Position numbers and translations under genes: made by a program
Shown here: piece by piece, positions 1 through 64,000 of the stretch
Layout of the letters: each line of letters starts with the position of its first letter
Numbering within the stretch: the first letter of the stretch is position 1
Notes under the pieces: generated by a model
Told to the model about the DNA's origin: nothing
The model's database searches: none
What the model saw: the letters and a program-made list of their open reading frames with translations, nothing else
Assembly (NCBI RefSeq): GCF_002105155.1
Contig: NW_019028986.1
Location: 692,501-756,500, forward strand
Direction of reading: 5' to 3'
Source of the DNA: Lobosporangium transversale
Taxonomy: Eukaryota > Mortierellomycota > Mortierellomycetes > Mortierellales > Mortierellaceae
DNA: 64,000 nucleotides

Positions 1-1125
1 ATTAGTTTGAACAACCACCCTCCCCCTCCCCCCACACATTGTTCAAAAGATCGATTGCTTCGTGCACTCTTTGCATTGATCCAGAGCAATGGTTGAAAAA
101 TATTATGAGGTTAGCAAAAAAAAAAAAAAAAAAAAAAAAAAATAAATAAATAAAAATAAAAATAAAAATAAAAAATAATGACGAACATGTTTGTCTCCGT
201 TAAAGCGCTGTAGTCAAAGTCATTTCTGGTTTAGGAGAAGAGGGAAGAGAAGGGAAGAGGGAAGGGAAGAGGCGGGTGCCAAACAAAACAGGGGTTCCTT
301 GCATGGGACAAACACACTGAGATTTTTTTCTTTTTTGTGTGAGCATCTGCCATGCATGCACAAAGCAGGGGTGGAAAAGGGATATCGAATCATAACTACT
401 CTTTTCTAGATCGAAACAAAAAATGGCCATCTCTCCTTTGAACATTTTTTTTTTTTTTTTTTTTTTTCTATTTTCCAGTAAAAAAGAAAAGAAAAAATAC
501 AGAAAATCATTTGGTCGATTTAGCTTTACGTGTAACGTTGCAAAAAAAAAAAAATTTTTTTTTCAGTGTTCTCGGAGTAGGTCCGGCATCTTACTGTGTG
601 TCATCATCATCAACAGGCTGAAAAAAAAAAAAAAAAAAAAAAAAAATATTCAGCACTGTGCGCACTGTTTTTCTTTTTTATTTTTTTAAACTCTCAATCG
701 CCGTTCTTAACGCGTTTTGTTTACCTATTTGTTTGTGCTTGTGCTGAGTGTTTAAAGCAAGTTGGTTGCTGGAGACACGGCAAACTACGTCAGGGATGCA
801 TACATTGACAAATCCTTTCGTGATCTACACAGTACAAAGATACAAAAAACCTTTGGAGCATCCAAACCACACTTTACGTAGTTAATGCAGAATGCAGAAT
901 GCACGATGATTCATACGCATGGATGTATCAGATAGGAGTGCCTCCAAAACACCAAATTGATGGTTTAATATTTATACGTATATAATACGAGTTGTTATTG
1001 TGCCCTTCTTTGTGACAGTAGAGTGATATAGTGATTTTAATTAGATCGGGGTGGAAGATAATCTTTTTTTTTTTTTTTTTTTTTTAGGCTTGGTGGTGAC
1101 TACAACATCGAATAAGATGTTCTAA
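1..1125. other. Low-complexity region without a recognisable gene
   Basis: AT-rich DNA with repeated poly(A) and poly(T) runs, for example near 117-142, 447-467, 620-646 and 1063-1085. Open frames here consist mostly of Phe/Lys runs from these homopolymers. I see no gene, RNA or repeat family. Confidence 0.6.
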
Positions 1126-1350
1126 ATGCCTGGTGACCAACACGTGCGATTGTTCTTGTACGGTCATGAGTGGCAAGTAGCTTTATATTTTCGTAGACCA
1201 GCACTTACTGAATATACTTTTGTGGGGTATGAAGACGTTCTAGCCTATTGGGGTGAACATGATGAGCACTCAACATTTATTACGATAACAGATCAGAATA
1301 ACATATACATCCTCATGAGTAAGAGCATATTTCATTCTTATGACCTGTGA
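1126..1350 (+). CDS. Possible small ORF or exon, unrecognised
   Basis: A 74-codon frame with protein-like composition (several Trp, Tyr and Glu, no low-complexity run). Its ATG lies about 40 bases after a poly(T)-AG that could be a splice acceptor. Close to the end, the bases after CTCATGA read gtaaga, a plausible donor, so this could be one exon of a larger or broken gene. No family was recognised and no partner exon was found in the microsatellite DNA that follows. It may be a chance frame. Confidence 0.2.
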   Translation: MPGDQHVRLFLYGHEWQVALYFRRPALTEYTFVGYEDVLAYWGEHDEHSTFITITDQNNIYILMSKSIFHSYDL

Positions 1351-1514
1351 ATATATCCTACCTTCTTTCCCTTTTCCTTTCTCTGTCATGAAGGTACCCT
1401 GGGGGGAGCAAATGACAAAGAAAATAAAAAAAAAAAAAAGTTTGTCTCTTGCGTTTAGCTCTGAGCAATAAATTCTCCGGTTAGTGATGGGTTTATTAGA
1501 AAAAAAGAAGAAAA

Positions 1515-1549
<35 letters not shown>

Positions 1550-1601
1550 CGCATCTTTTTTGAATAAGAAAGTAAGAGCAAGAGACGTCCTGTTTATGCT
1601 G

Positions 1602-1632
<31 letters not shown>

Positions 1633-1785
1633 AAAAGAAAAGAGACGATGTGTCTAAGGTACTTCCCCACATGTACTGTGGCAAGGGATTGTAAACAAAG
1701 GACGTGGTATCGAGTACTGAACAAACCAAATGTTGGAAAGAGACTAAAAGTCATGGAGAACAGGCCTTTGAGAGATGAAAAGTCT

Positions 1786-1809
1786 GTTACTACTACTGCT
1801 ACTATTACT

Positions 1810-1852
<43 letters not shown>

Positions 1853-2040
1853 GACAACGACGACCACAGCCAGCGACGACAACGACGACAACGACGACAA
1901 CGAATGTATATAATTATGATTATGATTACGATTATGATTATGGTTATGATTATGATTATGTTTATGACTTTAACCTTGACTTTGACTTTGACTTTGACTC
2001 TGACTTTCTTTGACTTTGACTTTGACTTTGAGTCTGACTA
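1786..2040. repeat. Compound trinucleotide/hexanucleotide microsatellite
   Basis: A chain of different short repeats follows without gaps: a CTA/TAC triplet array (about 1786-1850), CGA/ACGACA triplets (about 1853-1902), TATGAT-type hexamers (about 1912-1965) and TGACTT hexamers (about 1970-2038). Successive blocks differ by one or two bases, as if one repeat was extended from the next by slippage. The frames across it encode only Tyr/Asp or Leu/Thr runs and are not credible genes. Confidence 0.85.
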
Positions 2041-2229
2041 AAGCTTCTATTAACGTTACTGGGTATAGACTACGATCTTATTTCTACAATGACCGCAACT
2101 GAGGGTAGGCAGGGCAGAGATCGAGTATTGGGCAAAGAAAATGAGAAGGAGGAGAGGGATGTATAGGAGGGAGGACAATTGGCCTTTCCTCCTTCGACAT
2201 ACTTTATCCTTTTGAGGTCTGTTGAGCAG

Positions 2230-2263
<34 letters not shown>

Positions 2264-3295
2264 TTTTTATGGTCTCGTTGACTATGATTACTTTTTAGGC
2301 AAGTGGGAGGGGGAGATGAAAAGGTTGAAATTATAGTTTCACTTAAGTTGCACCAGCGCGCACATGTTTATATCTATTGCCGTGCTCATTCCTCATAACG
2401 ACTCTCATTTTTAGCTTTTATACAATGAATCAAAGATTGCTTCCAGACAGATTCTAGGATGGATAAATGAAAAAGAGAAATGATCAGTCTTTTGCTCAGA
2501 CAGAGTGAATGCCTGTCTGTCTGCAGAAAGTTGCATGCATTTGCATAGAGGTTTCCCGTCAATGTTCTCAATATTCCATTCCAATTTTTTATTATAGCTA
2601 TTATTATAGACTATTATTGCTATGCCACCTCCTTGGCCATCTCAATGAAGTAAATAAATAAATAGATAAAAATTAGCTTTCATATCCTCCACATAGTTCA
2701 CTCCCCATAAAATACACGTTTATTGATCATGATAAAACTAGAAGAATAAAAAAATAAAAATAAAAATAAAGATAGACCGAAGGAATGTGATAGATCTTTT
2801 CTTTTTTTTTTTTTTCTTATTCTTTTGTTTTTTTTTTTCTTTTCTCTTTTTTACTTTTTTTGTTGTTACAGGTGACTATTTAGTTTATTTCAATTGACAA
2901 GGATAAGAAAGAAAAAAGACCAAAACGGGTAAGAAGAGCGGGCACGATGGTTAGCCAATGAGGAGAGAGAGCTGGTCTATAGTAGTTTGCACCTATAAGA
3001 CGGAGGTTGATGTAATGTTGGTATATATTAAGCAGACTATTGTAGTGATTGAATACGATTCAGTCACTCAACAGCGAATGGACTGTTTTTTTTTATTTTA
3101 TACTCCATCCCACAAATGAGAAGAAATGTATTTGATAATATTGTTATAGAGAAAGAGTTATATGTCAGGTACACATTGTTTCTCTTTCTTTACCAAATAC
3201 ACAAATAAATAAATAAACAAGTCAATCAATCGACAGAATACTCTATTGTATTTTACAACTGATAATATTTTTTTTTCTTTAAAAAGTAATTCAAT
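2041..3295. other. AT-rich intergenic DNA
   Basis: No gene recognised. It contains a poly(A) run at about 2229-2260, several TAAA/AAATA patches near 2650-2770 and a T-rich stretch at 2800-2860. Confidence 0.5.
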
Positions 3296-3367
3296 AGTCA
3301 GTCTCTTTTTCTTTTATTTTACATATATATTTTCTATCGTTTTTCTTTTTCTTTCTTTCTTTCTATC

Positions 3368-3410
<43 letters not shown>

Positions 3411-4010
3411 CTCTCATTCTCCCCTTCTCTTCCTCCCCTATTCACACCCATCGGTTTTTCTTTTTCTTTTTTTCCTTTCGTTCCCACCTTTTCTCGTCCG
3501 ATCGAATTGGTTTCTGTTCAATCCAATTCAGTCTGTTACTCTTTCCTTCACTCTTACTTTTGACTTTTCATATAAAAGTCCTTCCCAAACCTTTTTTTTC
3601 TTATTTTTTTTTTCTTCTTCTCTCTTTTTTCCATTTAATTTCGTCTCCTTCATTCTCTCCTTTGGACGCTGATCTATTTTTTTTTATTGACTTTACTCTC
3701 TCTCATTCATTTTTTTTTTTTTCTTCCTTTATTCTCATTCCACTCATTACCCATCACTCATTCTCTTCTGTCATTCTCTCTTTCGTCCTTGTCGAATCTC
3801 ACTCTTCCACTTGTACAGTTTCATTCCAAGGAAAAAAGAAACTATCTTTCTATTCTCAGCCAAAACTCAATCATATTCTTCCTTCATAAAGAGTTTAGTT
3901 AGAACCTTCATACATCGAAGGAGACTTTATTTCCTTCTTCTGTATACCACCGTTATTCTTTAGGATCTCCGTTGTCTCCTGATCCTTCCTTATCCTTCTG
4001 AATCTATCAG
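3296..4010 (+). promoter_or_regulatory. Pyrimidine-rich leader, probable promoter/5' UTR of the WOPR gene
   Basis: The + strand is strongly C/T-rich for about 700 bases, with a CT array at 3366-3408. Similar pyrimidine-rich stretches precede the genes starting at 26273 and 31049, always on the coding strand. This fits core promoter or 5' UTR DNA for the gene starting at 5833. The stretch ends at a consensus donor (CAG, then gtaagaaa) at 4011, which suggests a 5' UTR intron. No transcript data support this. Confidence 0.4.
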
Positions 4011-4548
4011 GTAAGAAATTTCAATTTCTTTTTTTCCTCCTCCATTTTGCAACCGATCAAGTAAAAGGTTACCATCCGGTTACGTCCGTTTGCATTATCA
4101 ACCCGGTGACATCGTTCTTTGCTAGTATTTTTTTTTTTTTTTTTTTTTTTTTTGTTCTCAGGGGCATGGGTTTGGGCGATCACCTCTTATTTTCCATCCA
4201 ACTTTACTTTCTGGACTCCTTTTTTTTTTTTTTTCCTTTCAATTTTCTGATCCACATACTTTCTTATCCATGTGTCTGTCTTTTCATTAAGAGAGAGGTA
4301 ATGAGATTGGAACATGGGGTGCATGGTGCATGTATGTGTAATGAAGAAGAAGCTAAAAGAGTAATGTTGTGTATCTGGAACCTTTTTCAACCCCCTTTTC
4401 ATCTCCACCCTACTTTTCCCTTTCGTCAATCACGAATTTCACACCAATTCCCGTTGGCCCAAAGTTTCCTGCCCGATCGATTTCAATCAGGGCTTTGGAA
4501 TGGGGGGACAAGATTGAGGATTCACTCTGTGAGTGGCTAGGGGTCTTT

Positions 4549-4586
<38 letters not shown>

Positions 4587-5388
4587 CTGAATTCTGGAAC
4601 ATGTGAGTACAAACATCTATGAAAACAAAAAGAAAGAGTAGGGAGAGAATGTGTGCAAAGAGTTCTGAAAGAAGAAAAGCGAGTGTGCGATTTTGACTGA
4701 GACCTTGGTCTGGCCCGTTTCTTTGTTTATTTTCCTTATTGTTTTGGTTGACAGTGATGATTGATTGTTGTGTGTATTCTCCTATTTTTTTTTTTCTTCT
4801 CTCTTCGAAACCCATGCCTGTGGTAACCTCATGTATGCATTTCCATGACACACGCATGTACTTTTTGTACACATGTCTTCATACACATTTCGTGTGCAAC
4901 CCTTCTAACTTTTTCAGAGCATCTGGGGGAGAGGATTATAAAAAGAGCGAGAAAGAAAGGAAGATTTGTCATACGGACACGGATAGTGTGGGATTTTTTT
5001 TTTTATTTTTGTTGTGGCGCGTCTCTTTTGGTGATGTGTCCGGCGGAGCATATTTAGGACAGGAATGTTTCGTCATGAGAGCAAAAAGAGGTTTGGAGAG
5101 TGGGCGTGAGCGATAAGAGAGACATGCAATACATGAGGGGGGGAGGGGGAAGAACAATAAGCATGTGTTCAATGACACTGGTATATTAGCATTGATGCTG
5201 TCTAACAATCAGCAAAAATGGTCGGAAATGTTATCCATTGTGCGCTTTTCCTTCATTCATTTCCATCTGGTCTCCTTGGATGTGTAGTGTATTAGACGGC
5301 GCGTCCTCTAACGAAGGATGGGGAAAATGGGAGAAAAGTAAAATGTTTTTATTCTGATCTTTTTTGCATGCTGGATCTGCTGAAGAGA

Positions 5389-5420
<32 letters not shown>

Positions 5421-5810
5421 CTGTCTTGATCGACGACGTGAAAGCCATGCACACACATTTGCATACATTGCATACACACCTCCTTCCTTCTTCCTTTCCT
5501 TTCCTTTCCTTTCCTTTTTTTTTTTTTTTTTTTCTTTCTTTCTTTCTTCTGAGTGCTGCTTTCAACTCATAACTTGAAGAACCTGGAGACAAAAGATAGA
5601 GACCTTTCTTTTTCTTCCTTCATCTTTTCTCCATTTGTCTTGTAATCTGTCTTCATTTCTCATTTGCCATCAATTAATTGATTCAAATGGACAAACTCGT
5701 AATTTTTTACTGACTTCCTTTGCCACTTGTCTTTTTTTTTTTTTTTTATTTTATTTTTTGCTCACTTTTCTCTCATTAGTCAGTCCTCTTCCCCTTCAAC
5801 ACGTACCCAG
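4011..5810 (+). other. Putative 1.8-kb 5' UTR intron of the WOPR gene
   Basis: Position 4011 opens with gtaaga after CAG. The DNA just before the 5833 start has a candidate acceptor, acccag, ending at 5810 and leaving only 22 bases before the ATG. The span holds poly(T) tracts, a T23A18 palindrome at 4546-4586 and no recognised gene. Long 5' UTR introns would be unusual among the short introns of the other genes, so this remains an inference. Confidence 0.3.
4546..4586. repeat. T23A18 homopolymer palindrome
   Basis: A run of 23 T is followed directly by 18 A, a perfect self-complementary tract able to form a hairpin. At least seven such T(n)A(n) junctions occur in the window. Confidence 0.9.
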
Positions 5811-5832
5811 GCACATAGATACTTCCTACATC

Positions 5833-6440
5833 ATGAGCATTGTCGAAACCTTTCACGGCTATATCGAAACAACCCAAGACACTCTCCTCATCTTTGAGGC
5901 TTGTCGTCGTGGGCTTTTGCCACGCATCTGCCGTCGTCTGCAAGAAAAGGAACGTCGTATCGTTCAATCCGGTACCGTCTTTGTCTTTGACGAGCGTGAG
6001 TCAGGTATTAAGCGCTGGACTGATGGTCTCGTCTGGTCTCCCTCTCGTATTCTCGGCAATTTCTTGGTTTACCGTGAGCTTGACAAGCGCAACTCTGGCA
6101 AGAAAGATGCCTCCCCAATCGACCGTGCCTCGCGTTCGAGCTCATCCAGTGATGTCGAATCGGCCTTGGAGAAGAACAAAGAACGCGCCCTCGTAGGGTC
6201 CCTCACAAACAGCTACAGGTTCAAGAAGAACGGTCTGGTCAAGAAGACAATGTCTATTGTCGTCAACGGCGTCTCGCAGCATTTAATCTCGTATTATTCC
6301 AAGGATGATGTCTTGGCAGGCAAACTCCGCACGCCATCCTCCGTTCCTGAGCTTGCAAGCCTTGAGATCAGTCCAGATTTCTTGATGAAGCAGAACTTCC
6401 GTATCCCACCGACTGTTGAGCAGTCTTATGATCGTAAGTG

Positions 6441-6474
<34 letters not shown>

Positions 6475-7799
6475 CACCATTCGCATAATTATCGTAATCA
6501 GCAAAGAGGCATCCGAGCGCAGTCGCGCATATCATTATCAATCCATTTAGTTTATGGAAGGGATATTGGCGTTCGATTAATGATCGAATGAGATTTTGGT
6601 TGTTTGGTTGAAGGATAATTGCAATTTTCTCTCTCTCTCTCTCTCTCTCTCTCCCCCTCCCCCCCAGTCTCCCTTCACTTTTTAATTATTACGCATAATG
6701 ATATTGCGACAACGGGAAGAGAGTGTGGGCTTTGAGTGACAGGAGAGACAGCAGGGGATGCGCACTTGCCTTTGAAGTGAGCAGATGACACGACGATTCT
6801 TCTCCCTCGACTTTGCTCATTTATGAGTCGTACAAAGAGAAGGGAAAAAAAAAAAAACGCATTTTGCAGATGACAAAGTGATGGCGCAACCTTTGGCAGA
6901 AAACATCCCTTTCTATACCGGTTTTTGATGCTCATCTTTTTTTTTTTTTTTTTTAAATTACTCTATTGTTCTTTTTAGTGAGCGATCATATGCAGTCGCC
7001 TGTCTCAAACAACCACAGTCCGCGTACTCCAAGTGGACCCTTTCACACTATGGGCGCCAACGGAGCCGACTTCACGCCCGCAGGCTTCAACGGCAACCAT
7101 GTCCGTACAAAGACAGAGTCAGATCTTGTAGGATCATCACTGGATGTCTTTTCAAAGCCATATCATCATCAGCAAACCCATCACCACATGCATTCGCAAC
7201 AGGGATACCATGGTATGACCCACTTTGGCGGACCACAGCACCATCACAACTCACATGCTTATAGTCCTCAGCATGCGACCTTTCCTCCCAATTTTTCGTA
7301 TGGCTCTGTCCCAAACAGCAACGGTAGCTCGGTCACTAACCCTCAAGACCAGAGCTCGACCACGCCCCCACCTATCCGGTATCTGTCTCGAGGTCAACAG
7401 CAACAGCAACCTTTCATGTCGTACCCCTCCACTACTCAGGGTCAGTCACCACAATCCTCACAAACGTCTCAACAGCAACGCCATAGCATCTCACCTGGGC
7501 AGTACGGCGCAGGCTCGCCTGCCATGATGATGCCAAACTCCGGTAGCAACGGTCACATTCAAACACATGATTTTAATCTCCAGATGGGTTACCATTCGCC
7601 TGTGACAACGAGCCCCAGCACATTTAATGGTCTTTCTGGTGGTTCTCCTCAATCAAGCCATCCTCAGCCATCACATCATCATCATACTTCTCTTCCACCT
7701 ACGACACAAGGGTGGAGCGACTTTGGTTATTCTTCTTATCCCACAGGTCCCATCTCTGACCATCATGAGCAGCACAATCACGGTAGCGCATCGCCTTAA
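5833..7799 (+). CDS. WOPR-domain (Gti1/Pac2 family) transcription factor
   Basis: Predicted 473-aa nuclear DNA-binding regulator in two exons: 5833-6433 and 6979-7799. The junction is in frame, with gtaagtgg as donor and ttttttag as acceptor. Residues 4-90 hold the first WOPR half, including SGIKRWTDG at 57-65 and WSPSRILGNFLVYREL after it. Residues about 128-197 hold the second half (YRFKKNGLVKKT onwards). The C-terminal half, encoded by exon 2, is rich in His, Gln, Ser and Pro with no fold visible, as is usual for the family. Family members (Wor1, Ryp1, Gti1, Pac2) control morphological switching, conjugation or virulence programmes in other fungi; the target here is unknown. The ATG was chosen because the domain begins almost at once, although the frame is open upstream. 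The 545-bp intron carries poly(A), poly(T) and CT tracts. Confidence 0.92.
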
Positions 7800-8464
7800 G
7801 TGACAATTGGGTTTGATGAGAGCATCAGATGAAGTCGATGAAAAGGCCAATGGTAGAACGGGACACGTGCATATGAGCGTTTTTGTGGATAGACTTTTTT
7901 TTTATTTTCCTTCTCTTAGGAATCGAAATGTATTAGTTTGTCTTTTTGTTTGCTATTTCTTTATTATCATAGATCCCTTGAGCTTTTCTGTCAACAGAAA
8001 GAACAAGGAGCAAGTGTTTTTCATTATCATCATTTTCTTTTATTTTTTTTTTTTTTTCTTTTCTTTTCGTTTATAGTTGTTTTCTTCACGCTTTGAGTTT
8101 TTTTTTTTTTTTTTTTCTTCGTTTTTCTTTTTCATATTTGCGTTAGTTTTGATCTCACATCTGATTTTGAGGAGGCCATTAGAGTCAAATCAATGGCTCT
8201 TCTTGTAAAAAAAAAAAAAGACGCCCTTCACTTCATATAATCATTTTTGCTTATACAATATAATTTATAATTGTACCATTATATAATTCTGTCTTGTGTA
8301 ATGTAATATATTATATATACATTTATACACTTTGTATTATTGTTCACATTTGGCTTACATTAGAGTTCATGCTGTGTTTTTGTTGATGAAGGACAAAGAA
8401 TCCGAAAAGACATGTTGTTTTTGGCTTTTTGAGTTTGAACTGAATCTTTTTTTCTGCGCAATGT

Positions 8465-8495
<31 letters not shown>

Positions 8496-8648
8496 GAACG
8501 ATGTGGTTAAGTAAAGCAATTGTCTGAAAGAATCTAATATTTATATTATATAACTATGGATAAACAAACATACATGCAGGGCATGGCATTTTACAATGAA
8601 AAGAGAACAATTTCCTCAACACTCAGTCTTGGTCCGTTGAAGAAAAAA

Positions 8649-8684
<36 letters not shown>

Positions 8685-9617
8685 AAGAGCTGTTATAGTT
8701 CTGTTATGCTTTCGCGCCATCTAGGAAGAACCTTTTTTTATCTTTTTTCAAGTGGTAACAGGGGTAGAACTAAGCCACACAGTAGGCCTTTTATTAAAAA
8801 AGTGAAAAGTAACCCCCCCCCCCCCCATCTCCCTTTCTACCTCCCTAAACATCCCCCCTTCTCCATCCCCTTCTCCGTCCCCTGTCCATCCCCTATCCAT
8901 TCCTTTTCCAAAAGAAAAACGATGGCTTTCCGGATACGAATAAATATTTGAGTTTATATGGACTGAAAAGTTAAATAGAGAGTTTTTTTTTTTTTTTTTT
9001 TTTTTTAATAAAAAAAAAAAAAAAAAAAAAAAAAAACTACATGTATAAGATTCACAGTTTGAAAACAGTAATGATATTTAGTGTTTCTATACAATGTTCA
9101 CAAATAGCTATCGCCTTGGGTGTCAACGGTGGATCAAAGAGATCGTTATAGTTTCGAAAACATTGTGGGTGCACGTGCCATTTTATTTGAGTTTGTCTAA
9201 GTAACATGTAAACTGAGCTCAAAAGGAGACCTAGAAAAATACAAAAAAAAAAAAAAAAAAAAGCTATGGTGGGCCATGGAGTCAAATTGAGAGGGAATGA
9301 CATTTGATTCCACCACATTTCTATCGAGAACCGATTGAGAGGTTTACAGGGCCCAAAGAAAAGTACACTTAATAGTAGATTATCTAAAGCTGTAGCTTAT
9401 TATATATATATATATATATTTTTTTTTTCCCTTCTTCTAAAAGTACTCCATAATCGCCAGGGTAACCTTGTTAACAAATGATTGAACTGGAAGTAAGAGT
9501 GACAATATCAATGCTAGGCTTAAGTATGACGGTTGTCTATTGCTTAACTTGCTTTTTTGTTCATCCATTTATTTGCCTCAACCCATGAAATGCACTCGAG
9601 TATCGCAATTATCTACA
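7800..9617. other. Intergenic region between convergent WOPR and NAMPT genes
   Basis: T-rich DNA with 3'-UTR character just after the WOPR stop, a C-run at 8815-8826 and a T24/A27 tract at 8983-9036. Both flanking genes end here, so it should hold two terminators or polyadenylation regions. No gene recognised. Confidence 0.5.
8983..9036. repeat. T24-aat-A27 homopolymer palindrome
   Basis: A poly(T) run passes through aat into a poly(A) run, forming a long A/T hairpin in the intergenic region. Confidence 0.85.
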
Positions 9618-11008
9618 CTACTTTTCCTTTTTGGGTTCGTCTGTGCTCAGGGCATGCTTAATCTTGTTGTCCAACTCTGGACTGATAGGATTCAAAACCT
9701 TTGGCTGATTCTCCCACAAAGATTCAAGTCGCTTCTGGATTTCTCCAAATGTCTCCCAGGCTGACAAACCCTCGCTCTCGGACAGGATATACTTGTTGTC
9801 CTGAACAGTCTGCGTCCCAAATTGACGAGTGCTTGTGTCAGCTTTTGGAACTTTACCATGATCATAGACGACCTTCAAGTGGTTCTTAGGATGTGGCACG
9901 CCATCTGCCCTGCGTGGACCAACCGTTAATTTCTAGTATGTATTGTTGTTATCATTGGTACGGTTAGTATCAAAGTGATCCAATAAGTCGCTTTGCAAGC
10001 ATATCAGGAACATGCCATGAGTTTAGTTCAAGCTTGGGAAATATTGGATGTTTTGTGGCTACTTACACCTCCCTCGTTGGTATAGACATCCAGAATGCCA
10101 GGCAAACTGATCTTGCCAGCGTCATCCTTTGGATGCTTCATGACATCTCTAAAAGACGTCCACCCCATGAATTGATACCAGATTTCGAGTTAAAGAAGGA
10201 AGAGTTAATACATTTTTTCCCGTTCGACATTATATATAAATCAATTTTACATCATCGTATGAAATATAACATGTTTGTATATACCTTGGAGTGCCATCAG
10301 CGTATGTGATATGAGATAACTTGGTCGCAAAAGATATAGTATCACGGTTAAGCTTTTGCAAGAGGCCACTACCCATACCGAAGGCTACATTTTCAGCAGC
10401 GTAGCCCTCCGCCAGGGTTGCATCCAAGATACGGCGTAGGGATTCATAGCTTACGCCATCTCCTTGAATGACACCACACCCCCGGAGAACCTTGTAGCCT
10501 TTCTTATTCTTGTCAGAACCGAACACCTTGTCAGCAGCGCTATGAATATTTTGCATTGTATAGGCATATTAAACCAAATTAGGCCCGTATACGCCATCAG
10601 AAATATTTTTGTCCGCAGTTTTCTTTCCCATTCCATTCCAAGTACATTAACATGGTCCAAATCAATTTACCGCAATCCCGCCAAAACAGCATCCACAATA
10701 TCCCCACTGTCTGGGCGAAGAACCAAGAAGCCATTGGCACTCTTATCGACTTTGAATTTCGCAACCGCAGGTAAGACTGAATCCAATGCATATTGGTAAT
10801 CATACGAGTCCATCACACAGGCATAAATGCCGTCCCCGAATTGCTCAATCATAGCCTCCATGGCCTCCTTTTCGGTCTTGAACGCCATCATCACAGAATG
10901 CTCACTCGCGGGAATTGAGCTGGCAATAGGTTCGCCTCTGTTGAGATAAAACTGAGCATGGAATGCGGCCGCCATCGTATCTGTTCCTGTGAAGTTAAGC
11001 TTTTTTTT

Positions 11009-11044
<36 letters not shown>

Positions 11045-11448
11045 TGAAGCCATATATAAATATCAGCAACGCTGGTAATGATTGCCCATACGCAATTATC
11101 CCTATTATGTTCTCTTCCTTTCCTTGATACATCAGTTAAAATGTATATTATATACCAAATGTGCAGAGCCCCCTAGGATAGCTTGATCAACACTGGTGCA
11201 GCCTCGGAATCCAAAATCATGCAAACGGCTGTTCAGTGACCAAAAATTGGCCTCATCCACACTCTTCTCGTACGCAGCTTTGATAATATCCTTGGAGCGT
11301 CGAGAGAGTGTCGCAACAGTCATGGGGTACTTTATTGTTGTTTTTCATATTGTTTAAACCGTGGGAAGAGAAGGATATTTAGCAAAGTTATTAGACTGGC
11401 ATTTTAATTTTCATGAAGCAGCTACATTATTGTTCATCGCCACAATTC

Positions 11449-11490
<42 letters not shown>

Positions 11491-11727
11491 TTACCCATAT
11501 CATGGTCAATATTGTCTCCAAGAATGTGACAAATCGACTCATCTCGCCCTCTGCAAAGATCTGGAAGACTGGAACATGTGGGTGTGCCACAAACCCTTCA
11601 GGAAGAGCCTCGATTTTAACAGGGAAGTAGCCATTATGCTCATGAACAATCTAAAATGGATGGAGGATAGAGAAACCAGGGCATGCTGTTAATTTTAAAG
11701 TTGAAAAGTTTACGCTATCCGATTCTA

Positions 11728-11759
<32 letters not shown>

Positions 11760-12066
11760 GCCCATCATTATTACAGAAGTTTTTTTTTTTTTACCTTCAT
11801 GAAAAGATCTTTTGGAAAAGGAAAGGGGGTGAATCCTGCATTGTGTGTACTGAAGAACAACTCTGCTTGAATAACGTCCTCTTCAGTCCATTGCTTAGCA
11901 ACATAGTTTTCAATACTTCAAATCATTGTATCCAATAACCACATTATCAACAGCAGAAATACATGGTATAGATGCACATATTAATAAAAAAAAAATTCAA
12001 AAAGGAATATTTAGTATTTTAAAGAAAACAAAAAGAAAAGCACTTCAAGAAGTAATAATTGAAGCT

Positions 12067-12114
<48 letters not shown>

Positions 12115-12305
12115 GATATTTACAAGTGGCGGATGCCATAGACGACAATACGGCTGTCTTCTGTGTCTTTGTCATAACCGTGACGCGCCTCCCCATAGGC
12201 AACCATCTTTTGTGCCTCGGGATAAATAAGAGGGTGCGTCACCTTGTAAGAGTCGGTTAGGACTGCAAAGGAAATGGGAAACGGCAACGTGGATGACAAT
12301 GGCAT
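9618..12305 (-). CDS. NAMPT: Nicotinamide phosphoribosyltransferase (NAMPT)
   Basis: Converts nicotinamide and PRPP to nicotinamide mononucleotide, the first step of the two-step NAD salvage route. Eight exons on the minus strand join in frame: 12305-12124, 11915-11795, 11650-11495, 11329-11156, 10999-10671, 10539-10285, 10148-10067, 9932-9618. This gives 537 aa against about 490 in animals; the extra length is mainly C-terminal. Family landmarks appear in order: LTDSYKVTHP near the N terminus, LHDFGFRG, SAHLLNFTGTDTM, LRPDSGDIVD (PRPP/NMN site), VIQGDGV and GMGSGLLQKLNRDT. Most introns contain long A/T homopolymers. Yeasts usually use nicotinamidase plus nicotinate phosphoribosyltransferase instead, so the gene is notable in a fungus. 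The family assignment is very secure; individual splice sites are by eye. Confidence 0.95.
11449..11490. repeat. T24A18 palindrome in a NAMPT intron
   Basis: A 24-T run followed directly by 18 A, immediately beside the donor of exon 3 at 11494. It lies within the transcribed intron. Confidence 0.9.
12068..12114. repeat. T31A16 palindrome in NAMPT intron 1
   Basis: 31 T then 16 A inside the first intron, ten bases from the exon 1 donor. Confidence 0.9.
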
Positions 12306-12561
12306 TTTTTTTTTTTTTTTAGGATGGGAATAAATGATGATGCTACAAAAAATGCAAGAAAGAAGAAAAGAACAAAGCACTTTGTCCTGAAGGAACAAAG
12401 TCAATAAAAATAAAAAAAAAACTTTTGTGGCCATCAAACCTGATGCAGCGAATCGCAATTTTTTTATTATCTTCCTTTGTTCAACCTTGGTGTCATCGCC
12501 AGTGTCAACAACATTGGCACAATTAGCATGTAAATGCCAATTGTTCATCTGCATAGAACTT

Positions 12562-13188
<627 letters not shown>

Positions 13189-13920
13189 GGTAGATGTCAT
13201 CAAGGGTCAAGCATACAATGCTTAACCTTGTTGGCATCGCTAAACTCCTTTGAGCCCCTTGCTCCTTAGAGGAGTGCCGCTTCAGCAATGTAGATCTGGT
13301 GGCTTGCTTCGGTAGTCGCAACACCATCCGCCTTCAGCGCGGCCGTGCCATTGCTTAGTCCAGCAATGGACCTTTCCATGCTCGGCTGCTGCTGTTGACC
13401 AAGCTGAGAGCTCCGCGTATGAAGTACCAGATTAGAGACCCTCAAGCTTCCCTTTCGTTGAGGTCATCGGGAATACCATCGGAGAGCTTCAGGTATAGCT
13501 CATAAGCGATGAATGCCCTCAAGATGTATCGGACAATGGGGTCTTTTGGGTCGTGGTTGCAGATCGGCTCCTTAGACTGGTCATACGTCTTGATCCCCGC
13601 AAACACGGCCGAGCAAACTGAAGCAAAGCCTTGTTTGCTTCCTCCACCTTATGGTAAACAGCCATAGACTGTTTAGCGCTGTCACCGTGGCCTTACCATA
13701 CATGAAGTGCAAAAAAGACCCCGCTGTTTGCTCATCCAACATGAGGTCCATGACAAAATGTTTACCAATCATGCTCTCCTTCTCTGCGGCTGTGAGGCGG
13801 TATTAGGATAACATGCTTACAAAATCGAAGCCTCGCCACGGCCACTTCACACCCTACTTCGATGCTTTGAATAGTCGCTTGTCGTCCGCGGCCGTCCTTG
13901 CCTTGCATCAAGGCTTCTGC

Positions 13921-13951
<31 letters not shown>

Positions 13952-14029
13952 CGGTAGCTAGGAGGAACGATCTCTTCGCACGGCGTCTCTCCAGGTCTCT
14001 CCAGTGGTCCTCTACTTATTTCCCGATCT
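13189..14029 (-). repeat. Large inverted repeat, left arm (841 bp)
   Basis: Near-identical reverse complement of 16118-16962. The outer edge is the block GGTAGATGTCAT; the inner edge is TCCCGATCT. Both arms carry a homopolymer at the same internal point: 27 T here (13921-13947) and 31 A on the right (16200-16230). The spacer is about 2.09 kb. By eye the arms differ at only scattered positions, so the duplication is recent or kept alike by gene conversion. Confidence 0.85.
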
Positions 14030-14216
14030 CCTTTAAGCTGCGCCTCAGCGTTCTTTTAGTTCTGGACGTTACTCTTGAGTCCTCTAAAAGAACCGTAATT
14101 GCCTCCTCTGTTTCTTTTTGGTTCGTCTGAAATTTCTCAATAAATGATTGGATCAACAAGTCAGCTGAATTCAAGGCCCAGTTAAAGTGGGACGTTTCCG
14201 GTTGTTGAGATGTCAT
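13189..14216 (-). pseudogene. Degenerate repeat-family gene, left copy
   Basis: Reading leftward from an ATG at 14216, 66 codons (starting MTSQQPETSHFNW) end in TAA at 14016-14018. The right copy has GAA at this point, so the stop is a nonsense change. Further on, frames shift repeatedly; recognisable pieces include KHFVMDLMLDEQTAG and LPKQATRSTLLKR. The same pieces occur in the plus-strand copy at 16118-16962. A paralogous piece (KEAITLLLEDPKV) lies at about 15390. I do not recognise the family. It is likely a dead multi-copy host gene or part of a transposon. Confidence 0.5.
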
Positions 14217-14816
14217 GTTGAGTATAAGGAAGATACAGATGGATGGTTTAAGTGATAGGCTTTTTCAATCATAGACGATTTAAGAATAGACGATTTGAGA
14301 TAGAGAAAAGACGATTTGAAAAAAAAGTTCTGCGCTACATAATAAATAGAGCAAATGTGGCGCAGCTCTAAAGCTGTAGACTAAACATCAAATGAGTTGC
14401 GCTGTCATGAATGTTTTTTCATTTTTTTTGAAAAATCTCATTATTCGCAGCTATGCAAATACTGAATCCTCTCGCTATAAATGCCCTCCATATTCATAGA
14501 ATATTCTCGAATACCATGTTAAAAAAAAAAAAAAAGGAAGGCCCAAGCTCAAGCTCATGTGAAAATGACGAGTATATATTCTCGTTGGTGATTTTATCTC
14601 TCTCCATCCTTCACCTTTCTTCTTTATCGTCTTTCCTCATGCTTTTCTGGACTTGAGTTCTCTCCCAAGGTAAGGTACCTACCGAAGTTGTTGTCATGCC
14701 GGGGGACAATTGGGGTATTCGCTGCAGTGACTTCCATCACCCACCTACTGTAGTTGTCCCACTAAACGAAGCCAGATGCATTTATTTCTAGAGTCTTTGC
14801 GTGTCCCAACTGGTCA

Positions 14817-15009
14817 GGCAATTATAGTGGTGCATCCATTTTGCCCTGGTGCGATAGCAGCTGTTCTGGCAGGTGCTTTACCTTGAGAAACGCGTGAGGA
14901 AGGGTTGGTGGCAAAAAAATGATTTGAGTGTGATATAAATATATAGTGTGATGTATGACTGATGGGCGACTTCATCTGAAATCATTTTTGTAATATTCAT
15001 ATCACTTAA

Positions 15010-15043
<34 letters not shown>

Positions 15044-15345
15044 ACTTGCATGTTTCTGACTCTTTCTTCCTTTTCCAACAGCCTTTGGCATCCTGCTCAA
15101 AGCTTCCGTTGGCCACTTTCCTTCAAGCCCTGCCATCCATGTCCTTGCTCAGCGCCCACAGTATCCGCCCGTCCCTGCCTTGGTTTGCTTCGATGTTTCT
15201 GAGGTTTATTGGCAGTTGCGGCAGGTATGCAGATTGGTCTCTTTTCCTGACATCGAGCTTAATCCTCCTCACCAATTTCCTCGACTATGCCTCAGTTCTC
15301 TCTTGGGGTTGGGCTTCATTTTCGGGTCTTCTAATGGGTTCGTGA
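14817..15345 (-). repeat. Second, older inverted repeat, left arm
   Basis: Approximate reverse complement of 17440-17868, with visible substitutions and small gaps. Shared blocks include GGCAGGTGCTTTACCTTGAG, the sequence around CTGATGGGCGACTTCAT, and TTGCATGTTTCTGACTC. It lies in the spacer of the younger 841-bp inverted repeat, so the structure is nested. Part of it (about 15160-15260) is also inverted relative to 15500-15600. Edges are approximate. Confidence 0.6.
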
Positions 15346-15373
15346 AGCTTCTTCTGTTTCTCTTTTATTCGTA

Positions 15374-15575
15374 TGAAATGTATGAGCAAACAAAAGAAGC
15401 TATCACGTTACTATTAGAAGATCCAAAAGTGAAGCTCAATGTCAAACGAAGAGTGAGGCACAGTCCTAAGGAAAATGGTGAAAAGATAGACGGCCACCGG
15501 AGAGTCATCGATGAAGCTCGACGCCAGAAAAAGAGACCCATCCGCATGCCTGCCGCAGCTGCCAACAAGTTTTAG
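15374..15575 (+). pseudogene. Repeat-family fragment, third copy
   Basis: A plus-strand frame containing EMYEQTKEAITLLLEDPKV and then a basic stretch ending in AAAANKF and a stop. It resembles the QTNQKETEEAITVLLEDS stretch of the left copy (minus strand, near 14110) at many positions, so it is a diverged relative of the same family. The sequence from about 15506 also matches 17432-17560 in direct orientation. Fragment only, function unknown. Confidence 0.4.
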
Positions 15576-15876
15576 AAATGTCGAAACAAGTCAAGGCAAG
15601 CACAGGTGGATGCTGTAGATGCTGAACGAGGAAACAAGTAGTAGGGTGGACTCAGCGGCGCCAAGAATGTTTACCGGTCCAAGTCTGGTCTTGCCTGAGG
15701 CGATATTGAGGGTTGCGGTGCCTTTACTGTCTACGCCGGACCAACCAGCAAACAGACAGTGACTGTTGACTCCAATACCGACTGGGATATTCGCCTCGGC
15801 TTTGTTCTGCCATGTTCATGAAGGACGTCAAGGTGTTTAGGAATGCCATATTATGGTAAGCTACTGTTGTGAAGAA

Positions 15877-15914
<38 letters not shown>

Positions 15915-16117
15915 TACACATTTATCAGGCGTATAGCTGATATGGCTTATTTTGTTCTGTATCGTAAAAAAAAATCCAGTTCGCCCTAAAGGCCTTAATG
16001 GATGGGAGAGCCGTGACACATTATACGCGAAGCACTCAGCTTCCTCAATACCAAATCCCCATGCGCGAAGAGGCTCATCATAGGACTTATCGAAGGCGGT
16101 GCAGCCATTACCGAGAC
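15576..16117. other. Spacer between repeat copies
   Basis: Continuation of the repeat-derived DNA, with a 31-T run at about 15879-15909. No gene recognised. Confidence 0.4.
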
Positions 16118-16195
16118 AGATCGGGAAAGAAGTAGAGGACCACTGGAGAGACTTGGAGAGACGCCGTGCGAAGAGATCGTTCCTCCTAGCTACCG

Positions 16196-16231
<36 letters not shown>

Positions 16232-16962
16232 CAGAAGCCTTGATGCAAGGCAAGGACGGCCGCGGACGACAAGCGACTATTCAAAGCATCGAAGTAGGGT
16301 GTGAAGTGGCCGTGGCGAGGCTTCGATTTTGTAAGCATGTTATCCTAATACCGCCTCACAGCCGCAGAGAAGGAGAGCATGATTGGTAAACATTTTGTCA
16401 TGGACCTCATGTTGGATGAGCAAACAGCGGGGTCTTTTTTGCACTTCATGTATGGTAAGGCCACGGTGACAGCGCTAAACAGTCTATGGCTGTTTACCAT
16501 AAGGTGGAGGAAGCAAACAAGGCTTTGCTTCAGTTTGCTCGGCCGTGTTTGCGGGGATCAAGACGTATGACCAGTCTAAGGAGCCGATCTGCAACCACGA
16601 CCCAAAAGACCCCATTGTCCGATACATCTTGAGGGCATTCATCGCTTATGAGCTATACCTGAAGCTCTCCGATGGTATTCCCGATGACCTCAACGAAAGG
16701 GAAGCTTGAGGGTCTCTAATCTGGTACTTCATACGCGGAGCTCTCAGCTTGGTCAACATCAGCAGCCGAGCATGGAAAGGTCCATTGCTGGACTAAGCAA
16801 TGGCACGGCCGCGCTGAAGGCGGATGGTGTTGCGACTACCGAAGCAAGCCACCAGATCTACATTGCTGAAGCGGCACTCCTCTAAGGAGCAAGGGGCTCA
16901 AAGGAGTTTAGCGATGCCAACAAGGTTAAGCATTGTATGCTTGACCCTTGATGACATCTACC
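16118..16962 (+). repeat. Large inverted repeat, right arm (845 bp)
   Basis: Reverse complement of 13189-14029, with a 31-A run at 16200-16230. The sequence beyond 16962 (cagcagccgaac) is unrelated to that beyond the left arm, which fixes the outer boundary. Confidence 0.85.
16118..16962 (+). pseudogene. Degenerate repeat-family gene, right copy
   Basis: Same protein pieces as the left copy, in plus orientation: KEVEDHWRDLERRRAKRS, a poly-Lys stretch from the A31 run, KHFVMDLMLDEQTAG, then in another frame EPICNHDPKDPIVRYILRAF, then LPKQATRSTLLKR. Passing from one piece to the next needs frame changes and crosses stop codons, so the copy is non-functional unless these points are introns. It keeps GAA where the left copy has a stop. 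Family not recognised. Confidence 0.5.
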
Positions 16963-17439
16963 AGCAGCCGAACCCCCTGCACCATATAGATAGACATAGC
17001 GCACGCGATGACTTAGAATACTACTGGTGTGGCACAGACGATATCATACAGTTATATGAGACGTCGTCTGACCTGAAAATAAAGACCCTTCTCTTTGTCC
17101 TATTGAACTTTAGTTCGTATTACATAGTAAGTTTATATCAATTAGATTAAAACAAATGATAGGACTGACAAGTCCTCAGTAGCCTTTGCTTAGCTGAAGT
17201 ATGAGAGTTTTGCCTATCGAGATGCTATGGTGAAGATAGAGGAGATGCAGATAGAAGATTTGAACGATAGACGGTCTATGTATACAGTAGATAATTTGAG
17301 AAGAAAAAAGACTAGAAAACCAATCCTAAAAAATGATGATGCTCACCTCAGCGCTTCTTGGTTTAAGCAAGATCTCTATCTAAAGCAATAGGCCGTTGGA
17401 ATTCTTTTACCCACTGGTGCGCAGCATGGGCCATGCTCT

Positions 17440-17868
17440 GGCTCGTACTATCGCCAGATGTCAGGAAAAGAGATCCATCTGCATGCCTGCCACAGCTGCC
17501 GATACACAGAAACGTCGAAACAAACCAAAGCAGGGACAGATGGGTTCTGTAGACACTGAACAAGACACAGGCAGTGTGGCTCGAAGGAAAGTTACCAACG
17601 AAAGCTTTGAACAGGGTACCAAAGGCTGTTGGAAAAAGAAGAAAGAGTCAGAAACATGCAAGTTTGTTTTTTTTTTTTTTTTGTTTTTTTTTAGTGATAT
17701 GAATGAATATTTCAGAAATGATTTCACATGAAGTCGCCCATCAGTCATACATATTTATATATCATTTTTTGCCGCCAACCCCTCCTCACGCGTTTCTCAA
17801 GGTAAAGCACCTGCCAGAATAGCTGTTATCGAACCAGAGCAAAATGGATGCTTCACTATAATTGCCCG
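17440..17868 (+). repeat. Second, older inverted repeat, right arm
   Basis: Diverged reverse complement of about 14817-15345. It includes a plus-strand open frame from 17396 whose start (CQEKRSICMPATAAD) resembles the direct relative at 15530. Edges are approximate. Confidence 0.55.
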
Positions 17869-18548
17869 CTCGCTAACCAACAGTTAATGCACCAATAGAA
17901 GCCAGACGCATTTGTTCCTAGAGTCTTTGCATGGTCACTTGCCCCTCGTAGGCACAGCGCAAAAAGTAACTTTTATCTATAACATGCTCTTTTTTTTTCA
18001 AGAAAAAAGCTCTTCTAGATCACGCTGGCTTTACTTTATACATTTACATCAAAATTTTACATGTCGCATAGACCCGTCTGCAGTATTCTTAATCATTATT
18101 GATAAAAGGACCAGTGGATATATAAAATGCTGTTTAGAAGCATAAACTTTAGTCCTCCTAGCAGATCATTAGAGGATCTGCTAATAATGGTACCCGAACC
18201 AGCATTTGTGATGAGTAGTAACACATCAATTCTCATTGGAATTATCTGAGGCATGGAGGATGTCTCGCCTGTATTATCTAAAATAAATATCCTCTCTAAA
18301 TGAGTACTGTAGGCGATTGATGGTCGAAAAAGTTCATGCCATTTGGGTATTAACATTTGGGCACTTTGATGAGTGCTCCTCTTTGTCTTTATAGTCACAG
18401 TTGCCCTGTGGGCTTTACATGTTTGACTTCTGGTTCTGGACAATCATCATCATTTGCCACATATGGAGAAATGCGTTTGAGACATATAGCAGGCTTTTAT
18501 ATCTACTTGTGGAATATAAACCAAAATGAGAAGAAAAAAAAGAATAGT
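17869..18548. other. Repeat-derived or intergenic DNA downstream of UBA1
   Basis: Contains a block (GAAGCCAGACGCATTTGTTC and the AGAGTCTTTGC that follows, about 17900-17930) also present in direct orientation at about 14770. The repeat graveyard therefore extends to at least 17.93 kb. A 115-codon minus-strand frame at 18096-18443 has no recognised family. The region should also include the UBA1 3' end. Confidence 0.4.
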
Positions 18549-20898
18549 CTAACGGAACCTGACAACGACGTAAGGGACCTCAACGTCCTGCTTATTACGA
18601 TCGTAGCAGACTACCTCAACTGTGTGCGCCTTGACATGAGGAGGCGTAGACTTCTTAGAAACTGTCTCGACTAGCTTAGAGAAGGGCATGGTCAAGCGTT
18701 CTTCCCTCTTGTCTTTAGGCATAAACGACGTGTACAACATACTCACGCCTGCAGAGACCATTGCAATATCGAGCTCATGCTTTTCCTTGAAGTAGTTGAG
18801 GAACTCCCGCAGTGTCAAATCCTCATTGATCTCAAAGCGATCCCACAACGTAAACTCAGTCTCATGGTATTTGAACTTGGGTGCAGCAATGGGTTCAGAG
18901 AAGCCAAAGAATGGTAGTGCCAAGTTAACAAATCCATTTTTGTAATCATCAATCTTGGTGCGGTTATCGATCAACTTGTACAATTCCAAGCAAACTAGGC
19001 CTGTCACCATGGCTGTGGTCGTGGCAATAGCAGGAATGATACGACCTGCAATAAACTTGGTACGATGTTTATCTGCAGGCGTAATGCCATAGTTCGCTGC
19101 ACGCAAATTCGACGTTGCAGTGATGAAATCAATATGGAAGTTGGTATCATCATCCTTCTCAAACTCAACGGGATGGAGACGGTATCCAGCCAAGGTAGAT
19201 GGTGCAGGCAAGGTATCAATCAGCTTTTGAAGCTCAGCCTGGTCACTCTCTTCCGTTGGCATGTTTTCATTCTCATTCACCTGGATTTTGACACCCGACT
19301 TGGGCTTGAACTCAGGAACAACCAAAGTCGAAAGAGCCTGGCGGAAAACTTCAGGATTGGTCTCGCCCTTTAAGCCATAATTGAAAGCATGAAGGTTGGC
19401 AGCTGCGATAATGAACTCCAAGTGGCTAGGATCATCAATGTTGAACTCCAGAGGGGTAGGGGCGCGCTTAGGAGCACTCCAGAAAAGAGTCCCTGACGAA
19501 GTGACAGAGTCCTTGGGGAAGTTGAATAAGAGTTGCTGAATGTTGTTGTTGAACTGTTCCTCAAACTGGAGGCGGGCCCAGGTGATGCACTCCTCAAAGG
19601 TCAAGGGTTTATTGGTTACAAGGTATTTTTGAATAGTCTTCAGAGTCTCAGTGCTGTTGCCACGATCCTTCAACAAGCCCTCAATGTAGTTAGGTTGACT
19701 AAGATAGAGGTTAACATTTTCAGCAGGCTGCTTGAAGAATCCTTCGAAGGCATCACGAGCCCACTGAATAGTGTGCTCGATAGCGTTGGGGAAGTTCTTG
19801 AGCGTGCACAGAGGGATCGAGGTCTCTGGTGGATCTTGAGAAGAAGAATAGGACTCTGTAACAAATGGAACAACCACTTGCACATTACCTTTGGTACCGA
19901 GTGTACCAGATTCCAAGAGAGACTTGCGAAAGTAGACGCAGCGTCTGTCCATGTATTTACGTGCATCAAGGTTGTCAAGGGCATTCGTAACACCATCAAG
20001 ATTGGCAAAGAAATCATCGCCGTAGACCTTCTCACTGTCAACGCCCACACGCTCCTCATAAGCTTGGACATGGCCCACCGTAGCAGGGTTCATTTTGGCA
20101 ATAGCCTCAGCGGCCGAGCGAGACTTCAACTTGCCAACATCTGCTGGACGGAACAGGAACTGACGGTTCAGATTACTCTTTTCAATAGTGTCCATGTCAG
20201 TAACATGAATCATGCCCTTAGGTCCAGTTCCAAGACCCATCATGGCCCAATTCTTAAGCATCTCGCATCCGATTGCTCCTGCTCCAACCAAGAACTCCCT
20301 AAAGTTTTCAATTCTTTCCTGGAATTCCTTGCCAAAGACAGCGATTTGGTTATCGTGGCGAGAGCCAATGGGTTGGCATGCCTCCTCGGTCAAGGTGATT
20401 GAAGTAGGCAAAGATTCAAGAGAGTCAAAATACATCCACTGATGGATGGGGCTGAACTTCCCTGTGCATGCCTTAAGAACTTCCTGAGCCACAGTTCCAC
20501 CAATAACAGCAACCATTGGTGATAAATCTCCAACAGCCTGGAAAGCAAGCTCTTGGATAAGCTTCTCATCTAGCTCAGTCTAATCAAGAATATCACAATA
20601 AATTACATTGGCTTAGTCTTTGCACCAATATGAACATGTTACTCTGCTCAATATGCAATTTCAATGACAAATAATATACCTTCTCTGGTGCCTTATCATT
20701 GATCTCATTGGCAAGGGCCCAAACCTGTTTAGCATCCTCAACATTCCTGGGACGTGGTTGACGACCATTCTTGGTAGTAAAAGAATGGAGTGCCTGGAAC
20801 CCGATGTGAAGTTGTGCAGGACGATCAAACTTTCCATAATCTGTGGTCAAGAACTCAGGCTTTTGCAAGGAATCCTTAAGACTAGCCTATTATTATTA

Positions 20899-20963
<65 letters not shown>

Positions 20964-22355
20964 AAGGCGCGATGTTAAGCAACATGTCCATTGAATGTTA
21001 ATTTTGAAATTTAAAAAGAGTAAAAATTATAACTTACAAAGTCAACTAGCTTAGGCATCTTGACCTGCTGGAAGAGGCCTCCACTGACATAGGTTCCCAA
21101 GCCAGATGTGTCACCAATAGAAAAGGTGTATGGGCCAAGCACCTTAATCTTCCTTGGTGCGCAGCCATTGAGTGCCTCCATACCAACCACCTCAACAAAC
21201 GTGACATGATCGCCATCCTCTAAACCATGACGCGTCTCATCCAAGCAGGTAACAATGCCCTCCTTATCTGATGAAATCTCAGCCACCATTCCAGAGAGTG
21301 CCTCTTCACCTGTAACGTCGACAACATGGAATGCTCTGCCGAAATCATTGAAGGCTGAAGCAAAGAGACCATGGATCTCGGCTGAAATGAAGTGGATTCC
21401 ATGGACATGTGTATACTCGTTGATCTCTAGTTGCTTTTCTAATGATGTCTCGGTCACAACCACGACCTGGCCAAGTGTGAATATGAATGGTGGTCAGATA
21501 ATTTGCTTACAATTCCTTAATACACAAAATACCGATAGTTTGTCCTCATAATACCTTGAATTGTGACAATTTGTCTGTAGTCAGCTCTCCTTCCAGAATA
21601 CGAACAGGCACATATGCATTCAGCTCTGCAAGGCGTGGCCTAGAGACAACATCGCGAGGCTGACCAACATCCTCTTTAGTTAGGAAGAACTATTCCATAA
21701 CAAATAGAAAAGTATTGTTGTTGAATAAACGGGAGTTGTCAGTATTCTTGTCGCCTCCATCTCTTTTGAGCTCAAAGATAAACTGAAGCTGATAATATTA
21801 TTTTTGATTTACCTGAGTTGACAAGTCAGAAAGTTGAACTGGGGCAGGGTCATAAAGTGTAACACTCTTAACACCAGCAAGGACAACGTTTTTGGCTGTG
21901 CAAAGCAATCGTTCCCATGACAAATCACATATTACCTGTTAGTAACACACATAAGCTTGCTTGGGTGTTATCAATAAGTATAACAATGACCATAAAACAG
22001 AGCATGAGTTACTTACCGATTTCGATTCCCAGACCCTTGAGACCGACAATCAAGATGTTAGATGTACCCATCTTCTTCATGGCCTCATGACCAAGAACAT
22101 ATCTAATGTATTCAAGCATTGATGAATGAGCATCATGTATAATGCGTATCATTCCATAGGGCCAAATGAACAAAGTGTAAAAAGCATATGTGAAGCTGCC
22201 ATGACTAGAAAGGTGATCCGCAGTCGTCGGGGTAATGTCCAAAAGAAAATGTGTGGCGTTCGATTGAGTTCCATGGAGCTGTGACTAGGCTATCGTACTT
22301 ACAATTGACGCGAGTAAAGACTCTCGTCGATGACATTTTCCTTTTCAACGTCCAT
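18549..22355 (-). CDS. UBA1: Ubiquitin-activating enzyme E1 (UBA1)
   Basis: Activates ubiquitin with ATP and loads it as a thioester on its catalytic cysteine for transfer to E2 enzymes; cytosolic and nuclear. Seven minus-strand exons join in frame: 22355-22303, 22102-22017, 21895-21813, 21689-21555, 21466-21038, 20886-20680, 20579-18549, giving 1007 aa (family about 1020-1060). The start [20 protein letters not shown] matches family N termini. Visible landmarks: inactive adenylation half ([19 protein letters not shown]), PRPRNVEDA, the active adenylation loop [14 protein letters not shown] near residues 429-442, the catalytic-Cys motif [15 protein letters not shown] with Cys about 589, and the ubiquitin-fold end [11 protein letters not shown]. 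All key motifs are intact, so the gene is presumably essential. The exon 6 acceptor is aataatag just beside a TTA microsatellite and a T25A9 tract. Confidence 0.96.
20932..20965. repeat. T25A9 tract and TTA array in a UBA1 intron
   Basis: A TTA/ATT triplet array at about 20889-20930 runs directly into 25 T and 9 A. The array directly abuts the exon 6 acceptor (20888-20887). Confidence 0.85.
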
Positions 22356-23270
22356 ACTGAATATGATTGAATTGAAGGGTTAAAAAAAAAAAAGTGAAAT
22401 AGAAGAAAAGAATTGACAAATGACAAATGACAAATGACAAGTGGGAAAGAAGAAAAAAGAACCATGGCATCTGTACGAAGTGAGGGATTTCTTATATCGA
22501 AAAATCGAAGTCACGCTCCTTCCAGAGAAATATTAAAATACGTATAATGATGACGGCGGTGCTAGCCTTGTTCGCTATACCAGCTAATACGTGGATATTC
22601 AGTGATGACCACGGACTCAAAGATCCTGGATAGGTACAATCAACCCTTCTGACACCGCATCTGAGACTTCACGAAGGCAAAAGAAAAAAGAAAGCAAGAA
22701 CAGCCAGGGAACCGAAGCAGTTCTTGACAGAGTAAAAGAGTAAAATAAAATGCGATCACACAGGGTTGTTTCCGCCATTGGGCTGAAAAAGCTTCCAAGC
22801 CTTCTTAAATATATTCCATCTTAGGAGCCAAGTCGGCTTCAGTAACCATTTTTCTCACACAAGTGCTCAATTGTCTGGCCTAGATCTCATTGGATCACGA
22901 GGATAGCAACGTGCATATCAACGAGTTTGAGAGCCCATACGCGTTATTTCAATACAGAAAAACCTAACAGTGTAGGACGTGGTTGATATACAACTACTTG
23001 AACCTAATATCGCGCTCCCTTTAGGAGCCAGGATCATCAATATCATGGACATTATGAGTCTCGATAATAACAAGTGGACTACGACAGGCAAGCGTTAAGC
23101 GCCTGCTCAGCCAACTGGGCCTATTGATGCAAAATATTGAAGGATATAGTGGACTAATGTATGTCGATCCACATACCGAAGTGTTTGATACGTTTCTATC
23201 AACACGTAATATGTAGTGCCTCGTTCACTGCGTGTAATTTGACAAGGCTCTACTGACAATGTCATAACTT
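22356..23270. other. Intergenic region upstream of UBA1
   Basis: Contains three to four copies of the 7-mer gacaaat at 22416-22440 near the UBA1 start. No gene recognised in the rest. Confidence 0.5.
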
Positions 23271-23840
23271 TTATTTGGATTGTTTCCTATTTTTAAACCA
23301 GGTTTCCGACTCCTTTTGACGAAGATCCCAAATTATCTTTTCATTTATGCTATTCTTCAAGGCTTCATCTGGGTTGGACATCTTTTTAAGCAAGTAGAGA
23401 ATGAACGAGTTGTCGGGCCCAAAGAGTAATGGCCATTCTTGTATACGACCTATCATTTGTAATCGAAACAAATACTGTAATATACCCGCTTGCATGGGAG
23501 GATCCATGTTTAAATCAATTTGTTGACAGAGTTCTTTGGCCGATGGGTCTTGTTTGGCTTGTGAGAACAAGAACTGGAGAGCCTTTTCATAATCTAGAAT
23601 CCCTGGTGGGCTAGAATCTAACTCCAGCTGAGCTGAGACTGTGTCTTTGGTACGAGGGTCAGATCTAATGCCAGTACCATTGCTGACACAAGTACTGCTC
23701 TCAGTACTACAGGTATTTGGCAACGACGGCATTGAAGGGCAATTGGATTCATCGTGACTATAAGGGTCATGGACTGCCTGAATGACGCCTGGGGAGCTAG
23801 AAGATGAGTTGTAAGCTTCTTTAAATGTTGTCTTGGACAT
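23271..23840 (-). CDS. Hypothetical protein, 189 aa
   Basis: A single uninterrupted minus-strand frame with a clear ATG (MSKTTFKEAYNSS). The N-terminal half is rich in Ser, Pro, Thr and Cys and probably disordered. The C-terminal half (about residues 83-186) looks like a folded helical region with conserved-looking Leu, Trp and Phe, including GILQYLFRLQMIGRIQEWP and a charged tail. I do not recognise the family. No signal peptide or membrane segment is visible. It lies tail-to-head upstream of UBA1 on the same strand. The composition argues for a real gene. Confidence 0.55.
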   Translation of the reverse strand: MSKTTFKEAYNSSSSSPGVIQAVHDPYSHDESNCPSMPSLPNTCSTESSTCVSNGTGIRSDPRTKDTVSAQLELDSSPPGILDYEKALQFLFSQAKQDPSAKELCQQIDLNMDPPMQAGILQYLFRLQMIGRIQEWPLLFGPDNSFILYLLKKMSNPDEALKNSINEKIIWDLRQKESETWFKNRKQSK

Positions 23841-24315
23841 TTTTTTTTCCCTTGAAAGGGGCGATTGTTGTTTAGGGATTGAGAATTAAGGAGAGTAAGA
23901 GGATAGACTAGACTATATTTATGGGACAAGCGAAAACACGCCTACAATGGCGTTCTAGAGTCCTCTATATAAATGTTTGCGGAAAAACCAAGTGTGGACA
24001 TAGCAAGCATGAGAAAGCATTGGAAACAGGAAGGCAGATCCATTCAAGAGCTATCTTTACAAAGATATGGTGGGGCTATTACATCTTTTGATCTGTGGCA
24101 TTGTAAGCTTTTTTACTAATACTTTACTTTTTCCTATAGTCGAGGATGTAGGCAAAGTCGCATGACTATGTAATTTCAACAAAGATCTTGGTAATAACAC
24201 CGACAAAAAAAACTGAAACCTCATTCAAGGACAAAGACCTACCTTTCTTGGATAGGGAAATTTATTAAAGAAGGGACAAAGAGATGACCACTGCACTTAT
24301 CCAATATTTCCCATG

Positions 24316-24349
<34 letters not shown>

Positions 24350-24812
24350 GAGGTTCATTTCCATGAGGTAATGGGAATAAAATCCCCTTGAAAGAGAGCA
24401 TCCTGATTTGTTCTCACTCTGATTGCGTGTATTCCAGTTCATTCTGGTGAAGAGATCAAGTGCGGACCCTTTCTCATCGTCTATTTAAATTATAATATAA
24501 AAATATATTGAAACGGGAATCGCCACTATACACAAACATCATTTTTGTACATGAAGTGTTTGTACCTGTCTCAACGGTCATTTGTACAGATGCTAGTTTA
24601 TATTCCAGTCCATACCCTACAATGCCAGAGCCCTCGAAGTGATGCACTTACCCGTTGTTGTGGGTTAGAATTGCGTAAATGGTGTACCAACCAAAGAGTG
24701 ATATCCAAAAGTCCAAGGGATAGCAGGAACACAGTGATCTAATTAAGAGAGTTGTTCAACGTCCTCACTTTCCATTCACTGTGTACATCCTCATGCTCCC
24801 ATGCATCTCTCT

Positions 24813-24861
<49 letters not shown>

Positions 24862-26272
24862 GGTCAATGCTGATAGGGAGAGTCACCTTGGATCGGGTGC
24901 ATGCCCCACTATTACTTTTACCTTGTACCACTCTTAGAGCCACGCACGCCATGGCCTGCAGCGCGTGCAACCTTAGTTGAGCAATCTAATCAAGGTTTTT
25001 TGGTTATTTGCCATTCCGTTTTCCATTTCTGCTAGGGACATTCGCCCATCGAATCAGGCAGCTTCGTGCCCCCAAAGGCTATCGTAATTTCTTTCTCTCT
25101 TTTTTTATGGGAACTTGAACTTAATTAAGATTAATCGGGGACAACCCTCACACACAAGGATTGAAGCAGAAACGCTTGAGGTACTGAATGGCTCAGTGTC
25201 CTGATGACGATGATTATCACTGTGATGTTAATGTTAATGTTGAAGGGTCAGAAAAAAGGAAGAACAAATAAAAAAAAAAAAAAAAAAAAAAAAAGAAGGA
25301 AAAAGAGCACACCTGTCTCCATTGGACCATTGACGATGAGTAACTTTTTGAAAAGTGTCAATGTCCCTGTTTCCCTTGCTTGCTTTTCCTTGCCCCTTAC
25401 TCTGTGTTGATCTAGGTTCCTGCCATTACTGTGTACACGTTGTCTGTTCTGTTGCCTTGCCTGCATGAGTGAAGATACAAATGCAACCCTTGGGGTCAAT
25501 CTCATCCCTAGAGTTCTGATGCAGATTCTCACTCACTGATGACACATACACACGTTCATGTTCATGTACACTTTTCAAACTTACATGATCGTGCTAACTG
25601 CAAAAAAAAAAAAAAAAAAAAAAAAAAGGTGTGCGAGTGAGAGAAAAAGGAAAGCATTGACCATGTCACCCCGTGAGAGCCTTTCACACTTTTAGAGCCG
25701 TTTCGTGCTACGAACCATATGGACTGGTCCCCGTGGTTGAATTGAAATCGAACGTCTTTTCTTTCTCCCTTTGTACACGCCTTTTCAAGAAAATAGATCG
25801 ATCTCTCTTTGCTTTGTCTTTGAACACTCTGTTGTCTTTCCATTCTCTCCCAGTCGCTTTTTTTTATTTTTAACGACTCTCTCTCCCTTCGAATCTTTTT
25901 TATTTAGTGATTGCATCTCTTTCAATCAATCGTCGGTCCTTGCTTTCATCAATTCACACACACAGACACACACAGACACACACAGACAGTCTTTCTACTA
26001 TCAGTATCATCGCATCCATTCCGGACTAGAAAAAAAAAGAATACTCCATCCATTTTCCGATTTTATTTCTGTCATTAAATCTCTTTTTTATTTTATATCA
26101 TATCCAACCGACTTCAGCCTCGGCATTTCCCAATATTTCCTTCTCTTGCTCCTTCGCTCCTTTCTTCTTCTCTCTCAAGATACTTTGTATCTTTATTCTT
26201 AACATCTATTCACCAAGAATATCCACTTCTTCCTCTTTTCAACAAACTTCTCCATTTTAATTTATTTACAAA
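23841..26272. other. Intergenic region, 2.4 kb
   Basis: Contains an (ATA)n-type triplet array at 24318-24348, a T32A14 palindrome at 24816-24861, poly(A) at 25270-25293 and 25601-25627, and CACACAGA repeats at 25963-25988. From about 25850 the + strand becomes pyrimidine-rich, as expected for the promoter and 5' UTR of the next gene. No RNA gene or coding region recognised. Confidence 0.5.
24816..24861. repeat. T32A14 homopolymer palindrome
   Basis: 32 T followed directly by 14 A in intergenic DNA. Confidence 0.9.
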
Positions 26273-27207
26273 ATGGCGATGATGGAGCAACATGTAGCTA
26301 GTTCTTATTTCCAGACCACACATTCTCGAGTTGACTCGAAACTACATTCCGACTTGTCTTCCGAAAAAGCGATAGACGACTTTTCATATACACTTGCAAA
26401 GCCTGTCTCCCCCGGAGGACTTCGTCGCTGTGCCGCCACTCGAGATTTAACAAGGTAAAAAAAAAAAAAAAAAAAAAAAGACTTGTCTCAACTAACACGT
26501 TTTCTCCAAACCATTTCTAGCACTCACCTTTATTTATTTTTATTTTTTTAACGGATATTTATGGGAAAATGGACTAAATAAATATTTATAGTATAGGTTC
26601 GAATGTTAACTATTGCGCAAAGGTCTCGGTCGATTATATGCTTGGCGATGCCTCGACGCCTTTCCACGCTCCATCATGGAAACTGCTTGCTCCTAATGGA
26701 AAGAGCAATGAGATCGTTGTTGACAATGTAAGCATTAATCAACTTGTGGGTGTATTCCTGTGATGATGGCAAAAAATCCCTACACTCTGCAGCCTACGGA
26801 TGGTGGTGTCAATTCAATTTTTACTGGTATAAAACAATTCTTGACGCTTATTCGTTTGTTCTTATTTCTACTAGCTCGAGACTGTTCGCCGTTTCAAGAA
26901 AAGTTTGTACATGCAATTATGCTCTGTAGTATCAGAGGAAGGAATTCAATGCGTGTCAGAAGATACTTGGTCCGAGCTCTATCTCTTTCGAAAACAAACA
27001 GACGGATCGGGTGCAGTGACGCGGTATGAGCCAATTGAAGGCGATCAGGAGGCATTATACATGTTTGCACTCAAGGATGGTGATCAGATTGTGTTGCTGA
27101 TCCACGAAAATTATGAATATGGACGATCAGGATCTGAGGTTGACTCAGTTGCGCGATGGGTTGAGACGATTCAGCAACAGACAGAGTTTGAAGCTGTTGA
27201 TGCCTAG
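26273..27207 (+). CDS. Hypothetical protein, 216 aa, three exons
   Basis: Exons 26273-26454, 26592-26727 and 26875-27207 join in frame with GT-AG sites (gtaaaa/ttatag, gtaagc/actag). The predicted protein starts MAMMEQHVASSYF, has a Ser-rich N terminus, then a mixed alpha/beta-looking region. That region includes NVNYCAKVSVDYMLGD, a basic stretch LETVRRFKKSLYMQLC, and GDQIVLLIHENYEYGRSG near the C terminus. I do not recognise the family and see no membrane helix or signal peptide. A pyrimidine-rich leader precedes it. In the second intron an alternative short exon (about 26792-26825) was considered but breaks the frame. The start and exon count are reasonable guesses. Confidence 0.55.
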
Positions 27208-27955
27208 GAGCCATGTCTATCCCATACGCACATGGGTAACAAGAACCGCAAAGCATACAACCCCATTTTATTTTCTCGTCGACCCACTGTGTTTCAATTA
27301 GCATTGAGTAATTTAGCTCGCATTCATTTCCTTGTAAATATATGGCTGCTTTTTTTAATTTTGCAAGAACTTATTCTCTGATGAACCAAAAAAAAAAAAA
27401 AAAAGATAGGAAACAAGTTCTTGAGAATGAAGAAAAGTCTTATTAATATTATTGTTATCACTGTAACACTTTAGCTCCTTGTCCATAAGGAGTCTCTTTG
27501 ACTTGCAGGAGACGATATATCTTTTTTTTTTTTTTTTTTTTTTTTTTGACTGATATCATTCTCGACATGATCCGATGTGATATGAAGGGAAGACGAGAAC
27601 GAAAGGAAGATGAGAAGAATAATCCAAAAGTATCTCGCCCACAATCCGCAAACATCAACAGTGCAAGGCACATGCAAGTAGAGATGAAAATAAAGAGGGG
27701 ACGAAACTAAAGTCGACGAGCCAAACTTTGTTTTTTTTTTTTTTTTTTTTTCCTTTGACGTGTCATTCAAACTTCGGGTAATAGTTCCCTCTTTTGCTTT
27801 CTTTTTCTCTTTCTCTTTTTTGCTTTTAATCCCTATTTTTTTCACCGCAACAACTATCTTGTTAGAAACCAAGGAGCAGTGAAAACCCAAAGGCCGTCAT
27901 TGTACATAATTTAATTTCGCAAAAAAAGGAAAAAAGTTTTATCAAAGGGATTCCA
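27208..27955. other. Intergenic region
   Basis: Contains poly(A) at 27388-27404 and poly(T) at 27521-27547 and 27730-27750. No gene recognised; frames on both strands are Lys/Phe runs. Confidence 0.5.
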
Positions 27956-28633
27956 ATGGATTCAATGACAATGACTCGAGTCATTGTAATCGCTCTTTTC
28001 GCCCTGATGGTCATCAGCATCGTAGCAGCAGATGAACCCAACTGTTCGGTGAAGCATCCTTCAACTGGTAAATTTTATGATCTCAGCCCATTAGTTAAGA
28101 AGGACAATGAGTAAGTAAAAAAAAAAAAAAAAAAAAAAAACTCTTTTAGCAATTAGGCCGCTAGGAAGCAGAGGCGTCGAATAGTCTGTACGGAATACAG
28201 AACAAAAGGAGATGAACTCAGTTTTTTTTAATATTCAATAGTAATGACTGGACGCCAGATACAGGTGCTGATAAATCCTGGGAATTCAGACTCAATGTCT
28301 GTCATACAGTGCTGAAGAAGGAATTGGATGTCAAAAATCCAGATGGGATTGCAGCATGGGGCAAGAAGAACAAGGGGACTTCATTAGGGTAAGAGAAGGC
28401 TTTTTACTCTTTCCAGACTTCTGCTTCCTTGGATTGCTTAACAGAAACCGACTTTTTTTTCTTTCTTTCTTTCTTTCTTTCTTTGGCATCGACTTCGTTA
28501 GAAAGCTGAGCAAGAATCCATTTTTCAGAGGTATGAATCGAATTGAAGAGAGAGCAAAAAAAAAAAAAAAAAAAAAGGATACATTACTGTCAACGTACTT
28601 TATGGTTCATAATGAGCTGATGATCTTCATCTA

Positions 28634-28681
<48 letters not shown>

Positions 28682-28807
28682 TAGGTGATAGTTTACTTCT
28701 GGAATATAAGGATGGTGATGAATGTCCCAACACCAATGGAAACTACAAAAAGTCAACGCTCATCCGATTCATGTGTGATACTTCAGTCAGCGGACAGGTA
28801 AACCGAT

Positions 28808-28842
<35 letters not shown>

Positions 28843-29360
28843 CCTCGCTTTGGGTTTAATAGCTTTGCCAAGACAAAATGGTCAAGAAAAACCTAAAGCT
28901 TCTTTCCTCCCGTGACACGGGCCCAATTCCAGGCATGTTTTCTTACAAAGCCTCATCTTGATCTTTACTTTTCTCCTTGTTGATCATAGGGCAATCCAAC
29001 ATTGTTAGCTAACAACAACGACTGTAACTTTTGGTTTGAGTGGCGTACCCCCGCAGCATGCGCCACGGACCGTCCCACTCCTACCAACGGCGGTGGAGTC
29101 TTTGGAACCATGTAAGCAGACAAGAATATCGGCAGAATTTGATGACAGCTCATATTCTTTACAAAGCTGTTAATTGTCTTTGGATACATTCTAATACTCT
29201 TTTTTATTTTTTATTTTTTTTAGTATTGGCATTGTAATCTTTGTTTACATTGTTGGAGGTGTAGCATATAACCGCATTGTACATCACGCCCGTGGATTGA
29301 AGCAGATCCCCAACTACCAATGGTGGGCTGAGGCGTTTGATTTTGTCAAGGTAATGAGAC

Positions 29361-29396
<36 letters not shown>

Positions 29397-29686
29397 AAGC
29401 TAGCCTTAAAGTGCAACGAATCATGTACATTATTGATATCTACAAAGATGAACATGTATGGTTTTGTGATCCCAACCATACCACCCGGAATGGAATGGAG
29501 AATTAGCATTTTTTATTAATGTGAAACTGTCTAATTTTTTTTTTTTTTTTTTTTTTTTAGGATATGTTGATTATCTTATTTGCAAAGTGCTATCGTCCCA
29601 AGCGTTCACAGTCATACCATAATCTTCCTAATGATTCAGAGATTAACACGCTGATGGATTCAGAATATGAGGAGGATGAGCCTTGA
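27956..29686 (+). CDS. Cation-dependent mannose-6-phosphate-receptor-like sorting protein (Mrl1-type)
   Basis: Type I membrane protein expected to sort cargo between Golgi and vacuole or endosome. Seven exons join in frame: 27956-28110, 28242-28388, 28502-28530, 28685-28797, 28990-29111, 29224-29350, 29561-29686, giving 272 aa (animal CD-MPR about 277). An N-terminal signal peptide is visible (residues about 1-25, hydrophobic VIVIALFALMVISIVAA). A lectin-like MRH domain follows with paired Cys, STLIRFMCD and NFWFEWRTPAAC. One transmembrane helix (TIIGIVIFVYIVGGVAYNR) precedes a short cytosolic tail. The membrane-proximal GLKQIPNYQWWAEAFDFV parallels the GMEQFPHLAFWQDL stretch of animal CD-MPR, and the tail ends in acidic SEYEEDEP. 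Exon 3 is only 29 nt. Whether it binds mannose 6-phosphate is unknown. Confidence 0.85.
28636..28681. repeat. T29A17 palindrome in an intron of the MRH receptor gene
   Basis: 29 T followed by 17 A; the A run ends two bases before the TAG acceptor of exon 4. Confidence 0.9.
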
Positions 29687-31048
29687 GGGAGAATGAAGAA
29701 GGAAATAGAATAAAAAATAAAGTAAAATCTGAACGAAGTGTTATGGGTTCACAGAAAGGAAAAAAAAAAAAAAAAAAAAAAAAAAAGGCGGAGGATCTTT
29801 TTCTGAAAGAGTGTTTTTGTCTGAACTAATTTCTTGATAATGGAGCTAAAAGATGAAAAGGTCAAACGGGTCCAAATGGAAGCGAGTAGATGGTTTTTGT
29901 ATTGAGACTGAATACGACAAGATTGATCTGCTTGCTGTTGCTGCTTGTTGTCAATGTCTGTCAGATATGCCAGATACGGAGTTGATGAACTGGGAACAGA
30001 TACGTTTTCACAGTATAATGCAAATCTAATTTGTCTGTTTGCGTGTTGGGCGTTAGCTTGATGTAAAAGTAAAGGTAAGAATGTAAATGTTAATATATAA
30101 TGTAATTGTAGGACAGGGTCATGCTGTTATCCTTTTTGGATTGAACGCAGATCGGATATCCTGTCTGTGTCCTGTGCATCTCCTCTAGTCTCGCACTGGG
30201 CAAATGCGCAAATGCATGCAAGAACAGTTTGTATATACAATAAAAGAGCATTATTCAATGAGGATCATTTCAGAAGGCAGGGTGCATATGGTTGGAGGAG
30301 GAGGAAGGGGCATTTTTTGGCTGTTCCTGTCACGAGAGACAGCGAATTAAAAAGAAAAAGAAAAAAGACTGAGGAATAGAGATGAGCACAAGAGCATCAA
30401 GTCTAAAAGGTTCTATTTGTCTATTTCAATAATGCGATAACACGCACTTTTCCAATTCTCCTTACTTCCCTTTCCTTTTCCTTTTCCTTTTCCTTTTCCT
30501 TTTCCTTTTCTTCTTACTGTCTCCAATCCAAGTTTTATTTTCATCTCTTGTCCTCTTTCTCTTTCTCTTCCCCCTCCCCTTCTCTTTCTTATTTCCCATT
30601 GCCGTTGACTCTTCTCTCCCCTTTATTTTTTATGGATAATTAAACACTCTCGTCCACTCACTCCACTGCTCCAGTGGTTTTCATTCGTACTCTTGTTCAT
30701 TTTATATTTATTTTATATTTTTTATTTTTTTTTTTATCTTTATTTTTTACTTTTTATTCACTTTCTGACAAAGATATAAAGATATCCACTAGACAATATA
30801 AAGTACCAGAGCCCACCTTTTTCTTTTCTTCATCATTTCATTTCATTTCGTTTAATTTCATTGCATTCATCATTTCATCTTTTAATTGTATAAAATCCTC
30901 ATCCTTCTTCAGCACAAACATTTTTTTATTTTTATTTTTTATCATTTTTATTTCATTTTTTTTTTTTTTTTTTTTTTTTAGCGTGTTTTAGTTAATTGTA
31001 AATTAGCTTCATAGTATCATTATTTTCAACCACCACCAACGAAAAATT
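29687..31048. other. Intergenic region with pyrimidine-rich promoter
   Basis: Poly(A) lies at 29761-29786. From about 30450 the + strand is strongly pyrimidine-rich, with a CCTTTT hexamer array (30474-30508) and a poly(T) run ending about 70 bases before the next start codon. This fits promoter and 5' UTR of the PPP4R1-like gene. Confidence 0.5.
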
Positions 31049-33637
31049 ATGGCGGGTAAGTGGTGTTTAATTCTGAGCGTGTATGCAAAGGGAAAGACTG
31101 TAGGAATAAGAGAAGAATCAAAAAAAAAAAAAAAAAAAAAAAAAGTGGATGTGGATGAATTAAACATGCAGGAAACAACTTCTACAAAACACGGTAGCGA
31201 TCACCTTTTTCTTTTTTAAAACCGTATCCCTTGATGGATAACATTCACACTAAAAAAAATAAAATAAAATAAAAAGTACACCCCTGACAGTAGACACATG
31301 GCACTTGTTGACACACAGACAGAGGCAAAGCACAGAACTGAAACTAAACAAAAAAAAGTTTGAAGAGAATGTGTCTGTGTGTCAGCCATGCATTTCTGCC
31401 AAAGACATGCCGTAATACACTACGCTACCACAACAGAAATATATTCAATATTCATAACACAAAAGAAACTATATTCATCTTCATTACTTGGAGGCCAAGG
31501 AAGTTTACGGAAGAAAAGAATAATGAGAAGGAGAGTTTATCAGATAATAAACACATCAACATTGAAAAATAGGGGAAGGCATGCTATGGCATGGCACAGG
31601 CAACACGCGGATGCTTGTGATAAAACCCTAAAATATCAACTTGTTCAACTGTGATGTTTGTAATCACTCTAAACTTTTTTTCTTTCTTCTTCTCCTTACC
31701 TCAACTAAAAGATCTCGGCTTGTATTTTGGAGATGAGGATGATGACCAGCTGGTGCAGGAAGACAAGGCACTTTCGTATCTCGTTCTAGCAAATGAGCAA
31801 GATGATGCCTTCGATCCGGTCGACACTGAAAAGCTCTTGGCCCAAATGAGTGCAGGTATTTTATTGTCAAAACACTAAAAACACACCATTTTTGTTTGTG
31901 CAACAATAAAAAGCCAAAGAGCAAGCCAAACTCATCTAATTCACCTTGCTTACTCCACACACACACACACATTATAGGTTCACTCATCTCCCATGGGATG
32001 GAGCTCGAGGAAGATACAGACGTCGTCCAGCTTTTAACTGAGCCAAACCTCTCTGCTCTTGAAAAAACCCAGCTACTTGCGCAGAGTCAATACGACTTTC
32101 ATCGGTAAATACTCCCATAAAAGCAATCTCTCCACAATATGCATAATGGATAAATACGGGAAAAAGAGATATTGTTCCTCTGTTGTGCCATGACGTGGAC
32201 ATTAAAGTCCTCATCGTCAACCCAGCTATTTTCATTCAATAATATTCCATTCAGGAGTTGGCATGCTTATATTCTAAATTGGCTTCTGAAAAAAGAGTGG
32301 ACGAATTAGATGAGCAGAAGAAAAAAAAAAAAGAAAAAAAAAAAAAAAAAAAAAAAAAGTGCTCAGATTGGCCATGCGATATTTTCACAATAGTGGCATG
32401 CATGACAAACAACACCAACAAGAACTACCATAACCACTACCACAATAACAACAATGACAACGATGGCAACAATAACAACAATTTATACAATCTCGTCTAG
32501 TTTAGTTGAGCATGTGTTTATTTCTTTCTATTCGCTTCAACCTTCTATTTTCAACCTGACGCTGTACTACTTGAACTAACGCTCTCAAAACTTTCGTTAA
32601 TTATTTTATGATGCTTAAAAATCTCTTGTTTTTTATTGTTTGTACCTTCTGTCCACTCGTCTGTCTGTCTTAAACCTCCGTTTTTTGCTTCGTATCTATT
32701 GGGCTATTTGTCTCAATAACAGATCATTCCTGGCAAGAGAATTGCCCACGTTACTGATGCAGATGAGACCTCAGCAGGCTATTTCACATGTGATACCTAT
32801 TATCCGAGACTTTTCTCTAGATCCCATGGATCCCGTCCGTGAGTCATTGGCCTCGCAACTCGATAAGATTGTTTTGTACTTTTTACGCGTAAGATAAAGC
32901 AAAATGCTTGTACTATGCTGTAGTATTATTAGCTGTAGTAACAATTGCTGTAATGGTGAAAGCATGATGAGAGCACCGGTACCGCGCAGGTTTTTATTAT
33001 TCTTCATTTTCCTAGTCGCAAATTAATTAACCCTTGCGTTCATTTACAACTATTGGACGGTGCTATCAATACTTTAGAACTCTATAATTGAACATAATAT
33101 CCCCAAGAAACAAATGGCTCTTGACGATGAAAGTGAAGATTATAATGATCAAGACCATATCAACATTGATGACAAGGGCAGGACTAGATCCCTTCCAGAC
33201 ATTCATACAGAAGAAGCAATATCAACAGGATTACCGCCATTATTACATGATACATTTACACCCATTTTTTTGAATCTTCTGTTGGATCAGAATGCAAGTA
33301 TTGCACATCAAGCTCGATTGGCGGTCGATGCTGTAGCCCAGAATGTATCGGATGAGGTTATGGAGAGCGAGATCTTGAACGGCGTCATTGCAGGATTACA
33401 AAAATTGTATATGCCTCCTGAGATGGAACAACAACAACTTGATGAAAACGAAATCAACAGCTCAGGTTCAGGAGAAACTGTAGCTGTAACCGTGATCGAG
33501 CATGGAAACGACCATTTTGGCTCATATAATATTGATCTGGATGGAGAAGCTGAGCTAGGGAAGATGCTCGTTGTTGTGGTAAGCAATCTTTCTTTTCCTC
33601 TTGGTCTGATAACAAAAGTTACTTTTGTCAAAAGAAC

Positions 33638-33668
<31 letters not shown>

Positions 33669-33835
33669 CTAATTTGTAGGCGCTTCTCTGTTTCTATTCC
33701 ATTCCTAATATCTAGTTGTTGACAGCGCTGGCGCCATTACTTGGACCCGAAAGATGTACTCGTATCATTGTTCCAAAACTTGAAAAGTTCACTACTAACT
33801 CTCAATTCTATGTCCGCAAGGTACTACATAGCAGG

Positions 33836-33866
<31 letters not shown>

Positions 33867-36800
33867 TTATATCGCTAGTTTCAATAAGGTGGAAGCATCT
33901 ACTAACTGTTTGTTTTATTTATGTATTTTACAGGAAATCGTCATGGCCTTGGGGACACTTTGCAAGATGGTGGATCAAGACGTGGTCGTAAAGCGACTCT
34001 TACCATTGTATGATATCTTTGTTCAGGATGACACCTGGCATATCCGACGAGCATGTTGCACCATATTGGCTTCTTTTATTGGATCCTTACCCCTAGATAT
34101 GAAGGCCAGCAAAGTCGAGGAGATTTATGATATTTTTTCTGTCGACGTTAGCCGTTCTGTTCGTAATTCCGTAATGGAAGTTCTCGGCGAAGTCATTGCA
34201 GGGTTTGAAAAGGAAAAGGTGCCTGATTCACTCTTGAGTTATTTCCTGGACATGGGTCAACAGCCGATGAATGACCATGAACGTGCTGTCATGTGTGCGT
34301 TTAGCTTCCCAGGTAAGAGCTTTTTTTTTTTTTTTTTTTCTACTATCATTATTATTATCTATTCAAAAAAGCGTTCCTCATTACAATTTACATTGTGCGG
34401 CATAACAATAAGCCTAGAGTATAGACTCCGCTTAGAATTCTAACATCTTCCTTAATTTCATCTTTTTTTTTTTTTTTTTGTATTTATACAAAATGATGGA
34501 AAACAATAGCCGTTGTTTTGACTGCAGGACGATCAAAGTGGGAGCTCATGAAACCCGTTTACATCAAATTGGCTGGAAGCTTCCGTGCACCTATTCGGCG
34601 ATCTCTCGCCTGCTCTTTACATGAAATTGCAAAGATCTTAGGGCCTGAGCTTGCAGATCGTGATCTAGCGCCTGCGTTTGCGGATTGCTTGATGGCATTA
34701 GAGGACGAGGTCAAAGAGGGCGTTCTGGGGCATATTGTCGATTTTATCTCCTGTCTTTCTCCAAGTTGTCGCTCGGATGTGTTGCATGATCTCCTGAGAG
34801 CTTGGACAGAGCAACTGGAACGGTCTAGCAATTGGAGACTACGGGATACACTCACAGGTCAGATCGCGGCCCTGTGTGAGATTGCAGACGGCACCGATCT
34901 TTTACAAGTGTTGCTGCCTTTGGCCGTCAAGGCATGTACAGATTCGGTTTCGACGATCCGTGAATCTGGTGTTCTGGCGTTCCCTGCCCTCTGGGAAGCT
35001 AGTGGACGCGTTGGACCGATCCCTGTGACCAAAAAGAAGGATATCAAGAGAGAATTTTCGTGGTCCTCATCAAACCTTGTGTTCCCTCCCTTACATGTTG
35101 GCGCTGATGAGGATGAGGACGATGAGGATGAGGATGAGGATGATGATGACGAGGAGAATGAGGATGAGGAAGATGAGAATGAGAATGAGAAGAAGCCTTT
35201 GTTCGTTAGCCAAAGCCCTGATCATGATATGGAAGATGTTGAGATGGAGGATATGACTGGAGACTCGACTGACAGCCCCAAAGACAGTGAGACCGAGGCT
35301 GAAGCCGAAGGTACAGATGACAGTGAAGATCTAGACGATAGGGAAGGTGACAAGTACTCAGTGTCTCTCAAAGCGAAGGCCTCTGAACAGCAAAAACAAC
35401 GGCAACAGCAACAGCAGAAGCGAGCGCAAATGCAGCAAAAACAGCAGCGTCAGCAACAAGAAATGACCACAATCAAGGAACAGATCATTGCTCAAACAAA
35501 GGATTTTGCCATTCATGGTGGGTTCCGGTCTCGAGTGGTGGCGGTTCAAATTATTCAGTCCTTGCTCGATTACGGAGTTTCTATCCCGGAATTTGAAGAT
35601 TATTTCTTACCCATTCTGGCAGATCGTTTGGCGGACGACTCCGTCGCTAATATCCGGATTTGGGTCGCACGCGTAGTAACCTGGATCGTTGACAGTGGAT
35701 ATTATGGTGATGCACCCATCTCACCTTCGTTACGTGAGTTGCATTTGAAGCTTCAAGAAGATCCTGATCGGGACGTCAGGATATATTCAGGAGGGCCATT
35801 AATTCTTCCAGAAAAGAAGAAGCCTCAAAAGCCGAAAAAAGCAAAGCGCAAGGCAAAGAATAAGAATGGCGATAATGAGGACAACGGGAAGAACAAGCTG
35901 AGCACGGCAACAGACCTTGATACTCGGGGCAGTAGGGCAGTGAAGACATCAGCATCAACCCTTACAGTCTTCCACCAAAACCCCAAGAGCGGCGAGTTGA
36001 TGGCGATAGAGGACAGGGATGAAGCCGAGATACAGCTTCTGTTCCAAAACGAACTGAACAATGAGGATGCTGCTGAGCTTAATGATAGCGACGAAGAAGT
36101 CGAAGATAGTGATGATGGCGATGATGACGGTGACGACGACGACAACGACAACGATGAAGATGAAGATGATAACGATAATGACGGAGATGAGAAGGGTGGG
36201 AAAGAGGAAGAGAAGGCTAGTCAGGGCAGTATTAATGGCCCCGAAGCGTCCTTCAGATCTAGCGATGACAGAGAGGTCCATATACCTAGTGATTTAAACA
36301 GTGACGATAAATGCACTGTAAGGCCATCAGATCCGGCTAGAGAAGAAGAGAAAGAAGAGAGGCCTGTTCCCGTCGAACTCAGAGTGGAGGCAAAACATAC
36401 AGAGCAAACAGGATATGCGAAACCTAGCACTAACTCTCTAGACATTGTTGAGCAGGCAGCTGTTGCTCAAGATGGAAATGATAGTGAAGATGAGAAGGAT
36501 GAAGAGGAGGACGAGGATGCTGACGAGGATGAGACAACAGTAGTGCATAGCGTAGTGCCTTACTCGACCTCAAGTGCCAATGGTGTCAGCCCTCTAGATG
36601 TTGAGATGGAGGAGGATTTGCTTGAGAAAGAAGAGCCTAGAGATACTGACTCTGGTCCAAGTTCAAGTGAGACTGAAGAGAGTTCAGAATTAGAGTCAAG
36701 CCAAGAGCCAAGTATAGAAAGCTGTGCTACTGTTACCATCGTCGACACTACAAGCTGTAGCAATAATAGTACAACTACCACCACTACCGCTACTGCCGCT

Positions 36801-37445
36801 ATTATAGCTACGTTTTTGGGCCTGGATGAGCCCACTGTTGCAACCGCATTCCCGCCCTTGTCTTCGTCCTCTAAATCCTATCCCATTCAATGGCGCTCAC
36901 CGCCACCGGCCCTCAGTTATGCAGCATTGTTGAAGGGCACTATCAACATCAACAACACTAAAAGCGATAGCAATAGTAATAGCAATCAACAGAAATCCAA
37001 AGGACGCACGTCGTCGGATATTACCACTCTGACCTCATTCAGACAGGCCAACCTTTCAGAGCCACTGCATCACACAGCTACAGCCACATCAGCATCGATA
37101 GCCATGACAGCGACCACAGCTACGACCACGACAGCGCCTATGACCACAACGATTGTAAATACTACTCCGACAACCACTACGGGCGATAAAAAACTTAATA
37201 GTCTTAAAAAGGACAATATATTGATTGAGGCATCTCTGTCTCTCTCAGCTTCGCGACTGTCACCGTCGTCGTCGTTATCATCATCTTCTTCTACGTCGCC
37301 ATCCCCATCTTCCAGCAAACCAATCTCCTCGTCCCCGGTAACCTTCCCTCTGCGATTCTCATACGCGGCCGTTGCTGCTCGTACTTTTTCTCCACCACCC
37401 TTGACCCCCGTCATTGGTGGCACATCTACAGCCATGACATTCTGA
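31049..37445 (+). CDS. PPP4R1: Protein phosphatase 4 regulatory subunit 1-like HEAT-repeat protein
   Basis: Scaffold/regulatory subunit expected to bind the PP4 catalytic subunit. Eight exons join in frame: 31049-31055 (only ATGGCGG), 31712-31855, 31978-32104, 32723-32888, 33078-33578, 33716-33820, 33934-34312, 34528-37445, giving 1448 aa. N-terminal HEAT repeats match human PPP4R1 in order (DFHRSFLARELPTLL; MALGTLCKMV; DDTWHIRRACC). GRSKWELMKPVYIKLAGSF and RRSLACSLHEIAKILG match the C-terminal HEAT block. The fungal copy is longer: an acidic Asp/Glu stretch (about 669-704) and a Gln-rich stretch interrupt it before a further HEAT-like part. A Ser/Thr/Asp-rich tail beyond about residue 900 has no animal counterpart. 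The tail contains SYAA twice (1273-1276 and 1421-1424). The first two codons reproduce the animal start MADL. Confidence 0.85.
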
Positions 37446-37747
37446 AGTATCTTTGAAAAAAAAAAAAAAAAAAAAAAAAAAAACCCCCTTCATTCATATA
37501 ATGCATCTTTGATATCATTACAATAGTCATATTATGATCATGATTACCCATTTTGTTTAGTATATACAGCACATGATGTGTATAATACCCATAAAAAAAT
37601 TGTAAAATTCATCTGTTATAGCATTTCTTTATTTTTTTTTGTGTGTCCACCTTGTCTTGTACGAGAAATGAGACGAAACAGAGGTGAATGATGTCTATCT
37701 TGAACGATGTAAATCTTATTTCAGAATGGATACTGAACCTTTTTCTT
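37446..37747. other. Convergent intergenic spacer
   Basis: Lies between the PPP4R1-like and branched-chain aminotransferase stop codons. Contains poly(A) at 37457-37482. No gene. Confidence 0.6.
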
Positions 37748-39742
37748 TTAGACAACAACGGACCAGCCCTTGGGGCCCTCGACATCACCATATTGGATGT
37801 CCATAATGGCATTGTTGATGCGCTTGGTAAGCTTTCCAGCTTGGCTGGTCTTGTCTGAAGGATCAAGAGGCACATGAATGTCTTGGCCATCGTAGTGAAT
37901 CTTCTTGATAGGGCATACAATGCAGGCAGTACCAGCGCCTATTTAAGATCAACAATTTTATCAGCAATCAATTATTAAAAACTGTCCAATAATAATAATA
38001 ATAATAACAGTTTTTTTTTTTTTGTCCACTTTCACGGCGCGTTCACGACTATTTTCGTCCATTATTACTCATATGAGTAATAGTCAAAATAAAATAAAAA
38101 TAAAATAAAAAATAAAAAAAATAAAAAGTCGCCGTTCTCTTCCTCCCGCTTTTTTCCAAACATGCTTTTGTGGCAGACAAACTGACACATGGATCCCATT
38201 AGAGTATAAAAAAAAAAAAAAAAAAAGTAACCGACAACGAAAATATTCTTTTCTGTGAGCCAAATGAGTAATTTGAGCCACTTTGTTTATCCCTTGCCCT
38301 GCCTATCTTATCCGACACATACCACATTCACACAGCAAAATTGCCAAAAATAAAAACGCGTCCACAATACACAGGAGATCTCTTTGCTTACCAAACATCT
38401 CAATGATACGGCCTTCCTTATCGGCCTTGACAAGGTCCTTCATCGTGAACTTGCGCTCTGAAACCTTGAATTCACCCCATTGGCGGGCAAGGGACAAAAT
38501 ACTGTCACGGGTGACTCCTGGCAAGATGGATCCGTCCAAATCGGGGGTAACAAGCTCGTTCTCTGTTATATCCACGTTATGTATAAATGTATATTGTTAA
38601 TAAAGAAAGGAATATAAAACATGGAAAAAAAAAAAGAGAGAATAATACGAATAATGCCCGTTATCGATGAGCCCCAACATGATTGGAAGCTCTTTTTTTT
38701 TTTTTTTTTTTGCTAAAAACACTTGCCTCCTTGCTCATTCTTCCAGTAGACAAAGCAGTTCATGGTGCCAACTTCGGTGACTTGGTGATCGTGTCCGAAC
38801 AACCAAAGGTTCTGTTGGAAACCTTCCTTGTTGGCGTCCAATTGAGGCTTGATGCAAGGAGCATAGTTTCCTCCGATCTTGGCATCACCCGTTCCACCAG
38901 GCCAGGCACGAACCTTTTCAGAAGTAGCCAACAGGTTGACTGCATTGAAGCCTGAAGGGAAATAAGGTCCCACAGGGGAAGCAATCACAAAGATCATAGC
39001 CTTGTTCGAAGCTCCCACACCCAATGACTCTTGTGTACCAATCATGGTAGGACGCAAATACAAGGAATAACCACGACCCTTGGGGATCCAACGGTCATCC
39101 ACCTTTAAGAACTCTTTAATCAGCTTGGTAAGTTCTTCACCGTCAAAACCCTAATAAATTAAGAAAAGGAGAGGTTCACACAAATGAATGAAAAAAAAAA
39201 AAAAAAAAAAAAAGAGTCATTGAGTATTGAGCAGAGGCAAAAAATAAAATAAATAAATAAAAGAAGCCTTCATTTTATAAACTTACAGGAAGAGCGATAC
39301 GTTGGGCACTTCGGTTGAAACGAGCCATGTTCAAGTCAGGTCTGAACAAGCGAGTCTTTCCATTCTTATCCTTGTATGCCTTCATGCCTTCGAAGCATTC
39401 GAATGAGTAATGGAAGACCACGGCAGAGGGTTCCAATTGCAATTTACCATATTCTTTAATCTGAGGAGTACCCCAGCCTTTGCCAGCTTCCCATTCAACG
39501 ATCAACATGTTGTCTGTAAAAGTCTTGCCGAAAACCAATTGATTGTTCTCCTGCAAAGCCTTCAGATTCTTGGAAGGATTGATCTGAAGCTTGGATGCAT
39601 CCAAAGGTGCAGGTTGAGTGGTACTGCTGTAGAAGCGGGTAGAAAGGATTTTGGCAGCTTGACGAGATGGAGAAAGAGAAGATGCTGATGTGAAAGCATG
39701 GTTGACCTTGATGGCCTGACGCATGACTCTGTTGACAAACAT
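37748..39742 (-). CDS. BAT1: Branched-chain amino acid aminotransferase, mitochondrial
   Basis: PLP enzyme (EC 2.6.1.42) that interconverts leucine, isoleucine and valine with their 2-oxo acids. Four exons on the minus strand: 39742-39287, 39150-38727, 38562-38392, 37938-37748, giving 413 aa. The first about 45 residues ([17 protein letters not shown] onwards) are basic and hydroxylated, a typical mitochondrial presequence. Landmarks: [55 protein letters not shown] (PLP lysine about 243), [11 protein letters not shown] and [15 protein letters not shown]. Intron 2 starts with GC (ggcaagt), a GC-AG intron; any GT alternative nearby loses the frame. The next gene on the same strand is another leucine-degradation enzyme. 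Very secure assignment. Confidence 0.95.
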
Positions 39743-40604
39743 GGTTGGAAGGAGAGAGGGTTAATAGGTTTATGATCCTGTGTTTTCAATTACAAAAGAG
39801 AGAAGAGAAAGAGCGAGAGGGGAGAGAGAGAAAGAGAAAGAAGGAGGAGGAGGGAGATGAGAGAATCCCAATGAGAACAGGCAAGAAGAATGATGAATGG
39901 AGAAAAGGAAGAAAGAAGAGCACAAACGTTATTTAAGCAAAATACTGCATGTGAGGTTGCAGTCCTGAACGTGGTGTGGAGGTGGAGACACATCTGACTC
40001 AACATTGGGCCGAATCTTTGTGACTGACACCACCGTGGGAAGAATCCGAAAAGTATGCACAAGACAAATATAATTTTAGGCACAAGAACATCTGACACTC
40101 ATTAACTCCATCTATAGAAGCACCTCGCTCTTGATCTATCTGTATTTTTATTATTATACATCGGCAGGAAGTATGTGCCGATAAATCATTAGTTTGTAAA
40201 GTCTCCAGGTCACCCATAACATAATCCGTGAAAGGTCCTAAAAGACTACATACAGCATCATCACCCACTCACATCAAGAGCGTAAACGTGGCGGCTGTTT
40301 TTTTTTCTTTTTTGACTCCAAAAATATCACGGGGTATGGCACATCGTGGGAAAAATATTACTTTCTGACAAATCAGCCTGTTTTCATCGTGAAAAAAAAC
40401 TCACGATCTAAGGTATTCAAGCAAATCTTTATATGATTTTCATTCAAAACTGAGAAGATTACACCAATTTTTTCTGTATTTATTCAACGACAAGTAATAA
40501 TACTAGTAAAGAAACAACTCTCTATGTGAAAACATGATAATAAAAACATCAACCTCAGCTGCTTGTAAGCACTCTTTGCGCGCATTTTTTTTTTTTTTTT
40601 TTTT
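39743..40604. other. Intergenic region between two minus-strand genes
   Basis: The side next to the aminotransferase start is purine-rich on the + strand (39795-39860), i.e. pyrimidine-rich on its coding strand. This matches the promoter pattern of other genes in the window. Nothing else recognised. Confidence 0.5.
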
Positions 40605-41492
40605 TTACATGCGGAAAACACCAAAATCAGTCTCGGTGACAGGTGCATTGAGCGCTGTGGACAGGGCCATACCCAAAACAGCACGGGTATCTGCAGGGTC
40701 GATCGTGCCATCATCCAACAAGCGGGCACCAGAGACATAGGGATGTCCCTCCTTCTCGTACAGATCAATGATAGGCTTCTTAAACTCTTCTTCATCCTTA
40801 GGATCCCAGACCTCACCACGCTTCTCCATACCAGCCTTCTTGACTGTTGCTAATACTCCTGCAGCCTGCTCGCCTCCCATGACTGAGATACGGGCATTAG
40901 GCCACATCCACAAGAAACGGGGTGAATAGGCCCTGCCGCACATACCATAATTACCAGCTCCGAATGATCCTCCAATAATCACTGTGAACTTGGGTACCTG
41001 TGCGCATGAGACTGCCGTGACCATCTTGGCTCCATTCTTGGCAATACCGCCTTGTTCAGCAGATGATCCCACCATGAATCCAGTAATGTTTTGCAAAAAC
41101 ACAAGAGGAATCTTGCGCTGCGTGCATAACTGTACAAAATGAGCCGACTTGAGAGCTGCCTCCGAGAACAAGATACCGTTATTGGCCACAATACCTACAG
41201 GGTAACCGTGGATATGTGCAAATCCAGTGACAACAGTCGTTCCATAGTTTTCCTTGAATTCGCTGAACTTGGATCCATCCACAATACGAGCTATTACATC
41301 CTTAACATCAAACGACTTTTTGAGGTTGTCGCCCACAATGCCACCCAACTCCGATGCAGGGTACAAAGGTTCCTCAACCTTCTTCATCAACAACTGTAAC
41401 ATTATATTATTAATAAAGGCAAGAAGTAATAACAAACTTTAACGGGTTAAAGGATATTTCCCGGTTGAAGAAAGAATAGAAGACAGCTGACA

Positions 41493-41526
<34 letters not shown>

Positions 41527-43006
41527 GAACCTGAGGCTTCTTTTGGTAATTGAGGTTACCGATAACACGGCGGGCAAGTACGAGAGCATGCTCGTCATCG
41601 ACAGCCAAATGATCTGTAACTCCTGAAACCTTGCAGTGCATGTCAGCACCTCCCAACTCCTCGGCTGAGACGACCTCTCCAGTAGCAGCCTTGACAAGAG
41701 GAGGACCAGCCAAAAAGATAGTTCCTTGCTTCTGGACGATAATACTCTCATCAGCCATAGCAGGGACATAAGCTCCTCCGGCCGTGCAAGATCCCAAGAC
41801 GACAGCTACTTGAGGAATACCCATGGCTGACATGTTAGCCTGATTGAAAAAGATACGTCCAAAATGCTCCTTGTCGGGGAACACATCCAGCTGACGAGGC
41901 AAGTTGGCTCCTCCAGACTCGACCAAGTAGATACAGGGCAAACGGTTCTCCCTTGCGATCTCCTGTGCGCGCAAGTGCTTCTTGACAGTGATGGGGTAGT
42001 ATGTGCCTCCCTTAACGGTGGGATCATTAGCGACAATCATGCACTCGACACCGTTCACACGACCAATACCAGCAATGACTCCTCCTGCAGGGACCTTATC
42101 TTCATACAGCTCATATCCTGCAAACTGACCAATTTCAAGAAAAGGCGATCCATTGTCCAATAAACGATCAACACTGTTTCATTTGCATAGAGGAAGTTAA
42201 ACAATAAAGAAAATGTCAGTTTAATGGATCATTGTTGGTGTTTTTTTTGGCCAAACAAAAGAAAAAAATTCTTTTTGTTCATTAAAGCAAACATTTTTTG
42301 TATGCATGCCATACCGATCTCTTGGAAGTAGCTTGCCGCGTGCCAGATGTCTCTCTCGAGCCACCTTTCCGCCACCTATTAGGACGACAAGTAGTTATAC
42401 AGGTGTGAGTATGTGAGTATGTGAGTATGTGAATGTGTATGTCATCCTTTGACTATGGGAAACGTTGTTTAAAGAGCAACTTATGGAATACGATATATTT
42501 AAAGGAGGACAGCTGTCGGTGAATTAAATACTAAAATAAAAAAAACATTTCTGAGCGTATGTGGGGGAACGTGGGAAAAACAAGGAAATGGCAATAAAGA
42601 TGTCCGCATTTTATTACCCAACTTGATCTCTGCAACCTTCGCATTCATGTCATCCACAAGAGCTTGCATCTTGGCAGCGTTTTCCTATATAGATCAGTGA
42701 ACAATATGCCATGGAGCATGATTAAGTAAAGAAATGAATATTTAAAAGGTCTTTCCAGTCTGAGACAGCAGTAAATTTTTTATTTTATAGTGAGAGTATT
42801 TTTTTAATTTTTACCTTGAATGATGGACTATGGACATCAATCTTATTAGGAAGGATAGTGCTCTGATCCTCATGAGCACGGTAGTAGGGTCTGACCATGC
42901 CGACAGCTAAAGAAGGACGCATCAGTCCAACCGAGCGTGACAATGCTGGGTTACGCATGGCCCTTGAGACCATTGGAGCTAATGCCTTGTTGTAGAACAT
43001 GCTCAT
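40605..43006 (-). CDS. MCCC2: Methylcrotonoyl-CoA carboxylase beta subunit
   Basis: Mitochondrial carboxyltransferase subunit that carboxylates 3-methylcrotonyl-CoA in leucine breakdown, with a biotin-bearing alpha subunit not seen here. Five minus-strand exons: 43006-42815, 42684-42618, 42375-42315, 42173-41531, 41393-40605, giving 583 aa (human 563). A basic presequence ([19 protein letters not shown]) is followed by the carboxyltransferase domain: [108 protein letters not shown] and the end ETDFGVFRM. The exon 4 donor is gttcgt, weak but the only one preserving frame. It is divergently transcribed from the release-factor gene, 387 bp apart, with a GA array between. Confidence 0.95.
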
Positions 43007-43060
43007 GATGACAATTGACAATGAGAATAGAGAGAGTGGAGCGAAAGTGAGGATGGAGTG

Positions 43061-43163
<103 letters not shown>

Positions 43164-43393
43164 GGAAAGGTTGTGTGAGTTTACAGGAACAGAGAGGAGT
43201 GGGAAAAGAGAGAACAGAGTGTGGGAGAGTTGAGCAATTATGGTTAACACTTGAGGGGTTCGCGTTTCTGATCCTCCACGTGCATCCCCCCATTTTTGAC
43301 ACATAATTTGCAAAAAGAGACAAAATAGGTGGCTGAGGGACAACATGGGCAATTGAGTCCTGTCTTTGACCTTGAATCCCTCCTTCCTTGACC

Positions 43394-45096
43394 ATGGCTT
43401 CATGTGTGCGTGCATCAGGCATGACCATTATTAGACTGCCAGTTTACAAATATCTTGGTATCCGACCTGCGGCGTGTCGCAGTAACAAGGTGGTAACTGC
43501 TAAGGCTCGAAATATCCATACAACGGCTACGCAGAGTTCACAATGGTCGTCCGTAAGATCAATATCAGATCGGATAGTATGGATCCGCGCCAACAATTTG
43601 GTCCGATCAGGATGCTCGCACATTCCAAAGCATGACTTGCTTCAGAGCTATAGACCTACCTGTTCACATTATCAACAAGCAGGCTTCTCATCTCTATCTA
43701 CTCATCTCAACAATAACAAAAGCTCAATATCGTCATCGTCAATTGTCTTTCACACTCCAATGCTCAACAAGATGAAACCTAAGCTCGAATCTATGAAAGA
43801 GTTACATGAGAAGGTCTTGAAGGAGATCAACAGCGGGGATGCAGAGGTCCTATCTCCTCAAAAGTTTGCAGAAAAGACTAAACAGCTTCATGATCTATCT
43901 TTGATTACAGACAAGTATTCTGAAGTCGAATCCGTGATCCGTGATCTGTATACATTACAGCAGATGTTAGATGACCCCTCGACAGCTCAGGACAAAGATC
44001 TCTTGGAGATGACTCAGCAAGAGATCAAGAGCACGACAGAAAATATTATTGAGATGGAAAAGCAGCTTCTGTTCTCCATGTTACCCACCGATTCTGCAGA
44101 CGAGGCCAATGCAATCCTTGAGATTCGTGCAGGTACAGGAGGAAATGAAGCAGGGCTGTTTGCAGCCGATATATTGAGGATGTATGAGCGCTTCGCAGAA
44201 AGGCAGCGATGGAAATGGGAAGAGATATCCAAGACCTACGATGGAATCGGAGCCGTCAAGGTATATATTTTTATAAAAGTTTCCGTTATTTCTGTCCTTA
44301 TTCCGATTGGAGACAATGATTTAACATTCCTCTTTCCATATACATATGTATGCGTTTGTATTTATATATAGGATGCGGCTATTGGTATTACGGGCTCCAA
44401 TGTATTCGGTCAACTCAAATATGAATCAGGTGTTCACAGAGTCCAGCGTGTGCCTGCTACAGAAACTCAGGGTCGAATCCATACTTCAACCGTCACAGTC
44501 GCCATCATGCCTCAACCTACTGAGGTCCAAGTTCAAATCCAGGACTCGGATGTTCGCGTTGACGTCTTTCGTGCTTCAGGATCTGGAGGTCAAAAAGTCA
44601 ATACGACGGATTCGGCCATTCGTCTGACCCATATTCCTACAGGCATCGTGATTGCCATTCAGGATGAACGATCCAATCAAAAAAACAGAGCCAAAGCTTT
44701 TACGATCTTGCGAGCCAAGTTGTATGAACGTGAAAGAGAAAAGCTCGCCTTGGAGAGACGAGACTCGAGGAGGAAGCAGGTTGGCGCAGGCACACGATCT
44801 GAAAAAATAAGAACATATAACTTCCCTCAGGTGAGCTTTTTCCCTCTTGTATCTGTCTTAGAAGCATATTTACAAGATATATCTTTATAAAGACCGTAAC
44901 ACCTTCTTTCAATCCTCTTTGGCTACCTTGCTAACCTTCCTTTTCCTTATATTAGAACCGAGTGACAGATCATAGGATTAACAAGACACTGCATGAGCTT
45001 GAAGGCGTCCTGAATGGCGAGGCCTTATCTGAATTCATCCAAGCGCTCAAAATTGAAGAGCAGACCGATATGCTAATGGCAATGAATGATGCTTAA
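43394..45096 (+). CDS. MRF1: Mitochondrial peptide chain release factor 1
   Basis: Class I release factor ending translation at UAA/UAG in mitochondria. Three exons in frame: 43394-44260, 44372-44830, 44956-45096, giving 488 aa. The first about 120 residues are a long, Ser/Asn-rich leader consistent with mitochondrial import; an internal Met start nearer the homologous region is possible. Landmarks: [41 protein letters not shown] with the RF1-type codon-recognition tripeptide PAT at 317-319, [16 protein letters not shown] with the catalytic GGQ at 361-363, and [18 protein letters not shown] rather than SPF identifies it as RF1-like. All catalytic motifs are intact. Confidence 0.93.
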
Positions 45097-45266
45097 AAAT
45101 GAAAATCATCGCCAAGATATATATATATCAGTAGACATTACAAAAAAAACCCCGTAGAAAAGACTATGCCAATGTAATTTTATTTTTTAACATTATTCTA
45201 TTATACCATGCAAAAGATTTACTTTTATTCTTCTTTACGGAAGAATTATTTTCTCGCCTTCATTTT
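45097..45266. other. Convergent spacer between release factor and HADH genes
   Basis: 170 bp of AT-rich DNA holding both 3' ends; no separate feature recognised. Confidence 0.5.
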
Positions 45267-46764
45267 TTAATAGATATAGAAACCACGCCCAGTCTTCTTG
45301 CCAAGCCATCCAGCATCAACCATCTTGTTCAACATGACACTAGGGCGGTATTTAGAATCACCCAACTGCTCGTGAAGGACTTTCATGATGGCCAAGCAGG
45401 TATCCAAACCGATGAAATCAGCCAAAGTTAAAGGTCCCATTGGCATGTTGGCGCCCAACCTCATAGTAGTGTCAATGTCCTCCTTCGAAGCAATACCGGT
45501 CTCATATGCAATAACAGCTTCATTAATATAAGGCATCAACAATCGGTTCGCCACAAATCCAGGAATATCCTGGCTGACTGTGCAGGTCTTGCCCATCGCA
45601 ACTGCCAACTCTTTGGTCGTCAACAACACCTCGTCCGAAGTTGCCAAACCTGGAATGACCTCAACTAATTTCATGACGGGTACAGGGTTCATGAAATGCA
45701 TACCAATCACCTGTTTCTCACGTCCCTTTGCAGAGGCCGCAATCTTTGTGATACTGATGCTAGATGTGTTGGTTGAGAGAATGGCATTAGCGGGTGTAGC
45801 TTGAGCGAGGTCATGGAACAACTTAGCCTTCAGAGCTGGGTTCTCGGAAACAGCCTCGATCACAAAGTCCACATCCGAGAAATCGGCCATGGTCTGAGTA
45901 GTCTTCACACGGGCGCGGGTTTCGTCAGCCAGCTCCTCAGTCAAACGACCCTTGGCGATATCCTTCTTGAGAAGAGAGTCTAATTAACCATAAGGGAGTG
46001 GTCAATACAAAATAAAATACAGGCGGAGCTAAATGATATCACGTCACGAACTTTTTTGCCCAATTTTCCCACGCTCTCCAAAACGGGAGTTAAATCCTTT
46101 TTTTTTTTTTTTCAGTGCTTGGTGCTTACCCATAAACTTGAGACCCTTGCTCAGTTGATTCTCATTTGAATCCAAAAGCACAACAGGAAGTTTGGAAACA
46201 TTAGCAGCTACCAAGGCAATTCCCAACCCCTATATGTTTATCAATTCCATTATAGAAAAAAAAAAAAAAAAAAAAAAAAACATTGTAGTTTAGCTTTTCC
46301 TTGGTCACGAAAGAAACTACTTTCTAAAGATCAATTTTAAAACAGCTACTCTTTTCCTACCATCTGACCGGCGCCGAGGACACCAACACGCTTGACATTG
46401 TGCTATGGCAATATGTATTAATAAATACTAATGTGAATCAATGAAGTCTTTCTCTGAATATCACATTCATATTAGCACAGGCTATACAACTTGGGTTGAG
46501 ACAATTATTATACCAATGCAGCACTAGAGGAATGGAAAGACTATAAAAAAAAGTCAGTGGAATGGTTCATTGAATGAGTGAATGAATTGCGCTTCATCAA
46601 ACAGATCGGATAATCGAGTCGCACAAAGCTTTAGGTTTGCAAGTGTGAATAAATGGATCAATTGGTACTATTTAAAAAAGGGGGAGAAGAGAAGAAAAAG
46701 ATACCTTGACACTCCAATGAGAGGAGGCACGAGTAGAGGCAGCACGAGCAAGAGCAAAGGCCAT
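45267..46764 (-). CDS. HADH: Short-chain 3-hydroxyacyl-CoA dehydrogenase
   Basis: NAD-dependent oxidation of L-3-hydroxyacyl-CoA (EC 1.1.1.35; 3-hydroxybutyryl-CoA dehydrogenase is a close alternative). Four minus-strand exons: 46764-46705, 46402-46361, 46229-46130, 45979-45267, giving 304 aa (human HADH 314). A short Ala/Arg/Ser presequence ([17 protein letters not shown]) suggests mitochondria. The Rossmann NAD site is [32 protein letters not shown] and [13 protein letters not shown] follow; the catalytic His lies in [36 protein letters not shown] and [16 protein letters not shown] mark the C-terminal dimer domain. Intact and of normal length. Its neighbours suggest a local acyl-CoA catabolism theme, but the genes are in different orientations. 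Confidence 0.93.
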
Positions 46765-47093
46765 GGTGTTCAGATGGGTGATGTGTGAAATGAGAATTCG
46801 AGAAAAGAGTGAGAAGTGAAGAAATTTATTTACATGGCTTGTATAAATAAATCTACAGTTGTGAAGCATGCCCATTTCAGGAACGAACGGCTACAGGACG
46901 AGTTTTTTTTTTTTTTTTTTAGTGGGCTGGGTTACTCTTTCGGTCAAGTGATCAATCCCCCTTTTTGCACTTTGTAAAAAATGTATAAATCATAACCACA
47001 CTTTCAGGAACAAACTGCTCAGCGATACTTTAAATCTTTACTGCTTTACTTTATTTTTATTATTATGATTATTCGTCTCCTATCTCTGATTTT
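46765..47093. other. Short intergenic region
   Basis: Contains a poly(T) run at 46901-46920. Probably the HADH promoter plus the 3' end of the next minus-strand gene. Confidence 0.5.
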
Positions 47094-47584
47094 CTAATCA
47101 TCGTCATCGTCCTCGTCGCTCTCTCCCAAGGCAGACGCATTCACCTAATAGAAATACAGGAATTGTATCGCAAAGGTGGCAAAGATGAGAAGGTGAACAA
47201 CCCATTAGAAAAACAAATAAAAGAGGAAAGAAAAGGAACACTTACCCATGCTGTTAAATCATCAATACTCTTCTTGGCTGCCAACAGATGCTCCTTGGGA
47301 GGCGCACCGGTTCTCGCGAGCTGATCCAACATTGTCAACGATTTCCTATACTTGAGTGCCTTTCTTTCCATACTCGCAATCTCTCGTGTATCAGGATCCT
47401 TGGACGGAGATGTCTCATCATCCCCATCGTTCTCTTCTTCTTCTTCTTCTATATCTGAGTCACAATCGCTGGAAAGGTCATCGTCGCAATGGCGTGTGTC
47501 GTTCAGGTCCTCGCGAAACGAAATTCGATTCCTGGACATGCTGTTCCCAAGAGACTCTACTGTACTTTCAGAAACTAATGCCAT
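47094..47584 (-). CDS. Small acidic hypothetical protein, 129 aa
   Basis: Two minus-strand exons (47584-47246 and 47144-47094) join in phase 0 with gtaagt/attag. The N-terminal half is acidic (SSDCDSDIEEEEEENDGDD). A helical, basic segment (MERKALKYRKSLTMLDQLAR) follows with GAPPKEHLLAAKKSIDDLTA, then an acidic tail of Asp residues. It could be a nuclear or chromatin-associated small protein judging by composition, but I do not recognise the family. The clean splice pair and tail support a real gene. Confidence 0.5.
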
Positions 47585-49315
47585 GATGTGTTCCAGGGGG
47601 TGCTTTCACAAATAGGATGAAGATAAAATTCTTGAAGATAAAAAAAAAATGTAATAAAAGGTCGACAGAAAGTGCACGTGGAGGAGTTGTGAAGTTTTTT
47701 TTAAAGAGGAGCCTATGAAGTATTTCAGATGAAGATGTTAGTATACACAGATGCAAAAAAAAAAAAAAAAAAAAAAAAAGGTTTGTTGAATTCGATATTG
47801 CCATTCAATTGTACCTTGTTCGAACTGGATGATTTTGGGATAGCACACTATAAGACTATAACGATGACTGGAATATGAAAAATGGAAAACTTTATCAAAC
47901 GAAAGGGAAAAGGAGAATGGAAAATGAAAAAGGGGAATGATATTCGTGCACAAGTTTTTTTTTTTAAAAGTAATATAAAATAAAGCGCGTTTGTCGCTTC
48001 GATTGCAGTAAGGTGTATGTTAGGGATAAAAAGAAAGGCGCAGACTAAAGGAAGAAAAATAAATTAAAAAAGAGTTGAACAATAGCAAAAAATAATAGGG
48101 TATCTTGGAAGGTTGTTTTATGGAATGAAAGATGTTGTGGACATGAAAAAAAAAGAAGAAAGGAAGTAGGAGAAGAGGATGAGTGGATGTATTTATGGAA
48201 AAAGACCAAGAAGAGAGAAGAGGTCAGAGATTCGGTTCGTGAGGCTGCGTGCTTTACAGGTGGCACACACAGACGCACGCACAAACTCACATTTTCTCCC
48301 GTTGGTTGGACTTCTTCCCGTTTCCCTTCAAAACCCCTTCCAAAACACCTGTGACCAAATCAATCCTCCATTGATCTACTTCTACTTCCACTACAAAAAA
48401 GAAAAACGCTGTGTGTGTGTATATGTCAATGTTTGATGTTTGTGAATGTGCATTTATCGCCCATGAGCAATGCGAGAGCATGAACAAAAGGTAACTTTAA
48501 AGAAAAATAGGGTGACCTTGTTAAATGGCGCGCAAAAAGACAAACAAAAAAAAGGGATGACACGTCTTGTGACACCAAGGCAACGATACATCCGTGCCAA
48601 GGTGTAACCAGCTGGCATGCCACTCTTATCCACAAAGTGATATGTAGAAGTAGCGAAGCTCATCTAATCATTCTTTTATTTGTTTTGTTTATATAGGAAT
48701 AAGCTACGACAAAAGGAGAAGAAATACTACGATTTCATCTTATTCCCAGTTGGTAAAAGAGGAGGGAGACAACAACACAGCACACGCGCATATTTCTCCC
48801 GTCCTTCTCTTTGTCACGCAAGGGCAAGAAAGATCTAGCAAAATAAATTTACTCTCGATGCTGACCATTGCGTATAAAAAAGACATGTGGGATGGTGAAT
48901 TGACAAATATGCATGCTTATGGTAGACGACCAAAGACGTTAGACTTGTACGGCTTACATATTAATGCTATTAAACCCGAAACATGTCGTTACTTCGTAAA
49001 ATCTGGACAATAACAACAGCAACAAAAAACTTCCATCCTCTTACGATCGCCGAGCAAGAAATGTAACCACAAAAAAGTAAGTAGATCAAGGCTCATAGCG
49101 AACGGCTCGTCGTCTATTAACAGATAAGTTTGCCTTATTTTCATCCTACATTGTAGTGGTTTTTTTTATTTATTTATTATTTTTTTTTACAAAGAACGTG
49201 ATAGCTTGAGAGCTACAGGGAGACAAACTCTCTCAAACTCATTTTTAAGAGCGCAGTGTAAACGAAGAGCATGAAATGGATGACCAAGCACTTGGAACGA
49301 GTTAAAATAATAATA
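47585..49315. other. Intergenic region before the transposon
   Basis: A short poly(A) lies at 47756-47779. Two short frames without recognised family occur near 48454-48663 (minus) and 48750-49013 (plus). From 47.8 kb onward no homopolymer of 15 or more appears until 56.6 kb. The sequence near 49300-49315 (aataataata) is the left flank of the element. Confidence 0.4.
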
Positions 49316-50853
49316 TAGCCCGTTTCATTTGGTCACGATACCTTATATTTTTTAAATTGATTGAATAGACTCAAGCGAAAATTGAATTGTATTGAATAGC
49401 AACTCTAAATCCGATGTCGTTCGCTACTTGCAAGCTTGGCTCGCTGTCCTCTATTTGCACGCCGAGCGACGGAAGAGGTCAGTGGCTTTGACGTTGAATA
49501 ACTGTTATGCGTCACTATGTTTTGCTTCCTTACCTTCACTCTAGCTCTCACGCAACACAATCAAACATGATGATCGTCAAATTCACAGAGTTCCATCAAG
49601 TAAGTAATAGACTATCTTTTTTTTATCATTTACCTGCGCTTCCTAATTATTTGTGAGTAATCTCTGGTTTCTTACGATGAATAGACGCGGAATCTTTCGA
49701 TCCAATGAGAACATCGCAGCTTCCTTCTCCCTTTTCTTTTTTTTGACCTTGGAGGTCGTTACAAGGAGACGCCAGATGTTCTGCTGATTCGAACTGGCCA
49801 CTACCCATAGTGGGGAAACTTTTTGAGCAGGTCTTTGACCTTGTGCAAAAGTTTCAGCCCTCCGGTTTTAAAAAGATTCTGTCAAGCATCTGAGTCTTTT
49901 CTTTTTTTTATATTTTCTTTTTCTTTTTCTATGGCTGCTGAGGGATATACGAAGGGACGCCGGATGCTCTGCTGATTCGAACTGGCCACTACCCATAGTG
50001 GGGAAACTTTTTGAGCAGGTCTTTGACCTTGTGCAAAAGTTTCAGCCCTCCGGTTTTAAAAAGATTCTGTCAAGCATCTGAGTCTTTTCTTTTTTTTATA
50101 TTTTCTTTTTCTTTTTCTATGGCTGCTGAGGGATATACGAAGGGACGCCGGATGCTCTGCTGATTCGAACTGGCCACTACCCATAGTGGGGAAACTTTTT
50201 GAGCAGGTCTTTGACCTTGTGCAAAAGTTTCAGCCCTCCGGTTTTAAAAAGATTCTGTCAAGCATCTGAGTCTTTTCTTTTTTTTATATTTTCTTTTTCT
50301 TTTTCTATGGCTGCTGAGGGATATACGAAGAGACGCCAGACATCTCACTGATTCGTTAACTGCCCACTATTTATAGTGATGGAAACTCTTGGTCTTTGAC
50401 CCTGGTTTCAGCAACCCAGTCGTATCGAATCTCAAGGGTTCTGGCTCTATTTCTTTTTTTTTTCTATTTTTTTTTCCCCCTCCAAGACATGGTTCCGCCT
50501 TGGTTCTTGCTATCTCCTGCCAGCTCGCCAGGTCTGACCACAAGTTGCCGTCTGTTCTCCGTCGCGGAAAATGGATAATATGATTATTTTTTTGCATGGT
50601 ATTACAAACGCAAGGCCTTTATTCAAACCTACAACATGCAACTCGACATCGAGACCAATTTTAACCATCATATATACTCTGAAGTAATATTAGGCCAACC
50701 AAGATTTTACCCATTCGCACACTCGGATTCTTAGCAGCTGTCGGGCCGCGGTTTTTGTCGAGGCGTGGATGAGGATATCGTGGGCAAGACTCTCAACAAT
50801 GTTTATATTTCGTTGGAATAACAAAAAGCATCAAGCATTAAAGTCGAATAACA
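49316..50853 (+). repeat. Terminal inverted repeat, left (1538 bp)
   Basis: Reverse complement of 55133-56482, but longer by exactly one 188-bp internal unit. The inner edge follows gtcgaataaca. A second short imperfect direct repeat of about 30 bp (gaataacaaaaagca) straddles the inner edge at about 50817-50870. Confidence 0.9.
49763..50326 (+). repeat. 188-bp tandem repeats, three units, left arm
   Basis: Units start at 49763, 49951 and 50139, with a diverged partial unit from 50327 to about 50400. Each contains gacgcc(a/g)gatg, a CCACTACCCATAGTGG palindrome, CTTTGACCTTGTGC and a T/C-rich stretch ending CTATGGCTGCTGAGGG. The second and third units look identical. The palindrome makes these candidate transposase binding sites. 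Confidence 0.9.
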
Positions 50854-51239
50854 AAAAGCACCAATCATTATACTCGAATTGCGCAACAAGAATTATCAGG
50901 CAATAAAGCTGCATATTTTCGATAAACCCTTAATATTTATTTATATATATCATGTATTATGCAAAACTTGACTGCAATTATGCCAGCTAATGGCACACAT
51001 GTCTGCGTGATCATGGTAAGAAAGGCTATATCTTCTGTATGCCATCGATAGCGTTTTCTTCACAAAGCTGCTGAAGTATTCAATTTCTTGCTGTTGTAGA
51101 TCTCGATCATTAGACTAGGTCATACACTGAAGGCCTAACATTAGTGACGGCTATGGCGGGGTTCAATAAAGGGCTCCCTCTTGACAACAAATAATAAACA
51201 ACTTTTTATCTTCCTTCACATTCCAGCAAAATTTTTACA

Positions 51240-53063
51240 ATGTCTTCAGCACAATTTTCTTTAATCCCCACAGAACTTAGTGCGGAACAGGCAAGCCGGA
51301 GAAGCGAGTCTTTTATTTATGAAGAGTCCAACCAATCCATGTTTTCTCAAGAACATGAGAATGATAATCCCTTCCTCATCAGCATGGATGAAGGTGGTCT
51401 TCATGCACCGCCACGACTTAGTAAGACAACCGTAGCGGAGGAGGAATACCGCCTAATCGCACATATCTACGCAAAGCTCAGCAATGCGCCGCCAGAGTTT
51501 CAAAAATGGATGAGACAATCGTTTGGCATGAAAGAGTGTGTGCAGATGGCTAAGCTTACCGGGGTAAATGCACATTCCTGTCTAGCAGCTATCAACTACT
51601 CAAGGACAGGGGTATTGAAGTTGCCCAACAAGGGTGTGGGACGTGGCCGTAAAGCACAAGCAAAAGATAAAGTGCTCCAGGGACATATCACGGATATCAT
51701 CAGGAGAACTAATCTGGGAGGTATCCCGAATACACTTGGACGAGTGGTGAATGAGCTCAGAAATGAGCATGGTATCAGGACGTCAAGGTCAACAGTTCAT
51801 CGATACCTACATGCAAGTAACTTTTACTGGGGAAAGGGGGTTCGAAGGAACTTTATGCACGATGCACCTCACATTGTGCAATACCGACTGAAATACCTCA
51901 CAGAGCGTTTCAAGAACCTGGTGGAGCTTGACGATGGTTTAATCCCTATGATGCCAGAGGTATTTCTTGATGAGTCCTATTGTCACCTGGACCATTCCTC
52001 AAAAAATCGATGGGTAGAACGGGACGGAGGCATTGTGTGTGAATCATCTCGGCAACCACTTCTCGTCATGTTCGCTGCATTTGTCATCTATTACGACCGT
52101 GACGAACAGAAGGTGGTGGGGAAGTTTGTTGAGAACAGTGTTCACATCTGGGCGGCGAACAGCAAGGCATCTCTTCAGGGAAACGCCGATCATATGCAGC
52201 CCAATAGTCAGATTCTTGCAAATGATCATGACTATCATGGTCATTTTAACCACGAGGTGTTCGAAGAGCTGTTTACGACGGTTTGCCAAAGTCTGGTAAA
52301 GATGAATCTCGGTCCTTGTAAAATACACATGGATGGTGCCAGGTACCATTTCCATTGCCCTGATAGGAAGCCAACGGCCGCCAATAAGAAATCGGAGATA
52401 ATGGAATGGCTTATATCTCATCAATTTGGAATTCCACCCGGTTCTAACGGTGATCGAACGCCAAGCAAGTCAGAACTACTTGCTTATATAAGGACCCTTG
52501 ATTACCAGCCACGGTACACGGTCTGGGACATCGCATTAGAGAATGGGGGCCACTGGATTATTAGGACACCTCCTTATCATTGCGAACTCCAGCCCATTGA
52601 ATTAATCTGGGGCGTTATAAAAAACAGCGTAGCTTACATGATATCCGGATCGATGGCTGCCGATCAACTTATCCAGATGCTGAAGGAACTCTTCCGAAAT
52701 GTTCAAGTTAAAACTTTCGTTTCTGCCTGGAAAAAAACCCTTAGTTTTGCCTACAGATACATGCAGGAAATTCGTGGCCAGACATTCGAGACGGCCGAGG
52801 TGCAGGAAGAGTTGGAACAAATTTTTCATTCGATTGATTTTTCCGAGGCCACATTCAACAGGCTTTTTGGGATTGGTGCTGCCAGAGGCCGATACAATGT
52901 CTTAATTGAGCCCATGGAAGATGGTGATATTGGTGATGAAGTTGATGAAGTTGAAGAAGACGTTGATCTTATCCCGACATCTCGATCCTTGGCTCCTGAT
53001 GAATTGGAGGAAGACGATAATTCAATGCCGGCTTCACCTTCAGCCCGTTTTTACCGCCACTAA
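51240..53063 (+). CDS. DDE transposase, Tc1/mariner-IS630 type (DDE_3), 607 aa
   Basis: Predicted to bind the inverted repeats and cut and join DNA. A single open frame from ATG after the leader to TAA. The N-terminal about 90 residues are acidic and unrecognised. Residues about 95-200 form helix-turn-helix-type DNA-binding segments ending TSRSTVHRYLHASNFYWGKG. The RNase-H-like catalytic core has Asp244 in PEVFLDESYCHLDHSS, Asp365 in CKIHMDGARYHFH and Glu454 in PPYHCELQPIELIWGVIKN. There are 88 residues between the second Asp and the Glu, much more than the 34 or so of classic Tc1 elements. The C terminus is acidic. All three catalytic residues are present, so the enzyme may be active. Superfamily is secure; the exact family is not. 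Confidence 0.92.
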   Translation: MSSAQFSLIPTELSAEQASRRSESFIYEESNQSMFSQEHENDNPFLISMDEGGLHAPPRLSKTTVAEEEYRLIAHIYAKLSNAPPEFQKWMRQSFGMKECVQMAKLTGVNAHSCLAAINYSRTGVLKLPNKGVGRGRKAQAKDKVLQGHITDIIRRTNLGGIPNTLGRVVNELRNEHGIRTSRSTVHRYLHASNFYWGKGVRRNFMHDAPHIVQYRLKYLTERFKNLVELDDGLIPMMPEVFLDESYCHLDHSSKNRWVERDGGIVCESSRQPLLVMFAAFVIYYDRDEQKVVGKFVENSVHIWAANSKASLQGNADHMQPNSQILANDHDYHGHFNHEVFEELFTTVCQSLVKMNLGPCKIHMDGARYHFHCPDRKPTAANKKSEIMEWLISHQFGIPPGSNGDRTPSKSELLAYIRTLDYQPRYTVWDIALENGGHWIIRTPPYHCELQPIELIWGVIKNSVAYMISGSMAADQLIQMLKELFRNVQVKTFVSAWKKTLSFAYRYMQEIRGQTFETAEVQEELEQIFHSIDFSEATFNRLFGIGAARGRYNVLIEPMEDGDIGDEVDEVEEDVDLIPTSRSLAPDELEEDDNSMPASPSARFYRH

Positions 53064-53390
53064 GTTAATAAAAAGCATGTGCTGGTGGTCCACCTCAGTC
53101 TTAAAGCATTGATTTCCTACTCTGTTGATTCCATCCATGTTGCTTATTCATTTAGCACAGTCGTTACAAATGCTCCTGATTTCATCTGGTAAGCTTGGTC
53201 CACTTATTCCCAGAGGCGGGGCATTGTCTCATGTTGCACAAAGGAGTTAGGAGTTATATTTTTGTCGCTTTCACAGATAAAAAGAGGTCTCTGAACTTCT
53301 TCGCAATACTAATAAACCTCTTCACAAACTCTTCACAAAGCTTCACACAAAACTTCTTCACAAACCTCATAAATACCTCACCAAACAAAA

Positions 53391-55106
53391 ATGGCCACCA
53401 GCACAATTTTTCAGAAGCCTCAAAAGGTCAAGGTTGACTTGGATACTATGATATCTCAACTTCCAATTGGCAAATGGCCAAGCCCAAAAGATCTTACCCT
53501 TTTCCATTTCGTCGAATGGGCCGTCAAGGAATACGGCGTGGATCGTGAAGCTAGCAGTTTCAGCAAAATTATCAGTGAGATCAGGAGGGCGGCGCGACCA
53601 AGAAGAGATGACTCAGTCCTGATCATCATTTACAAGGAGAACTTACGTGCCTTACTAAAAGGCATAAAAAAAACAAACATCAACAATTACCTGAAAGTAT
53701 GTGTCGAATAATTTAACGTTGAACCAATGTTTACTTCCATTATGATCCAATATTAATAAAAATAATAACAACTAGCCCGACGAGTCTGACAAGACTAACA
53801 AGTCTGACGCGGATGAGCCTATCAACCACCTCACTGGGGAAGGCGAGAGGAGTAGTCAGGTCACCGATAGGTTGGTCTTAAACGGAGGTTTCGATGTATC
53901 TTCTCCCCTCATGGAGGTACGAGAAGAACTCATTAAACTTGAGGAAGAGCGCCAGGGAACGCTCCTCTCTCCACATGATATTCTGTGAGTGCTTTTTACT
54001 ACCATTTATTTCATTGCTTGAGAACACACCGAAGGCCGTGACGCTGATACAGTTCTTACTGTGTTTTCTAGCTCCATAAACTTCATTTTCACAAAAGAGT
54101 TTATGGAAAAATATTTTTCAAAGGCGGGGCGTCGTAAACTCAAGCGCTTTTTCAAGGTTACAGAGACCAGTGTAGCCTTGAGTGAGCAGGATTTGGATTT
54201 TTCCAAATTCTGCGTGGAGAAAGCAAAGGCGTCGAACTCTGCTTCCGAGTATCGCGCCTTTCTTGAAAAGGGTCAGGAAGGGGCAGGTGAAATGCTCAAG
54301 AGCATTTTCACCAAACTTGGCGAGGACGAGATGTTTTGGGAGTCGCCTGGCAAAATAAAAAAAAACGAGGCGACGTACAGCGCGCTCTACGTCAGGCCCT
54401 ACATCTGCGCCATCGCATCGACTTTGGGATACTGGTGAGTAGTAGATCTGTCAGTTCTTTGTTCTTCATTCATTTCTGCAAGATATTCACATGTTATTTC
54501 TTCACTCTTGGTATAACACGTCTCCGCTTTCAGCGATAGCAGAATCCCAACGGAGAAATACTATACGGAGCGCTTTAGACCAGATAACCTGGTTATGGTC
54601 GACGGCCTGCCTCTACTCGTAGTGGAGGTGAAGCCCCCAGGAACCTCTAAAAAGCTCCTTGATAGAGATTTCAGGAAGTTACTTTCTGAAATGAAGCTGG
54701 CACTAGATCTCTTGTTCGCCAAGGGTGTAAAAGACCCAACGGTCCTGGGTCTGCTTGTCCAAGGTATGTTACACTCTTGTATATTTTTACGATCCATGAA
54801 ACCTAAACGGAGACAGTGGTGCTAATTCACGCTTTAGATGGTCAAATGGAAATCTTCGTGATGACCCTAGATTACGAAGCCGTTTATATCCCCAGATTAT
54901 TGGGCAAGGTCAAAGTGCCCAAGGGCAGGAAGAGCCTTAGCGTGGTTGCGGAAGCAGTGCCAATTCTGGAGACTACAAAGACAGCTTACTTGAAAGCCAA
55001 GGAAGCTGTCGGGGAGCGCGTGAGGGTTACAGACGAGGTGAAACATACATGGGTGAGGCCATCTTTTTACCTCCAGATCAATAGAAAGCGCAAGAGATCA
55101 GAATAA
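53391..55106 (+). CDS. PD-(D/E)XK nuclease-like protein, second gene of the transposon, 458 aa
   Basis: Five exons join in frame: 53391-53696, 53776-53984, 54072-54434, 54534-54763, 54838-55106, with introns of only 74-99 bp and no homopolymers. Residues 1-100 are basic and mixed; residues about 103-172 are acidic and probably disordered; a helical basic segment (GRRKLKRFFKVTE) follows. The core shows RFRPDNLVMV with Asp310 and LLVVEVKPPG with Glu324-x-Lys326. This is the D-(x)13-E-x-K signature of restriction-endonuclease-like folds, followed by MEIFVMTLDYEAVYI. It resembles REase-like domains common in early-diverging fungi and in Crinkler-type proteins. It lies 328 bp after the transposase and ends 26 bp before the right inverted repeat, so it is cargo or a partner of the transposase. 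An alternative exon 5 acceptor at 54816-54817 also keeps the frame. The role is inferred. Confidence 0.75.
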
Positions 55107-55132
55107 ATTGCTTCATTTAGGATTGTTTATTG

Positions 55133-56482
55133 TGTTATTCGACTTTAATGCTTGATGCTTTTTGTTATTCCAACGAAATATAAACATTGTTGAGAGTCTT
55201 GCCCACGATATCCTCATCCACGCCTCGACAAAAACCGCGGCCCGACAGCTGCTAAGAATCCGAGTGTGCGAATGGGTAAAATCTTGGTTGGCCTAATATT
55301 ACTTCAGAGTATATATGATGGTTAAAATTGGTCTCGATGTCGAGTTGCATGTTGTAGGTTTGAATAAAGGCCTTGCGTTTGTAATACCATGCAAAAAAAT
55401 AATCATATTATCCATTTTCCGCGACGGAGAACAGACGGCAACTTGTGGTCAGACCTGGCGAGCTGGCAGGAGATAGCAAGAACCAAGGCGGAACCATGTC
55501 TTGGAGGGGGAAAAAAAAATAGAAAAAAAAAAGAAATAGAGCCAGAACCCTTGAGATTCGATACGACTGGGTTGCTGAAACCAGGGTCAAAGACCAAGAG
55601 TTTCCATCACTATAAATAGTGGGCAGTTAACGAATCAGTGAGATGTCTGGCGTCTCTTCGTATATCCCTCAGCAGCCATAGAAAAAGAAAAAGAAAATAT
55701 AAAAAAAAGAAAAGACTCAGATGCTTGACAGAATCTTTTTAAAACCGGAGGGCTGAAACTTTTGCACAAGGTCAAAGACCTGCTCAAAAAGTTTCCCCAC
55801 TATGGGTAGTGGCCAGTTCGAATCAGCAGAGCATCCGGCGTCCCTTCGTATATCCCTCAGCAGCCATAGAAAAAGAAAAAGAAAATATAAAAAAAAGAAA
55901 AGACTCAGATGCTTGACAGAATCTTTTTAAAACCGGAGGGCTGAAACTTTTGCACAAGGTCAAAGACCTGCTCAAAAAGTTTCCCCACTATGGGTAGTGG
56001 CCAGTTCGAATCAGCAGAACATCTGGCGTCTCCTTGTAACGACCTCCAAGGTCAAAAAAAAGAAAAGGGAGAAGGAAGCTGCGATGTTCTCATTGGATCG
56101 AAAGATTCCGCGTCTATTCATCGTAAGAAACCAGAGATTACTCACAAATAATTAGGAAGCGCAGGTAAATGATAAAAAAAAGATAGTCTATTACTTACTT
56201 GATGGAACTCTGTGAATTTGACGATCATCATGTTTGATTGTGTTGCGTGAGAGCTAGAGTGAAGGTAAGGAAGCAAAACATAGTGACGCATAACAGTTAT
56301 TCAACGTCAAAGCCACTGACCTCTTCCGTCGCTCGGCGTGCAAATAGAGGACAGCGAGCCAAGCTTGCAAGTAGCGAACGACATCGGATTTAGAGTTGCT
56401 ATTCAATACAATTCAATTTTCGCTTGAGTCTATTCAATCAATTTAAAAAATATAAGGTATCGTGACCAAATGAAACGGGCTA
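55133..56482 (-). repeat. Terminal inverted repeat, right (1350 bp)
   Basis: Reverse complement of 49316-50853 lacking one 188-bp unit. Every segment compared by eye matches closely. The outer end is GAAACGGGCTA followed by TA. Confidence 0.9.
55660..56035 (-). repeat. 188-bp tandem repeats, two units, right arm
   Basis: Units 55660-55847 and 55848-56035 in inverted orientation, with the same diverged partial unit on the inner side. One unit fewer than the left arm. Confidence 0.9.
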
Positions 56483-59400
56483 TATATAATAATAAAGAAG
56501 CAATCACGGAGAAAAAGAAAGTGTCAGCGAAGGTCAGCCGCATTGCATGCGGGACTTTTTCCCGCCAGATAAGTTCCTTCCTTCCTTCAGTCCTTATTTT
56601 ATAATGTCATAAAGGAGTAGCTTTTCATGCAAAAAAAAAAAAAAAAAAAAAAAAAAAGGCGTTATGTAACTTGTACACATGTTCAAATGACATGTAGACC
56701 GGTAGGGCTCTTCAAAACAACACACAATGCAGGGCTATTCTTCGACGTGTGTACCTGTGTTACAGGTGCACACAGAGGAAGGGTGCGTCGCTTCGTGTAG
56801 CAACCACACCTTCAAGAGATAGTTCTTTTTCACGCACTTGCTCCCTTTTCACTTTGTTACATGATCAATTGTACAAAAAAAACTTAAATAAAACAGATCC
56901 TTGCCTCCCTACTGCAAATCATATCAATTTTTTCATAGATTTCATAAGACCACTGGAAAGCTATCTTCGGTAAAAACCTTCCAGGAATGAAAGAGCTGAA
57001 GAAAGTTAAAAAATATGAAATATGAGACAGTTTGGTATGTGGAATAGGGCAAAAGGACAGGATAAGATGATCATAAAGTAACGAAAAGGAGATATCTCAT
57101 GGATATTCCGTGATGATCTGTATAATCGCTAAAAGAGTGAATACAATTTAAAAATTGTAGGGAAGAAAATATAAAGGAAGTAATGGTGAGAAGACAAATA
57201 GATGTTCAGATGTCCGCTTCTTTCCAATGGACTCAATGGTCTCTTCGTGTTGAATGATACATGTGTCTACAGGCTATTAATTGAACGCGTTTTTTTTTTT
57301 TTTTTTTTTTTTTTTCCACAACGTACATGCAGTATACAAACCTTGCTGCCACATGATCCGACATCAGTCAGTGCATCACATAAGCACATGGTGTGCAACG
57401 TGCATTTTCATTTAATCATTGAAATCTTAGCGGAAGATCACAAGAAATTTTCTAATTCTTTAAACTGCGAGCGAGTATATCCTCTTCCCATTACCATACA
57501 ATTTGCAAGGATAACACTTTTGCCTTTATAATCGTTCATGATCTCAAGGCACGCAGCTCGACATTTATTTGAAGACACGGCTAATATACATGTGCAATAT
57601 AATAGATGGCAGATATGAATAGCAAGTGGACTTTGCAGAGTGCATGTTCACTCATTTTAAAGTTTGGGGTCAGGGTTGATTCGTTAATCTACTGCATCAC
57701 GTTTAAAGTGAACACTCATTATTACATGTACAAGTGTTTCTAATTCCTCGTGTTACTTTTTTATGTCGATCGCAGTCGGTTGTGGTAGGAATAAGGAAGA
57801 CTGTTTACTCTTCTTTTCCATCCACAGTATTACGACTGTGTTATTTACAACTTCTCGCCATTGTAAATGAATGCTTTACGCCACTTATCCGTCATCACGT
57901 TCTCTTTGCTCACATGGGATACACAAATATGGGTTAAGAATTGCCTGTGTCCCTGTCCTTTGTAGTCGGCATGCATGCTCTTGTTACAAATTTTGCACAT
58001 GCGTTGGACGGTACACAGTTGAAAAAAAGGTTGATTGAATACTCCCCAACTATATTGCAAGCTTGTGATAATTCACAAGTTCATTTATTACATTGTCGAT
58101 AATTAATTATTCTGTGAACACAGGGAGACTAGCATCTTTTTCCTCTTTTCTCTGCCTCTTATCATTCGTAGTGACATTCTTTTTTCCTTCCTTCCTATAA
58201 ATTTGAGCTTGGGACCTTTGTTGTCCAAAAGAAAGCCAGTAACAGTAATATTTGCAAGCACCTAATAAGCATGAATAGGCTGTTTGATTAATCTTTGTGC
58301 AAGAATGTGAACAGATTTTCAAGTACAGGAATATTTCCACAAGGGTCCCTTGAACGATCCTTAAAACAAAGAATGAGCAATGCCACAATTTCACGCGCAT
58401 GCATAATTCTGGTATACCTTTGAGATACAGTTTCTGATGTTGAGTTGAAAATTAGCACGCCCATTTTTCCAAATTACGATTGCGGGATGGAATTTATTTG
58501 TTTTTGTCCATTGCTGATCTTTGACTCCTTGATATGTTTTTCTCTTGTTGAACGCTCGTTTTTGAATAGGAGGACCCTTGAGATGAAATCAACAATCATC
58601 CCCCGACAACGTGGCTTCTGCGACATGTGCATGTTTTTTTGTAATCAGAGCATGCTCTGAGCGCTGATTCGGGTTGAAGTGATATCGGGAAGACTAGTGA
58701 CTTGATGCTAGTTTGATTGATTGCCTTGTGAAAAAACACTTTGGCCATGCCATGTGCTCGCTGGTCCAGGCACAACTCACATATTACATGCATTGTAACA
58801 CATTAACACGTAGCAACCGCTTCCAATGAATGCATTGGCCAGCAATTTGTCCCGCAACTGAACATTCTCTTTTCAAGAAAAGCTACTTAATGTGTGTGTC
58901 CCGCTCATAAAACTATGCACCTGCACCTGTTTGAATTACATGCTCCACGACAACATTGCACAGTGTTGTAAGTTTACATGAAGTATAAAAGAGATATCAT
59001 TTAAATACCTGGTATGACCCCATCCAAATGTTGCTTCCTTTTTTCCTTTTATTCATTCCATTTCGCATATCCTTCTTTCAGCATCCTACAAAATACATTT
59101 AATACTAAATATCTACAAGCCTGCTCGTGCTTTTGTCACGTATTGGTGAGTCATTTCCTCTCTCCTTTCAGTAACTCTCTCGTGTTCTACATCTTCCGTC
59201 TTAAATCCTATACCACACATCCTTCATCTCTCCACACCATGCATCTGTGTCCGCTGTAATACTCCCTGTCTATTTTATTCCCTCCAGCCAACACGACGAC
59301 ATACTCAAAGCATGGGTTGTGCAACCAAAGATGCTTTGTTTTTTGTTGCATACCAAGTAAAATTTAGTCTGTGCCTGAACATGCGCTTCAACAATATTTT

Positions 59401-60658
59401 GTGTTTTTCATGGGGTTGAGTTTTTTTTTTTTTTTTTTTTTTTAATTCATACAACAACAACATCCATCAACTTTTTTTTTTTTTTTTTTTTTGAAAGCTC
59501 ATTCTGCCTTTTGAAATGGGTGTCTAAGGATCACCCACTCCATCTTTTTCTCCTTTATTCAGTTATATATCGACTTTCATACCTGTTGAGTGTGCGGTTT
59601 TGGAGTGATGTAGTATTGTTGTAGTCATCGTTGTCGTTGACTACGTTGAAGAATTGACATGTCTCAGACACTAAAACAGCTAAAGTGACCCAACCCAAAA
59701 AAGAGCTAGACTTGGTCTATTACCAAATAGTGTTCTTATAAGAGGAACTAGCACGACAAAAAAAAAAAAAAAAATGTCGCGAGTTTTGATTTGGATTCCC
59801 TCGGTCACATTCACTCTTGTTGCTCTTTTAATGGTGAACGTCTGTTTACTCTCATCTTTTACTTTCTTCCCTTCTTCACACAAAAACACGGCACCACTTG
59901 ACCACTTTCACTGTCCACAAATAACGTCCTCAAGAATAAAAAGTGCCCTTTCATATTCAACCAACTCCCTTCTCTCCATTTCCCTTTTAATTGATGACCC
60001 ATTCTCAGTCTTCCTGACGATTCCCTTCACGACGTAAAACGCGGCAATCAGCAGCCTTCTTCTTCTTCGGGTAACATTTGTCTCCTTTTTCTATCGCTTT
60101 TTATCGCGACTCTCAATTTGTAGTCATTAGCTTGGGAAACAATGCCTTTTAACCTCATGTCGCAGTTCAACCTTGTGGTGCTGAGGCTCATAAAGAAACA
60201 CACAGACCAACTGCGCGGATTGATAACGGATCATGCATGATACTGCAGATTAATTCCAAAGAGAAAAAAAAAAAAGTGGAAATGCAAGGCTGGAAGACAA
60301 GTGAGGATGCATTCAGACATCATGCAACAAGTTGTACAACTCTTTTTTCCACTCACTATCGCATGCTTTTTCATGCGAACGTTATTTTATTTTTTTTCTT
60401 CGTTTACATTCTTCTCTCTTTTTCTTTTTTTGCTTTTTTAACTCTTGCTCCCCATTTCCCTTACAGCGCTTGGTCTTGATAAAAAAAACACGCTGCGCCC
60501 TGACTATTTTCTTCTGGCACTTCATTACAAACTGACACAAACCTGTTCTGATTATCCAAACTATTTGTAAACAGCTCCCAACAAACAACAACAGCACCAA
60601 CAACTATTTCAGCAATCCTAACAGAACAAATAAAACAAAACTTTAGACAACTCGTCCA
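56483..60658. other. Long intergenic region, 4.2 kb
   Basis: Homopolymers resume at once (A27 around 56631-56657, T runs at 57290-57316, 59419-59443 and 59472-59492). I recognise no gene, tRNA or repeat family. Small frames such as 59774-60037 have Ser/Thr/Phe-rich composition typical of pyrimidine-rich DNA. The last few hundred bases are C/T-rich, matching promoter DNA of the next gene. Confidence 0.45.
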
Positions 60659-62593
60659 ATGACCTATCTGCAGAATCAACATCATCGCAACGATTCTCCA
60701 GGTCCTGAAAAAGTGCGCCAAGAGACTAGGACGACTACAATTTCTACGACTACGACAACTGCTTCGACCATGCCTATTCTCACTTCTGATTCAGAGCCAA
60801 CTATGTATAGTTCGCACAAAGCAACAGCCCTGCACTACAGTGGTCGGTCGGGTCATGGCAACTCAACTAAGCACAGTAATCTTGAATTAGACAATGGTAC
60901 TCATCACAATGGACGGTCAACCAACAATAATCGATCTTCCTCACAGTCATCCAACTCGTCGTTTAATGGTCAGACCCTGAACCATAAGAGTAGTCAACAT
61001 GGCCCGAACACCAATAAGACTGGCGGTTTGGTTGGTGGTAGCTCGGGCTTCACCAGCCATGATAATGGCTCGAATTCATCGTTACCTCCTGGAAAGACGA
61101 GTGGGGACCGAGAGAGACTGAGGTCGAATCCACACGAACACTCGGACTACTCGAGCGGTGCTCACAGTTGGCCTATTCTCTTCGCCGTGATTCCACCGTT
61201 GGGCGCGCTTGTCTTTGGAAAAGCGGATATCTTTAGCGACATTCTTACACTGATTCTAATCGCTTTCTTTCTTTATAACATCATCAAAGGTAAAAACTTT
61301 TTTTTTTTTTTTTTTTTCATACTCATGGACCCAACATCACAAGCTTTGCTTTGGTATTGCTCCGCCATCACTCTATCTGTTGCTACTGCTCTGCTTGACC
61401 CTGGATCCCTGTTTACATCATTATCGCTATTCATTTCAACAGAGAAAGTGCTGCATGAAAGAATGATTACGATATCACATTCATCATGCATTGGTCTTGT
61501 GCTAAGGAGAAAGAGGCAGTTAATTGGAAGGGAGAAAAGTGAAAAAAGAGATTGAATGCGTTGTTTCACTTCTGGCGATTTGCTACTATTCATTTTCTAG
61601 CCCCGAAAGCATGGTTCCAAAAGTTTTAGCGTATACTGACATCCCATCTTTTTTTTTTTTTTTTTTTTTTTTTTTCTCCGTAAAAACCCTTACTTCCTTA
61701 CTATAGTTCCATGGGAGCTGTACTATGCTGCCAGAACGAGGAGAGTATTGTTGACATCTGTGAGTGCCAATGCTTCTTTCGATCCTCTCCTAGAACAGAG
61801 ACGACAGAGCGCTGCCGCCAGTCTTCGTCGCCAAGAATTCTTCTCGCTCTTGCTCGTCCTGGCTTCTCCTTTTCTCGGAGGCTATACTCTGCAATATCTC
61901 AAAACCTTTTTTTCATCATATGAAAACTATCTTTCGGCACTTAACATTGAGCTTTTCATTATTGCATCTGGTATCAGACCCCTCACGCACCTGATCAGTC
62001 TATTGAAGTCACGTGCATTACATTTGCAAGAACAGATTCATTACCCAAATACAGAGGTGGAGCTGCTGAAAAGGAAGGTCGCATCGATTGAAGCTGAGCT
62101 TTCACAACTGCGACGCGCTTTTGCCACAAAACACGATGTTCTGAAGGTTCAGGATAGTGTCGAGCCAACTCTTCATCAGCTCACGAAGCAGATCAAGCGT
62201 CATGACAAGAAAGAGAACATCCTCCGATCATACACTGAGGAACGCTTCGCGAGCATTGATGAAAAGTTACGCGAGTATGATACTATTCTGGCCTATCGCA
62301 TCACGGAGGAGCAACACCGCTCCAGTCTACTGTTCTTGCCTATCAATATTTTGGTGGCTATGCTGAGTTACTGCACGTTTTTCCTTCCGCAGCGATTGAC
62401 CGGTATTACGGGAACAAAACAACAACCTATGCTCAAGAACGCTCCAACTCCAGCAGCCATTAGTGACGGTGCCACGAACGAAACTATTCAGAATGGTGGC
62501 CAGCAGCAGTATTCTTCCAAGTCTTTCCTGAACAGTCGTCAGCCTTCGCACAATCCCATCACGTCGACAAGAGAGACGGCGCGTCTCTATTGA
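60659..62593 (+). CDS. Predicted membrane protein with coiled coil, fungal, 505 aa
   Basis: Two exons, 60659-61289 and 61707-62593, join in frame (gtaaaa/actatag). Residues 1-170 are Ser/Asn/Thr/His-rich and disordered. Hydrophobic segments WPILFAVIPPLGALVFG and FSDILTLILIAFFLYNII lie near 172-210. VPWELYYAARTRRVLL follows, then FFSLLLVLASPFLGGYTLQYL. A charged coiled coil (about residues 330-400, EVELLKRKVASIEAELSQLR) and a last hydrophobic stretch (FLPINILVAMLSYCTFFL) lead to a Gln/Asn/Ser-rich tail. This resembles an uncharacterised fungal membrane-protein family with PWELY after a double hydrophobic segment; I cannot name a function. The 417-bp intron holds two poly(T) runs. Confidence 0.7.
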
Positions 62594-62730
62594 AGTACAC
62601 TTTTTTTTCTCACATCCCTTCCTCCTAATGTCTTTCCCTCCACATCCTTTTCAGGAATATATAATGATTGATTCTTTTGTATCTTTTTCTCTCTTTCCTC
62701 TTTCTTTGTTAACAATAACAAGTTACAAAC

Positions 62731-62764
<34 letters not shown>

Positions 62765-62967
62765 AAAACAAAAACAAAACAAAAAAAAAGATACCAAAAT
62801 GAATATTTTCTTTGGACTGCAGCTTACTCGTATATATTTATTAATGCCCCTACTTCGATTTGGTCAATTTGAACAAAAAAGAAGAAATAAAAAAAACCCG
62901 TTATGAAGTTTAAGCATTTGCTCTTTATCTGAAAGCTTGCTGATGTCTGATCTTTAGTATGTTGAAT

Positions 62968-62998
<31 letters not shown>

Positions 62999-63541
62999 TT
63001 GCTCCGCCAGTGTATTCTATTTGATACATATTGATCCTATCTTTTCCTACACCTCGAAAGCAAAAAACTAATGGAGTGCCACAGTTGATACACGAAATAG
63101 ACATAAATAAGTCTTGCAAAACAGAGGTTACATGGCAACAGATATGCATCATTTATTTATATTTGTACTTTAAAAAGTAAAAAAAAGTAAACTCAGGAAC
63201 GGATTGTAATTTACAGAATAAAGGTAAGAAACGAATGAATAAATTGTATAAGGCAGAAAATCAAGTAGTAATAAAAATGGTAATAGTAAATAAATAAGTA
63301 GATAAATAAGACAAATGAATAAATAACAACTGCTTTGTTTTCTACATCGTCAACAGCATTTGTTTGTTTGTTTGTTTGTTTGCTTGCTCGTTTGTTCAAT
63401 CGATCGCCCGTTCGTATGTCGCTGTTCATTCATTGCTCTCCATGTTTCTTTCAATTATTCCATTACTTTTCACGACTTTGTCAGTTTTGCTGGACTAAAG
63501 CATATCAAATTGAGACAAGGATCCTTTTAAAAAAAACAAAA
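62594..63541. other. Convergent intergenic region
   Basis: Contains poly(A) at 62731-62761 and 62972-62998 and a tandem GTTT array at 63360-63381. No gene recognised. Confidence 0.5.
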
Positions 63542-64000
63542 TTATTGTTCTTTTTTGAAGGAGTGGTGTCCATTCTGAGCAGCCGCCTGTGCTACTTGTG
63601 CTGCTTGGGCTGCGAGTTGAGCCTTCTTGAGTTTAATACAATCCTCAAGATGTTCACCTCGGTATTTAGTCACAAACCCGCCGCCTTCCTTTTCCGTCAC
63701 CGTTTTGTTAACCTAAAAGGGCGTTAATGAAGGGAAAAAAGAATATTAGAAATGATATCATATACATTATAAGACATCTACCAAAAACCAAATAAAATAA
63801 GCTTTTTTTTCTTACCGTGCATCCTGCAGTACTATTTGAGCACTTGTAATAGATACTCTTGCATCCAGTCTTCTTCTGTGTCGTATTACCATTGTTTTTC
63901 CATAGATAAGGATCAACATGAGGTTCGAGTGAATCCACAATCTTATTGACGGGCTGCATCTCTCGACGTTTTCGTTTACGTTTATAATCAGATCCTGCAT
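63542..64000 (-). CDS. WRKY-like zinc-finger protein, partial (5' end beyond the window)
   Basis: Two minus-strand exons visible: 64000-63816 (continuing outside) and 63712-63542, joined in phase 0. The visible part starts with a basic stretch KRKRKRRE (possible nuclear signal). DPYLWKNNGNTTQKKTG then sits where plant WRKY domains have WRKYGQK. SIYYKCSNSTAGC, TVNKTVTE, FVTKYRGEH and LEDC follow, giving a Cys-x6-Cys ... His-x3-Cys zinc site with the YYKC and YxGxH landmarks of the WRKY/GCM1 fold. The intron falls just after the second Cys. The tail is an Ala/Gln repeat and ends HHSFKKEQ. Probably a DNA-binding protein, either a host transcription factor or a domesticated transposase-derived finger. 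The N terminus is missing, so overall architecture is unknown. Confidence 0.75.

What the first reader, a model, noticed from the sequence alone, without database searches (positions are those of the whole stretch)
49316..56482. Intact two-gene transposon pairing a DDE transposase with a PD-(D/E)XK nuclease
Seen: perfect-looking outer ends, TA flanks, 1.35-1.54 kb inverted repeats and two co-oriented complete genes. Known: Tc1/mariner-IS630 elements usually carry one transposase gene and short inverted repeats, and Tn7 uses a DDE protein (TnsB) with a separate PD-(D/E)XK protein (TnsA) to cut the two strands. Inference: this element may be a eukaryotic analogue in which the second protein cuts the non-transferred strand, or it may have captured a nuclease of the Crinkler/REase type. 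I am not aware of a described fungal element with this exact layout.
Basis: partly seen in the sequence, partly recalled or inferred. Interest (0 to 1): 0.92.

Follow-up and report, generated by a model that had tools for sequence, protein, structure and literature searches.

The report
Two-gene Sailor transposon with extra nuclease
This is a young, intact jumping gene of a soil fungus that carries, besides the usual cut-and-paste enzyme, a second gene for a predicted DNA-cutting enzyme; the same pairing recurs in sister elements and in an unrelated transposon of the same genome, mostly with unusually long repeated ends.

Summary
Window 49316-56482 is an intact 7,167-bp transposon with 1,538/1,350-bp terminal inverted repeats (TIRs), TA flanks and two co-oriented genes. 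Six copies, 4-8 mismatches apart, sit at six sites. Twelve empty paralogues of one site show that only TA is duplicated. Gene 1 (P1, 607 aa, DD88E) is a Sailor (IS630-Tc1-mariner) transposase; host, protein length, size and TIR length match the published Sailor of Lobosporangium transversale. The passages I read mention no second gene.

Gene 2 (P2, five exons, 458 aa) is PD-(D/E)XK-like, without a curated family. P1 and P2 co-occur in three Sailor subfamilies forming one clade, with agreeing gene trees. P2-like genes also sit beside a pogo-like transposase at eight loci. The three P2-bearing families measured have 1.2-1.5-kb TIRs (none found in the relic third Sailor subfamily); the one-gene Sailor sister has 40-bp TIRs.

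A TnsA-like role is not supported: mariner-type transposases cut both strands, and one-gene Sailors are multi-copy. Most likely P2 is an accessory nuclease, acquired once and kept. Its role is inferred; its weak short-term constraint is a warning.

The parts
49314..49315 (.). left TA target-site duplication
   Evidence: duplication shown at the C44 copy by 12 of 12 fetched empty paralogues with a single TA
49316..50853 (+). left terminal inverted repeat (1,538 bp)
   Evidence: self-alignment
49763..50337 (+). 188-bp tandem repeat inside the left TIR, 3.1 units
50816..50879 (+). 30-bp tandem repeat (2.1 units) at the inner border of the left TIR
51240..53063 (+). P1: Sailor-type DDE transposase, 607 aa, DD88E (second D at residue 365, E at 454)
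   Evidence: DDE_3 8.7e-5, below cut-off; Mos1 3hot_A 3.3e-7
53391..53696 (+). P2 exon 1
   Evidence: agrees with P0055
53776..53984 (+). P2 exon 2
   Evidence: agrees with P0055
54072..54434 (+). P2 exon 3 (conserved (L/I)NFIFT stretch and NE of the first core helix)
54534..54763 (+). P2 exon 4 (RPD and EVK of the PD-(D/E)XK core)
   Evidence: (HSDR_N 0.011, below cut-off)
54838..55106 (+). P2 exon 5, ending in RKRKRSE and the stop codon
55133..56482 (-). right terminal inverted repeat (1,350 bp)
55649..56035 (+). 188-bp tandem repeat inside the right TIR, 2.1 units
56483..56484 (.). right TA target-site duplication

Best explanation
An intact, recently mobile copy of the Sailor-type (IS630-Tc1-mariner) transposon of Lobosporangium transversale. 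Shown: ends, TA duplication, six near-identical copies, two genes, co-inheritance of the two genes in a clade of three subfamilies. Inferred from the family: P1 alone performs cut-and-paste at TA. P2 is an accessory PD-(D/E)XK nuclease that the ancestor of this Sailor clade acquired once, probably from a Mortierellomycota nuclear gene family, and kept. Inferred, my most likely role: in the nucleus P2 cuts DNA at or around the element (its long TIRs, or the donor or target site) and so steers repair towards copying and homogenising the element and its kilobase TIRs. It is not an obligatory TnsA-like cutter of the second strand. Likelihoods: identity 0.97; nuclease fold 0.85; P2 serves the element 0.6; this particular role 0.3.
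For: Identity: DD88E; motifs LDES, MDGA and HCELQPIEL close to the published Sailor consensus; 607 aa, copies of 6,975-6,983 bp with 1,350-1,352-bp TIRs among the six, and host, as in PMC8533490 (passages). Mobility: 6 full copies, 4-8 mismatches pairwise, and empty sites. Pairing: by my count 13 of 32 P2-like loci in this genome have P1 next to them and 8 have a pogo-like transposase. Co-inheritance: in the P1 tree subfamilies S1+S2+S3 form a clade with 100/100 support and S2+S3 pair at 86/87; in the P2 tree S1 has 99/98 and S2+S3 95/94. Catalysis kept: D, E and K invariant in the 9 sequences of alignment A1. P2 goes with long TIRs: S1 1.35-1.54 kb, S2 1.18 and 1.54 kb, pogo-type 1.17 kb, against about 40 bp in the one-gene sister; the long TIRs of the three families show no similarity to each other, so they probably grew separately.
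Against: P2 is broken by small indels in 3 of 6 otherwise near-identical copies, P1 in 1 of 6 (sequencing error is possible). Short-term constraint on P2 is weak: window against C95, dN/dS 0.83 (0.55-1.3) for P2 and 0.22 (0.16-0.30) for P1, though the partner is a relic. The relic C95 has lost the D. Relics without P1 keep P2 (C24, C40), and 8 of 32 P2-like loci show no transposase. One-gene Sailors do well without P2. No P2 structure match at E 1e-3 or better; the nearest nuclease is HindIII at 0.038 and the top hits are mitoribosome chains. The link with long TIRs rests on three families in one genome, two of them related, and subfamily 3 (C39) showed no inverted repeat in the 4.5 kb fetched. 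No expression or biochemical data.
Confidence: 0.5

Rival explanations
1. P2 is cargo: a captured host nuclease of the wider restriction-endonuclease-like class also found in Crinkler-type proteins. It rides with the transposon and acts outside transposition, for instance as a selfish or antagonistic factor, or by blunting host silencing.
For: Relatives with no transposase found nearby exist in this genome (8 of 32 loci) and homologues in other Mortierellomycota (their surroundings could not be seen), some with an eroded active site (P0045, P0046). P2 changes faster than P1, as conflict proteins do. Fungal Crinkler-type effectors carry REase domains (PMC6131194, PMC5289972, passages).
Against: The pair was kept through the split of three subfamilies and a second transposon family carries a P2-like gene between long TIRs, more than expected of passive cargo. 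No Crinkler match in Pfam at E 1. No secretion signal was tested.
Confidence: 0.3
2. One reading: P1 and P2 are a eukaryotic analogue of TnsB/TnsA, P1 cutting the transferred strand and P2 the other strand at the same end.
For: DDE plus PD-(D/E)XK pair in one element, repeated in sister subfamilies.
Against: P1 is closest in fold to Mos1 (3hot_A 3.3e-7), with TnsB much weaker (7svw_B 1.1e-3). The mariner Hsmar1 cuts both strands with one active site (PMC5714172 abstract). One-gene Sailors with related tips are multi-copy, the two fetched copies 99.7% identical. P2 is broken in 3 of 6 near-identical copies.
Confidence: 0.08
3. Hitch-hiking: a host nuclease gene was caught between TIRs once and has persisted by chance, with no role of any kind.
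For: Weak short-term constraint on P2; frameshifts in 3 of 6 copies.
Against: Homology, splice sites and catalytic residues kept over divergences at which synonymous sites are saturated; a second pairing with a pogo-type transposase.
Confidence: 0.12

Closest known systems
Sailor (DD82E) superfamily of IS630-Tc1-mariner, in particular the Lobosporangium transversale element (PMC8533490, passages)
   Same: 607-aa transposase, DD88E within the published DD78E-DD111E range, HCELxPIEL motif, ~6.98 kb, ~1.36-kb TIRs, same host; almost certainly the same family
   Different: A second, spliced PD-(D/E)XK gene is shown here and is not mentioned in the passages read. The duplication is TA with a TIR beginning TA, not the published 4-bp TATA.
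Tc1/mariner (Mos1, Sleeping Beauty, Hsmar1)
   Same: TA target, RNase H-like DDE catalytic core, best PDB matches of P1
   Different: D-E spacing 88 instead of the 34-41 given in PMC8533490; 7-kb element, kilobase TIRs, two genes
pogo/Tc5-type transposons
   Same: A P2-like gene sits beside a pogo-like transposase in a 7.5-kb element of this genome with TA|CAGTGGAATC tips and 1.17-kb TIRs
   Different: Another transposase family; nuclease upstream of the transposase instead of downstream
Tn7 TnsA/TnsB (recalled)
   Same: One element carries a DDE recombinase and a separate PD-(D/E)XK protein
   Different: P1 is mariner-like, TA duplication, I recognised no third gene among the ORFs of 80 aa or more, no TnsA match in Pfam
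REase domains of Crinkler (CR) proteins
   Same: Restriction-endonuclease-like domain in a fungus; REase-NTPase pairs are discussed in print as linked to transposable elements in prokaryotes (PMC5289972, passages)
   Different: No Crinkler domain match; P2 lies inside TIRs next to a transposase

Membership tests
Sailor (DD82E) | DDE catalytic core with 78-111 residues between the second D and E | tested here: met
   88 residues between D365 and E454; range from PMC8533490 passages
Sailor (DD82E) | Catalytic motifs close to I/VVYLDET, VIIMDNA, HCELNPIEL | tested here: met
   EVFLDES, KIHMDGA, HCELQPIEL in P1; consensus read
Sailor (DD82E) | Direct sequence match or phylogenetic placement with published Sailor transposases | tested here: inconclusive
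Sailor (DD82E) | 4-bp TATA target-site duplication (published as predominant, not as the criterion of the family) | tested here: not met
   All 6 full copies abut TATA on both sides, but 12 of 12 fetched empty paralogues of the C44 site show a single TA without TATA. The published L. transversale transposase was itself one of the four founding ones, so I read this as a correction of the duplication, not as exclusion.
IS630-Tc1-mariner | TA target-site duplication | tested here: met
IS630-Tc1-mariner | Transposase fold like Mos1 / Sleeping Beauty | tested here: met
   3hot_A 3.3e-7, 5cr4_B 7.3e-5, SETMAR 3f2k_A 4.4e-4
IS630-Tc1-mariner | Usually a single ORF | tested here: not met
   Two genes; 'usually' in PMC8533490, not defining
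PD-(D/E)XK nuclease fold (P2) | Conserved helix E, D and ExK | tested here: met
   E107, D146, E160, K162 of alignment A1 invariant in 9 of 9 rows; D lost in relic C95 and core residues lost in the homologues P0045 and P0046, none of which are in A1
PD-(D/E)XK nuclease fold (P2) | alpha-beta-beta-beta-alpha-beta core and structural match to known nucleases | tested here: inconclusive
   Topology seen in the model of relative P0053 (mean pLDDT 68.7); HindIII only E 0.038, no match at 1e-3; P2 itself was not folded
TnsA | Sequence match to TnsA families | tested here: not met
   P2 against Pfam at E 1: only HSDR_N 0.011; 11 relatives against Pfam and NCBIfam: no nuclease family
TnsA/TnsB system | Second-strand cut made by the PD-(D/E)XK partner | not testable with these tools
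   needs biochemistry
Crinkler (CR) proteins | Crinkler header domain | tested here: not met
   no such Pfam match in P2 at E 1; secretion signal not tested

The most novel reading that the evidence does not exclude
Two eukaryotic TA-targeting transposon families (Sailor and pogo-type) in one fungal lineage each took on the same class of PD-(D/E)XK protein as a working part of their transposition or copying machinery, and this partner is what allows or builds kilobase-long, internally repeated TIRs. It would be the first accessory nuclease of IS630-Tc1-mariner elements that I know of.
Probability: 0.27. Interest if true: 0.82.

Novelty: new variant of a known kind. Interest (0 to 1): 0.58.

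Why it matters
Eukaryotic mariner-type elements are treated as one-gene machines, mostly with short TIRs. Here is a young clade that added a nuclease gene once, kept it, and has kilobase TIRs, with a one-gene short-TIR relative and a second transposon family with the same partner in the same genome. That is a ready-made comparison for the open question of how long TIRs arise and are kept identical, and for whether PD-(D/E)XK partners can be added to a self-sufficient DDE transposase. The empty sites also revise the published duplication from TATA to TA for this element.

Tried and rejected
TnsA/TnsB analogy: set aside for the reasons in the rivals. Crinkler membership: no domain match; the founding paper (Zhang et al. 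2016) is not held. C40 as a TIR element with a RecQ helicase: rejected, because its arms run on past the element ends, so it is an inverted duplication or an assembly artefact. Pogo-like relatives without P2 as a TIR control (C73, C84, C33): uninformative, no TIRs found in the 6-6.5 kb fetched of each. A search with the whole P2 found no homologue among 8,000 scored candidates; a profile of nine sequences found twelve among 7,999 scored. PDB by sequence: nothing for P1 or the P2 profile. A second empty-site search (C37) found only the occupied site. Literature: ten answered searches (listings and starts of abstracts seen) showed no paper that I could recognise as describing this pair; papers outside the library, supplements and RepBase entries were not seen.
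Full report
WHAT IS THERE. Window 49316-56482 is a complete transposon of 7,167 bp. Both ends read TAGCCCGTTTCATTTGGTCACGATACC and abut TA. The inverted repeats are 1,538 bp (left) and 1,350 bp (right); the difference is one unit of an internal 188-bp tandem repeat. Between them lie two genes on the + strand: P1, one exon, 51240-53063, 607 aa, and P2, five exons from 53391 to 55106, 458 aa, all introns GT..AG and 74-99 nt long. A public partial gene model of Lobosporangium transversale, BX616_004551, gives the same protein across the first two introns (P0055).

COPIES AND TARGET. The held genome (G000, 42.7 Mb) has six full copies, on C106 (the window), C58, C53, C37, C13 and C44, 6,793-7,168 bp long, with 4-8 mismatches in each pairwise comparison. 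P1 is open in 5 of 6, P2 in 3 of 6, both in 3 of 6. The C44 copy sits in a dispersed repeat; 28 other places in the genome align through its joined flanks at 74-79% identity. I fetched 12 of these: in 12 of 12 the empty site has a single TA at the junction and no TATA. So the element begins and ends with its own TA and duplicates a TA on insertion. The same search with the C37 flanks found no empty site; the other copies were not tried. 127 tip matches at two mismatches or fewer (control 0) show a large non-autonomous following; among the small elements looked at are some of about 180 bp.

P1. DDE_3 in Pfam below cut-off (8.7e-5); D365 and E454 with 88 residues between; AlphaFold model (mean pLDDT 72.5, alignment of the window protein with 34 of 43 homologues) closest to Mos1 (3hot_A, E 3.3e-7), then Sleeping Beauty and SETMAR. 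PMC8533490 (passages) founded the Sailor superfamily on four transposases, one of them a 607-aa protein of L. transversale, and describes there a 6,979-bp element with 1,362-bp TIRs, its size put down to the TIRs. Size, TIR length, protein length, motifs and host agree; I could not compare the letters. As a word start, 'nuclease' occurs 0 times in its main text and 'accessory' 0 times (this would not count 'endonuclease'), and the passages shown mention no second gene; I did not read the whole text, and supplements were not open to me.

P2. The whole protein found no relative (8,000 candidates scored). A profile of nine sequences found twelve proteins among 7,999 scored candidates: eleven carry names of Mortierellaceae-type fungi (Lobosporangium, Lunasporangiospora, Actinomortierella, Linnemannia, Entomortierella, Mortierella; their placement is recalled, only Lobosporangium was looked up) and one (P0054) has no name. 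Across the nine sequences of alignment A1, E107, D146, E160 and K162 are invariant, the signature of a PD-(D/E)XK core; relic C95 and homologues P0045 and P0046, not in A1, have lost core residues. A predicted relative, P0053, has the alpha-beta-beta-beta-alpha-beta order (mean pLDDT 68.7, 11 of 12 homologues in its alignment). Foldseek gives no match at E 1e-3; HindIII (0.038), a REase-like protein (3ijm) and BsaXI are in the list, but mitoribosome chains rank first. Pfam and NCBIfam have no family for it. The fold is therefore likely, not proven.

CO-OCCURRENCE. One search gives 32 distinct P2-like loci by my count. Thirteen have P1 next to them: the six full copies, C95, C106:374k, C106:296k, C72, C82, C106:377k and C39. 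Eight have a pogo-like transposase on the same strand: C55, C70, C85, two on C2, C46, C34:106k and the relic C59. Three are relics with Sailor-1-type TIR sequence but no transposase: C24 and the two arms on C40. Eight show no transposase in what I fetched: C54, C106:833k, two on C51, C63, C45, C34:295k and C40:1141k (at C34:295k my own tblastn did not confirm the P2 match). The subfamily-2 copies on C72 and C82 (P1 37-61%, P2 27-49% identical to the window by matched stretch) have TIRs of 1,538 and 1,175 bp. Subfamily 3 (C39, one relic) showed no inverted repeat in the 4.5 kb fetched. The pogo-type element C2:163974-171473 has TA|CAGTGGAATC tips and 1,166-bp TIRs; the other seven pogo-type loci were not measured. 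By contrast the one-gene Sailor lineage (684-aa open frame, about 41% identical to P1, at least twelve loci, none with a P2-like match within 10 kb) is 2.35 kb with ~40-bp TIRs in the two copies fetched, which are 99.7% identical. Long TIRs of the three families measured show no similarity between families but each has internal direct repeats.

HISTORY. P1 tree (nine genome rows and 10 of 43 homologues): the P2-bearing subfamilies S1, S2 and S3 form a clade with 100/100 support, S2+S3 at 86/87, and the one-gene lineage falls outside. P2 tree (12 of 14 models and 9 of 12 homologues): S1 at 99/98, S2+S3 at 95/94. S3 is one relic on a long branch. The simplest reading is one acquisition followed by co-inheritance. 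Whether the pogo-type P2 came from Sailor is open (81/85, long branches).

AGAINST. dN/dS (Nei-Gojobori) window against C95 is 0.83 (0.55-1.3) for P2 and 0.22 (0.16-0.30) for P1; other close P2 pairs and pieces give 0.36-0.85; deep pairs have saturated synonymous sites. The partners are relics, which inflates the ratio, but P1 in the same relic stays low, and the synonymous distance differs between the two genes (0.18 and 0.47), which suggests recombination. P2 is thus less constrained than P1. This favours a dispensable or conflict-type role over an essential one.

MECHANISM. P1 presumably does cut-and-paste alone: Hsmar1 mariner cuts both strands of an end with one active site (PMC5714172, abstract), and one-gene Sailors are multi-copy here. 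So P2 is not needed as a TnsA. I commit, at about 0.3 for the specific role, to an accessory nuclease acting on or near the element that biases repair towards copying and TIR homogenisation; cargo with another function is as likely.

VERDICT. A known transposon family with a second gene that I found reported nowhere in the ten paper searches or the passages read: a new variant of a known kind, with an unexpected recurrence in a second transposon family.

Noticed in passing
L029, L030; C2:163974-171473 and six other loci, plus relic L037: A second two-gene transposon: P2-like nuclease upstream of a pogo/Tc5-type transposase, same strand; the C2 copy is 7.5 kb with 1.17-kb TIRs and TA flanks.
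   Followed up: yes
L014/L015 (C40:771133-783311): Inverted duplication with arms of at least 4.3 kb that hold a P2 relic and run past the element ends, around a 4.5-kb spacer with a RecQ-like helicase ORF; real or an assembly artefact.
   Followed up: partly
L041 2187-4534, L042 2163-4512 and ten or more other loci: One-gene Sailor lineage, 684-aa open frame, 2.35 kb, ~40-bp TIRs, the two fetched copies 99.7% identical.
   Followed up: yes
L012, L020-L028: Small non-autonomous elements, some about 180 bp, with the window element's tips; 127 tips genome-wide.
   Followed up: partly
L044 300-1178; L046 1-582: ORFs that look restriction-endonuclease-like to the eye lie convergent with pogo-like transposase genes; no Pfam match.
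   Followed up: no
L055-L066: Dispersed repeat (28 places align through the joined C44 flanks) into which the C44 element inserted; it gives the empty site.
   Followed up: yes
L034 (C106:373500-378800): Two transposon relics of subfamilies 1 and 2 in tandem, or a chimera of the two.
   Followed up: partly
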